DNA from: Pseudanabaena galeata CCNP1313
GTDB lineage: Bacteria; Cyanobacteriota; Cyanobacteriia; Pseudanabaenales; Pseudanabaenaceae
Length of the DNA stretch: 64,000 nucleotides
Direction: 5' to 3'
NCBI RefSeq assembly: GCF_029910235.1
Contig: NZ_CP112874.1
Location: 682,001-746,000 of the forward strand
Part shown: positions 1 through 64,000 of the stretch, one piece after another
How the letters are laid out: each line of letters opens with the position of its first letter
Numbering within the stretch: the first letter of the stretch is position 1
Made by a program: the position numbers and the translations under genes
The notes under the pieces: generated by a model
What the model saw: only the letters and a program-made list of their open reading frames with translations
The model's database searches: none
What the model was told of the DNA's origin: nothing

Positions 1-1234
1 AATAAGCTTTTAAAACTTTACGCTTTTGCTCAGCAATCTGGAGAACTAATTCTTGTAAAGGTGTATTCTTTTCTAGATTATTGCGTAGTGATACTCTTTC
101 TTTCCCCGACAAATTTTTTTGCCAAGTTTCACAGGGATATCCCAGCGATTCAAAAATTGGCTGAGCCGCTTGGCGATCAAGACACATTCGAGCTATGAGA
201 GCATCAATCGTAAAAATAGTCGTATCGTCAAACATCCATTCCCAAAAAGTCTTGTTAATCTTTGTTAAACCTGGCATTCTCAGAGCCTGACGACTAACGT
301 AGAGATAACGCAATTCCAATTCTGGATAAATTTTCGGAGCAAGTTCCTTGGCAATTTGCAACAACATTTCACCATCTCTTGCTAAGAAGTAAATACGAGC
401 AAGTTGTTTTGCTTTAGCCTGTTGCAAAATCCAAATTGTATAGGCAGTTAAAATAGGTGCAGCCACTGAAGCCGCAATATCGCGAATGATAGATTCCTTG
501 GGTGTCTTGGCATCTCTGGTTAGTCGTGTATAGCGAGATATACCTGCCCAATAAGAAGTAACTCCATTCGTGGAATTAGCATGTTTTTGTAGTATTAATT
601 CATAGCGATTTGGATTAGCATCATGAAAATAGATAGAATTAAGCCCTAACGAACTAGGTCTAGCAACATCAGACGAATGACTATTGCCTATGTGAGTTAG
701 ATCTTGAGGACTCAGGCTTAGATCTTCCACAACCTTTAAAAATAGATCCCCTATCCCTTTAGACTTCCGACATTGTGAAGAGACATATAAGCGATCGCCC
801 TCTTGCCAAAAGCCATGCTGTTTTAGTCGTTCTTCCAGAAAAGCTTCAGGTAAGTACATATCCGATACAAACAAAATGTTAGGATGCGATCGCCTTGCTT
901 GTTCTACCAATAGATAAGCCTTCGGAACAGCAATTAAATATTCCCTTTCCACCTCTAGTTCCAAATTCTTAAGTTTATCGATAGTCTCTGCCTCTATTTC
1001 TAAAGTGTTTGCCATCTCGCGATAGATTTCATCTAGTCTAGCCTCACCGCCTTCATAGAATAAACGCGATCGCTGTTCAGACTGAATTCTAACCTCACGA
1101 AAGGTTTCAGCCGAGAAATCAATCCATCCAAACTGTACCGCGCGATCGCCACATATCTTAAAAATTTCTGTGGGCTCGCCTACTAATCTTGTCAGTAGCG
1201 TATCAAAGATGTCAAAGCTAGATATTTGTGGCAT
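1..1234 (-). CDS. HAD-superfamily hydrolase, COG5610-like (partial)
   Basis: Reading leftward from an ATG at 1232-1234, the frame stays open to the window edge, giving 411 codons with the C-terminus missing. The N-terminus starts MPQISSFDIFDTLLTR, a HAD motif I with its DxFDT core at residues 8-12. A motif II-like stretch (ILFVSDMYLP) follows about 120 residues later, and a HIGNSHSSD segment resembles motif III/IV with Asn where Asp is often found. A later stretch, IYFLARDGEMLL, is typical of the long HAD proteins of COG5610 found in surface-polysaccharide loci. The glycosyltransferase-like gene next door on the same strand fits that setting. The substrate is unknown. Confidence 0.75.
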   Translation of the reverse strand, partial: MPQISSFDIFDTLLTRLVGEPTEIFKICGDRAVQFGWIDFSAETFREVRIQSEQRSRLFYEGGEARLDEIYREMANTLEIEAETIDKLKNLELEVEREYLIAVPKAYLLVEQARRSHPNILFVSDMYLPEAFLEERLKQHGFWQEGDRLYVSSQCRKSKGIGDLFLKVVEDLSLSPQDLTHIGNSHSSDVARPSSLGLNSIYFHDANPNRYELILQKHANSTNGVTSYWAGISRYTRLTRDAKTPKESIIRDIAASVAAPILTAYTIWILQQAKAKQLARIYFLARDGEMLLQIAKELAPKIYPELELRYLYVSRQALRMPGLTKINKTFWEWMFDDTTIFTIDALIARMCLDRQAAQPIFESLGYPCETWQKNLSGKERVSLRNNLEKNTPLQELVLQIAEQKRKVLKAY

Positions 1235-1278
1235 AAAAGAATGGAATAAATAATTGGGGATTGGGGTAGTTTTAAAGA

Positions 1279-1325
1279 ACCAATTTTTTGATAACACAAC
1301 TTTACTAAGCGTTCAAAAAATTGGT
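1279..1325. repeat. Inverted repeat between HAD and glycosyltransferase genes
   Basis: The arms GAACCAATTTTTTGA and TCAAAAAATTGGTT face each other across about 20 bases. It lies just downstream of the gene at 1343-2182 and may end its transcript. Confidence 0.5.
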
Positions 1326-1342
1326 TGCTATTGACCTATGGC

Positions 1343-2182
1343 TTAGAAAAAAACTGATTGCCAAAATTTATGTCTAATATCACTAACATAATGTCGCATA
1401 GCGATTTGCTTTGAGGCAAACTTGTCTGGATAGATAAACTGATCATCAACATTCATAATATATTTATCACGTGCAAGAGGATTACCATGATTACGTTTGA
1501 TTGTTAAATTGACAATCGTTTGCTCAGAAAAATAATTGGGAAGTTCTTGTAGTTTTGCCAATCTTTGTACAGATTCATCCCAATCTAAAGGTTTCTTGAA
1601 TAGAATGAATCCAGCATTAATAGGATCTTGCTGTTCGATCTCCTCATAAATGAGTCGCTTGTCTAAGGAGTTTTTGCAGTCAGGCAAATAATAGGTATGC
1701 ATATCTTCAGAAGCAGCTAAATCCGCTAAATCAGAACCTCCTTGAAAGAACAAAATATCTGAATCAGTGTAAAGTGTTGCATCATCAATGGGAATAGACA
1801 TCAGGGCTGCTAATTTCTTGCCCATAGCTTGCTGTGATGCATATTCATAGACTGATTGGGGTAAATCATCTCTTTGGAATTTGGTTAAGAGTTGGACATC
1901 TACGCACGGATGAACCCGTTTCAGTAACTGAATGCTCTTTTCAGTGTAACTTCCGTCCGACATGATCGTAAACGCTTTAGGAATTCCCACGTGACGAAGG
2001 AACGATCGTAGACTTGCTACTTGTTCAGGTAAGTCTCTTTCACAGGAAAGTGCATAAACTTTGATGGGGACTTGACGCTCTTGAGCGATCGGAAAACTCA
2101 CTAAACTTGGAAGACTAGATTTGTAGATGGATCGGAAAAAATTACCTTGAAGTTTTGCAGAATGATAACCAATATTTACCAT
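1343..2182 (-). CDS. Glycosyltransferase-like protein (GT-A type DxD motif)
   Basis: A 279-residue soluble protein. Near residue 140 it has YTDSDILFF, a DxD motif after a hydrophobic strand, as in GT-A nucleotide-sugar transferases. Later INAGFILFKK and the C-terminal RHYVSDIRHKFW resemble the ends of glycogenin/GT8-like or DUF-type sugar transferases. It has no signal peptide. It runs in the same direction as the HAD protein at 1-1234, and both could act in surface glycan synthesis. The exact family and donor sugar cannot be read from the sequence. Confidence 0.55.
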   Translation of the reverse strand: MVNIGYHSAKLQGNFFRSIYKSSLPSLVSFPIAQERQVPIKVYALSCERDLPEQVASLRSFLRHVGIPKAFTIMSDGSYTEKSIQLLKRVHPCVDVQLLTKFQRDDLPQSVYEYASQQAMGKKLAALMSIPIDDATLYTDSDILFFQGGSDLADLAASEDMHTYYLPDCKNSLDKRLIYEEIEQQDPINAGFILFKKPLDWDESVQRLAKLQELPNYFSEQTIVNLTIKRNHGNPLARDKYIMNVDDQFIYPDKFASKQIAMRHYVSDIRHKFWQSVFF

Positions 2183-2300
2183 TTATTCCTCTTGAAATTA
2201 TCGCGATCGCTATTTAATGATTATTACATCGCAATTATAAAGCCGAAATAAAGCGATCGCTAATAAAAAATAAGAAAGTCAATGAAGCATGCAACTCTAT

Positions 2301-2482
2301 GATTAGGGTGGGCGGCGTTTCAGTAATTCTCATTATAAAAATCGTTTTTTTTGAAAGCCCGCCAACGGCGGGCTTTCAAAAAAAAACGATTTTAGTATTT
2401 CCTGAGCCTTCGGCTCAGGAAATACCAAAATCGTTTTCATAATGAGAATTGCTAGCGGCGCAAAGCGTCGCCCACCCTAATC
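2301..2482. repeat. Family A palindromic element nested in a GC-rich hairpin
   Basis: An outer inverted repeat (about GATTAGGGTGGGCG at 2301 and its complement ending 2482) encloses a family A element at 2321-2454. That element has arms CAGTAATTCTCATTAT and ATAATGAGAATTGCTAG around two hairpins, one with GCCCGCC/GGCGGGC and one with CCTGAGCC/GGCTCAGG. The structure fills most of the intergenic space between 2183 and 2501, where no other gene is seen. Confidence 0.8.
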
Positions 2483-2501
2483 CTAATCTTTTCGTGAGAT
2501 C

Positions 2502-3098
2502 TCACTTCCTTGCTTTTTTAGGTCGTTTGGATGGTGCAGGGTAGAGCCAAAAGGCTAATATTTTGGTTAAATATGGCATAACTGGATAGGTCAGTAAAGC
2601 AGATACAAATATCACAGAAATGAGTAAGCCTAATAACGCAGGTAGTCCCTGTAGAAATGGAGTCAGAATCAAGTTAGCCAGCAAGATTAGGGGGTATACC
2701 GTAATCACACCAACAATTACCTGTTTGTAGTAGGGCGATTCCTTAGGACTGCCAATATTGCTTTTAGGCAAAGTAAACCATAGTTCTAATCCATTTGATT
2801 GATGTTGTTGCGATCGCTTAGATATAAATTCTTGAGATCTCTGCATCCATTTTTGATATATAGGTGAAGCAAGCCAATTTTTACAATGTGCATAGTTATC
2901 AAACTTAACGATGACCACATATTCAGGATATTGATGATCGCGAGGACGAATGACTTCAACCCCTATAAATCCCTCAAATTGTTGGGCTGAATAATTGATC
3001 CCTTTTGTCCAAGCTTCATATTCTTCTATGAGGTTTGGCTCAACAACTTCGGAGATGACTAATGTAATTGGATCGCTTTGTTGTCCAAATGGCTGCAT
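2502..3098 (-). CDS. Antibiotic biosynthesis monooxygenase-fold membrane protein
   Basis: A 198-residue protein. Residues 10-110 look like the ABM (dimeric alpha/beta barrel) domain, with the EYEAWTKGI helix, a GVEVIRP strand and a YVVIVKFDN strand. This is followed by two hydrophobic segments at about 127-150 and 153-178 and a basic tail (KRPKKARK). The ABM domain plus two membrane helices is a common cyanobacterial arrangement of unknown substrate. The start is the ATG at 3096-3098. A large inverted repeat lies between this gene and dnaB. Confidence 0.7.
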   Translation of the reverse strand: MQPFGQQSDPITLVISEVVEPNLIEEYEAWTKGINYSAQQFEGFIGVEVIRPRDHQYPEYVVIVKFDNYAHCKNWLASPIYQKWMQRSQEFISKRSQQHQSNGLELWFTLPKSNIGSPKESPYYKQVIVGVITVYPLILLANLILTPFLQGLPALLGLLISVIFVSALLTYPVMPYLTKILAFWLYPAPSKRPKKARK

Positions 3099-3113
3099 AG
3101 ATTTACTACTAAA

Positions 3114-3263
3114 TTAATAAGAGTTTTTATGTGTCGAGGTGAATCCGCGACACATATAGCGTTTATCAGGCTAGTGAAGTACGGGTTTGTTTCCCCACCT
3201 TCGGCGGGGAAACAAACCTTTGCACCTCGTTTGCTCGAAAAACGCTATAAAAACTCTTATTAA
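3114..3263. repeat. 150-bp three-way-junction palindrome (family H)
   Basis: Perfect 17-bp outer arms (TTAATAAGAGTTTTTAT at 3114-3130 and the complement at 3247-3263) enclose a GTGTCG/CGACAC hairpin at 3131-3153. They also enclose a strong hairpin at 3184-3218 with the stem GGTTTGTTTCCCC. It starts 15 bases upstream of the ATG of the gene at 2502-3098 and ends just before the dnaB stop. Confidence 0.8.
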
Positions 3264-3279
3264 TTTTACTGCGCGTCCC

Positions 3280-5931
3280 TTAATTACGACTAGAAGCCAT
3301 ATTCTCAAATTTAGTTAAGCGAGGTTCAAACAGTAGTTTGACCGTACCAACTGGACCATTACGATGTTTAGCGATAATAATCTCAGCAACACCGCGATCG
3401 GGAGTTTCAGGATTGTAATATTCATCACGATATAAATTAATGACCAAATCCGCATCCTGTTCTATACTTCCACTTTCTCTCAAGTCGGAAAGCATCGGGC
3501 GTTTATTCGTTCTCGCTTCTACACCACGACTTAATTGGGACAAAGCGATTACAGGCACATTCAATTCACGAGCTAAAGCTTTAAGCGATCGCGTAATTCT
3601 CGAAATCTCTTGCACCCGATTATCAGAACCAGATCCTTCCATTAATTGCAAATAGTCAATCAAAATTAGACCTAGTACGCCTCCCTTTTCTGATTGCAAT
3701 CGGCGAGCTTTGGAGCGAAGTTCTGTAATCGGCGGATTAGGAGTGTCATCGATAAATAGGGGTAATTCCGAAAGTCCACTAATTGCCATCGCCACGGTTC
3801 CCCATTCATTTTCGCTAATTTGTCCAGTGCGGAGGCGATTACTATCGATGCCCATATCACTGGAGCGAACTTTGGATTGACTGGCTAAGAGACGGTAAAC
3901 TAGCTGCTCCTTCGACATTTCTAAGCTAAAAATTGCCACAGGTAAGCGGTGAATTTCTGCCATCTTTCGCGCTATCTCTAACCCAAAAGCAGTGTTATGG
4001 ACACAGATATCGTTGGCAACGAAATTATGGGTTTCAGAAATTGTCAAGTCATAAACTTGTTTTTCTCCAACAAACTCGATCGCAGTGATTTTGTCCCAAT
4101 AGATGTCGCTTGAGGCAAGATTTTGTAATGATAGGCAATCAACGGCTGTTGCTAATTTTAATAGCCTCTCTCTGGTAGGGGCGCGTTTACCGACATGGAT
4201 ATTGGAGCCATTGATACCTGCTGTTTCTGCTAATTTCTTCCAAGAAAGATCACCTTTAACTAAAGTCAAATCATGCCAAACTTCAACAGGTATTAAATCA
4301 GTATTAGTTTGATATCGCTTTGTCGCTAGAGCGAGTTTAGATCTGTTGATGGCATCTTCTTTCCCAAAGATCCCGATTTCATTAATTAGAGTGTGCAATG
4401 ACAAAGCATCAGTAACGTCAAGTTGCCAACAGTGGCGTAGTTCTTGTTTGTATTTAACTTGCTTTTGTTTAAGTTTTGCAATCACTCCAAATCTTAATAA
4501 CAAATGCTGGACTTGACGGGCTAATTTTTCACTAACCGTGGCATAGCCTGCTTGTAATTGACCACTTTTTAAAGTAGACATCCAGCCATCAGTAGCGAGT
4601 AAGCGATTCAAAAACAAAGCAATTAATTTCTTTTCTAAACGAAAGATAAAATCGGGAATGGTCTTTTGATGGGAATTTTTACCCCAAATTTTTAAATTTC
4701 TTAACCATTGAATTAAAGGATTACCTGCACCTCTTTGTTGGGCTGTAATATGCAAAGTTGCAGCGCGATCGCCATGAATATCAATAGTTACTTTCAAGCA
4801 AGGAGAAAATTGCTCAACTGCCTCAATAAAATCATCTTGAATTTGAGGATTAATATTGGTAAATCTGGGACTACTTTGGGTCAAACAACCATCGCCTAGT
4901 AGGTAAGCTAAGAGTTTAATTTCGCAAGAACGATGGACTTCTTTTCCAAAAACTGCGATTTGACGGGGAAGGGCAATTTTATCGCTGACACGTAATTCGC
5001 CTAACTGTTGCCAACCAGTAATTGTTAGAAATGGATGGGTTAAAGTTGTTTCAATTTGTCGCCCCAAAGCAGTTGTCACTCGAAATACTGGCTTAATACC
5101 ATCGTCAATAAAGGCTGAGGGTTGGGTTAAATGAAAATGCCAGTTTTCGCCTAATGTTAATAAATTAGGTTTCGTTTGATTTTGTTGGTACTGCTGATAA
5201 ATTGTGGCGATCGTGCTAACGCTGCCATCGGCTAAAACCAATTCGCTATCAAAAGCTAAGCATTTACCCATTGATGGACGACCTGCGAGGATAATCAAAT
5301 CCGATCGCTGCAAGCCATTAGTCATTGCATCAAAATCATAAAATCCTGTGATTAAACCTGTCGCAGTGGAATTACCAGTACCAAGGGAATTAAAGCGATT
5401 TTCTAATTCGTAAAAGGTTTTTGTAAGAATATCGGCAGCAGGAGTAAGCCCTTGTTGGGCGCGGGATTGGGTAACCGCAAAAATCTTTTGTTCCGATTGA
5501 TCGAGGAGTTGAGCTAATTCAACTTCGTTACTATAGCTAATCTCAACAACACCTCTAGCAGCTTCGGCAAGCTTACGCCTTGCATATTTATCCGCCACCA
5601 GTTGGGCATAAAAATCGATGTTTACCGCACTAACGGTGCGATCGCAAAGTTGGGCAATTTTTGTCTGACCACCAATTTTTTCGAGCATATCGCGATCGCT
5701 GAGCCATGTGGTCAAGCTCATCATGTCTGTGGGATTGGACTGGTTATGCAACATCAAACAAGCCCGAAAAATTTCCTGATGTGCTGCTACATAAAACATT
5801 TCAGGACGCAGGGTATCAAGCACACGCGATACCGCCTCTGGATCGATTAAGATTCCCCCTAAAACGGCCTCCTCGGCCTCAATATTCTGAGGTGGCAAGC
5901 GATCGCTGATAGATTCAAAGTCTTTGCTCAT
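3280..5931 (-). CDS. dnaB: Replicative DNA helicase DnaB with in-frame intein
   Basis: The hexameric helicase that unwinds DNA at the fork and loads primase. The precursor is 883 residues; removing residues 224-646 leaves a normal 460-residue DnaB. The N-terminal domain begins RLPPQNIEAEEAVLGG. The RecA-like domain has Walker A GRPSMGK, interrupted directly after Lys, resuming TAFGLEIARK. It later has LILIDYLQLMEG (Walker B region), ALSQLSRGVEARTNKRP and the family signature DLRESGSIEQDADLV. The second known DnaB intein site, within ESG-SIEQ, is uninterrupted here. Function requires protein splicing because Walker A is split. Start is the ATG at 5929-5931. Confidence 0.97.
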   Translation of the reverse strand: MSKDFESISDRLPPQNIEAEEAVLGGILIDPEAVSRVLDTLRPEMFYVAAHQEIFRACLMLHNQSNPTDMMSLTTWLSDRDMLEKIGGQTKIAQLCDRTVSAVNIDFYAQLVADKYARRKLAEAARGVVEISYSNEVELAQLLDQSEQKIFAVTQSRAQQGLTPAADILTKTFYELENRFNSLGTGNSTATGLITGFYDFDAMTNGLQRSDLIILAGRPSMGKCLAFDSELVLADGSVSTIATIYQQYQQNQTKPNLLTLGENWHFHLTQPSAFIDDGIKPVFRVTTALGRQIETTLTHPFLTITGWQQLGELRVSDKIALPRQIAVFGKEVHRSCEIKLLAYLLGDGCLTQSSPRFTNINPQIQDDFIEAVEQFSPCLKVTIDIHGDRAATLHITAQQRGAGNPLIQWLRNLKIWGKNSHQKTIPDFIFRLEKKLIALFLNRLLATDGWMSTLKSGQLQAGYATVSEKLARQVQHLLLRFGVIAKLKQKQVKYKQELRHCWQLDVTDALSLHTLINEIGIFGKEDAINRSKLALATKRYQTNTDLIPVEVWHDLTLVKGDLSWKKLAETAGINGSNIHVGKRAPTRERLLKLATAVDCLSLQNLASSDIYWDKITAIEFVGEKQVYDLTISETHNFVANDICVHNTAFGLEIARKMAEIHRLPVAIFSLEMSKEQLVYRLLASQSKVRSSDMGIDSNRLRTGQISENEWGTVAMAISGLSELPLFIDDTPNPPITELRSKARRLQSEKGGVLGLILIDYLQLMEGSGSDNRVQEISRITRSLKALARELNVPVIALSQLSRGVEARTNKRPMLSDLRESGSIEQDADLVINLYRDEYYNPETPDRGVAEIIIAKHRNGPVGTVKLLFEPRLTKFENMASSRN
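3994..5262 (-). other. Intein with LAGLIDADG homing endonuclease inside DnaB
   Basis: A 423-residue insertion (DnaB residues 224-646). It begins with Cys224 (CLAFDSELVLADGS, intein block A) and ends with the block F/G pattern HNFVANDICVHN. The next extein residue is Thr647. The splicing residues Cys1, penultimate His and terminal Asn are all present, so splicing looks possible. An ATLTHPF-like block B is recognisable as TLTHPFLTI. Two dodecapeptide motifs, LLAYLLGDGCL and FLNRLLATDGW, mark a DOD-type homing endonuclease with both acidic residues kept. A helix-turn-helix-like stretch (WKKLAETAGINGSNI) precedes block F and may help recognise DNA. Confidence 0.95.
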
Positions 5932-6079
5932 ATAACTTACTGACTGGTTTACGATCTGGGGAAATTGCCTAGAAAGGAGGATGCGAGGTTGAGTGCATTC
6001 ATAATTCTAGGTTTTAATTGCAAAATTAAAACCTGAAAGGAAAAACAGCATTTTGTACCGTCTATAAAACCCAAGTTAC

Positions 6080-6121
6080 AAACCTAAGAGAGATTTGCGT
6101 CGCAAACCTCTCTTAGGTTTT
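6080..6121. repeat. Hairpin upstream of dnaB
   Basis: The arms AAACCTAAGAGAG and CTCTCTTAGGTTT surround a GTTTGCG-type loop. A second hairpin (AATTCACGAAAGTG / CACTTTCGTGAATT) follows at 6139-6172. No gene is seen between 5932 and 6392; the interval is made of hairpins, a family B element and a family F repeat. Confidence 0.6.
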
Positions 6122-6173
6122 AGTTTTGCCCTAATACCAATTCACGAAAGTGTTGTCACACTTTCGTGAATTA

Positions 6174-6284
6174 ACGTGAGTTCGATATAGCCATTTGCGG
6201 CGTGCTTCGCACGCCGCAAATGGCGAAAAATGGTAAGAATCGCTTAGCGATTCTTACCATTTTTCGCTGTCGTCGAACTGACAT
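6174..6284. mobile_element. Family B 111-bp palindromic MITE-like element, copy 1
   Basis: The ends are ACGTGAGTTCGATATAG and the opposing (A)TGTCAGTTCGACGA-type terminus, here ending CTGACAT. Inside are a CATTTGCGGCGTGC hairpin and an AAAAATGGTAAGAATCGC hairpin. It is flanked by the direct repeat TGAATTA at 6167-6173 and 6285-6291, consistent with a 7-bp target duplication. Confidence 0.85.
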
Positions 6285-6300
6285 TGAATTAAAAGCCAAA

Positions 6301-6356
6301 CCCAGTAAGGATTTTAAAAGCACAAAATGGCGTAGCCATTTTGTGCTTTGGTATAA
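6301..6356. repeat. Family F hairpin repeat, copy 1
   Basis: A CCCAGTAAGGATTTTAAA stretch leads into the hairpin AAAGCACAAAATGGC / GCCATTTTGTGCTTT and then GGTATAAC. A related copy in the opposite orientation lies at 30560-30616. Confidence 0.65.
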
Positions 6357-6392
6357 CATTGATGGCTATAGCTATAGTAATGAGAAATTGAT

Positions 6393-7865
6393 ATGGGATT
6401 TGAAGACATATTTGTTTTTGCGGTAGTGGGGTGCGTCTCAATCTACCATCAGCGATCGCGACAAAGCGTAAACCAGCAGACTCAAATATTTGTTTTGTGG
6501 ATTCTCGCAGTTGCCTTACCAAGCTTGGCGATCACTCTGACAACAATCAATCGCACAGTTTTACCATTAATTTTCGTGGTAGTTGTATTTCTGCTTTCCG
6601 TATGGATCTATAGCAACTCGATCGCATCTTCCACCTCAAACCTAGAAGTCATCAGCCTTGATCCCAGCGAAGAAAAACAACTCAAAGATTGCTTTTCCTG
6701 CCATCTTTATCATCTAACAGGTTTAGAATATCGACCTCACGAAATCTTCTGTCGGGGCAATCTGCGATCGCCAAATCCCAAATATGCCTATGAAACGATT
6801 AACCAAAATATCCAAAAAATATTCGGCGATCGTTTTATTGGTTATTTGCAAGAAAATCCCTTGGAAAATCTAGGTTTCGATTTTGGTAATGCTCAAGATC
6901 GTCAAGAAAACATAACAAACTATAGCTTTTATTTGATCCCTAACCATCTCAACAAATTCCCACCGTCTTTAAGAGATCGCCAAAGCTGGTTGCCCAGCGC
7001 AATTAGTATTTTATTCACAGCCTTCACCCTGTTAGTTGTCGGAGCAAATCAACGTATTGAAAACTTAAGTTTAAGCAACTTACAGCAAGGAATTCCTTAT
7101 TTGCTTTGCCTAGCAAGCATCTTTATCGCAAGGGCGATCGCACAGTACTACGTTGCTAGAAATTATCGAGTGCAACTTGCTCGCCCACTTTTCCTCCCAG
7201 TCCTAGGTGGTTTTGGGTTGTTAGGCAGTTTAAATACCAACTTTCCCACAGGGCAAGGACACCCACATCAGCGCCGACTTCTTTTTGATCTAGCTGTAAT
7301 TCCCACGATCGCGGGCTTAGGGATCTCCATAGTTTTATTGATTTTAGGTAACTGGGTGCTAGTTCCTCCAACGGTCATGATTGCTGACCCTGCGATCGCC
7401 CCATCTTTGTTAATTACAAATCTCGCCACCTTTGATTTTAAAAATTCAATTTTGCTCACTTTGATGCAAACAATTTTTTCTATAGGAAAAAATACAAATA
7501 CAGCAGACACAATTACTGCTTTTTCGCCACTCACCCTCGCTGGTTGGTCTGGCTTAGCAATTAGTGCCTTACAGCTAATGCCCCTTGATTTACTGGATGG
7601 AGGGCATTTGGTAATCGCCATGTTTGGGCATCGTCAAGCCGTCCAAATTGCTCGCATGGCAAGACTAGTATTACTGGCGATCGCTGTACTTACACAACCT
7701 TGGCTGAGAATTTACAGTCTCTTGTTATTTTTACTACCTACCCCCCGCCCACTTATTTTGAATGAAAGTATTGAAATTGGCAAAGTACGCGATCTGATTG
7801 GCATGATTTTAATTGCGATCGCCTTACTAATCATCCTACCTGTACCCAAATCTCTCCTGTTATAA
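6393..7865 (+). CDS. Site-2 protease-like membrane protein lacking HExxH
   Basis: A 490-residue multi-pass protein resembling the EGY1/cyanobacterial M50 intramembrane protease family. It has membrane segments at about 32-72, 200-218, 233-255, 263-280 and several later ones. The soluble insert (residues 90-195, with CFSC at 100-103) precedes the core, as in EGY proteins. The third-ligand motif is kept (LDLLDGGHLV). At the position of the catalytic HExxH, however, the sequence reads IFIARAIAQYYVARNY, so HELGH aligns with RAIAQ and both His and the Glu are missing. It is probably proteolytically inactive, like plant EGY3. Start ATG at 6393. Confidence 0.7.
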   Translation: MGFEDIFVFAVVGCVSIYHQRSRQSVNQQTQIFVLWILAVALPSLAITLTTINRTVLPLIFVVVVFLLSVWIYSNSIASSTSNLEVISLDPSEEKQLKDCFSCHLYHLTGLEYRPHEIFCRGNLRSPNPKYAYETINQNIQKIFGDRFIGYLQENPLENLGFDFGNAQDRQENITNYSFYLIPNHLNKFPPSLRDRQSWLPSAISILFTAFTLLVVGANQRIENLSLSNLQQGIPYLLCLASIFIARAIAQYYVARNYRVQLARPLFLPVLGGFGLLGSLNTNFPTGQGHPHQRRLLFDLAVIPTIAGLGISIVLLILGNWVLVPPTVMIADPAIAPSLLITNLATFDFKNSILLTLMQTIFSIGKNTNTADTITAFSPLTLAGWSGLAISALQLMPLDLLDGGHLVIAMFGHRQAVQIARMARLVLLAIAVLTQPWLRIYSLLLFLLPTPRPLILNESIEIGKVRDLIGMILIAIALLIILPVPKSLLL

Positions 7866-7886
7866 AGATTAGTCACCATTAATTTA

Positions 7887-7997
7887 ACGTGAGTTCGATA
7901 TAGCCATTTGCGGCGTGCGAAGCACGCCGCAAATGGCGAAAAATGGTAAGAATCGCTTAGCGATTCTTACCATTTTTCGCTTTCGTCGAACTGACGT
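7887..7997. mobile_element. Family B element, copy 2
   Basis: A 111-bp element with ACGTGAGTTCGATATAG at the left end and a complementary CTGACGT right end, plus both internal hairpins. The left hairpin has perfect pairing with a GCGAAGC loop. The direct repeat TAATTTA flanks it at 7880-7886 and 7998-8004. No gene is seen between 7866 and 8162. Confidence 0.87.
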
Positions 7998-8162
7998 TAA
8001 TTTAAGAAAATAGTGCATGTGCGGCGTGTGGGTTCTACTTTATTAATGTTTTATTTTAAATTTTCAAGACTTTAATGTGATTTTGGCATTATCATTAACC
8101 TTGGCATTAGGTAGCTACGATTTGTTGCTACTGGTAACATCAGTTAAGTCAACAGTAGAGAC

Positions 8163-8819
8163 ATGTTCATCCTGAAGCGCCAAGATGTTGAAATTATCAA
8201 CGTCCAAAATCCACAAAACAAAGATCAACAAATACCGATTTTGCAATATCAGGGGCAAACATTTCGGTTACTCAACATGTTTGGTGATAATCGAGATGAG
8301 GCTTTAGCGCTTTGGCGTGACTTAACTGATAACAAAGGCAAAGCTTGCGTATTACTAGAAGAGCCTCAACGTTTTAGCGTTTGGGGAAGAGTTAAACTAG
8401 ACCAACTCCATACAGTACCTACCCAGAGTTCTTCAGCAGGTACACATCTTGTCCAAGGTTGTTTACTGATATTGCAGGCTGTATATATCGAGGTTGAAGA
8501 TCTCCTAGGCGTTAGACAAGCAAGTTCTTTTAAGCAGGATTTACTGAAGTTCATGCAACAGGGTAAATTTGCTCAAAGTGAAAATATTGCTTCTCTAGAA
8601 GAAGTTTTGTCAATTAATCCACTTAATAGTGTGCAGATTCCCAACTGGGATGAAAGCAAATTGCAGCTTCTTCTAGGTGAAGTCCATCGACTAGCTTCCT
8701 CCTATTTTGGGAATAGTAGTTTTGTCGATAGTGCGATCGATGCTCTAAATGAACTACCTGAAGCGTCATCTGTAACTGCTTGGCTGGCAAAAACTCCTAA
8801 GGGTAAACTCTGGAAGTAA
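8163..8819 (+). CDS. Conserved cyanobacterial protein, Npun_F0813-like
   Basis: A 218-residue soluble protein starting MFILKRQDVEIINVQN, with IPILQYQGQTFRLL and ALALWRDLTDNKGKACVLLEEP further in. I recognise this pattern as the cyanobacteria-restricted Npun_F0813 family, from memory rather than by search. It has no signal peptide or membrane helix. The function is unknown. It stands alone on the plus strand, followed 115 bases later by the membrane protein at 8935. Confidence 0.65.
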   Translation: MFILKRQDVEIINVQNPQNKDQQIPILQYQGQTFRLLNMFGDNRDEALALWRDLTDNKGKACVLLEEPQRFSVWGRVKLDQLHTVPTQSSSAGTHLVQGCLLILQAVYIEVEDLLGVRQASSFKQDLLKFMQQGKFAQSENIASLEEVLSINPLNSVQIPNWDESKLQLLLGEVHRLASSYFGNSSFVDSAIDALNELPEASSVTAWLAKTPKGKLWK

Positions 8820-8934
8820 TCTAAATAAATTATTTCGATGTTTTCCTCTAAAGTTATGGCTTGCAGCACAATACTTGTTATTTTCTTTCTTTGAATACTT
8901 TATTTCTTATGGTTGTAGCTAAGGTGCAAGATTC

Positions 8935-9879
8935 ATGAGCAGAGCTAAATCTCCCTCGCCATCAGGGATTTCCACGCAATCTATTGTTTGGGCAGCGATC
9001 GGATGGGCAGCCCTAGCTCTAATGTTCTACCTGTTTTTTAATGCCCCAACCGATGGACCACATACAATCAAGCCTGCTGTAGAATGTGACAAAGCCGTAA
9101 CAGATCTATTCGTAAGACCCAATTGGTATCGATACGGAACGTATATTTTTCAAACTGTAGCGATCGCATGTTCAGGCATATTGTGTCTACGTAACTGGCG
9201 TAGTTCCAAAATCATTAGCGGTCGTAATGTTTGGCTAGGTTTAGGCATTGGTATCTTATCTTGGGGTATCGGTAATTTAATTTTTGGTTATCTAGATTTT
9301 CAATATCAAAGTGGATTGATTGCGGGTGGAGCCAAAGGCGCTAAGGATCTAGTCCAAACCTTTCCATCGATCGCCGATATCTTTTTCACAGCAACCTACG
9401 TGTTTTTGTCATGGGGAATGGCGATGTCCGTGATTGGGAGACGACTAAATCTCTATCCTAAACAATGGGCGATCGTCGGTGCTGTTGGGTTTACTGGGGT
9501 CGTCGTGGCGGCTTATGTTACTTTTGTCGTAGGTGGAGGGTTTTCTCTGGATACTGGGAAAATCCTGAATATTATTTATGCCCTTGGTGATATTTGGCTA
9601 CTAATTGTTGCGACCATTCTATTACTAGCTTTTTGGGGTGGTAAGGCAGCTCAATCTTGGCGCTTACTCGGCAGTGCTGGTATTGCCATGTTTTTTGGTG
9701 ATTTATGGTTTAACTACAGCATCAATACTGGTATCAGCAAAGTTTGTGAAGGCAAGCAATATCAAAGTGGTGAACCTGCTGAATTTTTCTGGATTCTTGC
9801 CTTTATTCTCTGGGGAATGGCTGCTGCTTTAGAGTTTGATTTATCTTCGCGACCAACATCCCGTAGCCGTAGAAGCTAG
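8935..9879 (+). CDS. Multi-pass membrane protein of unknown function
   Basis: A 314-residue protein with about eight hydrophobic segments: around residues 14-36, 63-83, 98-120, 145-165, 178-200, 212-236, 243-258 and 282-302. It has two conserved-looking Gly-rich loops (GLGIGILSWGIGNLIFGYLD and the C-terminal FILWGMAAALEFDL). The N-terminal tail is Ser-rich and cytoplasmic by the positive-inside pattern (MSRAKSPSPSG). Two Cys at about 51 and 262 lie in loops. No enzyme motif was recognised. It may be a cyanobacterial orphan sensor-like membrane module. Confidence 0.6.
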   Translation: MSRAKSPSPSGISTQSIVWAAIGWAALALMFYLFFNAPTDGPHTIKPAVECDKAVTDLFVRPNWYRYGTYIFQTVAIACSGILCLRNWRSSKIISGRNVWLGLGIGILSWGIGNLIFGYLDFQYQSGLIAGGAKGAKDLVQTFPSIADIFFTATYVFLSWGMAMSVIGRRLNLYPKQWAIVGAVGFTGVVVAAYVTFVVGGGFSLDTGKILNIIYALGDIWLLIVATILLLAFWGGKAAQSWRLLGSAGIAMFFGDLWFNYSINTGISKVCEGKQYQSGEPAEFFWILAFILWGMAAALEFDLSSRPTSRSRRS

Positions 9880-9908
9880 TACACTACCTCTGAATTAACC
9901 TCAGTTTG

Positions 9909-10042
9909 GGTTAATTTCAAACTAACTCCTAGATTTCTGGATGCAAAACATTAAAAGCCTCGCTTCGCGAGGCTTTTAATGTTTTGCATCCTAGATAGGG
10001 TTCGCATCGGAACCCTATCTAGGATGAGGTTTGAAATTAACC
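9909..10042. repeat. Family G three-way-junction palindrome
   Basis: The outer arms GGTTAATTTCAAACT (9909) and AGGTTTGAAATTAACC (ending 10042) enclose two hairpins. One is built on GGATGCAAAACATTAAAAGC with a CTTCG loop, the other on TAGATAGGGTTC / GAACCCTATCTA. A half copy (AGTTTGAAATTAACTCAAAC) recurs near 23620. The whole interval 9880-10432 is occupied by repeats and holds no gene. Confidence 0.75.
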
Positions 10043-10044
10043 TG

Positions 10045-10155
10045 ATGTCAGTTCGACGAAAGCGAAAAATGGTAAGAATCGCTTAGCGATTCTTACCATT
10101 TTTCACCATTTGCGTCGTGCGAAGCACGACGCAAATGGCGATATCGAACTCACGT
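10045..10155. mobile_element. Family B element, copy 3
   Basis: The 111-bp element in reverse orientation. Its GC hairpin reads CATTTGCGTCGTGC / GCACGACGCAAATG: both strands changed relative to other copies, so pairing is kept. No clean target duplication is visible; it abuts family G on the left and the hairpin at 10158-10191 (AGAGTGGCGC / GCGCCACTCT) on the right. Confidence 0.83.
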
Positions 10156-10209
10156 TAAAAAAGAGTGGCGCTTAGCGCCACTCTTTTTAAGAAGTCCCTT
10201 TTTTAATCA

Positions 10210-10325
10210 GCAATTCTCATTACTAAAATCTTTTTTTAGAAAGCCCGCCAACGGTGGGCTTTCTAAAAACAAATTTTAATGTTTCCAACGCCTTTGGCGT
10301 TGGAAACATTAAAATCTAGTTCATA
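10210..10325. repeat. Family A element, copy 2 (right end lost)
   Basis: It starts CAGCAATTCTCATTA and holds the hairpins GAAAGCCCGCC / GGTGGGCTTTC and GTTTCCAACGCC / GGCGTTGGAAAC. The expected complementary right arm is missing, and a family D element begins in its place at 10324. Confidence 0.72.
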
Positions 10326-10415
10326 TAGCAATCCTAAATAGGTTATGAGAGTTCGCCCCGAAAGGGCGCACTCTCACAACACTCAAAATCTTACAACTCA
10401 TTTAGGAGCGCTATA
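10324..10415. repeat. Family D palindrome, copy 1
   Basis: TATAGCAATCCTAAATAGG at one end and CATTTAGGAGCGCTATA at the other enclose a GAGAGTTCGCCCC / GGGCGCACTCTC hairpin. It matches the copy at 15490-15580. Confidence 0.75.
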
Positions 10416-10432
10416 GTAAGACTTCCTGTTTT

Positions 10433-11125
10433 TTAATAAGCCCCATTTCCCTTGGGAAAAATCACCACTAAAATAGTTTTAAAGATTAAATGTATATCAA
10501 GCCAAAGGCTCATGAGCTTAACATAACTGGCATCCATCTGGACTCGCTTTGCATAGGGAATATCATTACGCCCCGAAACTTGCCATAGTCCCGCAATACC
10601 AGGTCGAACGCTAAGTACTCGATCAATAGCTGAACCATATTTACTAAGTTCAGCTTGTACTAGTGGTCTTGGACCAACCACACTCATATCACCCATGAGT
10701 ACATTCCAAAATTGAGGCAGCTCATCCAAACTAGTTGTCCTCAAGAACTTACCAATTTTAGTAATCCGAGGATCATGTTTGAGTTTAAAAGATGCTTCGT
10801 ATTCCGCTCGGCTAATTGGACAAGCGTTTAAATAATCTTCTAGAGCTTGATCAGCACCATTAATCATCGTTCTAAACTTAATACAATTAAATTTAGAACC
10901 ATTTATACCAACTCTAGGATGAATATATAAAACCGAGCCAGGAGAGCTAATGAAAACCAACAACGTAATTGCTAGATAAATTGGTGAAAACGCTGTTAGA
11001 ACAATTGATGCAAATACGATATCAAAGACTCTTTTTCCCCAAGTCGCATAATGATCTGTACGATCTGTAACCGATTTCTTTGTACGGAGGCTAACTTGAC
11101 TATTTGCTTTGCTTCTAGTAATCAT
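10433..11125 (-). CDS. Bacterial sugar-phosphate transferase (polyprenyl-P glycosyl-1-P transferase)
   Basis: Transfers a sugar-1-phosphate to undecaprenyl phosphate to start exopolysaccharide or O-antigen units at the inner membrane. A 230-residue, single-domain form (PF02397 type). It has an N-terminal hydrophobic helix (VFDIVFASIVLTAFSPIYLA), IKFRTM, DPRITKIGKFLRTTSLDELP, then GDMSVVGPRPLV and the signature VRPGIAGLWQVSGRND. I chose the ATG at 11125 because the longer GTG start at 11146 would leave only 20 bases before the divergent holA start. It may supply the glycan machinery together with the genes at 1-2.2 kb and 34-37 kb, but no operon links them. Confidence 0.9.
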   Translation of the reverse strand: MITRSKANSQVSLRTKKSVTDRTDHYATWGKRVFDIVFASIVLTAFSPIYLAITLLVFISSPGSVLYIHPRVGINGSKFNCIKFRTMINGADQALEDYLNACPISRAEYEASFKLKHDPRITKIGKFLRTTSLDELPQFWNVLMGDMSVVGPRPLVQAELSKYGSAIDRVLSVRPGIAGLWQVSGRNDIPYAKRVQMDASYVKLMSLWLDIHLIFKTILVVIFPKGNGAY

Positions 11126-11166
11126 CAAATCTCTACACCACACCACATAGTTGAACTAATCATACA

Positions 11167-12150
11167 ATGCCTGTCTACTTTTATTGGGGCGATGACGACT
11201 ATCAAATTTCTCAAGCAGTTAAAAAACTGATAGATACCCATATTGATCCGATGTGGCGAGATTTTAATTATGCAAAAATCAATGCTACGGGGGATCTTGA
11301 GGTAATGGACGGATTAAACCAAGCGGTAACTTCGCCCTTTGGGATGGGTAGTCGCTTAACTTGGCTTGCCGATACTGCGATCGCCCAACGATGCGCGGAA
11401 TCATTACTAGCAGAGTTAGAAAGAACTTTTAATCATTTACCTGTAGACTCCTACATCTTGTTTACATCATCAAATAAGCCTGATGGGAGAGCCAAATCTA
11501 CCAAGTTATTGCAGAAGTATGCCCAGATTTTAGAGTTTTCGTTAATCCCTCCTTGGAAAACCGATGCGATCGCTCAATTAGTGAAACAAGCTGCAGCAGA
11601 AATTGATTTAAAAATAGCATCAGATGGCATAGATTTACTAGTTGATGCGATTGGCAATGATACCCGCCGACTGACAATGGAGTTGCAAAAGTTGCAATTA
11701 TCACATTATGGAAAAACAAAGCCACTTACCGCTAAAGAGATTTCCCCATTAGTGCAAGCTTCGGCTCACAATAGTTTGCAATTAGCAAGTGCTATTCGCT
11801 CAGCAAATACTAGTCAAGCACTCTCATTGATTGCCGAACTACTGCGAAATAATGAAGTAGGTTTGCGGATCTGTGCAACTTTAGTAGGGCAATTTCGCAC
11901 ATGGCTCTGGATTAAATTGATGCAAGAATCGGGAGAGCGAGATGATAAGGCGATCGCTGATGCTGCCGAAATTGGCAATCCTAAGCGCGTTTATTTCTTG
12001 AAACAGGAAGTTCAGGGGCTAAATAGTCAAAAGCTGATGCGATCGCTAAGCATTTTGTTGAGGCTAGAAGCTGATCTCAAGCATGGCAAAGATGAAACCG
12101 CGACATTGCAAACGGCAATTATTGAGTTATGCCAAGCAATGACCAAATAG
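11167..12150 (+). CDS. holA: DNA polymerase III delta subunit
   Basis: The clamp-loader wrench subunit that opens the beta sliding clamp. 327 residues, normal length. The N-terminus MPVYFYWGDDDYQISQAVKKL is the typical delta opening (degenerate Walker A region), followed by TSPFGMGSRLTWL, and KPDGRAKSTKLL near residue 108. The C-terminal collar domain includes LLRNNEVGLRICATLVGQFR. The gene is followed by aroB on the same strand, possibly co-transcribed. The start is only 41 bases from the divergent sugar transferase ATG. Confidence 0.93.
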   Translation: MPVYFYWGDDDYQISQAVKKLIDTHIDPMWRDFNYAKINATGDLEVMDGLNQAVTSPFGMGSRLTWLADTAIAQRCAESLLAELERTFNHLPVDSYILFTSSNKPDGRAKSTKLLQKYAQILEFSLIPPWKTDAIAQLVKQAAAEIDLKIASDGIDLLVDAIGNDTRRLTMELQKLQLSHYGKTKPLTAKEISPLVQASAHNSLQLASAIRSANTSQALSLIAELLRNNEVGLRICATLVGQFRTWLWIKLMQESGERDDKAIADAAEIGNPKRVYFLKQEVQGLNSQKLMRSLSILLRLEADLKHGKDETATLQTAIIELCQAMTK

Positions 12151-12240
12151 TGAACAATGGGCTTAAGCCCATTGCCTGTAATAACAGAAATGGCAACACG
12201 ATCGCTGCTACGATCAAACCTAGATCATTTACTTAGAAAT

Positions 12241-13371
12241 ATGTCCGAAAATTCCGCAACAGTTACCGTTGCACTTAATGGCGATCAGCAGCCTAATCGC
12301 AGTTATGAGATTGCGATCGCTTCTCACAGTCTCAAAAACTTAGGCGAAAAGTTAGTAGAAATTGGTTTAGGCAAAAAAAGCAAAAAAGTCCTGATTGTCT
12401 CAAATCCAGTCATTTATAAACATTATGGCGAGATTGTCCTAACATCCCTGTCTAAATCAGGGTTTGATGTGGCGCACTTGATTCTGCCAGCAGGTGAACG
12501 CTTTAAAACTGCAAATTCACTTCAAAAGATATATGATGCAGCACTTTCACATCGTTTAGAACGCTCATCGATGATTGTTGCGCTTGGTGGCGGAGTAATT
12601 GGCGATATGTCAGGCTATGCGGCGGCGACTTGGCTAAGGGGAATCGATCTTGTCCAAGTACCAACTACGCTCTTAGCAATGGTAGATTCCGCGATCGGTG
12701 GAAAGACGGGAATCAACCATCCACAGGGCAAAAACCTAATTGGGGCTTTCTATCAGCCTCGCCTCGTTTGGGTTGATCCTGAAGTGCTAAAAACTTTACC
12801 TGCCCGTGAATTTCGCTCAGCAATGGCTGAGGTAATTAAGTACGGCGTAATCTGGGATCGGGAATTATTTGATTTATTGGCTAAGTGCGATCGCCTCGAT
12901 CAGTTGCGCTATATTTCCTCAGAATTACTCCAAACGATTTTGTACCGTTGTGCTAAAGCCAAAGCCGAAGTCGTATCCAAGGATGAGAAAGAAGGAAATC
13001 TTCGCGCCATTCTTAACTATGGTCATACTGTTGGTCACGCGATCGAATCAGTTACCAATTATCGTCTCTACAATCATGGCGAAGCCGTTGGTTTAGGCAT
13101 GGTCATTGCGGGTGCGATCGCTGTCGATCTGGGTCTATGGACTGAAGCCGATCAAGCTCAACAGGTTGCACTGATCACCAAAACTCGACTACCACAAACT
13201 TTACCTGCGGATATTGATTTAGATGCAATTATTGAGTCCCTATCCACCGATAAAAAAGTTGAAGCTGGTCAAGTTCGCTTCATTTTGCCAACGGCGATCG
13301 GATCGGTAACGCTTAGCGATCGGGTAACCTCAGCTATGGTTAACCAAAATTTACGAAAAATGATGGCATAG
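12241..13371 (+). CDS. aroB: 3-dehydroquinate synthase
   Basis: Second step of the shikimate pathway: DAHP to 3-dehydroquinate, NAD- and metal-dependent. The NAD loop/core is [18 protein letters not shown], followed by [27 protein letters not shown]. The metal-binding His lie in [11 protein letters not shown] and [11 protein letters not shown]. The frame is open from 12157, only 6 bases after holA. The ATG at 12241 gives 376 residues, close to the usual family length, so the upstream 28 codons are probably untranslated; that choice is inference. No strong Shine-Dalgarno sequence is seen at either start. Confidence 0.95.
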
Positions 13372-13374
13372 TAC

Positions 13375-13403
13375 TTGACACATGAAGTGGTAGTTCGTAC
13401 TAT
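13375..13403 (+). promoter_or_regulatory. Sigma70-type promoter for infC
   Basis: TTGACA at 13375-13380, 17 bases, then TACTAT at 13398-13403. This near-consensus promoter sits just after the aroB stop and implies an infC leader of about 140 bases. Confidence 0.6.
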
Positions 13404-13549
13404 ACTTAAACGTTTATGTCAAGCAAAAAACTGCTAAGCTGAAGTATATCCAAAACTTAATTTGCATATATTGCTTAGCATAGGCATATATTTGTAAACC
13501 ATTAGTAATTTAAACCAATACCCCCAAGAGTCTAGACAACAGAGATTTC

Positions 13550-14074
13550 ATGACTAAAAAGCCAATTAAAGACCTTCCCCAAATCAACGAACGCATCAGA
13601 TATCCAAAAATTCGAGTCATTGATATGGAGGGGGAGCAACTCGGCATCCTAACCCCCAAAGAAGCCTTGAAGATGGCTGAAGAAAAAGAGCTAGACCTTG
13701 TATTAGTAAGCGACAAGGCTGACCCTCCTGTTTGTCGGATCATGGACTACGGCAAATTTAAGTTTGAGCAAGAGAAGAAGGCGCGTGAAGCTCGCAAAAA
13801 GCAACATACCTCTGATGTCAAAGAAGTGAAGATGCGTTACAAGATTGAAGAACATGACTACAAAGTGCGAATCAATCATGCTGAACGCTTCTTAAAAGAA
13901 GGTGACAAGGTTAAAGCTACTGTGATGTTTCGTGGCCGTGAGATTCAACACGTTGATCTTGCGGAAGTTTTGTTAAATCGTATGGCTAGCGATCTAGAGT
14001 CTGTTGCGGAGATTCAACAATATCCTAAACGCGAAGGAAGAAACATCACGATGTTGATGGCTCCCAAAAAATAA
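13550..14074 (+). CDS. infC: Translation initiation factor IF-3
   Basis: Binds the 30S subunit, prevents early 50S joining and checks the start codon. 174 residues, normal bacterial length. It has the N-domain [21 protein letters not shown], linker [15 protein letters not shown] and C-domain [22 protein letters not shown], and ends [14 protein letters not shown]. The start is ATG, not the rare AUU used by E. coli infC for autoregulation. Here the gene is monocistronic, with its own promoter and two terminators downstream, not joined to rpmI-rplT. Confidence 0.97.
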
Positions 14075-14076
14075 TC

Positions 14077-14153
14077 AAAACGCCTCTTTTTACGAGGCGT
14101 TTTAAAACTCAAAATAGGCAGTGAATAGATTTGCTATTCACTGCCTATTTTTT
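14077..14153 (+). terminator. Tandem terminators after infC
   Basis: Two hairpins in series. The first, AAAACGCCTC / GAGGCGTTTT, is at 14077-14103. The second, AAAATAGGCAGTGAATAG with its complement, spans 14111-14151 and ends in a T run. Confidence 0.8.
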
Positions 14154-14172
14154 CATGCTGATTTTTGGAAAT

Positions 14173-14454
14173 TATAGCAATGTAAGTTTTCTTAACGTCA
14201 TTTCGACGAAAGCGAAAAATGGTAAGAATCGCTTAGCGATTCTTACCATTTTTCGTCATTTGCGGCGTGCTTCGCATGACGCAAATGGCTATATCGAACT
14301 CACGTTTTCTTAGAACATCAAACCCAAAAGATGAGTGGCGGAGCTTTGCGCCACTCATCTTTTGGGTTTTGACTTTTCAAAAGAGTAATGGCGGCACTTT
14401 GCGCCGCCATTACTCTTTTGGGTTTGATCATAAAGCAAAACTTGCGTTGCTATA
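14173..14454. repeat. Family E palindrome, copy 1, interrupted by family B
   Basis: The outer ends TATAGCAATGTAAGTTTT (14173) and AAAACTTGCGTTGCTATA (ending 14454) match the uninterrupted copy at 23347-23463. Inside are the hairpins CCCAAAAGATGAGTGGCG and CAAAAGAGTAATGGCGGC with their complements. A family B element was inserted at 14195-14305. Confidence 0.8.
14195..14305. mobile_element. Family B element, copy 4, inside family E
   Basis: A 111-bp element flanked by the direct repeat TTTCTTA (14188-14194 and 14306-14312). Deleting it with one repeat restores the family E sequence seen at 23347, which is strong evidence that it inserted as a unit. No gene is seen at 14075-14467. Confidence 0.9.
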
Positions 14455-14467
14455 TTGGCAGAATCAA

Positions 14468-15325
14468 TTAGGGAGCAGGAGGCAATAGCGTAAATGGAGG
14501 TGTGGTTGTTTGAGGGGGGGTAGGTGTGGTTGCAGCAGGTGCGGAGTCAGCAGGTTGATTAGGATCTACAGCACCAACAACAGGAGCGCCTACAGCACGT
14601 AATACTTCGACTCCATTTTGCTGCAAGACTACAATAGGAGGCTCAGCGTTGGTGTCAATTCGCTTAACCAATACTCTACCGTTAGAAATCATCTGACCTG
14701 CTTTGACATAACGGGATGTTGGCTCACCAAAGGCATTGATGATGGCGTAAATTGTGCCTGAAACCTCAACAGTACCTGTGATTTTTGTGCCTTCAGCAGC
14801 TTTTGTGTCAGGTGGAGTGACTTTGTTCGGACGGTTTGATGTTCTCACTACTACAGCGGCACGAAGATTGGGGGGGGCTTTAGGCTTTTCCAGTAAGGTT
14901 TCTAATTTTGGTACTGGATTAATCACTGTACTGGTGAAGGGATCGCGAGACTGCTTAGAGTCAACACCAATTTTCTGTTCTAGTTCCTCAACCCTTGCTT
15001 GCTTATCAGTTGTAGCAATAAGCTCCTGCGTTTTTTGCCCAGTAACAAAAGGAGCGTTAAAAGTCGGCGGAGCAGTGGGTTCAACAGGTTTTGCAGCAGT
15101 AGTTGTAGGGCTGCTACCAGCACGAGTAGGCAATGGCTGTCCCGATTCTGCAAGTGCTCTCATTTGATCGCAGTCTGTGCCTGCATCAAACAGGGCTTCT
15201 TTGATAACGCCTTGTCTCGCCTCTCGTGCTGTACTGATTGTACATTTGACTGGTGCACCCTCACCGCAAGCACTAAGGATTGTAGTAACGCTAAGAATCA
15301 CGCCAGCTAGGTAATAAATACGCAT
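14468..15325 (-). CDS. Proline-rich lipoprotein, PilP/GspC-like C-terminal domain possible
   Basis: 285 residues with a short lipoprotein signal and a lipobox-like ILSAC at 16-20 (Cys20), so probably membrane-anchored. Residues 60-180 are Pro/Thr-rich and disordered-looking, containing an SRDPFTS motif like the RDPF of PilP. Residues 185-255 form a compact beta domain (GTIYAIINAFGEPTSRYVKA, then ISNGRVLVKRI and PPIVVLQQNGVEVLRAVG). This resembles the homology-region domain of type IV pilus and type II secretion proteins. The tail is Pro/Thr-rich. No pilus genes are adjacent, so the role stays open. Confidence 0.55.
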   Translation of the reverse strand: MRIYYLAGVILSVTTILSACGEGAPVKCTISTAREARQGVIKEALFDAGTDCDQMRALAESGQPLPTRAGSSPTTTAAKPVEPTAPPTFNAPFVTGQKTQELIATTDKQARVEELEQKIGVDSKQSRDPFTSTVINPVPKLETLLEKPKAPPNLRAAVVVRTSNRPNKVTPPDTKAAEGTKITGTVEVSGTIYAIINAFGEPTSRYVKAGQMISNGRVLVKRIDTNAEPPIVVLQQNGVEVLRAVGAPVVGAVDPNQPADSAPAATTPTPPQTTTPPFTLLPPAP

Positions 15326-15489
15326 AATTAAAGTTCCTCTGCTGCCTACTTGGTTTTCGGTACAGCGTCATCCGAATTTTGTCGATTTTGACTGCAAGAT
15401 AGTAAAGCATTATGGTAATTTTGGCAATCATTAACAAGACATAACATCAAGTTTCATTATATTTCTACGAGTTGTCGCACTGTAGGTTC

Positions 15490-15580
15490 TATAGCAATCC
15501 TAAATAGGTTGTGAGAGTGCGCCCCGAAGGGGCGCACTCTCACAACCCTCAAAATCCTACAACTCATTTAGGAGCGCTAC
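15490..15580. repeat. Family D palindrome, copy 2
   Basis: The ends TATAGCAATCCTAAATAGG and CATTTAGGAGCGCTA enclose a near-perfect GTTGTGAGAGTGCGCCCC hairpin with a GAA loop. It fills part of the 15326-15639 gap, which otherwise shows nothing. Confidence 0.78.
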
Positions 15581-15639
15581 AAAGCGCTGTCAGTAGATGT
15601 CCTCTATACTTTTAGTAATAGCTATTGCTGGAGAAATTT

Positions 15640-16287
15640 GTGGAAATTACATCTGAAGTGTATCAAGGTCAATTTGGTGAATTTACGATTACAAAAGATG
15701 ATCGCCTTAGCGTAATTATCTATCGCAGTGCTTTGGCGATCGCGGCTTTATGTTTTAGCCTAGGAGTTATGTTAGTGCTATGGCAACCCAATAATCCTAG
15801 TATTTTAAATTGGTTGACTTGGGTGTATTTCGGGTTTTCTATCGGGTTAGGTGTTGCGCTCTGGACGATTCATATTTATCTGGAATTGTTGCATCGAGTT
15901 TTGCAGATATTTTGGGCGATCGGCGCGATCGCTTCGGTAGGTGTAGCGCTTTACTTTCCCGAACCTTTGGCGATCGCTGTTTATGAGCATCCAATTGCAC
16001 TGATTGGTGTTGGTTTCAGTTTTGCTGCACTAACAGGCATATTTTTTAAAGAGACTTTTTGTTTTAATCGCTTTGAAACTAAGTTTTTAGTACCTTTGGT
16101 TCCTGTGCTAATTCTTGGACATCTAGTGAATTTTTTAACTGTGGCGATCGAGCAAGGACTATTAGGTATTTGGGCAGTTTTGTTTGTAATCTTTGCACTG
16201 CGTAAAGTAACCCAAGAAATCCCCTCCGACATTGGCGATAAATCAGTATTTGCCTATCTCAAAGCTCAAAAGCAACAAGCAATTTAA
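15640..16287 (+). CDS. DUF2301 family integral membrane protein
   Basis: 215 residues and about six membrane segments after a short soluble start (EVYQGQFGEFTITKDDRLSVIIYRS). The N-terminal YQGQFGEF-type opening and overall layout match the cyanobacterial DUF2301 family, of unknown function. I chose GTG at 15640 because GGAG lies 7-8 bases before it; the frame is open from a TTG at 15625. Its right end is followed by the remnant Uma2 gene. Confidence 0.7.
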   Translation: MEITSEVYQGQFGEFTITKDDRLSVIIYRSALAIAALCFSLGVMLVLWQPNNPSILNWLTWVYFGFSIGLGVALWTIHIYLELLHRVLQIFWAIGAIASVGVALYFPEPLAIAVYEHPIALIGVGFSFAALTGIFFKETFCFNRFETKFLVPLVPVLILGHLVNFLTVAIEQGLLGIWAVLFVIFALRKVTQEIPSDIGDKSVFAYLKAQKQQAI

Positions 16288-16341
16288 TCCAGAGTTTCTA
16301 ATCAGAAAATCGAGCCAACCTGTGTATTGGAAAATAACCTG

Positions 16342-16605
16342 ATGATTTCTACTCCTGTTAAGACTTACACACCTGAAGAATACCTAGAGTTTGAGACTGC
16401 ATCTACAACTCGTAACGAAACAATTTCTAGTTTTCAGGAATATTTGTTAATCGATCAGGTAAAACCCCATGTAGAGCGTTATATTAAGCAATCAGAACAT
16501 CAATGGTTGTTTATCGAGTGTGACAATTTAGAAGATCGGTTTATGCTGTCATCCATTGGTGTTGAAATTTGCTTGGCAGATCTATACGAAAATATTGAGT
16601 TTTGA
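16342..16605 (+). pseudogene. Internally deleted Uma2-family (DUF820) endonuclease-like gene
   Basis: 87 residues. The beginning (STPVKTYTPEEYLEFETAS, then TTRNE) matches the start of Uma2 proteins. The rest (SSFQEYLLIDQVKPHVERYI, then HQWLFIECDNLED, IGVEICLADLYENIEF) matches their end. The middle, about 90-100 residues carrying the PD-(D/E)XK-type nuclease core, is missing without loss of frame. The normal family length is about 190. The product is probably inactive. The stop codon directly abuts the methyltransferase start. Confidence 0.8.
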
Positions 16606-17301
16606 ATGAATAAAGCTTTTACTTCGCAGGCTGATGAATGGACAGAGGCGATCGCCACGGTACAAAAGCGCTACGATCGCGAATATCGTAATGAGGCATT
16701 TGATTTGCCAGCAGAAGTCGAATCAATGCCACTGTTTCGAGAATGGGTGAGCCATACTTTGTCTAGTAAAATTGCCTCGCCGTTTTGGGAACTTGCCCAA
16801 TTTCAAAAAAATCAGCGTTGTTTAGATATTGGCTGTGGAGTTAGCTTTTTAATCTATCCTTGGCGTGATTGGGACGTGTTTTTTTATGGGCAGGAAATTA
16901 GCTTTGTGGCTAAGGATGCTCTAAATTCAAGAGGGTCACAGCTTAACTCCAAATTATTTAAGGGCGTGCAGCATGGAGCAGCCCACCAGTTAGGTTATGA
17001 AAATGGATTTTTTGATCGCGTGATTGCTACGGGTTTTAGTTGTTATTACCCCATTGAGTATTGGAAGTTGGTATTGCGTGAGGCAAAGCGGGTCTTAAAA
17101 CCCAATGGAGTGCTAATTTTTGATGCGATCGCCCCTGATTTAGAATTTGCCGAAAATTGGGCTATTTTAGAAACCTATCTTGGTGCTGAGGTATTTCTTA
17201 CGCCGCTTAATGAAATTACGGAGCTAGTGCAGTCGATGGGTGGCAAAATTACTGCCCAAAAAGACGGGTTGCTATTTTGTATGTATCGCGTTCAGTGGTA
17301 A
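16606..17301 (+). CDS. Class I SAM-dependent methyltransferase
   Basis: 231 residues. Motif I is CLDIGCGVSFLIYPW near residue 70. Motif II/III follow as FDRVIATGFSCYYPIEYW and EAKRVLKPNGVLIFDAIAPD. The N-terminus (QADEWTEAIATVQKRYDREY) is helical. The substrate is unknown. The ATG follows the Uma2 remnant's stop with no gap, so translation may be coupled to it. A hairpin at 17302-17338 ends the unit. Confidence 0.85.
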   Translation: MNKAFTSQADEWTEAIATVQKRYDREYRNEAFDLPAEVESMPLFREWVSHTLSSKIASPFWELAQFQKNQRCLDIGCGVSFLIYPWRDWDVFFYGQEISFVAKDALNSRGSQLNSKLFKGVQHGAAHQLGYENGFFDRVIATGFSCYYPIEYWKLVLREAKRVLKPNGVLIFDAIAPDLEFAENWAILETYLGAEVFLTPLNEITELVQSMGGKITAQKDGLLFCMYRVQW

Positions 17302-17338
17302 CTTGTTGAGAGTGGCACAATGCGCCACTCTCAACAAG
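17302..17338 (+). terminator. Hairpin after methyltransferase gene
   Basis: CTTGTTGAGAGTGGC and its complement GCCACTCTCAACAAG form a stem with a short loop (one mismatch near the loop). It begins at the methyltransferase stop and lies 16 bases before the next ATG. Confidence 0.6.
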
Positions 17339-17354
17339 TATTTGGTTTTTATTT

Positions 17355-17642
17355 ATGTCTGAAAATTCTCAAACAACGGGTGCTGATGCGATTGATGTGG
17401 CGATCGCCCAAGGGATTGATTTTGATGGCACACCCATTGATCCTAAAAAGCTTGATCTCTATAGCAGTGTCATGGCGCTTGAAGCAGGTCGTCAGCGCAG
17501 TGGCGTAACGAACACCATGCGATCGCGCATAGTCCGTATTGGCGCAAAACACATCCCTCAAGATGAACTCAATCAAAAATTATTAGATGCAGGCTTTGCC
17601 CCATTAAAGGATAAAGATATTGCCTATTTTTATAACAAATAA
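17355..17642 (+). CDS. Small cyanobacterial protein, DUF4090-like
   Basis: 95 residues, soluble. The core pattern is GIDFDGTPIDP, VMALEAGRQRSGVTNTMRSR, then IVRIGAKHIPQDELNQKL and GFAPLKDKDIAYFY. I recognise this from memory as the cyanobacterial DUF4090 family; the function is not known. A terminator follows at 17686-17728. Confidence 0.65.
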   Translation: MSENSQTTGADAIDVAIAQGIDFDGTPIDPKKLDLYSSVMALEAGRQRSGVTNTMRSRIVRIGAKHIPQDELNQKLLDAGFAPLKDKDIAYFYNK

Positions 17643-17685
17643 CTAAATACAACGGACTAATTGTAATCACTGACAAATCAAAATC

Positions 17686-17728
17686 AACATAAAAGTGGCG
17701 ACTCGAAGCACTGCCACTTTTATGTTTT
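17686..17728 (+). terminator. Terminator after DUF4090-like gene
   Basis: The AACATAAAAGTGGC / GCCACTTTTATGTT stem is followed by TTT. It separates this gene from dxs. Confidence 0.65.
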
Positions 17729-17829
17729 GAGCAATGATATTAGGTTTTAAGAACTGCGATCGCTATGAACGTTTGAGGGGTGCGCTTCAGTTACACTAAA
17801 GGAAGCCATTTTATAAAAAACAAGTATAT

Positions 17830-19749
17830 ATGCGGTTAAGTGATGTTACCCACCCTAACCAATTGCATGGTCTAACGATCTCGCAATTGGAATCCATTGC
17901 TAAGGAAATTCGGCAAAAACATTTAGAAACGATCGCCGCTACAGGCGGACATCTAGGACCTGGGCTAGGCGTAGTCGAACTAACTCTCGCTTTATATCAA
18001 ACCCTCGATTTAGATCGCGATAAAGTTGTGTGGGATGTGGGGCATCAAGCCTATCCCCACAAATTGATCACAGGACGCTATAAAAATTTCCATACCTTGC
18101 GCCAAAAGGATGGCATTGCAGGTTACCTCAATCGTCGCGAAAGTGAATTCGATCATTTCGGTGCAGGACATGCTTCGACCAGTATTTCGGCGGCTCTGGG
18201 GATGGCGATCGCCCGTGATTTGCAAGGCGAAAATTACAAGTCTGTAGCAATCATCGGTGATGGCTCCTTGACAGGTGGCATGGCTCTTGAAGCAATTAAC
18301 CATGCAGGACATCTTCCCAAAACTAATTTATTAGTTGTCCTCAATGACAATGAAATGTCAATTTCGGCAAATGTGGGCGCAATTCCTAAGTACCTGAATA
18401 AAATGCGCCTCAGCCCACCGATGAAATTCATCACCAACAATCTCGAAGGACAAATCCGCAATATTCCCTTTGTGGGCGAACAAATTAGTCCTGAGATTGA
18501 GCGGATCAAAGACAATCTCAAGATTGTGACCATGGTGCAAAACAAAGTGGGAGCCGTATTTGAAGAACTCGGTTTTACTTACATTGGTCCCGTTGATGGT
18601 CACAATCTAAAGGAACTGATAGCCACTTTCAAAATGGCGCATACGCTCACGGGGCCAGTCATGGTTCACGTTAGTACCACTAAGGGCAAGGGTTACAGCT
18701 ATGCTGAAGCCGATCGCGTTGGCTATCACGCCCAAAACTCCTTTGACCTCGCTACAGGCAAGGCTAAGCCATCCACTTCTAGCAAACCCAAACCTCCTAG
18801 CTACTCCAAAGTTTTTGCCGATACGCTGATCAAACTTGCTGAGCATGACAAGCGCATTGTCGCCATTACCGCCGCCATGTCTACGGGGACAGGTTTGGAC
18901 AAATTCCAAGCTGCATTACCCAATCAATTTATCGATGTTGGTATTGCCGAGCAACACGCGATCACCGTTGCCGCAGGTATGGCTTGCGAAGGAATGCGTC
19001 CTGTCGCTGCAATTTATTCCACCTTCCTCCAACGAGGCTTTGACCAGATCATCCATGATGTCTGTATCCAAAATCTGCCTGTCTTCTTCTGTCTTGATCG
19101 CGCAGGTATTGTCGGAGCCGATGGTCCCACTCACCAAGGCATGTATGACATCGCCTATCTACGCTGCATTCCCAACATGGTGCTAATGGCTCCCAAGGAT
19201 GAAGCCGAAATGCAGAACATGATTGTCACTGGTTTAACTCACAATGGTCCGAGTGCCATGCGTTATCCTCGTGGTAACGGTGTAGGCGCACCATTACAAG
19301 ATGAGGATATCGAGCCATTACCAATCGGCAAAGCTGAAGTTTTGCGTGAAGGCAAGGACGTTTTGTTACTTGCCTATGGCTCAATGGTTTATCCTTCGCT
19401 ACAGGTTGCGGAACTCTTGAATGAGCATGGTATTAGCGCTACAGTCGTTAATGCCAGATTTGCAAAACCCCTAGATACAGAGCTAATTCTGCCTCTTGCC
19501 CAAAAAATTGGTAAGGTTGTCACCCTTGAAGAAGGTTGCCTAATGGGTGGATTTGGTAGCGCTGTCTTGGAAGCTTTGAATGATGCGAATGTGCTAGCTC
19601 CTGTTTACCGTATTGGAGTTCCTGATATTCTTGTTGAACACGCTTCGCCAGAGCAGTCATTTAATTCTCTTGGTCTATCCAGTGGTCAAATCTGCGATCG
19701 TATTCTCAATCAATTTGCTTTCAATAAACAAACTGTAATTAGCCAGTAA
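17830..19749 (+). CDS. dxs: 1-deoxy-D-xylulose-5-phosphate synthase
   Basis: First and rate-limiting step of the MEP isoprenoid pathway: pyruvate plus glyceraldehyde-3-P, thiamine-PP dependent. It feeds carotenoid, phytol and quinone synthesis. 639 residues, the usual length. The N-domain has [31 protein letters not shown] and the TPP motif [20 protein letters not shown]. The middle domain has [17 protein letters not shown] and [16 protein letters not shown]. The C-domain ends near [15 protein letters not shown]. Start ATG at 17830. Confidence 0.97.
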
Positions 19750-19785
19750 CAAAAAAAGGCGGCGCATTGCGCCGCCTTTTTTGTT
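19748..19785. terminator. Bidirectional terminator between dxs and methyltransferase
   Basis: AACAAAAAAGGCGGCGC and its complement with flanking A and T runs can end both convergent transcripts. Confidence 0.8.
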
Positions 19786-20643
19786 CTAGCGAGTAGCTAA
19801 AAAGTATATAGAAGAGCGCTCCACAGGATTGAGATTATAGTCTAGAAAAACTACATCACTAAAACCAATACGGGTTAGCAAAATTTTAATTTCTTCTGGG
19901 GTGTAATAGCGTATTCTCATCATGGTTAGCTCAGAATAAGGACGCTCTGACTGTACTTTCCAAGTTCCTTCCATCCATGCATCAAGTTCGGCTGAGCGAG
20001 TCAAGTCTGGAAACTGAATCAGCGCTCGACCATTTGGTTTAAGGATACGATAAAACTCATGAAAGAAAGTCACAGCATGTACTTTCTCAATATGCTGAAT
20101 ACATTCAATCGAATAAACAAAGGTTAGTGATTGATCGGGTATAGTCTTTAGATCTAGTCCTGAACTTCTGATATATGAAACATTTTTAACATCACGATTA
20201 AGCTCTTCTGAAACTCTGATAATTGCTTGACTAACATCTACGCCAACTGCACGTTTACAAAACTTACCCACTGCACCAACAATCAAGCCATGCCCACAGC
20301 CAAATTCTAGTACCTCGTCATCAGGCTTGATCAATTTCGCTAAAACATTATTAGCAATTTCAGCACGGGAAATGCGAAGTTGGGAGAGTAATTCCTCGTA
20401 TTCTCCTGGAAGAAAATAGAACTTGTTTTTGGGGTAAAGATAGTGTGGGGAACTGCTGAGAAACTTTTTGGTTAGAAATGCGCGGGTGGAACTCCCTCCC
20501 ATTTTCCACATTAAGTCAATCAATCCATTCCATCTTAGATAATCATAATCTCCTTTTTCGGCTTTTAATGGTTTGAATAGAAGATTATATAGGCTAGTAA
20601 TAAACTTGATTGAACGTAATTTTTTTACATTGATTAGCTGCAT
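19786..20643 (-). CDS. Class I SAM-dependent methyltransferase
   Basis: 285 residues with motif I DEVLEFGCGHGLIVGAVGKF near residue 110, acidic motif II VGVDVSQAIIRVSEEL, and FVYSIECIQHIEKVHAVTF followed by ILKPNGRALIQFPD. The first 90 residues form an extra N-terminal part that may select the substrate. The family resembles UbiE/Coq5-like or sugar O-methyltransferases, which cannot be separated by eye. It is convergent with dxs. Confidence 0.83.
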   Translation of the reverse strand: MQLINVKKLRSIKFITSLYNLLFKPLKAEKGDYDYLRWNGLIDLMWKMGGSSTRAFLTKKFLSSSPHYLYPKNKFYFLPGEYEELLSQLRISRAEIANNVLAKLIKPDDEVLEFGCGHGLIVGAVGKFCKRAVGVDVSQAIIRVSEELNRDVKNVSYIRSSGLDLKTIPDQSLTFVYSIECIQHIEKVHAVTFFHEFYRILKPNGRALIQFPDLTRSAELDAWMEGTWKVQSERPYSELTMMRIRYYTPEEIKILLTRIGFSDVVFLDYNLNPVERSSIYFLATR

Positions 20644-20819
20644 ACTTCTGATCCTGTACCTTAAAAACTATGGAGAAGTAGTGGAGATTTTAGAGTGATT
20701 GTACCAGAGCTAATCTCAATTTTTGTATTTATCACAATTTTCAAATAAACAAAAGATAAAGTAAAAACTAAGCAAAACCTTAAATGCTATATTGTGCCTA
20801 GCCGTTAAGGGTTGGTATC

Positions 20820-20931
20820 TATGTACAGCAATTTGCTCTTAAACCCAAACCAAGAAAGACCTTGAAAGTATTGTATTTCAACCTTTTCAAGTTCTTTCTT
20901 GTGGTTCGTTTGATCGGTAATTGCTGTATGC
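20820..20931. repeat. Nested palindrome beside family B copy 5
   Basis: The arms TACAGCAATT and AATTGCTGTA enclose an imperfect hairpin (CAAGAAAGACCTTGAAA opposed by TTTTCAAGTTCTTTCTTG). It fills the gap 20644-21056 together with family B; no gene is seen there. Confidence 0.6.
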
Positions 20932-20934
20932 TTA

Positions 20935-21045
20935 ACGTGAGTTCGATATAGCCATTTGCGGCGTGCTTTGCACGACGCAAATGGCGAAAAATGGTAAGAA
21001 TCGCTTAGCGATTCTTACCATTTTTCGCTTTCGTCGAATTGACGT
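20935..21045. mobile_element. Family B element, copy 5
   Basis: A 111-bp element with both internal hairpins. The GC hairpin carries one mismatch (GGCGTG facing CACGAC). The flanks share GCTTA but offset, so a target duplication is not clean. Confidence 0.82.
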
Positions 21046-21056
21046 TAGGCTTAGTA

Positions 21057-22268
21057 TTACTTATTTTTTGGTCTCAGGATGCCAAATACTGAGGTATAAC
21101 CATGGAGGAACGTTGTGCCGCCTACAGGACCAATTTCACCAGAGCAGAAAAAACCACCGAAGGGGATTAAGCCAAGATGCTTTTGTAGAATTTCCGAATC
21201 AAAGTTGGGCTTATCATATAGTCTCTCGCCACGTCCCATACAGGAAAACATTAAAGCTGCTGTAGGAGAAATGTTAGGAGCCTCCAAACTCAACTGATTG
21301 GTGTAATTAATCAGGGCTTCCTCTAAATCTTCTGCTGAAGCTTTGCCATCGCGTAAATGTAGTTGGATTCTCTGTCCAGGACGCATTCTGTCACCAACCG
21401 CGATCGCCCCAGATCTAGGATCAACACCAATAATATTCCGAATCAAGAAATCACCCTGTGATGGATTTGCCTTAAATTCATTCATCACCACACCAATAAA
21501 CAGTGAATGCTGCGCGAGTTCGCGATCGCTTGGGCTTAAGTCACCCACTGTATCTTGCAATAAGCTCAGAGGTGGCTTGCCCTCCAGTCCCAAAATCAAA
21601 TTACGCTCACATTCAGAGACCTGCAAGATTTTACCAATGGGTCGGCAACCCTGCGCGACAACAGGATCAATGGTCACATCGCCCCACAGGGCTACACCTA
21701 ACAAACCAGTACGGTAAAGCTTATACTTGCCTTCTTGGTGAAAGCAAAACAATGCGTTTGCCCCCATGCCGCCACTACTTGCCAAGCCCCCCACCTTGAC
21801 GGCATTAGGATAAGCAAAATCTAGCCCTTGAATTAAGTCATTAATCGGAAATGAGAACGGATCGCCAACTAAAACAAAACTAGGTGAAACTGTGGGGTCA
21901 ACATCCGTTAACTTTTCCCAGAGATCGGGAGGACTATCGAGATCTGGCAACAGATGATCATCGAGGTGAAATACTTTTGCTTCGGCATTGGGTAAGTGAC
22001 CAACTAGTAAGGCGATCGCAGGTTTATCTTCAAACTCTTGCCCATTGCCCACAATTCCCCCGCCAGAGCAGCCAATTAATTTTTGGATTGGCAATTTATC
22101 CGCTAGCAACGGTAATAAACGCGGATAGTCGCTAGCAAATGCTGTGGAAACAAACAAGAAGCCTAAGTCAAGTGAGCGATCACCAAGTAAGGCAAATATT
22201 TGCTGTGACAGATCCTGTACCGCAGCTTCCAAAGATATTTTTGTCGAAAGACTAGTAACCCACTTCAT
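21057..22268 (-). CDS. FIST N/C domain sensory protein
   Basis: 403 residues, soluble. The FIST-N part runs from about residue 30 to 220, including DLGFLFVSTAFASDYPRLLP, KLIGCSGGGIVGNGQEFE and SGGMGANALFCFHQEGKY. The FIST-C part includes FLIRNIIGVDPRSGAIAVGD and ends ALMFSCMGRGERLY, FGGFFCSGEIGPVGGTTFLH. FIST modules are predicted small-ligand (amino-acid-like) sensors, usually fused to or near signalling enzymes. Here it stands alone. The GEIGP...FLHGYT end is the typical C-terminal signature. Confidence 0.88.
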   Translation of the reverse strand: MKWVTSLSTKISLEAAVQDLSQQIFALLGDRSLDLGFLFVSTAFASDYPRLLPLLADKLPIQKLIGCSGGGIVGNGQEFEDKPAIALLVGHLPNAEAKVFHLDDHLLPDLDSPPDLWEKLTDVDPTVSPSFVLVGDPFSFPINDLIQGLDFAYPNAVKVGGLASSGGMGANALFCFHQEGKYKLYRTGLLGVALWGDVTIDPVVAQGCRPIGKILQVSECERNLILGLEGKPPLSLLQDTVGDLSPSDRELAQHSLFIGVVMNEFKANPSQGDFLIRNIIGVDPRSGAIAVGDRMRPGQRIQLHLRDGKASAEDLEEALINYTNQLSLEAPNISPTAALMFSCMGRGERLYDKPNFDSEILQKHLGLIPFGGFFCSGEIGPVGGTTFLHGYTSVFGILRPKNK

Positions 22269-22448
22269 AGACCTAGCCCTACATCAACTTTACTTCCAGA
22301 CATTTCTTTATAAATTGCTTGCAAGGGTTTTAGGTAAACCCCAATTTTCAATCTTTAATATTTGAGCTTTTTTTGTGCTTAATATTTAAGCATAGTATCT
22401 AAGCTTACCTTGGAGCGTCCTAATTCCGACATTTTCTATGGTTGTGAT

Positions 22449-22575
22449 CAGCAATTCTCATTATGAAACCAATTTTTGTTTCCAGTGCCTTCGGCACTGG
22501 AAACAAAAATTGGTTTTTTGATAGTCCGCTAACGGTGGACTATCAAAAAACCAATTTTTATAATGAGAATTGCTG
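22449..22575. repeat. Family A element, copy 3 (complete)
   Basis: Complete arms CAGCAATTCTCATTATGAAA and TATAATGAGAATTGCTG. The two hairpins have the stems GTTTCCAGTGCC/GGCACTGGAAAC and GATAGTCCGCT/GGTGGACTATC, and their order is reversed relative to copies 1 and 2. It sits 160 bases upstream of apcF. The rest of 22269-22735 shows no gene; the apcF leader begins after the element. Confidence 0.82.
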
Positions 22576-22735
22576 TTTACATAGACTAAGACTTGGTAAG
22601 TCGCTGAAAGCACAGTAAAATATTTTGGGATCTGTCCAAAGGATAGGTTGCCAAGTTTAAGTTATATATAGTTTACAAACTTTACAAATACGTTACCGAT
22701 ACATTTATTAAAGACAAATTAACGGAGACAACAAC

Positions 22736-23233
22736 ATGCAGGATGCAATTACCAGCCTAATCGGTGCTTATGATGCAACTGGTAAATATTTTGATCGCGA
22801 TGCCATGGATACCCTCAAGTCCTTTTTTGCAACAGGCAACGCCCGCTTAGCCGCGTCTTCGGCAATCACCGCAAATGCGGCTTCGATTGTGCGTAAGGCT
22901 GGTTCTCAATTATTTGAAGAAGTTCCCGATTTGATCCGCCCAGGTGGTAATGCTTATACAACACGCCGTTTTGCGGCTTGCTTGCGTGACATGGACTATT
23001 ATTTGCGCTATGCCTCCTATGCTCTAGTTGCGGGCAACAATGATGTTCTCGACGAAAGAGTCTTGCAGGGTTTGCGTGATACCTATAGCTCTCTAGGCGT
23101 ACCAATCGGACCAACTGTTCTGGGTATTCAGATTATGAAACAAGCTGTTATGGACTTAGTAGGTGAAAGTGCTGACTGGTTGGCAGCACCCTTTGACTAC
23201 ATGAGTCGCGAACTTAGCGAAAAGAATATCTAA
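22736..23233 (+). CDS. apcF: Allophycocyanin beta-18-type subunit
   Basis: A phycobilisome core subunit that pairs in the terminal-emitter trimer near the core-membrane linker and carries phycocyanobilin. 165 residues, close to apcF length. The chromophore Cys lies in RRFAACLRDMDYYLRYASYA. ApcF-like differences from ApcB are the N-terminal MQDAITSLIGAYDATGKYFD, RKAGSQLFEEVPDLIRPGGN and the longer C-terminus ending FDYMSRELSEKN. GGAG lies about 10 bases before the ATG. It is monocistronic with a terminator at 23236-23262. Confidence 0.92.
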   Translation: MQDAITSLIGAYDATGKYFDRDAMDTLKSFFATGNARLAASSAITANAASIVRKAGSQLFEEVPDLIRPGGNAYTTRRFAACLRDMDYYLRYASYALVAGNNDVLDERVLQGLRDTYSSLGVPIGPTVLGIQIMKQAVMDLVGESADWLAAPFDYMSRELSEKNI

Positions 23234-23235
23234 CT

Positions 23236-23337
23236 AAAAAAGGGGGCAAATCGCCCTTTTTTAGCCTGAGTTTGCAATAAGCTAAAAATTTTAAAAATTA
23301 GAACAGAAAAAGCCTCGCAATGTGAGGCTTTTTCTGT
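23236..23337 (+). terminator. Tandem terminators after apcF
   Basis: The first hairpin, AAAAAAGGG / CCCTTTTTT, is at 23236-23262. The second, ACAGAAAAAGCCTC / GAGGCTTTTTCTGT, is at 23303-23337. Confidence 0.78.
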
Positions 23338-23346
23338 TTTGCCTCC

Positions 23347-23463
23347 TATAGCAATGTAAGTTTTGCTTAGGACATAAAACCAAAAAGATGAGTGGCGGCG
23401 CGAAGCGCCGCCACTCATCTTTTTGGTTTTGATTTGTCCTATCTATCTCTTGCGTTGCCATAG
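23347..23463. repeat. Family E palindrome, copy 2 (uninterrupted)
   Basis: TATAGCAATGTAAGTTTTGC and CTTGCGTTGCCATAG ends enclose a very strong hairpin, AAAACCAAAAAGATGAGTGG and its complement with a GCGAAGC tip. This is the reference for the copy broken by family B at 14195. Confidence 0.8.
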
Positions 23464-23518
23464 AAAACGTTTGTGGTGTGAATCCTTAGGGGCTTGCTAG
23501 AAGATAAGGTGCCAATCC

Positions 23519-23581
23519 AAATATAAAACCAGAATCAGTGGGGCGGCGGAGCCGCCCCACTGATTCTGGTTTTATATTTGG
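23519..23581. repeat. Strong hairpin upstream of fba
   Basis: AAATATAAAACCAGAATCAG and its perfect complement, with a GGGGCGGC/GCCGCCCC top. It lies 150 bases before the aldolase gene. A family G half copy follows near 23620, and no gene is seen in 23234-23729. Confidence 0.7.
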
Positions 23582-23729
23582 TATTTTATTAAATTGTAAG
23601 TCCCCTACTAGGAGACAGTTTGAAATTAACTCAAACTGAGGTTTTTTTAGTTAGATATAATTCTTCAAAATGATTTAAGATTGTTAATAATCGAAACAAG
23701 CTCGATTTAGTCTAGGAGAGATTTTATAT

Positions 23730-24809
23730 ATGGCTTTAGTACCAATGCGCCTGCTGCTCGATCATGCGGCTGAAAACGGATATGGCATCCCTGCATTTAA
23801 CGTCAACAACATGGAGCAAATCCAGTCGATCATGCAGGCCGCTAATGAAACCAACAGCCCTGTGATCCTACAAGCTTCTCGTGGCGCACGCAATTATGCA
23901 GGCGAAAATTTCTTGCGCCATTTAATTTTGGCTGCTGCCGAAACTTATCCTCATCTGCCCATCGTGATGCACCAAGATCATGGTAATGCCCCAGCAACTT
24001 GCTATTCTGCAATCCAAAATGGCTTTACCAGCGTAATGATGGATGGCTCCTTGGAAGCTGATGCTAAAACTCCTGCTAGCTATGAGTACAACGTAGCTGT
24101 TACTTCTGAAGTTGTCAAAGTAGCTCATGCCTTCGGCGCAAGCGTTGAAGGTGAACTAGGCTGCTTAGGCTCTCTTGAAACTGGTAAGGGTGAAGCTGAA
24201 GATGGACATGGTTTTGAAGGTGCTTTAGATCATTCACAACTTTTGACCGACCCTGATGAAGCTGCTGATTTCGTTGAGCGCACTCAGGTTGATGCCCTTG
24301 CAGTAGCGATCGGTACTAGCCATGGTGCATATAAGTTTACTCGCAAGCCTACAGGTGAAATCTTAGCGATCAGCCGTATTGAAGAAATTCATAACCGCTT
24401 GCCTAACACCCACCTTGTCATGCATGGTTCTTCTTCAGTTCCTGAAGATCTACTTGCCATGATCAACGAATTTGGCGGCGCAATTCCTGAAACCTATGGT
24501 GTACCTGTTGAAGAAATTCAAAAGGGCATCAAGTGCGGTGTGCGTAAGGTCAATATTGACACTGACTGCCGTCTTGCCATCACTGCTGCGGTACGTGAAG
24601 CATTGTTCAAGAATCCTAAAGAGTTCGATCCTCGCCACTTCTTGAAGCCATCAATCAAGTACATGCAAAAAGTATGTGCCGATCGCTATACTCAGTTTGA
24701 AGCTGCTGGACAAGCTGGCAAGATCAAGCAAGTTAGTATTTACGACTTTGTTCCTAAGTATGCCAAGGGCGAATTGAAGCAAGTTAGCCGTGAAGTTGTT
24801 AAGGCTTAA
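23730..24809 (+). CDS. fba: Fructose-bisphosphate aldolase class II (Calvin-cycle type)
   Basis: Makes fructose-1,6- and sedoheptulose-1,7-bisphosphate, zinc-dependent. 359 residues. Zn-binding and catalytic regions are visible: [41 protein letters not shown]-like [40 protein letters not shown] and [17 protein letters not shown]. The C-terminus [20 protein letters not shown] is typical of the CbbA form used in photosynthesis. AGGAGA lies before the ATG. fbp at 31.9 kb supplies the next reaction. Confidence 0.96.
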
Positions 24810-24850
24810 ACATTAAAAAGCATCGTAAGCTGAGCTTTTTTACCCACCAT

Positions 24851-24887
24851 CAAAAAAGAGGGGGCGCATTGCGCTCCTTCTTTTTTG
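24851..24887 (+). terminator. Terminator after fba
   Basis: CAAAAAAGAGGGGGCGC pairs with GCGCTCCTTCTTTTTTG, giving a GC core with A and T flanks. Confidence 0.72.
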
Positions 24888-24943
24888 ATAGCATTGTTGT
24901 AGTTGCAGATAGTTGCAGTCAGTATCCAACCAAACCTTTGCTC

Positions 24944-25855
24944 ATGACTTCTTCTTCGTTTTCTGTGGTTGAGCCAAATAAATTAAATCTAGCCAAAAAA
25001 CCAAAACTTTTGGTAGTGGATGATGAGCAAGATAACCTTGATTTGCTATATCGCACCTTTCGGAGAGAATTTACGGTGTTTCGAGCAGATAGTGCAATCA
25101 GGGCGTTAGAGATTCTGGAACATGAAGGCGAGATGGCTGCAATCATTTCCGATCAGCGTATGCCTGAAATGAATGGAACCGAGTTTCTTAGTCGTACTGT
25201 TTCCGATTTCCCTGATACGATGCGGATCGTGCTGACGGGATATACAGACATTAAGGATTTGATCGATGCGATTAATTCTGGACAGGTTCATAAATATATT
25301 ACGAAGCCTTGGGAACCAGACCAACTAAAGTTGGTTGTGTCACAAGCGACCCATAGCTACGATTTGCTAAAGCAACGTTCTGAGGAGTTGAGCCGATCGC
25401 AAGCCCAGAATGCTTTGTTGTCAGTAATTGTAGCGATCGCCCAAAAATCGAATCATATGTCTGGATGTATGCTGCCTTTAGCTGATGCATTTTGGCAAAA
25501 TTTTAGTGCTGACGGGGTGATCTTGCAGTTGGTTGAGCAAGACGCTTTGAGCGATACTCAAGCTATATGTGGTGATTATCTTTGGAATTTGGCTACCGAT
25601 CCTTTAGTACAGATGGCGATCGCTGAGAAAAAGTCTCAAATTTCTCTGTCTCCACATCAGCTAGCTGATCCAGATCAACCCTGCAAAACTAATTTGGCGA
25701 TCGCGATTACTTTCCGTGAACAGATTTTGGGGATATTGGCAATGCGTTGGCGCAGGGCAAATGCTTTGAGCCTTGACGATGTTGTGGTAATTCAGAAATG
25801 TGCTGATGAAGTAGCGCTTGCCCTAATTTGTATTCGTTATTATGAAAGACTTTGA
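24944..25855 (+). CDS. Response regulator with C-terminal GAF-like region
   Basis: 303 residues from the ATG at 24944. An in-frame TTG at 24869 would lie inside the fba terminator, so it is unlikely. Receiver domain at about 20-140: KLLVVDDEQDN (acidic pair), phospho-acceptor Asp in AAIISDQRMPEMNG, LTGYTD, and Lys in YITKPWEPDQLK. This is the RpfG/HupR-like receiver subtype. The remaining 150 residues look like a GAF-type sensor without an output enzyme. The stop overlaps the next gene by 14 bases, so the two are probably co-translated and functionally tied. Confidence 0.83.
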   Translation: MTSSSFSVVEPNKLNLAKKPKLLVVDDEQDNLDLLYRTFRREFTVFRADSAIRALEILEHEGEMAAIISDQRMPEMNGTEFLSRTVSDFPDTMRIVLTGYTDIKDLIDAINSGQVHKYITKPWEPDQLKLVVSQATHSYDLLKQRSEELSRSQAQNALLSVIVAIAQKSNHMSGCMLPLADAFWQNFSADGVILQLVEQDALSDTQAICGDYLWNLATDPLVQMAIAEKKSQISLSPHQLADPDQPCKTNLAIAITFREQILGILAMRWRRANALSLDDVVVIQKCADEVALALICIRYYERL

Positions 25856-26276
25856 CACTCTTCTAGCTTTGGCGATTACAATCGCCAATCAAGCTCATGC
25901 AGGACAATTAGATAAGGCAGGAAAGCCCTACATTTCACATCCATTAGCGGTGATGGCTCAGATGGATACTCTTGAGAGTAAGATTGTGGCGGTTTTGCAT
26001 GATGCGATTGAGGACTCTGATTTGACGATCGCAGATTTGGTTCGCCAAGGTTTTCCTGAATTTATTAATGAGGCGATCGCTGCGATTACTAAGAGAGATG
26101 GTGAGCCTTATGAAGATTACATTTTGCGGGTGAAGTCCAATGCGATCGCCCGTAAAGTCAAGATTGCCGATGTGACTCACAACATGGATATCAGTCGAAT
26201 TGCTAATCCCACAGAAAAAGATTTTCAGCGTTTAGAGAAATACAAAAAAGTTCTCCAAGAATTAACCGCTAACTAA
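25842..26276 (+). CDS. Small HD-domain phosphohydrolase, SpoT-hydrolase-like
   Basis: 144 residues with the RelA/SpoT hydrolase pattern: AHAGQLDKAGKPYISHPLAV (first His), VAVLHDAIEDSD (HD pair and EDS), TKRDGEPYEDYI and KIADVTHNMD. It has no synthetase, TGS or ACT domain. The size fits a single-domain alarmone hydrolase (MESH1/SAH-like). The substrate is inferred from family only. It overlaps the response regulator's end by 14 bases. A terminator hairpin (CTAAGAAGGG / CCCCTTCTTAG) lies at 26273-26303. Confidence 0.82.
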   Translation: MKDFDTLLALAITIANQAHAGQLDKAGKPYISHPLAVMAQMDTLESKIVAVLHDAIEDSDLTIADLVRQGFPEFINEAIAAITKRDGEPYEDYILRVKSNAIARKVKIADVTHNMDISRIANPTEKDFQRLEKYKKVLQELTAN

Positions 26277-26303
26277 GAAGGGATGCTTTGCGCCCCTTCT
26301 TAG
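26273..26303. terminator. Terminator between convergent HD and RHH genes
   Basis: CTAAGAAGGG...CCCCTTCTTAG forms the stem between two converging genes. It overlaps the last codons of the HD gene. Confidence 0.65.
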
Positions 26304-26306
26304 TGC

Positions 26307-26642
26307 TTAAAAACTACCCATGCTTAGGGGAACCCAATCTCCAGTTGTAGTTAAGCCTAAAAACATGGACTCTTGCGATCGGATTGATTTACCAGTAAGC
26401 GCACAAGATTCATTTCTCTGAGCTGTCGCCGTGACACTAGCGCGAATTTGTTCTGGTGAGATCCGTTTCTGCGTCGGTGATGTTTGCCTCTGATCGATGT
26501 AATCCCATAAAACACCACGGATGAGAGCCTGATAGCCTTGTCCTCCCGCAAGTTCCTTGAGCTTTTCCTTTAACTCGCGCTCTAAGCGAATGCTTGTAAC
26601 TTCCATCTCGGTGGTTGCGGGGCTTTGATGTAGTGTCTGCAT
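26307..26642 (-). CDS. Small protein with ribbon-helix-helix-like N-terminus
   Basis: 111 residues. Residues 14-50 (VTSIRLERELKEKLKELAGG then YQALIRGVLWDYID) follow the strand-helix-helix pattern of CopG/Arc-type DNA-binding proteins. The C-terminal half (about 65-111, CALTGKSIRSQESMFLGLTT) is not recognised. A palindrome with 7-bp arms lies 46-61 bases upstream of its start and could be an autoregulatory operator. The regulator role is inference. Confidence 0.5.
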   Translation of the reverse strand: MQTLHQSPATTEMEVTSIRLERELKEKLKELAGGQGYQALIRGVLWDYIDQRQTSPTQKRISPEQIRASVTATAQRNESCALTGKSIRSQESMFLGLTTTGDWVPLSMGSF

Positions 26643-26687
26643 AAATATTTCTCCTAGTTAGTTTACAAACTTAGATATCTATGTTTA

Positions 26688-26703
26688 TACTACAAGTGTA
26701 GTA
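26688..26703. promoter_or_regulatory. Palindromic operator candidate TACTACA-AG-TGTAGTA
   Basis: Two perfect 7-bp arms with a 2-bp spacer lie in the AT-rich region between the ribbon-helix-helix-like gene and the rightward ORF at 26735. The position suits autorepression of either transcript. Confidence 0.4.
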
Positions 26704-26734
26704 TGACTATCTAAGAAATTCCAAGTACATTCCC

Positions 26735-27034
26735 ATGAAATCCTATTTGCCCATCGGTCAGCATCAGATCGGATATCCCCAAGTTTGGCAGCGAGCCAAT
26801 ACCTTGGCAATATCTGGCTTTGCGATGACCATTGGGAGACAAGATGCAATTGGGATTTGTGGCGATATTTTTGGTGATATTTCTGGCGATCTCAGGAACT
26901 TAGAATCTCCCGACCATTCAGTCAACAAAGGATCGCGGAGAGATGTTCTCACCAGCCTTAGCCGATTTATTAGTGCAATTAATCCAGAGACATACCCAAG
27001 CGGGAGGTATCGGCAGATCGCCATACCCACATAA
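26735..27034 (+). CDS. Hypothetical 99-residue ORF upstream of a strong terminator
   Basis: The frame opens at ATG 26735 and ends 22 bases before a rightward terminator at 27056. No domain is recognised. Acidic/glycine repeats (GICGDIFGDISGDLRNLE) are present. An overlapping ORF exists on the other strand (26764-27045). The terminator shows that something is transcribed rightward here, but it could equally be a small RNA. Confidence 0.25.
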   Translation: MKSYLPIGQHQIGYPQVWQRANTLAISGFAMTIGRQDAIGICGDIFGDISGDLRNLESPDHSVNKGSRRDVLTSLSRFISAINPETYPSGRYRQIAIPT

Positions 27035-27055
27035 CGATTAGACAATCAAGTCTTT

Positions 27056-27097
27056 CGCCCCCGCTTTCACACCGAAGAAAGCGGGGGCATTTTTTTA
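27056..27097 (+). terminator. Strong rightward terminator
   Basis: A GCCCCCGCTTTC / GAAAGCGGGGGC stem followed by seven T. A second hairpin (GGTTTTCCAATGAG / CTCATTGGAAAACC) follows at 27102-27135. Confidence 0.82.
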
Positions 27098-27216
27098 TAG
27101 CGGTTTTCCAATGAGTGCATACTCATTGGAAAACCAAAAATCAATCCTAGTAAGAGTTTTAAGGTTTAATTTTGCCTACGGCAAAATTAAACCAGCTATA
27201 TCGTGAGGAGAAACCA

Positions 27217-27750
27217 GTGCAATCTATCAACCAATATGAACCAGATGTATTGAGGCAATCGGTAGTCGTGTTTTCGCAAAACTATTTGCCTGTGAGCCGT
27301 ATCAACATCAAACGCGCGATCGCATTGCTAGTCACAGGTCGCGCCGAACCCTTGGAGCTAATGAGCCAACAAACTTGGCAAGTTGTTTCCCCCAGACTCA
27401 TCTTGCAAGTGCCAGAACATATCCGTCTGACGCTGACGAAATCAGAACGATTTTGGCGAGTTCCACCAGTCGCCCGTAGAGAAATTTTGCGCCGTGACAA
27501 TCACACTTGCCAATATTGCGGCAACACTAAAAACCTGACGATCGATCACGTCATCCCCCGCGCTAAGGGTGGATTGAATACTTGGGAAAACGTCGTCATT
27601 GCTTGTGAGCCTTGCAATAACCGTAAGGGAAATCGCACACCTCACGAAGCCAATATGACTTTGCGAACTAAGCCAAAAGCCCCGATGCATCCTACCGTTG
27701 CCTTTGCCGAACAATTCTGGCGATCGCAACAAGAAATAAACAGTGGATAG
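27217..27750 (+). CDS. HNH endonuclease domain protein
   Basis: 177 residues from the GTG at 27217, chosen because GAGGAG lies about 8 bases upstream; the frame is open from a TTG at 27172. The C-terminal HNH domain has two Zn Cys pairs (CQYCG and CEPCN), the catalytic stretch NLTIDHVIPRAKGG, and LNTWENVVIAC followed by NRKGNRTP. The N-terminus (VVVFSQNYLPVSRINIKRAI) is the usual extension of this common cyanobacterial HNH family. It is not seen to sit in an intron. The biological target is unknown. Confidence 0.88.
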   Translation: MQSINQYEPDVLRQSVVVFSQNYLPVSRINIKRAIALLVTGRAEPLELMSQQTWQVVSPRLILQVPEHIRLTLTKSERFWRVPPVARREILRRDNHTCQYCGNTKNLTIDHVIPRAKGGLNTWENVVIACEPCNNRKGNRTPHEANMTLRTKPKAPMHPTVAFAEQFWRSQQEINSG

Positions 27751-27837
27751 CGATCCATATCGCGATTTTCAAGTTGCCGATGACAGCTTGAAAATCGCCC
27801 CCTATTTAGATTGATATATTCTGGAGAATCAATCCCA

Positions 27838-28224
27838 ATGTTGAAACTCACTTACACTGAAGCTGGATTGCACTTAGAGAGATTAGATATCTCTTTGGAG
27901 GAGTTCGTCACCAATCGGATGTTGCTCAGCTTGCGTTCTGGCTTGTCGATCCATATTGAATCCAGTCGAGCAGCATTTCTGTTAACTGCGGATGTTGTGG
28001 ATTTATTGTTACTAAAGTCTGTCATGTCCGATCGCCTCTCTAATAAGCTGAGTGTGGATAGAGTTGACGATCGCTATGTTGAGGTTTGCTTTAGTGGTAC
28101 TTGGATCTCTAGCGATCTTTGTGCTGAGGAAGGAACTCTGGTGACTGCTTTAGGCGATCGCGTTGAGTTCTATTTGCACAAGCTCTGGAAGATCAGCGAG
28201 TCCACCTTAACATTTGCAAATTGA
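27838..28224 (+). CDS. alr0857-like conserved cyanobacterial protein
   Basis: 128 residues from the ATG at 27838, with GGAG about 12 bases upstream; the frame is open from 27811. The opening MLKLTYTEAGLHLERLDISL, the middle RSGLSIHIESSRAAFLL and the end VEFYLHKLWKISE match a cyanobacteria-only family I know as alr0857-like. The function is unknown. The family B element 6 begins 19 bases after the stop. Confidence 0.6.
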   Translation: MLKLTYTEAGLHLERLDISLEEFVTNRMLLSLRSGLSIHIESSRAAFLLTADVVDLLLLKSVMSDRLSNKLSVDRVDDRYVEVCFSGTWISSDLCAEEGTLVTALGDRVEFYLHKLWKISESTLTFAN

Positions 28225-28243
28225 CTTACGGCAATCTAATACC

Positions 28244-28353
28244 ACGTCAGTTCGACGAAAGCGAAAAATGGTAAGAATCGCTAGCGATTCTTACCATTTT
28301 TCTTTATTTGCGGCGTGCGAAGCACGCCGCAAATGGCTATATCGAACTCACGT
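28244..28353. mobile_element. Family B element, copy 6
   Basis: 110 bp, one base shorter because the second hairpin tip reads CGCTAGCG instead of CGCTTAGCG. The GC hairpin pairs perfectly. No clean target duplication is visible. It sits between the convergent ends of the gene at 27838 and ftsH. Confidence 0.83.
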
Positions 28354-28363
28354 TAAATGAATT

Positions 28364-30250
28364 TTAGATTTGAGGAACAAAGCGTTCCTTTATAGGAACG
28401 GATGTATATTCAGAAACAATGCGACGGAACTCATCACCATCTAGAGTTTCGTTTTCAACTAGAAGATCAACAACGCGATCGATCGCGGCTCGATTTTCGT
28501 AGACAATCTGTAGGGCTGATTGATAACATTTCTGCACGATTTCACGAACTTGCTGATCGATTTTTGCCGAAATATCCTCCGAATATTGCGATCCACCGCC
28601 CATGCTGCGACCGAGAAATACCTCAGAGCTTTGACCTTCAAGGGCTAGTTGACCAATGTTGGACATGCCATAACGAGTTACCATTTGACGTGCCATGCCA
28701 CTGACCTGTTGCAAATCTCCACCTGCGCCTGTGGTTACTTCGGCAGCACCAAATACAGCCTCTTCAGCAGCACGACCACCTAGAGCCGCTGTAATGCGGG
28801 CTAGGATTTGACCTCGTGAAACTAAGGTTTGTTCTTCATCGGGAGTAAACCATGTCAATCCAGCTGCTTGCCCTCTAGGAATCAAGGTAACTTTTTGGAC
28901 TGGATCATGATCCTTAAGCAATGTACCGACGATCGCATGACCAACTTCGTGATAAGCAATCAAACGCTTGTTACGGCTATCAACGAGGGCTTTACCCTCT
29001 AGTCCCGCAATCACGCGATCAACGGCATCATCAATTTCTGCCATCGTCATTGCATCTTTACGGCGACGTGCGGTAAGAATGGCAGCTTCATTCAAAAGGT
29101 TGGCGAGATCAGCACCAGCAAATCCGGGGGTACGACGGGCGATCGCTTCTAAAGAAACTTCAGGGCTAATCTTTTTATCGCGAGCATGAACATTCAAAAC
29201 TTGCAAACGACCCTTGATATCAGGTGGATCAACACCAATTTGGCGATCAAAACGACCGGGACGCAATAGAGCTGAGTCAAGCACATCGGCACGGTTAGTT
29301 GCGGCAATTACGATGACACCAGAGTTACCTTCAAATCCATCCATTTCTGTAAGGATTTGGTTAAGGGTTTGTTCGCGTTCATCATTGCCGCCACCAATAC
29401 CAGCGCCACGTTGGCGACCCACCGCATCAATTTCATCAATAAAGATAATACAAGGAGCGTTTTCCTTGGCTTTCTTGAAAAGGTCGCGCACTCTTGATGC
29501 ACCAACACCAACAAACATTTCGACAAACTCAGAACCCGAAACGGAGAAGAAAGGTACACCTGCTTCACCAGCGATCGCCTTAGCCAGCAAAGTTTTACCA
29601 GTTCCAGGAGGTCCAATCAATAAAACGCCCTTGGGAATCTTAGCCCCAACCGCAGTAAAGCGTTCGGGCTTTTTCAAGAATGTGACAACTTCTTGTAGCT
29701 CTTCTTTAGCTTCTTCAATACCAGCTACATCATCAAACTTCACGCCAGTTTGAGCATCCATCGCAAAACGAGCCTTAGATTTGCCAAAATCCATCGCTTG
29801 TCCGGGACCACCCATTTGATTGGATCGGCGGAACAAGAAAAACAAACCAGCAATTAAAGCGATCGGAAAAATTAAGTTACTAATAAAGCCCCAGATTGCA
29901 CCATTGTTGCTAGGTGGATAGATGGCCAGATCGATACCGCCTTCGTTGAGTTTATCCATCAACTCAGGTGCATATATTGGCAAATCAACTCTAGCGCGTT
30001 GCTCTTTGCCTTCAATTTGGGGATCGGTTGCTACGATTACCGCCGTGCGACCACCATCAAAAATATCAACTTTGCGTACCCGATGTTCATCAAGATACTC
30101 AAGGAATCTTCCATAGGCTATGCGGGTATTCGCCGCATTCACAGTGGGACGGCTAGGTGCGGGACGAGCTACTAATGTCTGCCATCCAAAAAAGCCGATG
30201 ATCGCTATGGGCAGTAACCACAGCAGTGCAGTTCTCCAAGAGGATTTCAT
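28364..30250 (-). CDS. ftsH: ATP-dependent zinc metalloprotease FtsH
   Basis: A membrane AAA+ protease that degrades damaged membrane proteins, in thylakoids notably photodamaged D1. 628 residues, normal length. It has membrane helices at 7-26 and about 112-139 flanking the lumenal domain. AAA motifs are Walker [16 protein letters not shown], Walker [15 protein letters not shown] and [20 protein letters not shown]. The Zn site is [10 protein letters not shown], with the GGDLQQV third ligand. The N-terminus [14 protein letters not shown] and [20 protein letters not shown] resemble the Synechocystis FtsH2 (Slr0228) class. Confidence 0.96.
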
Positions 30251-30302
30251 ATAGCAAAAAGCCTGATGTTCAAAATAATTTCTTAACTAAACTTAACTTA
30301 CC

Positions 30303-30458
30303 ATGATCTTTAATCAATGGGATCGCGCGATCGCAAATATCTACCCAAATCTAGGTATTCGTATTGCTGCTCCTTCTTTGGGTAGAGCCGTAGCAAATGA
30401 TCGTGCAGCTGTCCGCAAGCAAAACTTTCAAAATGGTTTCAAAATGGCAAGTAGCTAG
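30303..30458 (+). CDS. Possible 51-residue protein
   Basis: The ATG at 30303 opens MIFNQWDRAIANIYPNLGIR and ends in SS before TAG. It is slightly basic and contains an in-frame HIP1 octamer. A hairpin at 30472-30532 follows directly, as expected for a terminator. No family was recognised. It is divergent from ftsH, with 52 bases between starts. It could be a real small protein or a chance frame. Confidence 0.3.
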   Translation: MIFNQWDRAIANIYPNLGIRIAAPSLGRAVANDRAAVRKQNFQNGFKMASS

Positions 30459-30471
30459 GCATAAGTAAACT

Positions 30472-30532
30472 AAAAACCTAGAAAACTGTCCTGCCCACTA
30501 CGAGGGCGGGACAGCTTCTGGTTTTAGGTTTT
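30472..30532 (+). terminator. Hairpin after the 51-residue ORF
   Basis: A CTGTCC(T)GCCC / GGGCGGGACAG core extended by AAAACCTAGAA / TTCTGGTTTTAGGTTTT arms. It supports a rightward transcript from near 30.3 kb. Confidence 0.55.
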
Positions 30533-30559
30533 AATTATGGTGAGATACTTAGTACTAAT

Positions 30560-30616
30560 AAAGGACAAAATGGCTAAGCCATTTTGTCCTTTAAAACTCT
30601 TACTGGGTTGGTATAA
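30560..30616. repeat. Family F hairpin repeat, copy 2
   Basis: AAAGGACAAAATGGC / GCCATTTTGTCCTTT followed by AAAACTCTTACTGGG and TTGGTATAAA: the family F pattern of 6301-6356 in the opposite orientation. Confidence 0.65.
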
Positions 30617-30704
30617 ATAGGTGAGGATAAAGGACGATGTGCGCCGCCTATCCTCAACATGATCTTTTGATGAGTAAATACAGGATTTTTCTTGGTGATG
30701 GGTT

Positions 30705-31790
30705 CGCCAATTCAAGGATGAAATGCAACGGGTTCTGATGAAGCAAAGAATACTTCGTAAGGAGTACGATAGTCAAGTGATTTTCTGGGTCTGTAATTGA
30801 TCAAATTCACTGCCTTCTGAAAGTCCTCTTCTTTCACGATTTTAAAGTTTGTACTTTTGGGATAGAACTCTCTAATTAATCCATTGGTGTGTTCATTCAA
30901 TCCACGTTCCCATGAATGATATGGATTCGCAAAGAAAGTCTCTAGTTTCAATCTTTCAGATAGCTTCTCATGCCCACAGAATTCTCTTCCATTATCAAAG
31001 GTCATTGTCTTTCGAGATGTTGATTCTATAGGATCAAATAGATTGAATGTCACTCTGTTTATCTCGTCCATCGTCTTGTTCTTAGCTAGTCCAGCAAGTA
31101 AATACTTCGATGCTTTATCAACATGCGTAACTACGATACCTGTGTGGTTGCACCCGATTACCGTATCACTTTCCCAATGTCCAATCTCTGTTTTTAAATC
31201 TGCAATCTTCGGTCGATTCTCTATCCCTACCCTATTGGGAATGCCACCTCGCTTCTGATGGCGACCTTTGCGCCTTCGTTGCTTTTGCTTCTGCCTCAGA
31301 TATTGTTGATATATTCCCATCTCTTGATGGTTTGCATAGATCATCAGATAAATCGTCTCATAGCTGATTTTACCTAGCCCCTCCCTTTCCATTCTCCCTG
31401 CTAGTTGCTCTGGGCTGTGGTGTTGCTCTAACCGTTGTTTGACTTCGGTGATCGTCTCAGCACTGATGCTCTGAAATCTTACCTTTGCTTGTTTCCGTCT
31501 TGCTTTCATCAGGGCAACCGCAGTATCTGGCAAATAGCCAATCTGTCGCTCGTCTGTATTGCGCGATAACTCTCTTGAAATCGTACTTTTGTTTCGCTTC
31601 AAGCGACGACCTATCTCTGATACAGATAATTGCTCAATTACTCTTAGTTTATACAGTTCACTTCTTTCTGTGGTGGTAAGATGGACAAAGCTCATGAGGG
31701 TATCCTAATTATTGTGATTAATATCAGAATATCCTTATGAGTCCCTTTACGCAAAGATCTCTAGGTGTTGCATTTCATCCTTGAATTGGC
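30705..31790. mobile_element. IS30-family insertion sequence, apparently intact
   Basis: 24-bp perfect terminal inverted repeats (GCCAATTCAAGGATGAAATG... at 30706-30729 and its complement at 31767-31790) enclose one full-length transposase. The length is about 1.09 kb. GGTT precedes the left end and GGTT follows the right end, a possible short target duplication. Confidence 0.92.
30712..31695 (-). CDS. IS30-family transposase
   Basis: 327 residues. The N-terminal helix-turn-helix domain is typical of IS30 (LTTTERSELYKLRVIEQLSV, then EIGRRLKRNKSTISRELSRN). The DDE catalytic triad is visible: Asp in HWESDTVIG, Asp in TFDNGREFCGHE, and Glu in WERGLNEHTNGLIREFYPK. The C-terminal INYRPRKSLDYRTPYEVFF is the family ending. 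No frameshift or premature stop is seen, and the termini are intact, so the element may still be active. The stop codon lies inside the terminal inverted repeat. Confidence 0.95.
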   Translation of the reverse strand: MSFVHLTTTERSELYKLRVIEQLSVSEIGRRLKRNKSTISRELSRNTDERQIGYLPDTAVALMKARRKQAKVRFQSISAETITEVKQRLEQHHSPEQLAGRMEREGLGKISYETIYLMIYANHQEMGIYQQYLRQKQKQRRRKGRHQKRGGIPNRVGIENRPKIADLKTEIGHWESDTVIGCNHTGIVVTHVDKASKYLLAGLAKNKTMDEINRVTFNLFDPIESTSRKTMTFDNGREFCGHEKLSERLKLETFFANPYHSWERGLNEHTNGLIREFYPKSTNFKIVKEEDFQKAVNLINYRPRKSLDYRTPYEVFFASSEPVAFHP

Positions 31791-31841
31791 GGTTTTGTAG
31801 CGATCGCTATTACATTAATTGCCGATCACACGAGCCATAAT

Positions 31842-31884
31842 AAAGGTTCTGAAAGCGCTGCTTAGCGTTGCTTTCAGAGCCTTT
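31842..31884. terminator. Hairpin downstream of fbp
   Basis: AAAGGTTCTGAAAGC / GCTTTCAGAGCCTTT with an internal GCGCTGCTTAGCGTTGC top. It lies 44 bases past the fbp stop. Confidence 0.6.
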
Positions 31885-31927
31885 GCTAGTTTGGATTTGG
31901 GCGCAAATCAATAATAATTTGTTTCTG

Positions 31928-32956
31928 TTAAGGCTTTAAAAAAGACTCTACCACTTTGACATTCTCAAAACTACCGATAATTAAAGGCGTGCGGCTGTGT
32001 AATTTCTTAGGGATTACATCAAGAATTTCTTCAGTTCCTGTGGTCGCACGACCACCTGCTTGCTCAACTAGAAATGCTAAAGGAGCAGATTCGTAAAGCA
32101 AGCGCAGTTTTCCATCTGCTTGACCAACTGTACCGGGATAGAGAAACACCCCACCTTGAAAAAGAATGCGATGAATATCCGCAACTAAAGCTCCTGAATA
32201 ACGTGCTGTATTTCCTTCTTGGCGATGAATGTAGCGTACATATTTGCGCATTGGCTCTTCCCACTGCCAGAAGTTTCCTTCATTAACACTATAAATAGAA
32301 CCCTTAGCAGGAATATGGATATTCTCTTGAAAGAGAATAAATTCTCCAATACTAGGATCGAGGGTAAATGCGTGAACCCCATTCCCTAGAGAATAAACCA
32401 GCATTGTGCTTGTGCCATAGAGAATATAGCCTGCACCAATTTGTTTACGTCCCGATTGTAATAAATCCAGAGCTTCTCCAGATTCATCATTCCCTTCTTG
32501 TTGCCGAATCGAAAAGATAGAACCGATCGCTAAATTTACGTCAATATTGCTAGAGCCATCAATGGGATCATAGAGCAGAGTATAGCGGCCAATAGGGCAG
32601 TTTTCGGGAATATAATAGGGTTTCTCCATTTCTTCAGAAGCAAGCCGACAGACTAAGCCACTCTGCTCAAAAGCTCGAAGAAAAACACGATTAGCATAGT
32701 GATCCATATTTTTGACTGCTTCACCCTGAACATTGACTTCACCTGTAACCCCAAGCACATTTTCCACTAAACCTGCACGACTAAGATGGCGAGCGATCGT
32801 TTTGCCTGCTAAACTAATGCGTCCCATCAATGCACTCAGATCATAGGCCTCAGCCGAAAATGTCCCAAATTGCGAAAGAACATGCTGAGAAAGGGTCATA
32901 AAGTCACGTCCAAGGACGATCTCATTGGCGGGATTGAGTCTGGTAGAATCAGTCAT
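31928..32956 (-). CDS. fbp: Fructose-1,6-bisphosphatase class I
   Basis: Hydrolyses fructose-1,6-bisphosphate to fructose-6-phosphate in the Calvin cycle and gluconeogenesis. 342 residues. The metal-binding signature [21 protein letters not shown] is clear (two Asp, Gly-Ser-Ser), preceded by [17 protein letters not shown]. Substrate-side motifs [31 protein letters not shown] and [21 protein letters not shown] follow. Start ATG at 32956. No regulatory 170s-loop Cys pair of the plant chloroplast type is seen. Confidence 0.95.
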
Positions 32957-33030
32957 GGGTGCGATTACCTTAGTTCTTCTTCTCTATTATCTGTCTAAAT
33001 CTATAGTATTGTGCCAACATAAGAATAATT

Positions 33031-34221
33031 ATGAGCATCTGTCCTAGTTGTAAAGCTGTAAATCCTGATAGTCACCAATTTTGCCAATTCTGCGGCACTA
33101 AAATTACTGTAGAAATTACTATAGATTCGACTTTCAATATTCTTGGAGATGTTGCTATCCAACCTTCTTCCATTCCAACACGACCATTAAATTTAGAGTC
33201 TGTGCTAGAAGAAATCAAAATTCAGGTAGAAGATTTGGCATCTTCTCAAGTAGTGAGCGATACAGAGAAATTTGCTCCAGAAGAAGAATTACCACTAGAA
33301 TTTAATTTAGAAGACTTTGCCGATGTGGAGTCAGAAATGACGATGGTTTTATCTTCCACCATGCACTTACAGGATCTAACCTATGCTGGCAAAACTGATG
33401 TGGGAATGCAGCGCGATCGCAATGAGGATGATTTTGTCACCATTTTGCAAACTCGTAGCATTAACGGAAAAAGCCAAATCAGCGATCGCAGTCATCGAGG
33501 ATTATTTGTGTTGTGTGATGGCATGGGTGGACATGAAGGTGGCGAGGTGGCGAGTGCGATCGCGGTTAATTCTATTACGGAGCAGTTTCGTCCATTTTGG
33601 ATCGATACCTTACCAGGCGAGAAAAAAATCAATGAAATTATCTGCAAGGCAAATCAGCAGATTTTTGCTAAAAATGAAAGTGAAAAGAGGCAATCACTGG
33701 GGCGAATGGGAACAACTTTGGTTGTTTTAGCAATTCACGATCTAGATTTGGTCATAGCCCATGTTGGTGATAGCCGTATTTACAAAGTTACAAATTCTCA
33801 TCAGGAACTCAAATTAGAACCAAAATTAGAGCAAATTACTCGCGATCATGAGGTTCTCAATCAGTTAATCGATCTCGGTGTGGAGATTGAAGTCGCAAGG
33901 GCTAGACCTGATGCTCATCAGCTTACTCAAGCGCTTGGACCGAATCCTAGCGATCGCCTTGAGCCTGCCATTGAGTTTTTTACATTAACTGAACCCACTT
34001 TATTTTTATTATGTTCCGATGGTTTGTGTGATAACGATGCGATCGAGGATAATTGGCGATCGCATTTACTACCAATTTTAAATAAGGAAACTGATTTACA
34101 AACAGGTTTAGATAATCTCATTGAGTTAGGAAACAACGTCAATGGTCACGACAACCTTACTGCGATTCTAGTTTTGTGTGAGCCTAGTACCAGTTCCCAA
34201 AAGTATGAAGACACTAAATAA
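33031..34221 (+). CDS. PP2C-family Ser/Thr phosphatase with N-terminal zinc ribbon
   Basis: 396 residues. The zinc ribbon has Cys4, Cys7, Cys18 and Cys21 (CPSCKAVNPDSHQFCQFCG). A disordered acidic linker follows to about residue 110. The PP2C domain covers about 112-390: TDVGMQRDRNEDDF, LFVLCDGMGGHEGGEVAS, GRMGTTLVVLAI, HVGDSRIYKV, TRDHEVLNQL, LFLLCSDGLCDN and GHDNLTAILV. The metal-binding Asp residues are all present, so it should be active. The start lies 74 bases from the divergent fbp start. Confidence 0.92.
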   Translation: MSICPSCKAVNPDSHQFCQFCGTKITVEITIDSTFNILGDVAIQPSSIPTRPLNLESVLEEIKIQVEDLASSQVVSDTEKFAPEEELPLEFNLEDFADVESEMTMVLSSTMHLQDLTYAGKTDVGMQRDRNEDDFVTILQTRSINGKSQISDRSHRGLFVLCDGMGGHEGGEVASAIAVNSITEQFRPFWIDTLPGEKKINEIICKANQQIFAKNESEKRQSLGRMGTTLVVLAIHDLDLVIAHVGDSRIYKVTNSHQELKLEPKLEQITRDHEVLNQLIDLGVEIEVARARPDAHQLTQALGPNPSDRLEPAIEFFTLTEPTLFLLCSDGLCDNDAIEDNWRSHLLPILNKETDLQTGLDNLIELGNNVNGHDNLTAILVLCEPSTSSQKYEDTK

Positions 34222-34388
34222 GAATTGATTTCATGTGGAACGTAGATGGTGAATCTCTTGCTGATAGAGCAACAGGGCAACCACAGGGGGATTGCTCCTA
34301 CCTGCAAATTTCAGGACTTGTAGGGGCTGCGCCCCCGTGCCAGCCCTAGACTTACGCCATCGCAAGAATTCCTTCCTCGTAACTTCAG

Positions 34389-34419
34389 TAAGAAGTTGGA
34401 GCTTTGCGCCGACTTCTTA
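34389..34419. terminator. Hairpin at the end of the AlgX/J-like gene
   Basis: TAAGAAGTTGG / CCGACTTCTTA with an AGCTTTGCG loop. It overlaps the stop region of the leftward gene. The 34222-34388 interval has a degenerate GGGGCTGCGCCCC repeat and no gene. Confidence 0.5.
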
Positions 34420-35541
34420 TTTAATAAACTTTAAATGTCTTTCTACGCGGGCTTCGATCACAATATTTGGTTGATTGGATTGCTGATATTTCTTGATTAA
34501 ATTGAGATCTGGCCATTCCCAAACATACACGGTCTTAGCAAAATGCTGAGAAATATAGGGTTGCAAAGCAATAAAAAATGAATCTCTAAAAATTAATGCT
34601 TTTGGTGCATTGGAGCGACAATCCGTAAAAAAGGTAGCTTTTATCTGATCTTCAGGATGCTTCTCTACAATATGTTTGTCACATATGAGTAATGGTTTGT
34701 GTAACTCAGGAACTATTTCCTTGAGGAAGTAAGAAATATTCAACATATTGGCAATATCCCCTGAGTTATACTCTGTCAACTTAAAATTCTGCCAAGAGTA
34801 ATTCATGGGAGTAAGATTTGGATAAAACTTTTGGATCACTCGGAGAATTTCATACTGGGCGATCGCTGCGCCAAAGTCATTCCAGTGGGTATCAGTTTTA
34901 TAAAATAGTTGTCCTTGTTGCTTAGCTTGGAGCAATGCAGGTCTTAAATCTAGAACTGGTACTTCTGAATTCTTCATATAATCTATCAGTTGATCGAGGC
35001 GGGTTTGCTTACCGACTTGACGAATATGTTTAGGCATATATTCTGGATAAATAGAATATTTGTCAGGAATTACTATAAAAAGATAGGGAATACCCTGTTG
35101 CTTTAACCATGCATGTTTTTCTTCTAATCCAATTTTCCAGACTCTAAGTTCCTCTAGTGTCAATGGATCATTTCGCCGATAATCCTCAAGACTATTACCC
35201 TCCACAGGGTTAACATAAAATAACCAATCCTCTAACCCAATCAACACTTTAGGATTAGAGGAACTCTTCAATAGGATGCTATAAAGAGAATAAATCTGAG
35301 TTAGTTGATCGCGTAATCCGAAATGGTCATTAAAGAATAATTCAAACTGTGATGGAAATTTAGTTAATGCTTTTTGACTCCATTCTAATTTAGGAAAATC
35401 GGCAAGCTTACGTTTTTCTGTAGCCGATTCTTTACGGTTATGGGTTAAAACTAAAGGTAAAAACAGACCAATGATAAAAGTTGCAATCAATAGATTGTCA
35501 AATGTCCGAGATACTTTGTTTCTGTGATGTTCTGTCTGCAT
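34417..35541 (-). CDS. AlgJ/AlgX-like SGNH acetyltransferase-associated protein
   Basis: 374 residues with one N-terminal membrane helix (about 14-32). The SGNH-hydrolase-like domain has FFNDHFGLRDQLTQIYSLY, GLEDWLFYVNPVEGN, PYLFIVIPDKYSIYPEYMPK and the catalytic-type KTDTHWNDFGAAIAQYE. Late IFRDSFFIALQPYI supplies a Ser region. Family members complete O-acetylation of exported polysaccharides with an MBOAT partner, which is the next gene upstream. The substrate polymer in this organism is not known. Confidence 0.85.
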   Translation of the reverse strand: MQTEHHRNKVSRTFDNLLIATFIIGLFLPLVLTHNRKESATEKRKLADFPKLEWSQKALTKFPSQFELFFNDHFGLRDQLTQIYSLYSILLKSSSNPKVLIGLEDWLFYVNPVEGNSLEDYRRNDPLTLEELRVWKIGLEEKHAWLKQQGIPYLFIVIPDKYSIYPEYMPKHIRQVGKQTRLDQLIDYMKNSEVPVLDLRPALLQAKQQGQLFYKTDTHWNDFGAAIAQYEILRVIQKFYPNLTPMNYSWQNFKLTEYNSGDIANMLNISYFLKEIVPELHKPLLICDKHIVEKHPEDQIKATFFTDCRSNAPKALIFRDSFFIALQPYISQHFAKTVYVWEWPDLNLIKKYQQSNQPNIVIEARVERHLKFIK

Positions 35542-35665
35542 AGAGCAAGCAATTTGTCTAGAAATTTATAAATTAAAAGAGGATTTGGATACCAAATCCC
35601 TACATCTTTGTAAAAGTAGGGGCTTGGTCTCCAAGCCGCAATCTCAGCGTTCCACGTAACATCTA

Positions 35666-37129
35666 TTAAAAGCGATAATAGATAAATGGATTATAAGTTC
35701 CTGCGGCTAAACTAGCGGTGGAAAGCAGAAATAGACTCAATAAAAGAGAATAATACCCACCGTACAGAGCAGGCTGAAGTTGACTAAATTGAGAAGAAAT
35801 AATTCTCTCTTGTAGTTGTTTCGCAACCCAAATAGCTATTGGTGTTGCCAATATACAGCCGATGATTAAGTTGAATAGAGTTTTGAGATCAAAATAGAGC
35901 GATGTAAAGTATTCGACCCCATCGGCATTAGTAATACCAATCATACTTCCCAAGTATTGAATTGCTTGGCTCACAGATTCTGAACGAAAGAATACCCATC
36001 CAATCATGACCAGTAATAACGTGTATAAATGCCTAAGTGGTCGCCACAAGCGATCGAGATATTTATGCCATCCCATTCTCTCAATTACCAAATAGGCTCC
36101 GTGCAAGGCTCCCCAAATGACAAAATTCCAACTCGCGCCATGCCATAGCCCACATAGTAGAAACACTATCCACAAATTTAAATATGTCCTCAGTGCGGAG
36201 CCACGATTGCCGCCCAAAGGAATATATAGATAATCACGAAACCAAGTTGAGAGGGAGATATGCCATCTGCGCCAAAAATCCCGCATAGATTGAGCCGCAT
36301 ATGGATAATTAAAATTCTCTAGAAATTCAAACCCAAAAAGTCGCCCTAACCCGATCGCCATGTCGGAATATCCTGAGAAATCAAAATAAACCTGCAATGT
36401 ATAGCAGACAATCCCTAACCAAGCCATACCTGTTGTAACTTCACCGACTGGGACAGCAAAGATTTTGTCAGCAACTTCCCCTAATGGATTGGCAAGCATC
36501 GTCTTTTTTGCTAACCCAAAAATAAATCGCTGAATTCCTGCCGAAAATTGTGGTCTAGTGACAGTTCGCGACACAATTTGCTTAGCAACATCATGGTAAC
36601 GGACTATCGGTCCCGCAATGAGTTGGGGAAATAGACTCACGTATAGTCCACAATTAATCGGATTTAACTGCACATCGGTTTCTTGACGATAAACATCAAT
36701 CACATAAGACATTGCTTGAAACGTAAAAAAGGAGATCCCAATCGGTAGTGGAACTTGAGAATAGGAGATCGCTGGAATTGAAAGATTGTGTAGAACTAAG
36801 TTGAGATTGTTAATAAAAAAATTGGCATATTTAAAATAGAATAACAACCCTAAATTAATCACAATTGAGCTAAAAAGGATCTGCCTTTCGTTAAGGAATT
36901 TGAGCAGTTTTTGGCGTTGAAAATGTAGTAGTAACCCTGCTCCATAGTTCAGCAATATAGAAGCAGCCATGAGAAACACATAAACTGGTTCTCCCCATGC
37001 ATAAAAGATCAAGCTCATGATCAACAGAAAAATATTCCGTAGATACAGTAACTTTGAGCTAATCAGGAAATATCCTACTAAGGTGAGCGGCAAAAATAGA
37101 AATAGAAACAGAGCTGATGCAAAAATCAT
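35666..37129 (-). CDS. MBOAT-family O-acyltransferase (AlgI/DltB-like)
   Basis: 487 residues with about 10-12 membrane segments. The MBOAT core is visible: LPIGISFFTFQAMSYVIDVY, GLYVSLFPQLIAGPIVRYHD, FGFEFLENFNYPYAAQSMRD, FWRRWHISLSTWFRDYLYIP and LGGNRGSALRTYLNL. Catalytic His lies in LLCGLWHGASWNFVIWGALH. It moves acyl (probably acetyl) groups across the membrane for polysaccharide modification with the AlgX/J-like protein downstream. Its start overlaps the minE stop by 4 bases, placing it at the end of a min operon, which is unusual. Confidence 0.9.
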   Translation of the reverse strand: MIFASALFLFLFLPLTLVGYFLISSKLLYLRNIFLLIMSLIFYAWGEPVYVFLMAASILLNYGAGLLLHFQRQKLLKFLNERQILFSSIVINLGLLFYFKYANFFINNLNLVLHNLSIPAISYSQVPLPIGISFFTFQAMSYVIDVYRQETDVQLNPINCGLYVSLFPQLIAGPIVRYHDVAKQIVSRTVTRPQFSAGIQRFIFGLAKKTMLANPLGEVADKIFAVPVGEVTTGMAWLGIVCYTLQVYFDFSGYSDMAIGLGRLFGFEFLENFNYPYAAQSMRDFWRRWHISLSTWFRDYLYIPLGGNRGSALRTYLNLWIVFLLCGLWHGASWNFVIWGALHGAYLVIERMGWHKYLDRLWRPLRHLYTLLLVMIGWVFFRSESVSQAIQYLGSMIGITNADGVEYFTSLYFDLKTLFNLIIGCILATPIAIWVAKQLQERIISSQFSQLQPALYGGYYSLLLSLFLLSTASLAAGTYNPFIYYRF

Positions 37130-37917
37130 GTTTCGCGATCTTTACACTCTTGCTCTTGGTTATAAAGTTTGGGAGATTCTTCAACTACTACTTCTTGAGA
37201 TTCTAGAGAATCAGGTAAACCTAAAGACAACTCCAACTGATCGCTTGACTGCTCATTAAGTTCTTCTAATTCTTCATGCTGATCATTAACTGAGTTTTCT
37301 AATACAACATCAGAAGTAGCTGACTCAGAACTTTTAGCAATATCCGTAATGACATTTTCATTTTGGGGTGTATCAGCTTCTATTTCTATAATGGCGCGAT
37401 CGCTGATTTCCTCATTTTGTGACTTATTTGCAGCAGTTCTGATTTTGCTAGTAACTTCGATAGTCCGTTCTGCAATTACCGCAAGACTCTCAGGAGAAAT
37501 ATCTTCTGTTGTTGATTTTGTGGTTTCTTGAGCGGCGATCGCATCAAGGGCATCTTCAGCTGACTGATCCATTTCTAGAGATAAGGATGCAGAATTATTT
37601 GATGTATTGACTTCTTCAGTAGGCTCATCAAAAAGACTTACCAAATCGGGTAGCTCTTCACGCACCATCCTGATTGGTAAATTTGCTATTAAGGCTGTCA
37701 TCCGCTTATCAGACTCTAAGCGAATATCTAATGTATTTTCATCAAGTTCTACATACTTAGAAACTACGCGCATAATCTCATGGCGCATATTTTCAAATAC
37801 CTGTGGCTCGATCGCAGCGCGATCATGGGCAAGGATGAATTTCAAACGCTGCTTGACTTTAGCCCCGCTAGGGACGTTACTTCTTTGAAATAGGCGATCG
37901 AGCAGTGTTGAAATCAT
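37126..37917 (-). CDS. minE: Cell division topological specificity factor MinE, with long acidic extension
   Basis: Residues 1-90 are MinE: the membrane-targeting start MISTLLDRLFQR, KQRLKFILAHDRAAIEPQVF (MinD-binding/anti-MinCD helix), then ISKYV-type VVSKYVELDENTLDIRLESD. Residues 95-263 are an acidic, Ser/Glu-rich, low-complexity tail (for example ELEELNEQSSDQLELSLGLP) not found in typical MinE of about 90-100 residues. MinE drives MinD oscillation so the septum forms mid-cell. It is 8 bases downstream of minD and overlaps the MBOAT gene by 4 bases. Confidence 0.9.
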   Translation of the reverse strand: MISTLLDRLFQRSNVPSGAKVKQRLKFILAHDRAAIEPQVFENMRHEIMRVVSKYVELDENTLDIRLESDKRMTALIANLPIRMVREELPDLVSLFDEPTEEVNTSNNSASLSLEMDQSAEDALDAIAAQETTKSTTEDISPESLAVIAERTIEVTSKIRTAANKSQNEEISDRAIIEIEADTPQNENVITDIAKSSESATSDVVLENSVNDQHEELEELNEQSSDQLELSLGLPDSLESQEVVVEESPKLYNQEQECKDRET

Positions 37918-37925
37918 CTCAAACC

Positions 37926-38729
37926 TCAGGAGTTCCCACTAATCCAGCTTGACAGACGTGCCAAAAATCCTTTAGGAGGAGCTTCGAGTTGTAAAAACTC
38001 AATATTTTTTCCCTCAAGACGTTTTGCCACATTTTCATAGGCTGTGCCAGCCAGCGATGGTTTATCTGACAACACCAATGGTTCCCCTTTATTAGTAGAA
38101 ACGATCACCTGTTCGTCATCAGGAATTACGCCAATTAATTTAACTGACAAAATATCTAGCACATCTTCGACACTCATCATGTCGTTGTTTTTTACCATCG
38201 CTGGGCGAATACGGTTCAAAATTAATTTAATATCCGTAATTCGATTTGCTTCTAGTAAACCAACCACGCGATCGGCATCCCGTACCGCCGAAATTTCGGG
38301 AGTTGTCACGACGATCGCTTCTTTTGCCCCAGCGATCGCATTTTGAAATCCCGACTCAATACCAGCAGGACAATCAATTAAAACATAATCAAAATATCGC
38401 CCCAAAACTTCAACTAAAGCTTTCATATGTGCAGCCGTAATTGCAGTTTTATTGCGCGTTTGGGGAGCTGCTAATAAAGACAGATTGGGCTGACGCTTAT
38501 CTTTAACTAGGGCTTGGTCGAGTTTACATTCTCGCGCAATCACTTCTAAAGCTGTATATACAATGCGATTTTCTAATCCCAATAAAAGATCGAGATTGCG
38601 TAAGCCAAAGTCAGCATCCACCAAAACCACTTTGCGTCCTAGTTTGGCGAGCGCCATGCCGAGATTTGCTGAAGATGTGGTCTTGCCGACACCACCTTTA
38701 CCAGAGGTAACAACGATAATGCGACTCAT
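37926..38729 (-). CDS. minD: Septum site-determining ATPase MinD
   Basis: 267 residues. The deviant Walker A is VTSGKGGVGKTTSSANLGMA; the switch/Walker B regions are VLVDADFGLRNLDLLLG and YVLIDCPAGIESGFQNAIA. The C-terminal amphipathic membrane helix is KGFLARLSSWISG. It recruits MinC to the membrane and is released by MinE. It sits in the order minC-minD-minE with gaps of 2 and 8 bases, a clear operon. Confidence 0.97.
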   Translation of the reverse strand: MSRIIVVTSGKGGVGKTTSSANLGMALAKLGRKVVLVDADFGLRNLDLLLGLENRIVYTALEVIARECKLDQALVKDKRQPNLSLLAAPQTRNKTAITAAHMKALVEVLGRYFDYVLIDCPAGIESGFQNAIAGAKEAIVVTTPEISAVRDADRVVGLLEANRITDIKLILNRIRPAMVKNNDMMSVEDVLDILSVKLIGVIPDDEQVIVSTNKGEPLVLSDKPSLAGTAYENVAKRLEGKNIEFLQLEAPPKGFLARLSSWISGNS

Positions 38730-38731
38730 GT

Positions 38732-39820
38732 TTACGAATTACTGATTAGCGAGGGATAGTTTAGCGAAGAATGATTGAATGCTGAAAAATCAACAACTTG
38801 GACAATTTTAATCGCAGGTGTACCTTGCGTACTTACAAATGCGACTTCTGGACAGAAAGATGTACTCGGACTCTCAACACGGGCGATAAAACTCGCAATC
38901 CTAACTTGGGTTGCATTGAGGTGTAAAGCCATAACTACTGCTTGAGCATTGCCTTTAGCACCTGCATGAGCCATACCTTTGAGCTTGCCGCACACAATAA
39001 TATCACCTTCAGAAATTAGTTCTGCACCAGCATTGACATCACCGAAGACAATAATACTGCCAGAGTGCCTAATTTCTGTACCAGATCTTACGGTCATCTT
39101 AATGTATAGCGGATCATCTGTCGGTGCATTAGGAATTGGATTAAATCCTAACAACTCGCGAAAGATTGTCCCTTGCTCTACGCAGAAGCCCATACTAGCA
39201 GCATTAACCGCAGTTTGACGGCGATTGGTGACTATACAATGCAGCAAAAGTTGATAGTTTTGCAATGCCTCGGATATTTCTTGGAGTTGGCGCGTGTCCA
39301 ATAGGCGATCGCCTGATTGCAAATATACTTGTGTACGTGGCTTCCAGTCATGACCACTCGCCGCCATGCGATGCTCTAGCTGAGACAGTATTTCTTCCCA
39401 AGTCAAGGTTAACAGCGAAGTCTCAGAATTATTGAACTGATTGCTCTCCAGACCGATCGGAGGAATTTCGCCATTATCGTTTGATTTATTGAATGGCAAC
39501 TTGATCTTTTTGTCAGTTGGTAACAACAGATTCAGCTTGCCATCAAGGGTTTTAAAACGAACTTGCGAGATTTCAGGATCAGGTTCTGGAGCGGGCTGAG
39601 TTTTTTTGGTAAGTGAAGTCGTAATTGGTTTCAGTTCACCACCCTCAACATCTGCGATCGTCAGAGGAGCGGGAATATTCCCAGCATACTCCTCATTCTG
39701 CTCAGCCACGATAATGACTTCAGGCATCTCCGCAGATGACAAATCCCCTGCACCCGACTGTAATTTTGTTGGAGGCAGAGGATTAGATTTCACGGCAATA
39801 TTACGCTGGTTGGCATTCAT
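38732..39820 (-). CDS. minC: Septum site-determining protein MinC
   Basis: An FtsZ polymerisation inhibitor. 362 residues from the ATG at 39820; the frame is open from a TTG at 39865 that abuts the clpC terminator, so the ATG is preferred. The N-terminal 170 residues are a long, poorly conserved cyanobacterial extension. The C-terminal beta-helix domain has VRSGTEIRHSGSIIVFGDVN, AGAELISEGDIIVCGKLKGM and AHAGAKGN, then ATQVRIASFIARV. It is longer than E. coli MinC (about 230), as usual in cyanobacteria. Confidence 0.92.
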   Translation of the reverse strand: MNANQRNIAVKSNPLPPTKLQSGAGDLSSAEMPEVIIVAEQNEEYAGNIPAPLTIADVEGGELKPITTSLTKKTQPAPEPDPEISQVRFKTLDGKLNLLLPTDKKIKLPFNKSNDNGEIPPIGLESNQFNNSETSLLTLTWEEILSQLEHRMAASGHDWKPRTQVYLQSGDRLLDTRQLQEISEALQNYQLLLHCIVTNRRQTAVNAASMGFCVEQGTIFRELLGFNPIPNAPTDDPLYIKMTVRSGTEIRHSGSIIVFGDVNAGAELISEGDIIVCGKLKGMAHAGAKGNAQAVVMALHLNATQVRIASFIARVESPSTSFCPEVAFVSTQGTPAIKIVQVVDFSAFNHSSLNYPSLISNS

Positions 39821-39867
39821 GAAGCTTGTTTTAAATTTAGCGCTATGCAAGTTACCTACATCCAAAT

Positions 39868-39904
39868 AAATGCAAGCCCTGCGCTGAGCGTAGGGCTTGC
39901 ATTT
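39868..39904 (-). terminator. Terminator after clpC
   Basis: AAATGCAAGCCCT / AGGGCTTGCATTT with a GCGCTGAGCGT top directly past the clpC stop. Confidence 0.75.
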
Positions 39905-39910
39905 ATCTAA

Positions 39911-42400
39911 TTAAGCTGATGGCAGCAACTGAAGATTATTTTCAGAGCCGCTCAGAGCTTCTTGTTCGATCACTTTAACTTTGCCATCGTCATCGACATC
40001 TACTTGCACCGATGCACCTTCACGGACTTTACCCGTCAAGATCTCTTCAGCAAGAGAATCTTCGAGTAAGCGCATGATTGCCCGACGCAGTGGACGCGCA
40101 CCGTAGCTAGGGTTATATCCTTCTTGAACAAGCAAATCCTTGAAGCGCTCGGTCACCGTAAGCACGATATGCTTATCGAGCATCCGTCTGAAGAACTCGT
40201 TGAGCATGAGATCGGCGATCTCCTTGACTTCGGGTTTAGTCAACTGACGGAAGACAATGATTTCATCAAGACGGTTGAGGAACTCTGGACGGAAGTATTG
40301 CTTGAGCTCTTCGTTAACTAGCGATCGAATGCGGGTATAAAGCGCATCTTCTTGACTAGCTGCGAAATCAAAGCCAAGTCCACCGCCACCTTTTTCAATA
40401 ACCTTTGAACCAACGTTAGAGGTCATGATCAGCAAGGTGTTCTTGAAATCAACGGTGCGACCCTTAGAGTCAGTCAAGCGCCCATCTTCAAGCACTTGCA
40501 ATAGCAAGTTAAAGACATCGGGGTGAGCTTTCTCGATTTCGTCGAATAGGACGACGGTGTAAGGGCGACGACGGACAGCTTCGGTAAGCTGACCACCTTC
40601 GTTGTAGCCGACATAGCCAGGAGGTGAACCGATCAGCTTAGATACGGTGTGACGCTCCATGTATTCCGACATGTCCAGACGAATCATCGCATCTTCAGAA
40701 CCGAAGAAGTAAGCGGCGAGTGCTTTGGTTAACTCAGTTTTACCAACACCTGTAGGCCCTGAGAAAATAAAGCTGGCGATCGGACGGTTAGGACTCTTCA
40801 GACCCACACGGGCGCGACGGATGGCGCGGGAAATGGCTTTAACTGCTTCATCCTGACCGATTACGCGGCTATGCAGGGTTTCTTCCATCTGCATCAGCTT
40901 GACGGACTCGGATTCGGTAATCTTAAGGACAGGTACACCAGTCCAAGAACTGACGATGTAGGCGATGTCCTCTTCAGTTACATGAATTTCAGGTACATCT
41001 TCGGCTGGAGTTTCTGCCTTTTTGGTTTGGCTGAGAGCGCGAATTTGTTGTTTAAGATCGATTTCCTTGTCACGCAATTCCGCAGCCTTATCAAAGTCTT
41101 GCTTACGAACTGCATCATCTTTATCTTTAAGGGTTTGTCGCAATTCCTTATCGAGTTCTTTGGCAGCAGGAGGCAACTGTGAGTTAATCAGACGTACACG
41201 CGAACCAGCTTCATCGATCAAGTCGATCGCTTTGTCGGGTAAGAAGCGATCGCTGATATAGCGATCGGATAACTTCGCGGCAGCAACGAGGGCTTCATCA
41301 TCAATCTTCAGCTTATGGTGTTCTTCATAGCGTTGACGTAAACCGATCAAGATTTCGATGGTTTCTTCGACACTAGGTTCACCAACCATCACAGGTTGGA
41401 AGCGCCGCTCTAAGGCTGCATCACGTTCAATGTGCTTGCGGTACTCATCAAGGGTAGTAGCACCGATGCATTGCAATTCGCCACGGGCAAGGGCTGGCTT
41501 AAGAATATTGGCGGCATCGATCGCACCTTCAGCAGCGCCAGCGCCGATCAGGGTATGAACTTCATCAATGACCAAGATCACATTGCCTGCGGTACGGATT
41601 TCCTCCATGATCTTTTTGAGGCGTTCCTCAAATTCACCACGGTATTTCGTCCCCGCAACTAGTAAGCCGATATCAAGCGTAACAACCCGCTTTTCTTGCA
41701 AAATGTCAGGGATGTCACTATTGGAAATGCGTTGCGCTAAACCTTCAGCGATCGCGGTTTTACCAACACCTGGTTCACCAATTAGGACTGGATTGTTTTT
41801 GGTGCGGCGACCGAGGATCTGAATCACGCGCTCAATTTCTTTTTCACGACCGACAACAGGATCAAGCTTGCCATCTTGGGCTAGTTGAGTCAGATTCGAG
41901 CCAAATTCGTCAAGGGTAGGCGTTTTGGTGCGTCCACCGCTACCGCCGCCTGCGGATACTTCGGCAGTCTCACCGAGCATTCTGATTACTTGTGTGCGAA
42001 CCTTAGAGAGATCCACACCGAGATTTTCTAAAACTCTAGCGGCAACACCTTCGCCTTCGCGAATTAGTCCTAGCAATAAATGCTCAGTACCAATATAGTT
42101 GTGTCCCAACTGGCGGGCTTCTTCTAAGGACAACTCTAGGACTCTTTTGGCGCGAGGCGTGAAAGGTATTTCAACTGCGACAAAACCAGAGCCGCGTCCG
42201 ATGATTTTCTCAACCTCGATGCGTGCATCTTTGAGGTTTACACCCATGGACTTAAGTACTTTGGCGGCAACGCCAGTTCCTTCTCCGATTAGACCCAATA
42301 GGATTTGCTCTGTGCCGACAAAGTTATGACCGAGGCGGCGAGCTTCCTCTTGAGCCAGCATGATGACTTTAATTGCTTTTTCTGTAAAGCGTTCAAACAT
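39911..42400 (-). CDS. clpC: ATP-dependent Clp protease ATP-binding subunit ClpC
   Basis: The AAA+ unfoldase that feeds ClpP. 829 residues. Two N-domain repeats ([20 protein letters not shown] and [20 protein letters not shown]) are followed by D1 Walker [16 protein letters not shown] and the UVR/middle region ([19 protein letters not shown]). D2 has Walker [18 protein letters not shown]. The ClpP-contact loop lies in [15 protein letters not shown]..., with LGFDF nearby. GGGG lies 8 bases before the ATG. It is the plastid/cyanobacterial Hsp100 type. Confidence 0.97.
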
Positions 42401-42620
42401 GGCGTTTCCCCATACTTTGCTGCGTTCTGGTTAAAGTTAATACTAGCACAGCCTTAACAGCATTCTGTGTGTACGGATCTCACTCCTTTTAACCAAAACT
42501 TAAAGCTATGTCTTAGGGATAGTTTTTACTTTATTACGGGCTATTTAACCCAACTTTTTTCATTTTTTGTTGCTTGTGTCACTTATTAAAAAGGCACTTT
42601 GCTATAGAAAGGTGTATTTA

Positions 42621-42731
42621 ACGTCAGTTCGACGAAAGCGAAAAATGGTAAGAATCGCTAAGCGATTCTTACCATTTTTCGCCATTTGCGGCGTGCTTCG
42701 CACAACGCAAATGGCTATATCTAACTCACGT
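42621..42731. mobile_element. Family B element, copy 7
   Basis: A 111-bp element in reverse orientation; TATTTA flanks it at 42615-42620 and 42732-42737. The GC hairpin has one mismatch. The rest of 42401-42840 holds the clpC upstream region and a degenerate hairpin at about 42764-42822 (CCCCAAAATTCTGGGTT / GACCCAGCATTTGGGG); no gene is seen. Confidence 0.85.
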
Positions 42732-42840
42732 TATTTAATGTAGATCCAGTGATCAACAAGCCCCAAAATTCTGGGTTGCCTTCTGCTATACGAACGACCC
42801 AGCATTTGGGGTTTGAGCATAAAGCGCTGCATCATAAAGT

Positions 42841-44442
42841 TCATACGAGTTGAACCACAGCCACATCATCTAAAAGTTTCTGCTTTATTAACAAGTCTTG
42901 CACGGAAATTCGCAGTGTTCGCTTTTCATCTACCTGAAAGAGGACTTTAAGGCGATCGCTACCCGTTTGACCAAGTGGATCGAGTTGAGCGATCGCTTTG
43001 CTGTTTTCATTAAGAATCTGCACAGCAACTTGTTTACCATCTAAGACACGGGTTACTAGCCTCTCATCTTCAAAATACACTTCCACATTGGTTTCGCCTA
43101 ACTCACCAATGACTAGCTCAATGCTAGGCTGATCGGCAATCGACGCGCCGAGAGTAAGTTCTACTGGCTTTTCTAAGGGATAGGTCGTGCCAGATTTAAC
43201 AATAGTATGCCAGTTATGTTTTTTGTATCTTTTATCCCAATAGCGCACACCATAACTGTGATAGAGAAAGTCCTGCAATTCCCAGCCTTGGGAAACTGCT
43301 CCATGGGCGATCGCCTCAAATGGTTTATTGGCTTTTACTTTTTCCGATGGGAAATGTTTTAACGCCCATTCTTTCACCGATGGGATTTGGGATGTGCCAC
43401 CTACAAGGAGAACTGCATCAACCTTGTCTAGGTCAATATTTTGGCGTGTTGCTTGCTGTCGAATGCGATCAAGAGCTTGATCGAGATTAGCAAAAAAATT
43501 CTGGTGTTCGAGAATTTGATTTAACTGCGATCGCGTTAATGTCAATTCATAGGATTCAAAAGTTTGATCGTTAAAATAAACTTCCGTTACTGATTCATTG
43601 CTCGAAAGAGAGATTTTAATGCGTTCAGCTAAGCGCGTTACGATAGAATTTTTGGGTAATCCTAGCTCTTTATGGAAATAATCAACAATCCAGTTATCGA
43701 TATCAATCCCGCCGAGATTTTGACCTATTTTTGCGAAAACCTTTGCTGTTTGTGAACTTTGATTATTGGATGTAGATGTATTTTTGATCGTGCGATCGCC
43801 CCATTTCAACAAAAATCCTAGAGGTGATTTAGGTTGATTGACCGCCGTTTGAGCCTGTCCTGATGATAATTTCACTAAGGATAAATCTAAAGTTCCACCA
43901 CCAAAATCCACTACTAATAGAGTTTCACCACCATCATTAAGCCCATAGCCCAAAGCCGCAGCCGTTGGTTCATCAAGGATTCGTACTTGATCAACGGTTA
44001 ACTTTTCGCAAACTTTGCCTAACCAGTTTCGATAGGACTCAAAGCTATCGACAGGAACCGTAAAAATCAGTGAGTTCATATCAGGCAGGCGATCAATGAT
44101 GTGTTTTAAGAACCATTCTCCCACTAGTTCAAATTCCACTTCGCGCCCATCAATTTCTGGCACAAACATCGACACATTAGAGCCGATCGCTCGTTTAAAA
44201 GCTTTATAAAATCGCGGCTCACCTTTGATGCTTTTGTTGTCTAAACCGCGATCGCTGACTTCCTGACCAATTAACACCTGCTCTTTGACAGCATCCTGTA
44301 CATATACAAAACTAGGAATTAATGGTGGATTGTCGGTAATAAAACTACTATAAGCATCTAACTTGACAGTTTCAATCTCTCCATTCTCATTAATTCTCGC
44401 AACAACAGTATTACTCGTTCCAAAATCAATCGCATATTCCAT
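42841..44442 (-). CDS. Non-canonical Hsp70-family protein
   Basis: 533 residues. The actin-like ATPase domain has phosphate-1 AIDFGTSNTVVARI, connect region VRILDEPTAAALGYGL, phosphate-2 LLVVDFGGGTLDLSLV and adenosine motif AVLLVGGTSQIPSVKEW. The substrate domain is short (about 130 residues), and there is no EEVD or lid. Such Hsp70-like proteins occur outside the dnaK operon. It is the last gene of a compact unit with DUF29, DUF433 and DUF5615 genes (gap of 2 bases), which hints at a shared role. The client is unknown. Confidence 0.88.
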   Translation of the reverse strand: MEYAIDFGTSNTVVARINENGEIETVKLDAYSSFITDNPPLIPSFVYVQDAVKEQVLIGQEVSDRGLDNKSIKGEPRFYKAFKRAIGSNVSMFVPEIDGREVEFELVGEWFLKHIIDRLPDMNSLIFTVPVDSFESYRNWLGKVCEKLTVDQVRILDEPTAAALGYGLNDGGETLLVVDFGGGTLDLSLVKLSSGQAQTAVNQPKSPLGFLLKWGDRTIKNTSTSNNQSSQTAKVFAKIGQNLGGIDIDNWIVDYFHKELGLPKNSIVTRLAERIKISLSSNESVTEVYFNDQTFESYELTLTRSQLNQILEHQNFFANLDQALDRIRQQATRQNIDLDKVDAVLLVGGTSQIPSVKEWALKHFPSEKVKANKPFEAIAHGAVSQGWELQDFLYHSYGVRYWDKRYKKHNWHTIVKSGTTYPLEKPVELTLGASIADQPSIELVIGELGETNVEVYFEDERLVTRVLDGKQVAVQILNENSKAIAQLDPLGQTGSDRLKVLFQVDEKRTLRISVQDLLIKQKLLDDVAVVQLV

Positions 44443-44444
44443 AA

Positions 44445-44816
44445 TTATAAGTTTCTCAAATAGTCTCCAAGAAATTGAATTTGATTAACCATATCTTCAG
44501 CTCTTCTAGAAGATATGATTTTCATCAAACCCCTCAAATAATCACCTATAGAATACTGCTGTTGGGTAATCAGAATAATTCCTGAATGGACTTCATTTGT
44601 CTCCATAAACTGAATATGCAACTGCACGAAATCAGCAATATTAGCAGTGCAAATTGTGCGACTTTCATGAGTTGCCCATCTAAGTTGAGCCTCATCGCTA
44701 AATCCCTCACGGTTTTCTTCCAAGACAGTAGTGACATCAATTCCACGACTTCGCAAAGCATTAACCAAAGAATGAGCCATCATGTCTTCATCCATATAAA
44801 GCCTGATTTTGGTCAC
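44445..44816 (-). CDS. DUF5615 PIN-like protein
   Basis: 123 residues. The opening KIRLYMDEDMMAHSLVNALR and the internal TICTANIADFVQLHIQF match the DUF5615/Mut7-C-like PIN fold, where the DED and late acidic residues would form the nuclease site. The start is GTG at 44816, overlapping the DUF433 stop as GTGA. The family is the usual partner of DUF433 in predicted toxin-antitoxin pairs. Nuclease activity is inferred from the family. Confidence 0.82.
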   Translation of the reverse strand: MTKIRLYMDEDMMAHSLVNALRSRGIDVTTVLEENREGFSDEAQLRWATHESRTICTANIADFVQLHIQFMETNEVHSGIILITQQQYSIGDYLRGLMKIISSRRAEDMVNQIQFLGDYLRNL

Positions 44817-45115
44817 GCATCAACCTCTTGCTTTTGAGAAAAGACTTTTCGATAGTTTTCGTAATCCATCAAATCTTTAGCTAAAGATGCATCAATCTCT
44901 GCTTTATTTGCATGATAGTAAGCCAGAGCCGCATAAATTTGCTCTAATTTCAAATGGGGATACTCATCCTGAATTTGTTCTGCATTCAAACCCTGTTGCC
45001 ACAAAGTTGCTATCCGCCCAACAGTCATACGAGTTCTTGCAATACGAGGGCGATTGCCACAAATATCAGGAGAGCAAACAATAAGTGTACCAATATCAAC
45101 AATAGTTAATGTCAT
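44813..45115 (-). CDS. DUF433 protein (antitoxin-like partner of DUF5615)
   Basis: 100 residues. The core DUF433 pattern (CGNRPRIARTRMTVGRIATL, AEQIQDEYPHLKLEQIYAAL, AYYHANKAEID) is a winged-helix-like DNA-binding fold. It overlaps both neighbours by 4 bases (ATGA/GTGA), so translation is coupled. A second DUF433-DUF5615 pair lies at 55379-55932. The antitoxin role is inferred from family pairing. Confidence 0.83.
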   Translation of the reverse strand: MTLTIVDIGTLIVCSPDICGNRPRIARTRMTVGRIATLWQQGLNAEQIQDEYPHLKLEQIYAALAYYHANKAEIDASLAKDLMDYENYRKVFSQKQEVDA

Positions 45116-45624
45116 AATTTTGGACTCTCTGCTCCTTTGCTTAATTCTAAGGGAAAATAGTCTATATCTATAACCTGTTCTGGTGTAAAAGGGCTAGTTT
45201 CAGGAAAATCAGACATTAGTAAACCCGTTTCGAGTGAAGCAAACTTTCTTGCGGTTTGATAACATTCTGGAAATACTTCTTGATAATAGCGGTATAGACT
45301 AGGACTACGCTTGAAAGCTTTTTTTAAGCGATTGCGATGTTCAAAAATAGTTAATAGCCAACTACGCGATCGCAACTGTGGCTGGAAGCAATATTTTAAT
45401 AGATGCATCAAGATTATTTCTAAATTACTTTCAAGGGCATCTCTTTGACTCCCACTCATATCATCAAGTTCTTCTATTAGATGAGGAATATCTAGTTGCG
45501 TTAATTTACCTTCTTGCAAAAGCTGCATCATCAACTCAACCCACAAACAGTAGTCACGATTATAGATATCCTCATTGTCTGAGGGTAATGTTTGTAAGAC
45601 TTCATTGGTGAATGTAACGCTCAT
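45112..45624 (-). CDS. DUF29 family protein
   Basis: 170 residues from the ATG at 45624, chosen because AGGA lies 9 bases before it; the frame is open from 45687. The DUF29 pattern is clear: YNRDYCLWVELMMQLLQEGK, LDIPHLIEELDDMSGSQRDA, NLEIILMHLLKYCFQPQLRS and SWLLTIFEHRNRL. The family is abundant in cyanobacteria and of unknown function. It heads the four-gene unit ending in Hsp70. Confidence 0.85.
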   Translation of the reverse strand: MSVTFTNEVLQTLPSDNEDIYNRDYCLWVELMMQLLQEGKLTQLDIPHLIEELDDMSGSQRDALESNLEIILMHLLKYCFQPQLRSRSWLLTIFEHRNRLKKAFKRSPSLYRYYQEVFPECYQTARKFASLETGLLMSDFPETSPFTPEQVIDIDYFPLELSKGAESPKL

Positions 45625-45672
45625 AGCTTGCATTCCTGTAGATAATATTCCTAGTATATCAATCCTAAGGCA

Positions 45673-45727
45673 TTTGATAGAGTGCAACGCACTCTATCAA
45701 AATACAAGTAGCGCCGCTACTTGTATT
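45673..45727. repeat. Two adjoining hairpins between DUF29 unit and BASS gene
   Basis: TTTGATAGAGTGC / GCACTCTATCAAA at 45673-45701 and AATACAAGTAGCG / CGCTACTTGTATT at 45701-45727. They lie between a start and a stop of co-directional genes and could end the BASS transcript. Confidence 0.65.
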
Positions 45728-45740
45728 TGGGGTTTTGAAC

Positions 45741-46607
45741 TCAAGCAGTTTTCGATAAGCTCTTGCCATAGAGAATTGCCCCAAATCCAGTCATATACAT
45801 GAACAGACTATAAATCGCCGCAGGAATTGCCATATCTTGATTACCCAACATTCCTGCCGTAATCGCGATCGCTAAAGTTCCATTTTGAATACCAACTTCG
45901 ATCGCTACACAAATTTGCTGTGGTGGACTGAGCTTCAGTAGTTTACTGATTGCAAAACCTGCTGCCATTGAGAACAAATTTAGCAAAACCACCCCTACTC
46001 CCGCCTGCAAAATAAACTCAGGTAAACGACTCCATTCGCGGATAACTAGAATCAGAATAATTAAAGCGAGAAAGCCGATCGCTAGGCGACTAGTAACTTT
46101 CTCTAAGCTACGGGAAAGTTCAGGAAACTTATACTGTATATACATTCCTATCACAATGGGAATAATTGTGATTAAAAAGATCTGTCCCATTGTCGTTCCA
46201 ATTGGCAAGGCGATAGACGCACTCTGACTCATAAAGTGGTTCAAGGCTAGATTCGCTAATAGTGGAATTGTCACGATGGTGATAATGCTACTAAATACTG
46301 TCAGTGTTACTGATAGTGCAACATCTCCACCTGCGAGGTAAGTAATCATGTTTGATGACACACCACCAGGAGAAATAGCAATGATCATCAGACCTACTGC
46401 GATCGCTGGCGGCATTGACACAATTTTGGTAATTACAAAGCCGATGATTGGTAACAAAACGATTTGACTAAATAATCCCACAGCCACAGCCTTAGGATAT
46501 TTGGTGATCCGTTGGAAATCCTCAAACTTTAGCGATAGCCCCATCCCTAGCATGATTAAGGCTAAAGCAATGGGTAAGATTAAAGTTGTAAAAATACTTT
46601 CTTGCAT
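45741..46607 (-). CDS. BASS-family sodium:organic acid symporter
   Basis: 288 residues with nine or ten membrane segments. The bile-acid:Na+ symporter layout is visible: LALIMLGMGLSLKFEDFQRI in helix 2, ISPGGVSSNMITYLAGGDVA (sodium-binding crossing loop) and VAIEVGIQNGTLAIAITAGM (second crossing). In plants and cyanobacteria BASS proteins carry pyruvate, 2-keto acids or glycolate; the actual solute cannot be read here. It is followed by a terminator hairpin at its 3' side and preceded by nadC. Confidence 0.88.
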   Translation of the reverse strand: MQESIFTTLILPIALALIMLGMGLSLKFEDFQRITKYPKAVAVGLFSQIVLLPIIGFVITKIVSMPPAIAVGLMIIAISPGGVSSNMITYLAGGDVALSVTLTVFSSIITIVTIPLLANLALNHFMSQSASIALPIGTTMGQIFLITIIPIVIGMYIQYKFPELSRSLEKVTSRLAIGFLALIILILVIREWSRLPEFILQAGVGVVLLNLFSMAAGFAISKLLKLSPPQQICVAIEVGIQNGTLAIAITAGMLGNQDMAIPAAIYSLFMYMTGFGAILYGKSLSKTA

Positions 46608-46640
46608 AATTTGTTACAGCCTCTTGAGGCTTTGATTAGT

Positions 46641-46693
46641 CCAGAAAGGCTCTTGAAAGCAGCACATCGTACTGCTTTCAAGAGCCTTTCTGG
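46641..46693. terminator. Terminator hairpin between nadC and BASS gene
   Basis: A 22-bp stem beginning CCAGAAAGGCTCTTGAAAGC, with a short loop. It ends 8 bases before the nadC stop codon region on the leftward strand. Confidence 0.75.
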
Positions 46694-46701
46694 GTTTTAC
46701 A

Positions 46702-47571
46702 TTAGCGCAAAGCGCTGTAGGAGCTAATTCGCATACTAATATCGAGCCAATGCGATCGCGTCACCATTGCCGAAGTGGAAATATAATCTACGCCTAGCTC
46801 TGCAACCTGAGCGATCGTATCAAGGGTAATATTTCCCGAAGCTTCGGTTTTAGATTGGGGACTATGCTGACGAATTAAAGCGATCGCCTCGCTCATCATC
46901 GACAATGGCATATTGTCCAGCATAATCACATCTAAATTTAGCTGCATTGCTTCTTTGACTTGATTAATTGACTCAGTTTCCACTTCAATTGATGTTGTAA
47001 ATGGAATGTTCCCACGCACACGCTGCACTGCTTCGGTGATACCTCCCGCCGCCGCAATGTGATTATCCTTAAGCATCACCGCATCATCTAAACCATAGCG
47101 ATGATTGATGGCTCCACCGATAAATGTGGCATATTTTTCTAATAATCTCATCCCAGGAATGGTTTTACGAGTATCGACTAGACGAGCTTTCGTACCAGAA
47201 ATTGCCTTGACATATTCCGCAGTCGCACTCGCAATTCCCGATAATCGCATGACTAGATTTAAAGCAACTCGTTCACCCATTAGCAATGTGGCAAGGCTCC
47301 CATTAATTTCCGCAATCAAGTCACCAGATTTTACAGGCTTACCATCCTGCGCGATCGCCACAAAATTTACTGATTGCTCCAACAATTGAAATACTCTGGC
47401 GGCAATTGGTAACCCTGCAATCACACCATCAGCCTTCGCAATCCATACTGCTTTGCCAAGGGGCGACTGACCATCGGGGAATAAACCACTGGTACTGCGA
47501 TCGCCACGTCCAATATCTTCACGCAACCAGTCTTCGAGGATCGGATCTAAAACAATAAAAGGAGGGAGCAT
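46702..47571 (-). CDS. nadC: Nicotinate-nucleotide pyrophosphorylase (carboxylating)
   Basis: Converts quinolinate and PRPP to nicotinate mononucleotide in NAD synthesis. 289 residues. Family motifs: EDIGRGDRSTSG, NLVMRLSGIASATAEYV, VDTRKTIPGMRLLEKYA, GGAINHRYGLDDAVMLKDNH, VEVETESINQVKEAM-type IEVETESINQVKEAMQLNLD, VIMLDNMP and ASGNITLDTIAQVAELGVD. The start is ATG at 47571. Confidence 0.96.
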   Translation of the reverse strand: MLPPFIVLDPILEDWLREDIGRGDRSTSGLFPDGQSPLGKAVWIAKADGVIAGLPIAARVFQLLEQSVNFVAIAQDGKPVKSGDLIAEINGSLATLLMGERVALNLVMRLSGIASATAEYVKAISGTKARLVDTRKTIPGMRLLEKYATFIGGAINHRYGLDDAVMLKDNHIAAAGGITEAVQRVRGNIPFTTSIEVETESINQVKEAMQLNLDVIMLDNMPLSMMSEAIALIRQHSPQSKTEASGNITLDTIAQVAELGVDYISTSAMVTRSHWLDISMRISSYSALR

Positions 47572-47704
47572 TATCTAGATATTTGTTAAATGATTGAGAA
47601 AAGGTTCCTAAACTTGTAGAAACTATTTATGAAAGGCTACTAAAGTTTAGAAAGTATGATTTAGAACATATTCAAGAATTACTTTCTGAGGTCAAAAGCT
47701 CTAA

Positions 47705-47782
47705 GAGATCCCCCTCAATCCCCCTTAAAAAGGGGGAAGAATTTAATTCTCCCCCCTTTTTAAGGGGGGCTGGGGGGGATCT
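47705..47782. repeat. CCCCCTTAAAAAGGGGG-type hairpin repeat
   Basis: AGATCCCCCTCAATCCCCCT and its near complement with an internal TTAAAAAGGGGG. This is a repeat type known to be widespread in cyanobacterial genomes. Confidence 0.75.
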
Positions 47783-47810
47783 AGACAATTCTTAAATGGT
47801 TACTTAGTCA

Positions 47811-47950
47811 CTGATGTTACGTGGAACCCTCATCCCCCAACCCCTTCTCCCGCAGGAGAAGGGGAGCAAAACCCATATTTTTTCTTGTTCCCCTCTCCTG
47901 CGGGAGAGGGGCTAGGGGTGAGGGTCTTAGAAACTTCCACGTAACATCAG
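47811..47950. repeat. Nested CCCTCATCCCC palindrome abutting the GH57 stop
   Basis: Perfect 16-bp outer arms (CTGATGTTACGTGGAA and complement, ending 47950) enclose CCCCTTCTCCCGCAGGAGAA-type hairpins. The element ends at the base before the GH57 stop codon. The 47572-47950 interval contains only the two repeats. Confidence 0.75.
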
Positions 47951-50620
47951 TTAGTCATGAAGCCAAGCTTCAGTGGCAATTCCTAATTTGCTGGCGGTAT
48001 CAATTAACTGATGTAGCTCCAAATTAGAAATGCTTTCACAAAGATTTACCTCAATGTGAATTGGTTGCTTCTGGACAGATTCCAAATCGAGAATCTGTCT
48101 AGCAAGCACACATTTAGGAGCAATCCGTGATGATAGATAGTTGAGAAAAGCCTCTTGAGAGAGATTGAGATTTAGCTTGAGATTTAGGCGATCGCTAATC
48201 ACTAAGGACTGCTCAATCTGATTGAGATAGTTAAAGAGTGACTTTTCGTCAATATCTTGAAGTTGAGAAAGTTGCTGAATTTGTCTCAAAATATAATTTT
48301 CAAGAATTTTGGCATCTTCCTCATGGGTAAACTTACAGCCCAAATTGATTGCCTCGATCGCGACGGCATCTAATCCCACATTTGGAAGGGATACACCTGT
48401 TTCTAAGCGTTTGAGTTCCTCTGTAAGACGATTATTCAAGACAATATCCGCAGCGACTTGCAGTTCACGCGGTACTGGTAAATCATCTCGACGGAAGGAG
48501 ATCAGAATTCCATAGTTGTCGCGATAAACTTGCTCATATAGTTGATCGAGTCTGGTTAGAGTCTCGTCAGCAAGCATTCGCAAAATCCGATGACGCTCCT
48601 CTGCAAAGAGATGATGCAGATTAAACTGCTCGCCACTGAAGTTACTAGCCATCGCCAGAATTACCGCCGCCGTATTCGCTTGTTTGAGAACCTTAAACAA
48701 GGTTGCCTTGATCTCCTCATATTCGCGCCTTCCTGTAAAGGGTTGGATGCAGCAATGGAAGTCATCACCACCGAGGTGCAGCACTGCAAAAATATAATTT
48801 ACAGATTCTTGGGTAATTCCAGAGACTAGTTGAATTTGCCCGATCGCTAGGGACATGGAGCCAATTCGTTGCAGTTGATAATCCTGCTGTTGGATTTGAT
48901 AGCAATAAATTTGCTGCGATCGCGCATAATTGCCAAAAGTTGAACTCAGGGCATATTGAGCCGCCACTTGAGCTAGGGTAATCCGATTAGTCGCCACTTG
49001 ATGCCGAAATACACCTTCGCCATCCTTAAATTCAGGCAGATTACTGGGTGCTTTTGCCATGCGATGAATAAATTCATCCTCAAGCAAGACACCTGCAACA
49101 TCGGCGGCTAGTTCGATCGCCCTAGCGGCATAGCGTAAAATCTGTACAGTTTCAGGACGAGACAATTCTTCAAAGAACCAACCGCAACTGGTAAACATGA
49201 GTAATGCATGACGCTGCATTTCTAGCAATCGTAGAGCATCGATTTTTTGAGCCGATGTCGATACTTTATTGCCACATTGCTCCTCAAAAAACTTCTCTAA
49301 CACGGGTGAATGCTCAGCAAGTCCATCGCGTAATGAATATTTCAGCACATCAATATAGCGATCGCGGGCTTCCCAAGGATCATTAAAATATTTGCGCCCG
49401 ATATCCACATATACGGCTGCCATACGATCGCGCAACCAGTTGAGACTATCCCTGAGTGGTCGCCGCCATAGTAGTTGATAGTTTGTACCTTCACCGCCAC
49501 AGGCACAACCGCCTTGCCAGCGATCGACACCGTGGGCGCAACTCCAAGCGGTTACGGATTTTAGTTCTGCTTCCCATTGTGGTGGAAACAGACTCAAATA
49601 ATGAGCGTAATTAGTAACATTCCAGCCACGTCTAGGAAATTCTTCGACGAAGGCATAGGAAAGAGTTTTTTCTGTAAAGTGTTTATGATGTCCAAAGGTT
49701 TCCCCATCGGTTGCCACAGAAACAAGCTGATGTGGACGATGATCCCCACGCACTGCTTGACTAAGACGCTTAGCAAAATTATGAGAACTTCCTAGAAGAT
49801 CGCCAAATCCCATATCGCGAGAAATGGGGCCATCATAGAAGAACACATCGATATAAGCATCCGTATCCGCAGGTAAATGGAACTGCCCCAGTTCCGACAC
49901 ATTACTGCTATTGGTATTATGGCGACGTAAATAGCAACGATAGGGACGATTGGGATCAATCTGCGCTCCACCCACCTCTTCCCATGCAGGATTGGGATTG
50001 TCTTTGGTGGGCATTGGACGACATCGCTGAGCCTGTGATGGTGCAAGAATGATAAATTTGATCCCTTCTAAAACCAAAGCTTCAAGGGTCTCATAGTCAA
50101 CGGCAGTTTCGGCAAGCCACATCCCTTCAGTTTCGCGCCCAAACCTTGCCTTGAAATCTTCCTTGCCCCACCGAATCTGCGTCAATTTGTCTCGCCAATT
50201 TGCCAAGGGCATGATGATGTGGTTGTACACTTGGGCGATCGCATTACCATGACCATTAAGGCGATCGGCACTGCGTTTATCGGCATCTAAAATGGCTTGA
50301 TAGGTATCGCGATCGTGAAATTCCATCCATGAGAGCAAAGTTGGCCCCATGTTGAAACTCATGTACTCATAGTTATTGACAATCTTCACGATCTTGCCGT
50401 CATAACGCTCGATCCGTGAGAAGGCATTGGGTCGATAACATTCATGGTGAATCCGTGCATTCCAGTCATGAAAAGGAGCCGCGCTTTCTTGCCGCTCGAT
50501 CGCATTCAGGTAAGGATTTTCACGCGGAGGCTGATAAAAGTGACCGTGGATCGTAATATAAATTCCCGAATCGGTCGGAATCTGGACATTAGGCGAAGAA
50601 ACAGAAACAGCAACAGTCAC
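47951..50620 (-). CDS. GH57-like glycoside hydrolase with DUF3536
   Basis: 889 residues, soluble. The N-terminal GH57 barrel starts YITIHGHFYQPPRENPYLNA and has YRPNAFSRIERYDGKIVKIV, WLAETAVDYETLEALV (catalytic Glu region), IDVFFYDGPISRDMGF and VSVATDGETFGHHKHFTEKT (acid/base Asp region). DUF3536 follows with CSCGV-type WSCAHGVDRWQGGCACGGEG. The C-terminal half is helical. It belongs with COG1449 alpha-amylase/mannosidase-like proteins and is likely to act on storage alpha-glucan. The start is GTG at 50620. Confidence 0.88.
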   Translation of the reverse strand: MTVAVSVSSPNVQIPTDSGIYITIHGHFYQPPRENPYLNAIERQESAAPFHDWNARIHHECYRPNAFSRIERYDGKIVKIVNNYEYMSFNMGPTLLSWMEFHDRDTYQAILDADKRSADRLNGHGNAIAQVYNHIIMPLANWRDKLTQIRWGKEDFKARFGRETEGMWLAETAVDYETLEALVLEGIKFIILAPSQAQRCRPMPTKDNPNPAWEEVGGAQIDPNRPYRCYLRRHNTNSSNVSELGQFHLPADTDAYIDVFFYDGPISRDMGFGDLLGSSHNFAKRLSQAVRGDHRPHQLVSVATDGETFGHHKHFTEKTLSYAFVEEFPRRGWNVTNYAHYLSLFPPQWEAELKSVTAWSCAHGVDRWQGGCACGGEGTNYQLLWRRPLRDSLNWLRDRMAAVYVDIGRKYFNDPWEARDRYIDVLKYSLRDGLAEHSPVLEKFFEEQCGNKVSTSAQKIDALRLLEMQRHALLMFTSCGWFFEELSRPETVQILRYAARAIELAADVAGVLLEDEFIHRMAKAPSNLPEFKDGEGVFRHQVATNRITLAQVAAQYALSSTFGNYARSQQIYCYQIQQQDYQLQRIGSMSLAIGQIQLVSGITQESVNYIFAVLHLGGDDFHCCIQPFTGRREYEEIKATLFKVLKQANTAAVILAMASNFSGEQFNLHHLFAEERHRILRMLADETLTRLDQLYEQVYRDNYGILISFRRDDLPVPRELQVAADIVLNNRLTEELKRLETGVSLPNVGLDAVAIEAINLGCKFTHEEDAKILENYILRQIQQLSQLQDIDEKSLFNYLNQIEQSLVISDRLNLKLNLNLSQEAFLNYLSSRIAPKCVLARQILDLESVQKQPIHIEVNLCESISNLELHQLIDTASKLGIATEAWLHD

Positions 50621-50716
50621 GCAAATCTTCCCTTAAAGCAAACGACATTTATTACATCTTGGCAGATTTTCTCGGTGGTTCGCAAGGGATTATCGAAAAG
50701 TTTTAGAAGTTAAACC

Positions 50717-50752
50717 AAAAAATTGGTGCTGCGGCGCAGCACCAATTTTTTT
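50717..50752. terminator. Terminator at the protease 3' end
   Basis: AAAAAATTGGTGCTGC pairs exactly with GCAGCACCAATTTTTT; A and T runs suit termination on either strand. It covers the last codons of the gene at 50751. Confidence 0.75.
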
Positions 50753-52193
50753 AATCAATTCTTTTGACAACTAGCTTGTATGCGCCTTTGCCTGTGCGAT
50801 CAAAAGCATTGACAATCGTGCGGTAGGTTCCTGTAATTGGCAATTCAAGCGTCATTGATGCATTCTTACGGCTCGGTAAACCGTTGTTTTCTTGCAATAC
50901 CCTGCTGTCGGGTGAGAATAAGACTAAATAGGGATGAAAATCGGAACTGACAAGTTCAATCTGGACTACTTGCCCTGCTCGACCATTAAAACTAAAAGCG
51001 TCAAACCGACTGCCATCTCTAGCAAAAACTCGACTCTGTGTTCCCAGAACTCCATTTTTTTGCAAGATGATTCGCCGATCTCTTGGTTCAGTTGGGGATT
51101 GAGAAGTAAAGTTATTGCTCAGACGATCTGCGATCGTCCCCGCGATCGTAAAAGAGCCTGTTTGTCCTACTTCATAGGAGTTGGCATAGAGAGTATACCT
51201 ACCCGTAGTTGGCAAAGTAACAGCAATACGCGCATTTTTACCCCCACCGCTATCATCATCTTCAGCAATTTTACGCCCAGCAGCATCAAATAAAACTAGA
51301 TAGGGATCGATCCCGTTAGCACGCATCTCGATCACCACTGATTGTCCTGCTTGACCTTGAAATTGATAGGCTTTGAAATAGCTACCATCGGGCAAGGTGC
51401 GATCTGAAGTCGTTAAGACCGCAGAGATTACCCTGCCATCTAGGGTAAGCACATTAGGCGCAGCGATCGCCTGCGTGGGATTATTGGCGATCGCCCCTTG
51501 ACGAACTGCGGCAATAAATTGCTTAACCGTATCCGCTTCGATCGCTAATCCAATGCCACTATTGGCAGAACTAGTTGTAAAAATCGCCGTATTTACTCCC
51601 ACCAGTTCGGCACGGCTATTCAATAATGGTCCTCCCGAATTTCCGGGATTTAAGGCAGCATCGGTTTGTAATAATTTGCGATCGCGATCGATGCGACTAA
51701 TGATCCCTGTGGTCAATGTCCCCGCAAACCGTCCGAAGGGATTACCGATCGCAAAAGCTCTCTGCCCCACTTGAATGCCGCTAGAAGATGCAATCTGAAT
51801 TGTGGGTAGATTGGTGGTTACTCCCTCCAGTCTGATCACCGCCAGATCAGGATTGCGACTACTAGCAATTACCACACCGCGAAATTGACGCTTATCACTG
51901 AGGATGACATTTACTGTAGTTGCACCACGCACCACATGGGCATTAGTTAAAACTAAACCCTTGGGATCAATGATTGAGCCACTGCCATTACCACTACGCG
52001 ACTGAATTGAGACGACGGCAGGGCTAGCTTGTTTATAGACACGAATATTTGTATCTTCGTCTTGGGCTTGTACGGGTGACGGTGCGACCAAAGGAAGAGT
52101 AGCGATCGTACTGATACCACCGCATATTATTAGGCTTGTTGCCAAAAATTTAATTAATCTTTTTTTCACAAAACTATCCTCCGTCACGATCAT
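50751..52193 (-). CDS. Exported HtrA-like serine protease with two PPC-type domains
   Basis: 480 residues from the ATG at 52193; an in-frame TTG at 52226 is less likely. The signal peptide (KKRLIKFLATSLIICGGIST) ends near VQAQ-D. The trypsin-like domain has His86 (LVLTNAHVV), Asp116 (RNPDLAVI) and Ser186 (NPGNSGGPL). No PDZ domain follows, unlike DegP/HtrA. Instead there are two beta-rich modules (about 270-350 and 375-480) with repeated VVIEMRANGIDPYLVLFDA / VQIELVSSDFHPYLVLFSP segments, as in bacterial pre-peptidase C-terminal domains. It is probably periplasmic or lumenal. Confidence 0.88.
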   Translation of the reverse strand: MIVTEDSFVKKRLIKFLATSLIICGGISTIATLPLVAPSPVQAQDEDTNIRVYKQASPAVVSIQSRSGNGSGSIIDPKGLVLTNAHVVRGATTVNVILSDKRQFRGVVIASSRNPDLAVIRLEGVTTNLPTIQIASSSGIQVGQRAFAIGNPFGRFAGTLTTGIISRIDRDRKLLQTDAALNPGNSGGPLLNSRAELVGVNTAIFTTSSANSGIGLAIEADTVKQFIAAVRQGAIANNPTQAIAAPNVLTLDGRVISAVLTTSDRTLPDGSYFKAYQFQGQAGQSVVIEMRANGIDPYLVLFDAAGRKIAEDDDSGGGKNARIAVTLPTTGRYTLYANSYEVGQTGSFTIAGTIADRLSNNFTSQSPTEPRDRRIILQKNGVLGTQSRVFARDGSRFDAFSFNGRAGQVVQIELVSSDFHPYLVLFSPDSRVLQENNGLPSRKNASMTLELPITGTYRTIVNAFDRTGKGAYKLVVKRID

Positions 52194-52400
52194 TGCCCCG
52201 TTTTTTGGTGCATGGTCATGCGCCAAAAAACTGATTTTTATTTTACTGTGAGTCCAATTTTACAAAATTAAACTCATTCAATATTAGAAGTACTTTAGCT
52301 ATCTAATGTTGCGCTTGTGGCGTTAATTTGCATCTCCCATTATATATAGCAACCCTAAACCCTTTCTATTGCATAAGCAGTTCACCATAATTAATGTCAG

Positions 52401-52920
52401 AAGGAAAAAGTAGAAAGTAAAAAGTAAAAATTTCAATCTGTTTTTCACTTTTCACTTTTGCCTTTTGCCTTGACAATCGTTGCTCCTAGGATTCGGGTGA
52501 TTTCTTGGGCTTCTTGGGCGATTGGTGTGAGGCGGCTTTCGGGGAGAATTTCGGTGGCGGCGAGAAGTTTTAGCCAGTAGAGGGTTTCTCTTGCTTCTTT
52601 GAGCGCGATGTAATTTTTGTTAATAAAGTCGGCTTTACTTTGTCCTGCCTGTCCTTCTTGGACATTTGCACCAATGGATGTTCCAGATCGCAGTAGTTGT
52701 TTGCCGATTGTTCGCGCCACGCCGCCTGATTCTTCGAGATGTTGGCAAAGTTTGACAATTCTTACGGCGAATTGGAAGGTGCGATCGGGAATGCTTTGCA
52801 TTTCAAGGAAAAGAGGAAAAGTAAAAAGTAAAAATTTCTTTTGATATTAACGAATAACATTGCAAAAAAACAAATCTATCTGCATCTTATTTTTTCCTTT
52901 TTCCTTTCTACTTTTTCCTT
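52401..52920. mobile_element. Inverted-repeat-bounded cassette carrying a four-helix-bundle gene
   Basis: AAGGAAAAAGTAGAAAG at 52401-52417 faces its exact complement at 52904-52920. A 21-bp direct repeat (core AAAGTAAAAAGTAAAAATTT) lies just inside at 52414-52434 and 52818-52838. The only gene inside is the four-helix-bundle protein. The arrangement looks like a small mobile cassette. Confidence 0.6.
52445..52801 (-). CDS. Four-helix-bundle protein (23S rRNA intervening-sequence/S23 family)
   Basis: 118 residues. The pattern FQFAVRIVKLCQHLEES, IGKQLLRSGTSIGANVQEGQ, AGQSKADFINKNYIALKEAR, ETLYWLKLL is the S23/IVP family, made of four helices and forming a pentamer in known structures. Members are encoded in intervening sequences of 23S rRNA or free-standing in cyanobacteria. 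The family also includes the Avd accessory protein of diversity-generating retroelements, but no reverse transcriptase is in this window. Ends in a basic tail (KAKGKSEK). Confidence 0.85.
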   Translation of the reverse strand: MQSIPDRTFQFAVRIVKLCQHLEESGGVARTIGKQLLRSGTSIGANVQEGQAGQSKADFINKNYIALKEARETLYWLKLLAATEILPESRLTPIAQEAQEITRILGATIVKAKGKSEK

Positions 52921-52947
52921 GATATAGAAGTGTGAAACTTTTATGTC

Positions 52948-55287
52948 TTACACTTCACAAGTCTCGATACGAGAAAAGATACTCCTACATTCCCACCCAT
53001 TTCTCGACAACTCCAAACCCAAATATGGGAGGTGCCCCTTTACATACATAAAATTATTCTCAAAAAATGGTTCGGGATAGAGCACATATTTACCATCTTT
53101 TTTCCATGCAGTTTGATCGCAAAATTTATCCCAAGTCTTAGAACTCGGATTACTAAAATCTAGCTTACCACCACACTCTACATAAATTTGCTTCTGGACG
53201 CTAAAGCCATACAGCCCATTGCTAAGTTTTCCCCATAGATTATCAATCGCCAATAACTCATCACAGGGGAACTCTTTTATATCTTTTGTGCTAAATCTTT
53301 GTCCAACATCTTTGCCCACCGCCGTAATCATCAATCTATAGGTTTCTTGATCCGCCTCGTACCATTGCTTTGCTGTCAGGTAATCTTCTAGCTGTTGATA
53401 GCGTGAAGTTTTGACGTATTCTTTTAAACCATCTAAAGCTTTGCGCTCAGATGATGACAAATTTAGTCTCTTATCGGATTGTTGATAGATCAGATAGGCT
53501 AAATCGACCTGATGACGGTTTAGCGCCTTTTGGATGAGCTTAGTCGGATTGACTAAACTCGCATAAAACAAAATCATATCTTTCCAAGCACTCAATCCCA
53601 AATGCTCATAGAGCAAGCTTTCTTGCTGCAATTTCAAGACTTCCATCGCCGCTAAAAATTCCTGAAAGCTCAGATGCGAAAATTGATAGATACCTCCATC
53701 TCTTTCCACTAATAACTCACTTACCTGCACCATCTGCCCTAAAAATTCTTTTGCATCCACATCAGGATCGATCTTTACCAAAGACTCATTCAGCAGTTTC
53801 AATAACTGATCGACTTTAATTTGCTTAAATCCTTCCTCTTCACCATCGTCAATACTTTTTGCCGCCTCCATCATCATTGCCAACGCCACAACTTGCAGCA
53901 CCTCCTGACGCTGATTGATTGACTTAAATAACAAGGGAATACCCCTAGCACTGGCTCTCCGTCCTAATTGCAACTCACAAATATCTTGATATAGCTCTAC
54001 TTTGCGCTGTGGCAACTCCGCCCCCTGCTTATTCTCCCGATGAAACCGCGCCATCATGTTTAATAGCAACACATTCCCAGCAATATCATTCAACTCAGGA
54101 CGCGACTGAATTTGTTCCAATAGAGACTCCGCCCTTTCCTTCGCCTTAGCCTCCACATCAGGAGTACTTCGCCCACCCCTCGCATAACGCTCTTGGCAAA
54201 AATACCACTGCTCCACAAACTGTTTGCGCTGTTCCTGATTAAAATCTTGAATCCAAAAACTCGCCGTTGGTTTCCTTGCTACATAGTCTTCCCGATAAGC
54301 CGTTGGGCGCGAAGTCACAATAAAAACTGCCTCATGATATTTCTGCATCTCCCCACTCAGCCACTCACTCACCTTTGTCCTCTCCGCAGGCGGTACTTCA
54401 TCAAATCCATCAAACATCACCAAAGCATCACCTTTTCGCAGCAAATTGAGTGCCCAATTCGGTGGAACTGTTTCTAATTCTTTAATCTTGGATAACCGTC
54501 CAATATGAAAAGTGGTCAACAATTCAAGTAAATCTGGCGGATTCTCTTTGGTGATCTCTTTCCAGCATCCTGATAGATAGAGCAGAAATGGCACAAACTT
54601 AGGAACCTTATATCTACGAAAATCTCCCTTGTTGTATTCACCAGTGCTGTAGATGTAAGTAAGATGCTTTAACAAAGTTGATTTGCCATAGCCGCCCCAA
54701 GCCCTAATCGCAATCTGACGCAAACGGTTATCCTGCTTCACCCTTTCCAGCAATTCCCAAATCTGCATCTGCGGACAATCTTCACCGCGATCTCGAAATT
54801 TCTGACCCGCCACAATGGAATCTGAAGATAATTCCAAAGGCACAAACACCTCACGCAACAAAGGATTATTCACGGGCAAATTTTCATTTTCCCTCACTCC
54901 CACCGCATAATCTTCATAACAGTCCCACATCTGACATTTGAGATATTTCGCATCAAATCCAAGTGCTTGCCAATTTAACTTTTTGGTCAAAAATTGATTA
55001 GCTTGATCTATATTTTCAACAAAACCTTCAGCATCTTTCTTCCCACGCTCAGCATATATCTCACTCAAGCGCTCAATAAAATGCTTGCTATAGGCAGCCC
55101 AAACGCCCGAAACGGCTGTCACAGGAAACAGCATCAAAGCTGTTGCCCATTCTTGCTTTAGCAAAAAGCCGCCAAATGCAACACTTGTCCCACCCAAAGG
55201 CGACCATCGCGCAATTGCAGCAAGTGATCGCTGTACAAATCTCTTTTCAGGACTAGAGTTAGAATGCTTTTCTGGTTCTTGAGTCAT
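52948..55287 (-). CDS. NACHT NTPase with C-terminal GUN4 domain
   Basis: 779 residues. Hydrophobic stretches at about 31-66 suggest an N-terminal membrane hairpin. The NACHT/STAND ATPase has Walker A IRAWGGYGKSTLLKHL (196-203 core), Walker B ALVMFDGFDEVP (288-299) and sensor IVTSRPTAY. A helical region leads to residues 629-779, which match GUN4: QLEDYLTAKQWYEADQETYR, IKEFPCDELLAIDNLW, LSNGLYGFSVQKQIYVECGG, KGHLPYL and the last IFSRIETC. GUN4 binds Mg-porphyrins/bilins and activates Mg-chelatase. Fused to a STAND switch it may act as a tetrapyrrole-responsive trigger; that role is inference. Confidence 0.88.
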   Translation of the reverse strand: MTQEPEKHSNSSPEKRFVQRSLAAIARWSPLGGTSVAFGGFLLKQEWATALMLFPVTAVSGVWAAYSKHFIERLSEIYAERGKKDAEGFVENIDQANQFLTKKLNWQALGFDAKYLKCQMWDCYEDYAVGVRENENLPVNNPLLREVFVPLELSSDSIVAGQKFRDRGEDCPQMQIWELLERVKQDNRLRQIAIRAWGGYGKSTLLKHLTYIYSTGEYNKGDFRRYKVPKFVPFLLYLSGCWKEITKENPPDLLELLTTFHIGRLSKIKELETVPPNWALNLLRKGDALVMFDGFDEVPPAERTKVSEWLSGEMQKYHEAVFIVTSRPTAYREDYVARKPTASFWIQDFNQEQRKQFVEQWYFCQERYARGGRSTPDVEAKAKERAESLLEQIQSRPELNDIAGNVLLLNMMARFHRENKQGAELPQRKVELYQDICELQLGRRASARGIPLLFKSINQRQEVLQVVALAMMMEAAKSIDDGEEEGFKQIKVDQLLKLLNESLVKIDPDVDAKEFLGQMVQVSELLVERDGGIYQFSHLSFQEFLAAMEVLKLQQESLLYEHLGLSAWKDMILFYASLVNPTKLIQKALNRHQVDLAYLIYQQSDKRLNLSSSERKALDGLKEYVKTSRYQQLEDYLTAKQWYEADQETYRLMITAVGKDVGQRFSTKDIKEFPCDELLAIDNLWGKLSNGLYGFSVQKQIYVECGGKLDFSNPSSKTWDKFCDQTAWKKDGKYVLYPEPFFENNFMYVKGHLPYLGLELSRNGWECRSIFSRIETCEV

Positions 55288-55378
55288 GGTGCTTAGGGCG
55301 ATCGCATTTCACGCATTATAAACCGATAAAATAAATTGGTATGATGAAAAGTGAGCAATCAAAAAAGATCTAAAAAAT

Positions 55379-55603
55379 ATGAACTATCGCGATCGCATCA
55401 CCATTGAATCAGGAAAACGCAGTGGCAAACCCTGTATTAGAGGAATGCGAATTACCGTTTATGACGTTCTGTCTTATCTTGCCTCTGGTATGACCTATCA
55501 AGAAGTTCTTGAAGACTTCCCCTACCTCACTCAAGAAGATATCTTTGCCTGTCTAAGCTATGCCGCTGACCGTGAACAACAAACGCTCCTGATTCAAGCA
55601 TGA
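55379..55603 (+). CDS. DUF433 protein, second copy
   Basis: 74 residues. The core DUF433 pattern is RITIESGKRSGKPCIRGMRI, then TVYDVLSYLASGMTYQEVLE and DFPYLTQEDIFACLSYAADR. It is shorter and closer to the consensus than the copy at 44813. The stop overlaps the DUF5615 start by 4 bases. It is divergent from the NACHT-GUN4 gene, with 91 bases between starts. Confidence 0.9.
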   Translation: MNYRDRITIESGKRSGKPCIRGMRITVYDVLSYLASGMTYQEVLEDFPYLTQEDIFACLSYAADREQQTLLIQA

Positions 55604-55932
55604 AGCTACTATTCGATCACAACCTTTCGCCAAAATTGATTTATCGCTTAGCAGAATTATTTCCTAATTCCAATCATGTTTTTCAATTAGGATTAGATCA
55701 AGTGGAAGATCGGCAAGTGTGGCAATACGCAAAAGCAAACGGTTTTACAATTGTCACAAAAGACAGTGATTACAATGAGTTGCTAATTTTGTTGGATTTT
55801 CCGCCAAAAATAATTTGGATTCGGCGTGGCAATTGCTCAACCAATGAAATTGAGAATATTTTGAGAATGCACTATCTCGATATTCAAGATCTAATCAACA
55901 CGGAATCTCTAGGACTGTTGACCCTGTACTAG
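55600..55932 (+). CDS. DUF5615 PIN-like protein, second copy
   Basis: 110 residues. The opening MKLLFDHNLSPKLIYRLAEL, FTIVTKDSDYNELLIL and IIWIRRGNCSTNEIENIL are the DUF5615 signature, with FDHN, KDSD and RRGN carrying the presumed PIN acidic/polar residues. With DUF433 it forms a predicted type II toxin-antitoxin-like pair. The DDH-type residues look intact, so it may be active. Confidence 0.9.
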   Translation: MKLLFDHNLSPKLIYRLAELFPNSNHVFQLGLDQVEDRQVWQYAKANGFTIVTKDSDYNELLILLDFPPKIIWIRRGNCSTNEIENILRMHYLDIQDLINTESLGLLTLY

Positions 55933-55985
55933 ATTTTCCACTTTAGCTCTTGAGTCATGGTGCTTAGGGCGATCGCTAAAACTAA

Positions 55986-57956
55986 TTATCTTGTCTTCGC
56001 TGCAATCCGATGCTGAATTTCTAAATACACCAGTAAAGCATTCACATCCGCAGGATTCACCCCACCGATACGGCTAGCCTGTCCAATCGTCATCGGACGA
56101 ATCTTGCTCAACTTCTCTCTTGATTCCTTAGAAAGAGTCTCGATCGCATTGTAATCAATATCCATTGGTAACTTGCGATCGCTATGCTTAGCAACCTCCT
56201 CAATCTGATGTTCTTGACGTTGGATATAGCCCACATACTTCACTTCAATTTCCGCAGCCAGACGTTCAAAGCGATTCAAGTTAGGATCGGCTAAACCATA
56301 GTGAATTAATTCCGCATAGTTAAACTTAGGACGACGCAACAGATCAGAAAGCGTAATTGCACCACGAATTATTTCCCCTGTTTCGGCAGTAATCCTTTGA
56401 CCAAGTTCATCCTTTTCCTTAACGCGAGTTCCATTCAGACGCTCCACTTCTGCATAAACACGCTCCTGTTTATCACAGAACAATTGCCAACGACGATCAT
56501 CGACTAAACCAATCTCGCGTCCAATCGGCGTAAGTCGGCGATCGGCATTGTCCGATCGCAAAATCAAGCGATATTCTGAACGGCTGGTCAACATGCGATA
56601 GGGTTCGCGCAATTCCTTAGTGCAGAGATCATCGATCAGCGTACCGATGTAGCTACTAGCACGAGGTAACACTACCATCTCTTTGCCCTTCGCAAATAGA
56701 GCCGCATTCATTCCCGCAATCAACCCTTGTGCGGCAGCTTCTTCATAGCCAGTAGTTCCATTAATTTGACCCGCACAAAATAGCCCTTCAATCAATTTCG
56801 TCATCAAAGTGGGATAGCACTGAGTCGCAGGAATATAGTCATATTCGACGGCATAGGCAGCGCGGAGCATATGACAATTTTCGAGTCCAGGGAGAGTTCT
56901 CAACATTTGTAATTGAATATTCTCAGGCATTCCCGTTGAGAAGCCTTGAATATAAAGCTCAGGAATCGTCCGACCTTCTGGCTCGATGAAAATCTGATGA
57001 CTCTCTTTATCGGCAAAACGTACAATTTTATCTTCGATGCTCGGACAATAGCGCGGCCCCTTCGCATCGATAAAGCCACCATAAACGGGCGTAAGGTGCA
57101 GATTTTCGCGAATGATGCGATGGGTTTCGGCGGTAGTACGAGTTAAATAGCAATTCATTTGCTCACGTTCCACCCATGCACTCGGATCGAAGCTGAACCA
57201 ATTATGCTCTGTATCCGAAGGTTGCACTTCCATTTTGCTGTAGTCCACGCTGCGGCGATCAACTCGTGCAGGTGTACCTGTTTTGAGGCGATCGGTGACA
57301 AAGCCCAAGGCATTGAGAGTTTCTGTAAGTCCTGAGACTGCAAATTCTCCAGCCCGACCTGCGGACATGGAGCGATTGCCCACCCAGATTTTGCCATTGA
57401 GAAATGTACCTGTGGTCAGGATGACGGCTTTGCAAGCATAACCAACGCCAAATTGAGTTTCGACACCAATAATTGCTTGGTTAGGGTCTAGCAAAACGTT
57501 AATTACTGTGCCTTCACGCACGGAGAGATTCGGTTCATTCTCAACTACAGCTTTCATTTCCGCAGCATATTCGCGCTTGTCGGTTTGCGCTCGCAATGCC
57601 CAGACTGCGGGTCCCCGTGAACTGTTGAGGATGCGTTTTTGTAAATAGGTGCGATCGGTGATTTTGGCAATTTCGCCGCCGAGGGCATCGACTTCATGGA
57701 CAAGTTGTGATTTGGCGGGACCACCAACGGCGGGGTTACAGGGTTGCCATGCAATGCGATCAAGGTTGAGGGTGAGGAGTAAGGTTTTGCAGCCCATGCG
57801 TGCCGAGGCGAGGGCGGCTTCACAGCCTGCATGACCTGCACCAACGACGACGACTTCAAATTCATCAAGGAATTGCACTTGATTGGGTACTTGATTGGGC
57901 ACTTGATTGGGTACTTGATTGGCTGAATTTATTGAATTACTCGTTATCTCGCTCAT
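55986..57956 (-). CDS. mnmG: tRNA uridine 5-carboxymethylaminomethyl modification enzyme MnmG
   Basis: With MnmE it modifies wobble U34 of several tRNAs. 656 residues from the ATG at 57956; a TTG at 57980 is in frame but less likely. FAD site [27 protein letters not shown]-type [52 protein letters not shown]; late [20 protein letters not shown]-terminal domain ending [20 protein letters not shown]. The N-terminus carries four NQVP/NQVQ repeats encoded by a 12-bp tandem repeat at 57877-57924. Confidence 0.96.
57877..57924. repeat. 12-bp tandem repeat inside mnmG
   Basis: Four units of ACTTGATTGGGT (with small changes) encode [16 protein letters not shown] near the MnmG start. Unit loss or gain would keep frame. 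Confidence 0.9.
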
Positions 57957-58035
57957 TGCCTGACTAGACCTGACCAACAAAATCGTATTCTAGCTCAAAA
58001 TCAAGATAGATTCATCTTAAAGACGCAATCAAAAC

Positions 58036-58078
58036 CCAAAAGAGAGAGGTGGCACTTCGCGCCGCATCTCTCTTTTGG
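58036..58078. terminator. Hairpin upstream of the membrane protein operon
   Basis: CCAAAAGAGAGA / TCTCTCTTTTGG with a GGTGGCACTTCGCGCCGC top, between the mnmG start and the rightward operon. Confidence 0.55.
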
Positions 58079-58149
58079 CTTAAAAAACTAGCGATCGCAA
58101 CTCTCAAGAATTGATATGATTTAGGTCAACTCAACCATTGCCCCAAGCC

Positions 58150-58629
58150 ATGCAACCTGTTGTAGAAGCACCACAATCTTTATCTAGACAACTGATCGCT
58201 TCAAATGCCATCGCTACAAAAGCTATTGTCTGGGTTCTATTTTTACTGTGGACGATCTTACTGAGTGGCATTACTTGGGAAATTCAACATTCCTGTGCGC
58301 CGATTATCGCTTGGAACGACACATTACCTGCCAAGTGCCAACCGAAAAAAGAGCAAGATATCGCGGCGCGATCGCCCATTGCCAATTGGTTGACCCATAG
58401 CGATCACAATGATCGCACCAGTTCTAAACCGCAAGATCCTCGCATTCCTGCTAGCAGCGATCGCCCAACTAGCGACATCATCAATCCCAATACCATCGGC
58501 GTTGCATCTGGCACAGCCATAGCGATCGTCTCTGCTGTAGCAGGAGCACCTGCGATCGTCACGGTTGGTATTGGTGTAGCAGTGTGGTTTTTCGTTAAAT
58601 TTTTTATCAAAGCGTCAAGTGTCTCGTAA
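58150..58629 (+). CDS. Small membrane protein 1 of an ABC-linked pair
   Basis: 159 residues from the ATG at 58150; a TTG at 58138 is in frame but less likely. TM1 is IVWVLFLLWTILLSGITW (about 26-43). A Cys pair follows (HSC...AKC), then a polar linker of about 55 residues. The C-terminal hydrophobic, Gly/Ala-rich segment is IGVASGTAIAIVSAVAGAPA then IVTVGIGVAVWFFVKFF. The layout is shared with the next gene. No known family was recognised. Confidence 0.6.
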   Translation: MQPVVEAPQSLSRQLIASNAIATKAIVWVLFLLWTILLSGITWEIQHSCAPIIAWNDTLPAKCQPKKEQDIAARSPIANWLTHSDHNDRTSSKPQDPRIPASSDRPTSDIINPNTIGVASGTAIAIVSAVAGAPAIVTVGIGVAVWFFVKFFIKASSVS

Positions 58630-58668
58630 AGTGTAAAAGTTATCACTTCGACCTCACGAGGTATTTCT

Positions 58669-59127
58669 ATGCAGTCTTCCTCTAAACCGAATAGCAGCAT
58701 TGCTGGAGCCAGTAAATCAGCCAGTAAAGCTGTCCAGCCAACTCAACCCGCCCAAGTTACAGCCCCATCCCCCGAACTACAGGCAAAGGATGTTGCTGAG
58801 TCTGGTGATTCCCCAAGCACTTCTCTCCTATCAGAACTGTCGGCGCGTTGGGCGGCTCTGTCTGGCAATCGTCTCCTTGTGGCTGGGTTAATCGGCGTAT
58901 TGGTGCTGACCATGTTTTTGTTTGCGAATAAAGGAAGTAACAACTGCATCTTGAGTTTTAGTAGCTGCAATCCGATCGCGCCAGTGGCGACTGTACCTGT
59001 GGTATTAGCTCTAGGAGCTAGCGCTGCCACTGTACTCGTTCTAACTACAGCGTTTGGAACTTCCGTGATGGTGGCAGTTGGCGCAGGCTTTGTAGTTGGT
59101 TGGATCGTTAGTCAATTCATGCATTGA
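58669..59127 (+). CDS. Small membrane protein 2 of an ABC-linked pair
   Basis: 152 residues. A Ser/Pro/Gln-rich tail of about 65 residues precedes TM1 (LLVAGLIGVLVLTMFLFA), then a close Cys pair (NCILSFSSCNP) and a long Gly/Ala/Val-rich hydrophobic C-terminus (VVLALGASAATVLVLTTAFG then MVAVGAGFVVGWIVSQFMH). The last stretch aligns by eye with the end of the preceding protein (VTVGIGVAVWFFVKFF), so the two look paralogous. The ABC gene begins 67 bases later. No family was recognised. Confidence 0.6.
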   Translation: MQSSSKPNSSIAGASKSASKAVQPTQPAQVTAPSPELQAKDVAESGDSPSTSLLSELSARWAALSGNRLLVAGLIGVLVLTMFLFANKGSNNCILSFSSCNPIAPVATVPVVLALGASAATVLVLTTAFGTSVMVAVGAGFVVGWIVSQFMH

Positions 59128-59194
59128 TTCGGTTGATTTAGCTCTAGGCAAAATCAACCCCGCTACAGTTTTTGACAAGGCAAACTCGGAAATC

Positions 59195-60724
59195 ATGCAC
59201 TTTATCGAACTTCAAAATGTTTCTAAACGCTTTGGAAAGAAATCCATTCTCCAAGAGATCAGTTTGACTGTTCGCCAAGGAGAATTTATCGTTCTGCGTG
59301 GCACGAATGGGGCGGGTAAAACCACCTTGCTCAACGTCATCCTCGGATTACTACATCCAGATACGGGAACAGCGATGCTGCTGGGGCGATCGCCACTGCT
59401 TCCATCGGCAAAGACACGCGTAGGTGTGGTGTTACAGAAGGTGAGTCCTCCCAAGAATCTCACGGTTAAAGAGTTGATCGATCTGGTGCGTAGTTATTAC
59501 CCCGATGCGCTTTCTACTGAAGAAATTCTCAATACCGTGAACTTAGCGGGAAAGCATAACGACTGGGCTGCAAATCTCTCAGGTGGACAAGAACAGCGAC
59601 TGTTGTTTGCCTTAGCCTTGGCTGGGAAGCCCGATCTGCTGGTGTTAGACGAACCAACACGCAATCTTGATCCAGAGGGGTATGCTGACTTTTGGAAGCA
59701 ACTGCGTCTCTGTGTGTCCCAAGGCAAGACCGTTTTGATGGTGACAAACAATCAAGCCGATTGGAAGGAGCTAGTCAGCCTCGCAACGCGAACAATTACT
59801 TTGGAGCATGGTCGTATTCATGAAGATCGCCAGAGTGCGATCGCCAAAAAACCAGTCAATCCCATTACAGAGAGAAAACAAGTAGGGATGTCAAAAGGTG
59901 GAGTGCCATTGTTCTATTCCTCGCCCAAGACAAGCTCAGAGAACACAATCCTTATGGCTGACAACACACCAGCAAAGAATTCCCCAACTCTGTCCTATGG
60001 AAATGACAGTCTGATGCGAGGTTTTTTGCCTCAACTATGGGCGGAATCATTACAATTATGGCGAACTCCCATCTATGGGATCGGTATCTTGCTCTTTTCC
60101 AGTGCGATCGCTTTGTTCCCACCAGATGAGCGCTTGGGTATGTTGGGAGCAATATTCTTTGCGGGACTTAGTTTGTTGACGATCGCCTTTGAGCGCACGG
60201 GCAAGCGGGTTGCAGTCGAACGGGTCGAGGGTTGGCTGAAGTTATTGCGTGTTACGCCTTTGCATCCCTTTGTCTATCTATCCGCAAAGGTGGTGATGTC
60301 GTTGGCGATCTCGGCGATTAGTCTGCTGCTAATTTTAGGGCTAGGGGCTTGGAAACTGGGTATCGATCAATCTTTGGTACAGCGATCGCTAGAATTTATG
60401 AGTTTGTTGCTTGGCAGTATTCCATTTACGATTTTCGGCTTGGCATTAGGCTATCTGGTCAATCCCAAAAGTGTGGATTCCATTGCTGGTTTAGCCATTC
60501 CGATCGCCCTGTTTACCTGTGGGTTGCCTTTACCTGTTTCGCAGGTTGTCCAAGATGCGATCGCCTATTCGCCTTTCTATCACTATGGGCAACTGGTGCT
60601 GTGGTCAGCAGGACAGACCAATGACGGCTATTTTTGGCTGCATGTGGTTTGGTTGCTATGGACGAGTTGTGCTTTTGGTTTGCTTGCTAGTTGGGCATAC
60701 CAACGCGATCAGGCTGTAGAGTAA
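59195..60724 (+). CDS. ABC transporter: ATPase fused to ABC-2-type permease
   Basis: 509 residues from the ATG at 59195; the frame is open from 59096 inside the previous gene. ATPase 1-220: Walker A VLRGTNGAGKTTLLNVILGL, Q-loop VLQKVSP, signature NLSGGQEQRLLFALALAG, Walker B LLVLDEPTRNLD and switch MVTNNQADW. After a polar linker, residues 275-505 hold six membrane helices, with a GWLKLLRVTPLHPFVYLSAK coupling segment. The permease resembles CcmB/ABC-2 exporters. The fusion order ATPase-permease is less common. With the two small membrane proteins upstream it may form an exporter; the cargo is unknown. Confidence 0.87.
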   Translation: MHFIELQNVSKRFGKKSILQEISLTVRQGEFIVLRGTNGAGKTTLLNVILGLLHPDTGTAMLLGRSPLLPSAKTRVGVVLQKVSPPKNLTVKELIDLVRSYYPDALSTEEILNTVNLAGKHNDWAANLSGGQEQRLLFALALAGKPDLLVLDEPTRNLDPEGYADFWKQLRLCVSQGKTVLMVTNNQADWKELVSLATRTITLEHGRIHEDRQSAIAKKPVNPITERKQVGMSKGGVPLFYSSPKTSSENTILMADNTPAKNSPTLSYGNDSLMRGFLPQLWAESLQLWRTPIYGIGILLFSSAIALFPPDERLGMLGAIFFAGLSLLTIAFERTGKRVAVERVEGWLKLLRVTPLHPFVYLSAKVVMSLAISAISLLLILGLGAWKLGIDQSLVQRSLEFMSLLLGSIPFTIFGLALGYLVNPKSVDSIAGLAIPIALFTCGLPLPVSQVVQDAIAYSPFYHYGQLVLWSAGQTNDGYFWLHVVWLLWTSCAFGLLASWAYQRDQAVE

Positions 60725-60825
60725 GATCGCGGCAATCTTCGGTTATTTTAGTTCTCAGAAAATTAGGGGCGATCGCCTGAACAATGCGATACAATGTGGA
60801 AAAGCTGCCGAAATTTGCCAAGTTT

Positions 60826-61218
60826 ATGTCTTCTGAAAATCCAACCCAGTTTGCTCTGACGATCGCCTTTATTGATCCAGAATTGACAAATTCAGAGCGT
60901 GATGATGAGTTAGTAAGCTTGTTTGAAGACTTAAATGCTAACTCTGATATCGAATCGGTTGAACGCTTGCGCGATCCCAATCCTCCCGATGGAAGTAAGA
61001 GTGGTGGTGGTTTATTGGATTTGTTAAAGGCTGAGGCTAATCCTGCAAATGCTTTGAAGGTATTGAAATTTCTAGGCGATCGCTTTGGCAATAAACCAAT
61101 TGCTTTAGAGGCTGAGGTAAATGGTATCAAAATGAAGATCACTGCCTATAGCCAAGAAGAGGTGAAGTTTGGGATCGATGAAATTAATGAATTTATCGAA
61201 AAGCACAAGGTCGCGTAG
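60826..61218 (+). CDS. EACC1-like effector-associated protein
   Basis: 130 residues from the ATG at 60826; an upstream ATG at 60784 would add 14. The pattern is ERDDELVSLFEDLNANSDIE, LRDPNPPDGSKSGGGLLDLL, ANALKVLKFLGDRFGNKP, ALEAEVNGIKMKITAYS and a closing helix. It resembles EACC1 (effector-associated constant component 1) described in bacterial conflict systems, where it is encoded next to caspase-like or other effectors. That is the case here, with only 15 bases to the caspase gene. The match is by eye, not by search. Confidence 0.65.
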   Translation: MSSENPTQFALTIAFIDPELTNSERDDELVSLFEDLNANSDIESVERLRDPNPPDGSKSGGGLLDLLKAEANPANALKVLKFLGDRFGNKPIALEAEVNGIKMKITAYSQEEVKFGIDEINEFIEKHKVA

Positions 61219-61233
61219 GCGTAGGGGCTAGAG

Positions 61234-63156
61234 ATGGGGCGATATGCGCTGCTAATTGGCATCAGTAATTACAATGCGGGTTTGAATCCTTTGCCCAGTG
61301 CGGTGAAGGATGTGGATGCTTTGCAGGAAGTTTTGCTAAATGCGGAGATTGGTGGCTTTGCGGATGGGAATGTGACGGTTTTGAAGGATGCGGAGAAGGG
61401 GGCGATCGAGACGGCGATCTATCATTTGTTTGCTAATCGCAAGCCCGATGACCTATTGCTATTTTATTTTTCAGGTCATGGGGTGACTGATGATCGCCGT
61501 GATTTTTATTTCACTGGGCTTTCGACAAGTAGGGAGGCTTTGCCGCCCACTGCGGTTTCTTCGTCCTATGTGCAGTCGCAAATGTATAACAGTAGGTCAA
61601 AGCGTCAGGTGGCGATTTTGGATTGTTGTCATAGTGGGGCATTTCCGAAGGGGATGATGGCGAAGGATGTCGGTACGGTGGATATTAAGTTGGGTGGGGA
61701 GGGTCAGGCGATTTTGACGGCGGCTGATTCGAGTCAATATGCCTTTGAGCAGGAGGGGTTTGAGTTGTCGCTTTATACGCATTTCTTGGTGGAGGGGCTG
61801 AAGACGGGGGCGGCGGATCGTGATGAGGATGGGGATGTGTCGGTGGATGAGTTGCATCTCTATGTGGAGGGGAAGGTTAAGAGTGTTAATAACAGTATGT
61901 CGCCGAAGTTTTTTGGGCAAAAGGAGGGGCATCGGATTGTGTTGGCAAGGGCGGCGCAGGATGATCCTAAGTTGAGGTTTCGGAAGGAGGTTGAGAAGTT
62001 TGTTAAGCGGAGTAATGGCAGGATTTCTGTTATTGCTAAGAATTTATTACGTGGAAAAAGTCGAGAGCTACAAATTGCTTCATTAGAGGCTGAAGAAATT
62101 ATTAATCAGGTTTTGCTTCCCTATGTCGAATATGCTAAAAAAATTGAAGAGTATGAAACTACATTAATAGAAATGATTGCAGAAGAGTTTCCTTTTAGCG
62201 AAATTACGCAGGAAGAATTACGAGAATATGAAAATCATTTAGGATTGAGAGAAGAAGATATAGACGCAATTGTCCCTCGAATTATTAAGCCAAAACTAGA
62301 TGAATACGAACGAAATTTGCGAGTTAAAGAAGTACAAGTAAGAGAATCACAAAAACAAGAATTGCAGCAAGAAAGACTTGATTTAGGCAATGGGGTAAAT
62401 CTCGATTTGGTGAGGATTCCTGCGGGGGGATTTATGATGGGAATGCCAGCATCGGAGCGCAAAATTGCTCTTGAGAATGCCAAGAAATATAATTGGACTG
62501 GGTTAGAAGAATATTTGGATTGGTCAACGCCCCAACATGAAGTAAAAGTTCCTGCTTTTTTATTGGGGAAATATGCTGTAACCAATGCTCAGTGGAAAGC
62601 CATAATGGGAACAAAGCCTTCGGAAAGTTCTGATGTTAAGTTTCAAGGCGAAAACCAACCAGTAATCAAAGTTTCGTGGGATGATGCTAAGGAGTTTTGT
62701 AAAAAGCTGTCTGAGAAAATAAAAAAGAATGTCAGGTTGCCTAGCGAAGCAGAATGGGAGTATGCTTGTCGCGCTGGAACCACTACCGCCTTTCATTTTG
62801 GAGAAACCATTACCCCCGAACTTGTCAACTATGACGGTAATTATCCATACGGTGATGCACCAAAGGGAGAATATCGCGAAAAGACAGTTGATGTGCAGAG
62901 TTTTAGCCCGAATGCATGGGGCTTATATCAAATGCATGGCAATGTTTGGGAATGGTGCGAAGATATATGGCATGAAAACTATAACGGTGCGCCCACTGAT
63001 GGCTCTGTATGGCTAACTGGCGGCGAACAAAATAAACGCGCTCTGCGGGGTGGCTCGTGGGACGGCAATGCTTTCATTTGTCGTTCAGCGTATCGCAGCG
63101 GGGTCAATGCGGACTATAGCGACTTCAATATCGGTTTTCGGGTTGTTGTTGCTTGA
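61234..63156 (+). CDS. Caspase-like protease with EF-hand and C-terminal FGE-sulfatase domain
   Basis: 640 residues. The caspase p20 region spans 1 to about 240: His82 in FYFSGHGV and Cys132 in [10 protein letters not shown] are the expected dyad, so it is probably active as an Arg/Lys-type orthocaspase. Inside is a full 12-residue EF-hand loop, D195[11 protein letters not shown]. Residues 245-385 are helical/coiled-coil. Residues 388-640 are an FGE/SUMF1 fold: [61 protein letters not shown] and [20 protein letters not shown]. The catalytic FGE Cys pair is not evident, so this domain may bind ligands. Confidence 0.93.
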
Positions 63157-63220
63157 GTTCCGTTCTTTTCTTTCTCGCGTTCGTGAGGACTTCTCCTTTG
63201 TTTTTTTGCCCTTTGAGTCC

Positions 63221-64000
63221 AAGATCCCCGACTTCTTCTACGCTTTCACAAACACCTTTCAAGTTCACAAAAGAAGTCGGGGATCTGAATCCCCCACTAC
63301 CATCTACAAAGCGCCCACCTAAAGCCAAGATCCCCGACTTCTTCTACATCATCAAAGATAGCTTGCAAGTTTACAAAAGAAGTCGGGGATCTGAATCCCC
63401 CCTACCATCCACAAATCGGCTACCTAAAGCCAAGATCCCCGACTTCTTCTACGCTATCACAGACAACTTTCAAAATTACAAAAGAAGTCGGGGATCTGAA
63501 TCTCCACTACCATCCACCAAGCTCCCATTTAAAGCCAAGATCCCCGACTTCTTCTACATCATCAAAGATAGCTTGCAAGTTTACAAAAGAAGTCGGGGAT
63601 CTGAATCCCCCCTACCATCCACAAAGCGCCCACCTAAAGCCAAGATCCCCGACTTCTTCTACGCTTTCACAAACACCTTTCAAGTTCACAAAAGAAGTCG
63701 GGGATCTAAATCTCCACTACCATCTACAAAGCGCCCACCTAAAGCCAAGATCCCCGACTTCTTCTACGCTTTCACAAACACCTTTCAAGTTCACAAAAGA
63801 AGTCGGGGATCTGAAACCCCACTACCATCCACAAAGCGCCCACCTAAAGCCAAGATCCCCGACTTCTTCTACATCATCAAAGATAGCTTGCAAGTTTACA
63901 AAAGAAGTCGGGAATCTGAATCTCCACTACCATCCACCAAGCTCTCATTTAAAGCCAAGATCCCCGACTTCTTCTACATCATCAAAGATAGCTTGCAAGT
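63221..64000. repeat. 105-bp tandem array of GATCCCCGACTTCTT hairpins
   Basis: Units begin at 63221, 63327, 63432, 63537, 63642, 63747, 63852 and 63957, with spacing of 105 (first 106) bases, and continue past the window. Each unit has the arms AAGATCCCCGACTTCTT and AAGAAGTCGGGGATCT around a loop of about 30 bases. The loop comes in three versions, ordered a-b-c-b-a-a-b-b, where a contains CTTTCACAAACACC, b ATCATCAAAGATAGC and c CTATCACAGACAAC. It starts 64 bases after the caspase stop, and no gene is seen in it. Confidence 0.9.

Follow-up and report, generated by a model that had tools for sequence, protein, structure and literature searches.

We analysed a 64,000-nucleotide stretch of DNA from the cyanobacterium Pseudanabaena galeata CCNP1313 (contig NZ_CP112874.1, positions 682,001 to 746,000), hereafter called the window. 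The gene of interest lies at 52948..55287 on the minus strand (open reading frame list and Pfam) and encodes a protein of 779 amino acids, followed by a stop codon. The initial annotation described it, with no strand stated, as a NACHT ATPase fused to a GUN4 domain, and both Pfam domains indeed score above their cut-offs; NACHT at residues 198-361 (54205..54696, minus strand; E 2.4e-12, 47.4 bits vs a cut-off of 26.7) and GUN4 (PF05419) at residues 627-757 (E 1.5e-29, 103.4 bits vs 29.2). A motif search found the Walker motifs intact, as had been claimed, with Walker A (GGYGKST) beginning at residue 198 and a Walker B-like sequence, DGFDE, at residue 293. The GUN4 domain through its GHLP motif (at residue 751) spans residues 627-754 (53026..53409, minus strand) and also matches GUN4 structures in the PDB. 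The match covers positions 5-126 of the 141 in the GUN4 profile, and the unmatched end is the site of the hypervariable feature described below. At the N-terminus, where a membrane hairpin had been proposed, a hydropathy scan does locate weak hydrophobic stretches (approximately residues 25-68; 55084..55215, minus strand), but the best 19-residue mean is only 1.47, leaving the hairpin plausible, not proven. Structure prediction of the protein with one relative gave a pLDDT of 33.9, too low for use.

Neither domain is rare in this genome, as GUN4 yields 8 rows in 7 reading frames and NACHT yields 20 rows, 16 of them above cut-off. The nearest relatives of the protein belong to the same genus, including one from Pseudanabaena sp. 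UWO311 (82% identical). The GUN4 domain occupies the usual sensor position of a NACHT/STAND switch, in agreement with the initial annotation, and similar N-terminal parts carry other C-termini in relatives; for example, open reading frames of 955-1199 amino acids match the window protein up to approximately residue 620 only.

The neighbouring genes also lie where they had been described, with a DUF433/DUF5615 pair (55379-55603 and 55600-55932) adjoining the gene and a caspase gene (61234-63156, plus strand) 5.9 kb away. The caspase is of the EACC1-associated type (NCBIfam, 167 bits vs a cut-off of 140) and is fused to an FGE-sulfatase domain. Neither the pair nor the caspase gene was a recurrent neighbour when we clustered the neighbours of 20 related loci plus the window. 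A further DUF433/DUF5615 pair is found in the window at 44445-45115 (minus strand). The next gene downstream (52445..52801, minus strand; Pfam) encodes a 23S rRNA intervening-sequence (four-helix) protein, and an Rfam scan of the window gave no match. PADLOC reported a match to PD-T4-6, which we rejected as evidence of defence; the model also matches the genome's own 229-aa GUN4 protein (L001) and matches kinase-GUN4 at full length, so the match in the window is explained by the model's GUN4 part.

When the ends of full-length relatives were aligned, everything past GHLP (the last 25 residues of the window protein) differed until one of three endings was reached; FSRIETCEV, LASRLVNCNL or FSHRDL. 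All three are frames of a single DNA sequence, approximately CTTCTCTCGCATCGAGACTTGTGAA, and hence it is the DNA that is conserved instead of any one protein frame. In the window, a motif scan places the conserved 25-nt motif (CTTTTCTCGTATCGAGACTTGTGAA) at 52954..52978 on the minus strand, read in the FSRIETCEV frame and with two mismatches to the consensus. Comparison across loci shows it to be preceded by a hypervariable junction of 47 nt (52979..53025, minus strand), which is G/T-rich and contains a single C. Across 54 loci, the FSRIETCEV-type frame was used 21 times, the LASRLVNCNL-type 17 times, the FSHRDL-type 14 times, and another ending twice. The genome's own 229-aa GUN4 protein reads LSNQLRGNKTMQAIFSHPAW at the same place, so, judging from these sequences, FSHRDL looks like the ancestral frame. 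In most loci, all three motif frames reach a stop within a few codons, which suits junctions of random length.

To gauge how widespread the motif is, we scanned 388 cyanobacterial genomes and found the 25-nt motif (allowing up to 3 mismatches) in 97 of them, at 147 places by row count and in 46 of 160 genera. The reversed motif, searched in the same way in the same genomes, gave no match. A 20-mer of the motif, with up to 2 mismatches, was found in 35 of 194 genomes, compared with a single match for its control, and an exact scan of viral contigs found none. A hairpin is predicted by folding to begin inside the motif end (52927..52956, minus strand; arms 52948-52956 and 52927-52935). In 11 loci from the genus of the window, 87.9% of the cells of this hairpin are paired vs at most 65.7% in slid versions, with two compensatory pairs that both come from one locus; in 18 other loci, the corresponding figures are 83.3% and at most 57.8%, with weak covariation (56 of 500 shuffles reach it). 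RNAalifold, run on 31 sequences, returned no supported consensus hairpin, and the mean folding z-score over 54 loci was -0.65, vs -0.41, -0.40 and -0.08 for control stretches. We therefore treat the predicted hairpin as a lead.

Two rounds of fetching (54 and 60 loci) yielded 114 distinct motif loci in total. The first round started from 59 scanned sources, of which five (L159, L166, L167, L169 and L171) had no motif within 5 mismatches and were dropped; the 54 retained include two short pieces (L141 and L158). Pfam identified GUN4 in 52 of these 54 proteins, NACHT in 27, caspase in 9, TIR_2 in 7 and kinase in 2. Among the 60 loci of the second round, 52 carry a GUN4 signature in the motif frame, 2 carry one but with the junction interrupted by a stop, and in 6 no signature was recognised. 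Most of the motif copies we examined thus mark the end of GUN4 genes that also encode NACHT, caspase, TIR or kinase parts. In four loci (L247, L258, L280 and L285), the motif is instead joined to non-GUN4 sequence, in L258 directly to a truncated kinase domain; these look like one-sided deletions that reach the fixed edge of the motif.

Plasmids add a few further cases. GUN4 relatives occur in 32 records of the plasmid collection, and among the 10 records inspected, two tails resemble the variable kind (L215 from Calothrix sp. NIES-4105 and L216 from Nostoc sp. CENA543). Near-identical plasmid strains have identical GUN4 ends, but their tails are of another kind and hence uninformative on turnover, while one Stanieria pair differs somewhere within the 1.4 kb compared. 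Contigs end in or near L279, L275, and L135 with L180. In one genome (G130), two contig ends carry complementary, inverted-repeat-like ends, and an inserted element may split the locus; the other contig ends near loci could be owed to population variation.

For the analysis of the junctions, we excluded L157 and L170 from the first set, as they have no GHLP-like site (54 to 52 loci). From the second round, we left out six loci with no GUN4 signature in the motif frame (L247, L258, L279, L280, L283 and L285), two with a junction stop (L271 and L289) and two with no GHLP (L257 and L264). L216 was added, while L215 failed the motif threshold, giving 103 junctions. Measured from the GHLP codons to the motif, these range from 16 to 155 nt (median 54), and their lengths are spread evenly modulo 3 (35/32/36); both length and frame are random. 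Their right border is fixed at the motif, whereas the left border is looser. On the coding strand, their base composition is A.148, C.108, G.410 and T.335, with G exceeding C in 98 of 103 junctions, a strand bias. In comparison, across 52 loci, the 300 nt upstream of the junction have A.284, C.177, G.275 and T.263, and the 100 nt starting at the motif have A.273, C.228, G.175 and T.325. The borders are sharp. In the proteins, residue entropy is 0-1.3 bits across the GHLP columns and jumps to 3.5-3.9 bits over the next 12 positions.

The junctions are hypervariable even between close relatives. In 77 pairs the upstream flanks share at least 80% identity, and for 75 of these the junctions lie within 3.5 SD of base-shuffled sequence. 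Two loci from one genome, 2.6 kb apart (L259 and L260), have flanks that are 93% and 84% identical, but junctions that are 47% identical vs 49% after shuffling; for L250 and L260, the flanks are both 92% identical and the junctions 41% vs 40% shuffled. The exceptions are the window with L148 (z 3.7) and L255 with L261. The latter two, from different species, share an identical 63-nt junction between flanks of 98% identity and are the only alike pair among the 103 loci, demonstrating that junctions can pass unchanged between species. An earlier and broader comparison, of 158 pairs, gave a junction similarity slightly above that of shuffles (mean z 0.77, maximum 4.8), a mean that we put down to shared edges.

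We also searched for the origin of individual junctions. A search of its own genome for the window junction returned only the self-match, with no second copy at E <0.05. A dispersed repeat with CTATTTGGGTTTTGAGTTGTC, present at some 30 places in this genome (e.g. L308, L309 and L311), agrees with the 20 nt at the start of the window junction at 19/20 positions (E 0.05); as a weak lead, these 20 nt are possibly filler copied from the repeat. The junction of L163 (144 nt, the longest of the first set) codes for a segment similar, as judged by eye, to the STAND region of such proteins (EFAHSSFKEFFTAME), and a search of its genome found no source copy with E <0.3. Duplications of the left flank are found in L098 and L158, suggesting that copying occasionally takes place.

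The junctions contain fewer stops than their composition predicts. In the first set, the GUN4 frame is open through every one of the 52 junctions, vs 23.8 junctions expected after base shuffling and 29 in each of the other two frames, in a set that had been pre-selected for GUN4 and motif in one uninterrupted frame. The further loci provide a fairer figure; among these 60, a stop interrupts the junction in two (L271 and L289).

What lies beyond the motif was investigated by clustering the neighbours of the 20 related loci plus the window. In 8 loci, the motif adjoins a convergent gene for a Y1/IS200-like protein, a relative of the REP-associated tyrosine transposases (RAYTs). The other clusters (ABC-transporter in 5 loci and Clp-like in 3) lie at scattered distances. 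By tblastn, 27 of 54 loci have a RAYT match no more than 2.5 kb downstream of the motif, compared with 0/52 upstream of the gene and 0/49 further downstream. In the second round, 22 of 60 loci had a match within 1 kb downstream; the upstream control here covers chiefly the GUN4 gene itself and is a weaker one than in the first round. Combined, this gives 49 of 114 loci with a whole or partial RAYT; 43 of the 49 matches begin within 330 nt of the motif, 48 are convergent, and 23 align over at least 200 residues, the rest being shorter and often consisting of the C-terminal end alone. The remaining 65 of 114 loci, including that of the window, have no RAYT nearby.

The linkage also holds in the reciprocal direction, from RAYT to GUN4, and is stronger there. 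Among the loci fetched for this RAYT clade (62-100% identity to the query), 23 of 27 have a GUN4 match. The RAYT queries were drawn from seven of the loci, and some loci enter both the forward and the reciprocal count. All four exceptions are at the edge of a contig; in L180, L195 and L199 the element or one of its ends can still be seen, and in the last one the break falls within the gene. A different RAYT clade (46-48% identical, or 41-51% across its matched pieces) had no GUN4 match in the 3 loci inspected; members of this other clade (G159, G101; L202, L205) reach at least 10 matches per genome. The HUH motif MSNHxHYL is invariant in 21 RAYT proteins. The transposase matches Pfam Y1_Tnp (E 2e-18) and resembles NCBIfam REP_Tyr_transpos, with 68.3 bits, below its cut-off of 80. 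Junctions beside near-full-length RAYTs did not have a significantly higher G+T content (p = 0.076).

The copy in the window has no RAYT match within 2.5 kb downstream of its motif, and its genome contains one RAYT relative (26% identical to a 265-aa query) and six Pfam Y1_Tnp matches. Approximately 50 nt downstream of the motif, the sequence is replaced by one shared with a second genome (G020, L155), which has the same arrangement and likewise no RAYT match. Identity between the two is 82-100% in the first 120 nt past position 60 and at 240-480, and 80% at 120-240. Their upstream flanks are 78% identical, vs 49% for their junctions. As the RAYT is absent and the downstream part of the motif has been replaced, the window copy is probably frozen or served from elsewhere, and the gene is best seen as a receptor with a tip that was once diversified and may now be fixed.

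We propose that these tips arise by transposase-directed junctional diversification, and put the probability of this mechanism as a whole at roughly 0.55. GUN4 would be the C-terminal recognition part of cyanobacterial receptor-like proteins with NACHT, caspase, TIR or kinase parts in front, and the tip of the receptor would be rebuilt as a DNA junction instead of being inherited as ordinary protein sequence. The convergent RAYT-like HUH transposase downstream would recognise the 3' motif and its hairpin, nick single-stranded DNA at the 5' edge of the motif and retain the motif end. The free 3' end past the GHLP codons would then be eroded (in L258 into the kinase), extended, presumably by a polymerase, with mostly untemplated G/T-rich nucleotides and now and then copied pieces, and rejoined to the motif. 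The G/T richness of the coding strand fits extension of this 3' end. As the motif can be read in three frames and is short in each, any junction length would yield a complete protein, and the outcome would be a repertoire of differing receptor tips. More tentatively, the system might be a bacterial counterpart of antigen-receptor junctional diversity, in which a domesticated HUH transposase and untemplated addition would provide cyanobacterial populations with clonally differing tips, acting through NACHT, caspase, TIR or kinase effectors on phages or rivals; this possible role in defence is a less secure proposal than the mechanism itself.

The same junctions might instead be the scars of a selfish element. 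Here, RAYT and motif would occupy the 3' ends of GUN4 genes to their own advantage, with the variable stretch as a remnant of repair that is useless to the receptor. RAYTs that are often partial or absent while the motif persists would be expected of such an element, as would motifs joined to non-GUN4 sequence in L247, L258, L280 and L285. However, a useless scar sits poorly with the excess of open reading frames, with a motif that is stable across 46 of 160 genera and mostly ends GUN4 receptors, and with N-terminal parts that are repeatedly immune-like. On balance, we find this explanation doubtful.

Fast neutral drift of an unstructured tail, by slippage in the G/T-rich end under relaxed selection, seems improbable. 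The left-flank duplications in L098 and L158 and the position of the segment at the end of the protein could be read this way, but drift would hardly produce sharp borders, a strictly conserved motif immediately behind them and lengths that are uniform modulo 3. It also accounts neither for the lack of residual similarity between junctions whose flanks are 92-93% identical nor for the link to one RAYT clade.

We consider it similarly improbable that GUN4 acts here as a conserved porphyrin or bilin sensor that switches the NACHT ATPase, as the initial annotation had proposed. The domain is homologous to solved porphyrin- and bilin-binding proteins. Positions in the porphyrin-binding pocket include W192 in Synechocystis (an aromatic position, with a porphyrin-binding variant) and R211 in Arabidopsis (PMC8967248). 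The aromatic position is kept as Tyr737 in the window protein by alignment. From sequence comparison, the arginine position appears to correspond to an Arg six residues past GHLP in the genome's own 229-aa GUN4 protein. In the window protein, ungapped counting places it at Leu760, inside the hypervariable segment, which is unlike between close relatives. Only 6 of 103 variable proteins have Arg at this position, no excess over the 6.2% Arg across the whole segment. A conserved tetrapyrrole sensor is therefore unlikely for this receptor family, while some individual tips could bind pigments.

Diversity-generating retroelements (DGRs), in which the junctions would be mutated template-repeat copies written by a reverse transcriptase, are common in cyanobacteria, diversify the C-termini of signalling proteins and have GUN4-like listed among the other domains of their variable proteins (PMC7517822), but can be rejected as very improbable here given lengths of 16-155 nt in all three frames (unlike same-length, A-directed rewriting), no template copy in the two genomes searched (the window's own and that of L163) and no reverse transcriptase among the recurrent neighbours of the 20 loci plus the window, although reverse transcriptases do occur elsewhere in the window's genome.

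A fusion of GUN4 to signalling parts is by itself of a known kind and already in print. Fusions to kinases, caspases, trypsin or TIR have been described and proposed as tetrapyrrole sensors (PMC7159879), a metacaspase-GUN4 fusion has been published (PMC2853523), and GUN4 is present in TRADD-N proteins (PMC8195603). The receptors studied here resemble these cyanobacterial fusions and NTP-dependent conflict systems in joining GUN4 to signalling parts (PMC7159879, PMC8195603), but differ from the GUN4 fusions in the accessible parts of both papers in their hypervariable tail and RAYT link. We found neither a RAYT-GUN4 link nor a hypervariable GUN4 tail in the accessible parts of the open-access literature, with preprints outside its scope. 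What appears to be new is the proposed diversification system, consisting of the hypervariable GUN4 tail and the RAYT link.

The transposase shares with RAYT/REP systems (TnpA-REP, IS200/IS605-related HUH enzymes) its Y1_Tnp fold and its invariant HxH. A hairpin predicted near the gene, good in the genus of the window and weaker in other loci, may be a further likeness; RAYTs have been linked to hairpins with a guide tetranucleotide (PMC6006769), and a GT[AG]G foot has been reported. Unlike these, it adjoins one receptor family at a fixed variable junction and scores 68.3 bits with REP_Tyr_transpos, short of the required 80. A second comparison is with DGRs, through which targeted protein hypervariation in bacteria is mainly known and which rewrite adenines from a template. 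As with DGRs, the hypervariation is targeted to the C-termini of cyanobacterial signalling or conflict proteins, with fixed DNA at the 3' border. In contrast to DGRs, there is an HUH transposase nearby, the length and frame vary, the bias is towards G/T, and no template was found in the two genomes searched. If our proposal is true, this would be a second, template-free cyanobacterial route, in which a transposase-type nuclease and random addition remake the tips of immune-like receptors.

A third likeness is to the N-regions of vertebrate V(D)J recombination, where G-rich inserts of random length mark a fixed receptor join that a transposase-derived enzyme has cut. Here too, random-length, G-rich inserts lie at a fixed join in a receptor, and the cutting would be of a transposase type. 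Unlike V(D)J recombination, the system is bacterial, involves an HUH enzyme instead of RAG, and has one fixed 3' site and no segments; any clonal repertoire is putative. If true, the proposed mechanism would provide a parallel to vertebrate junctional diversity, as well as a use for a clade of RAYTs.
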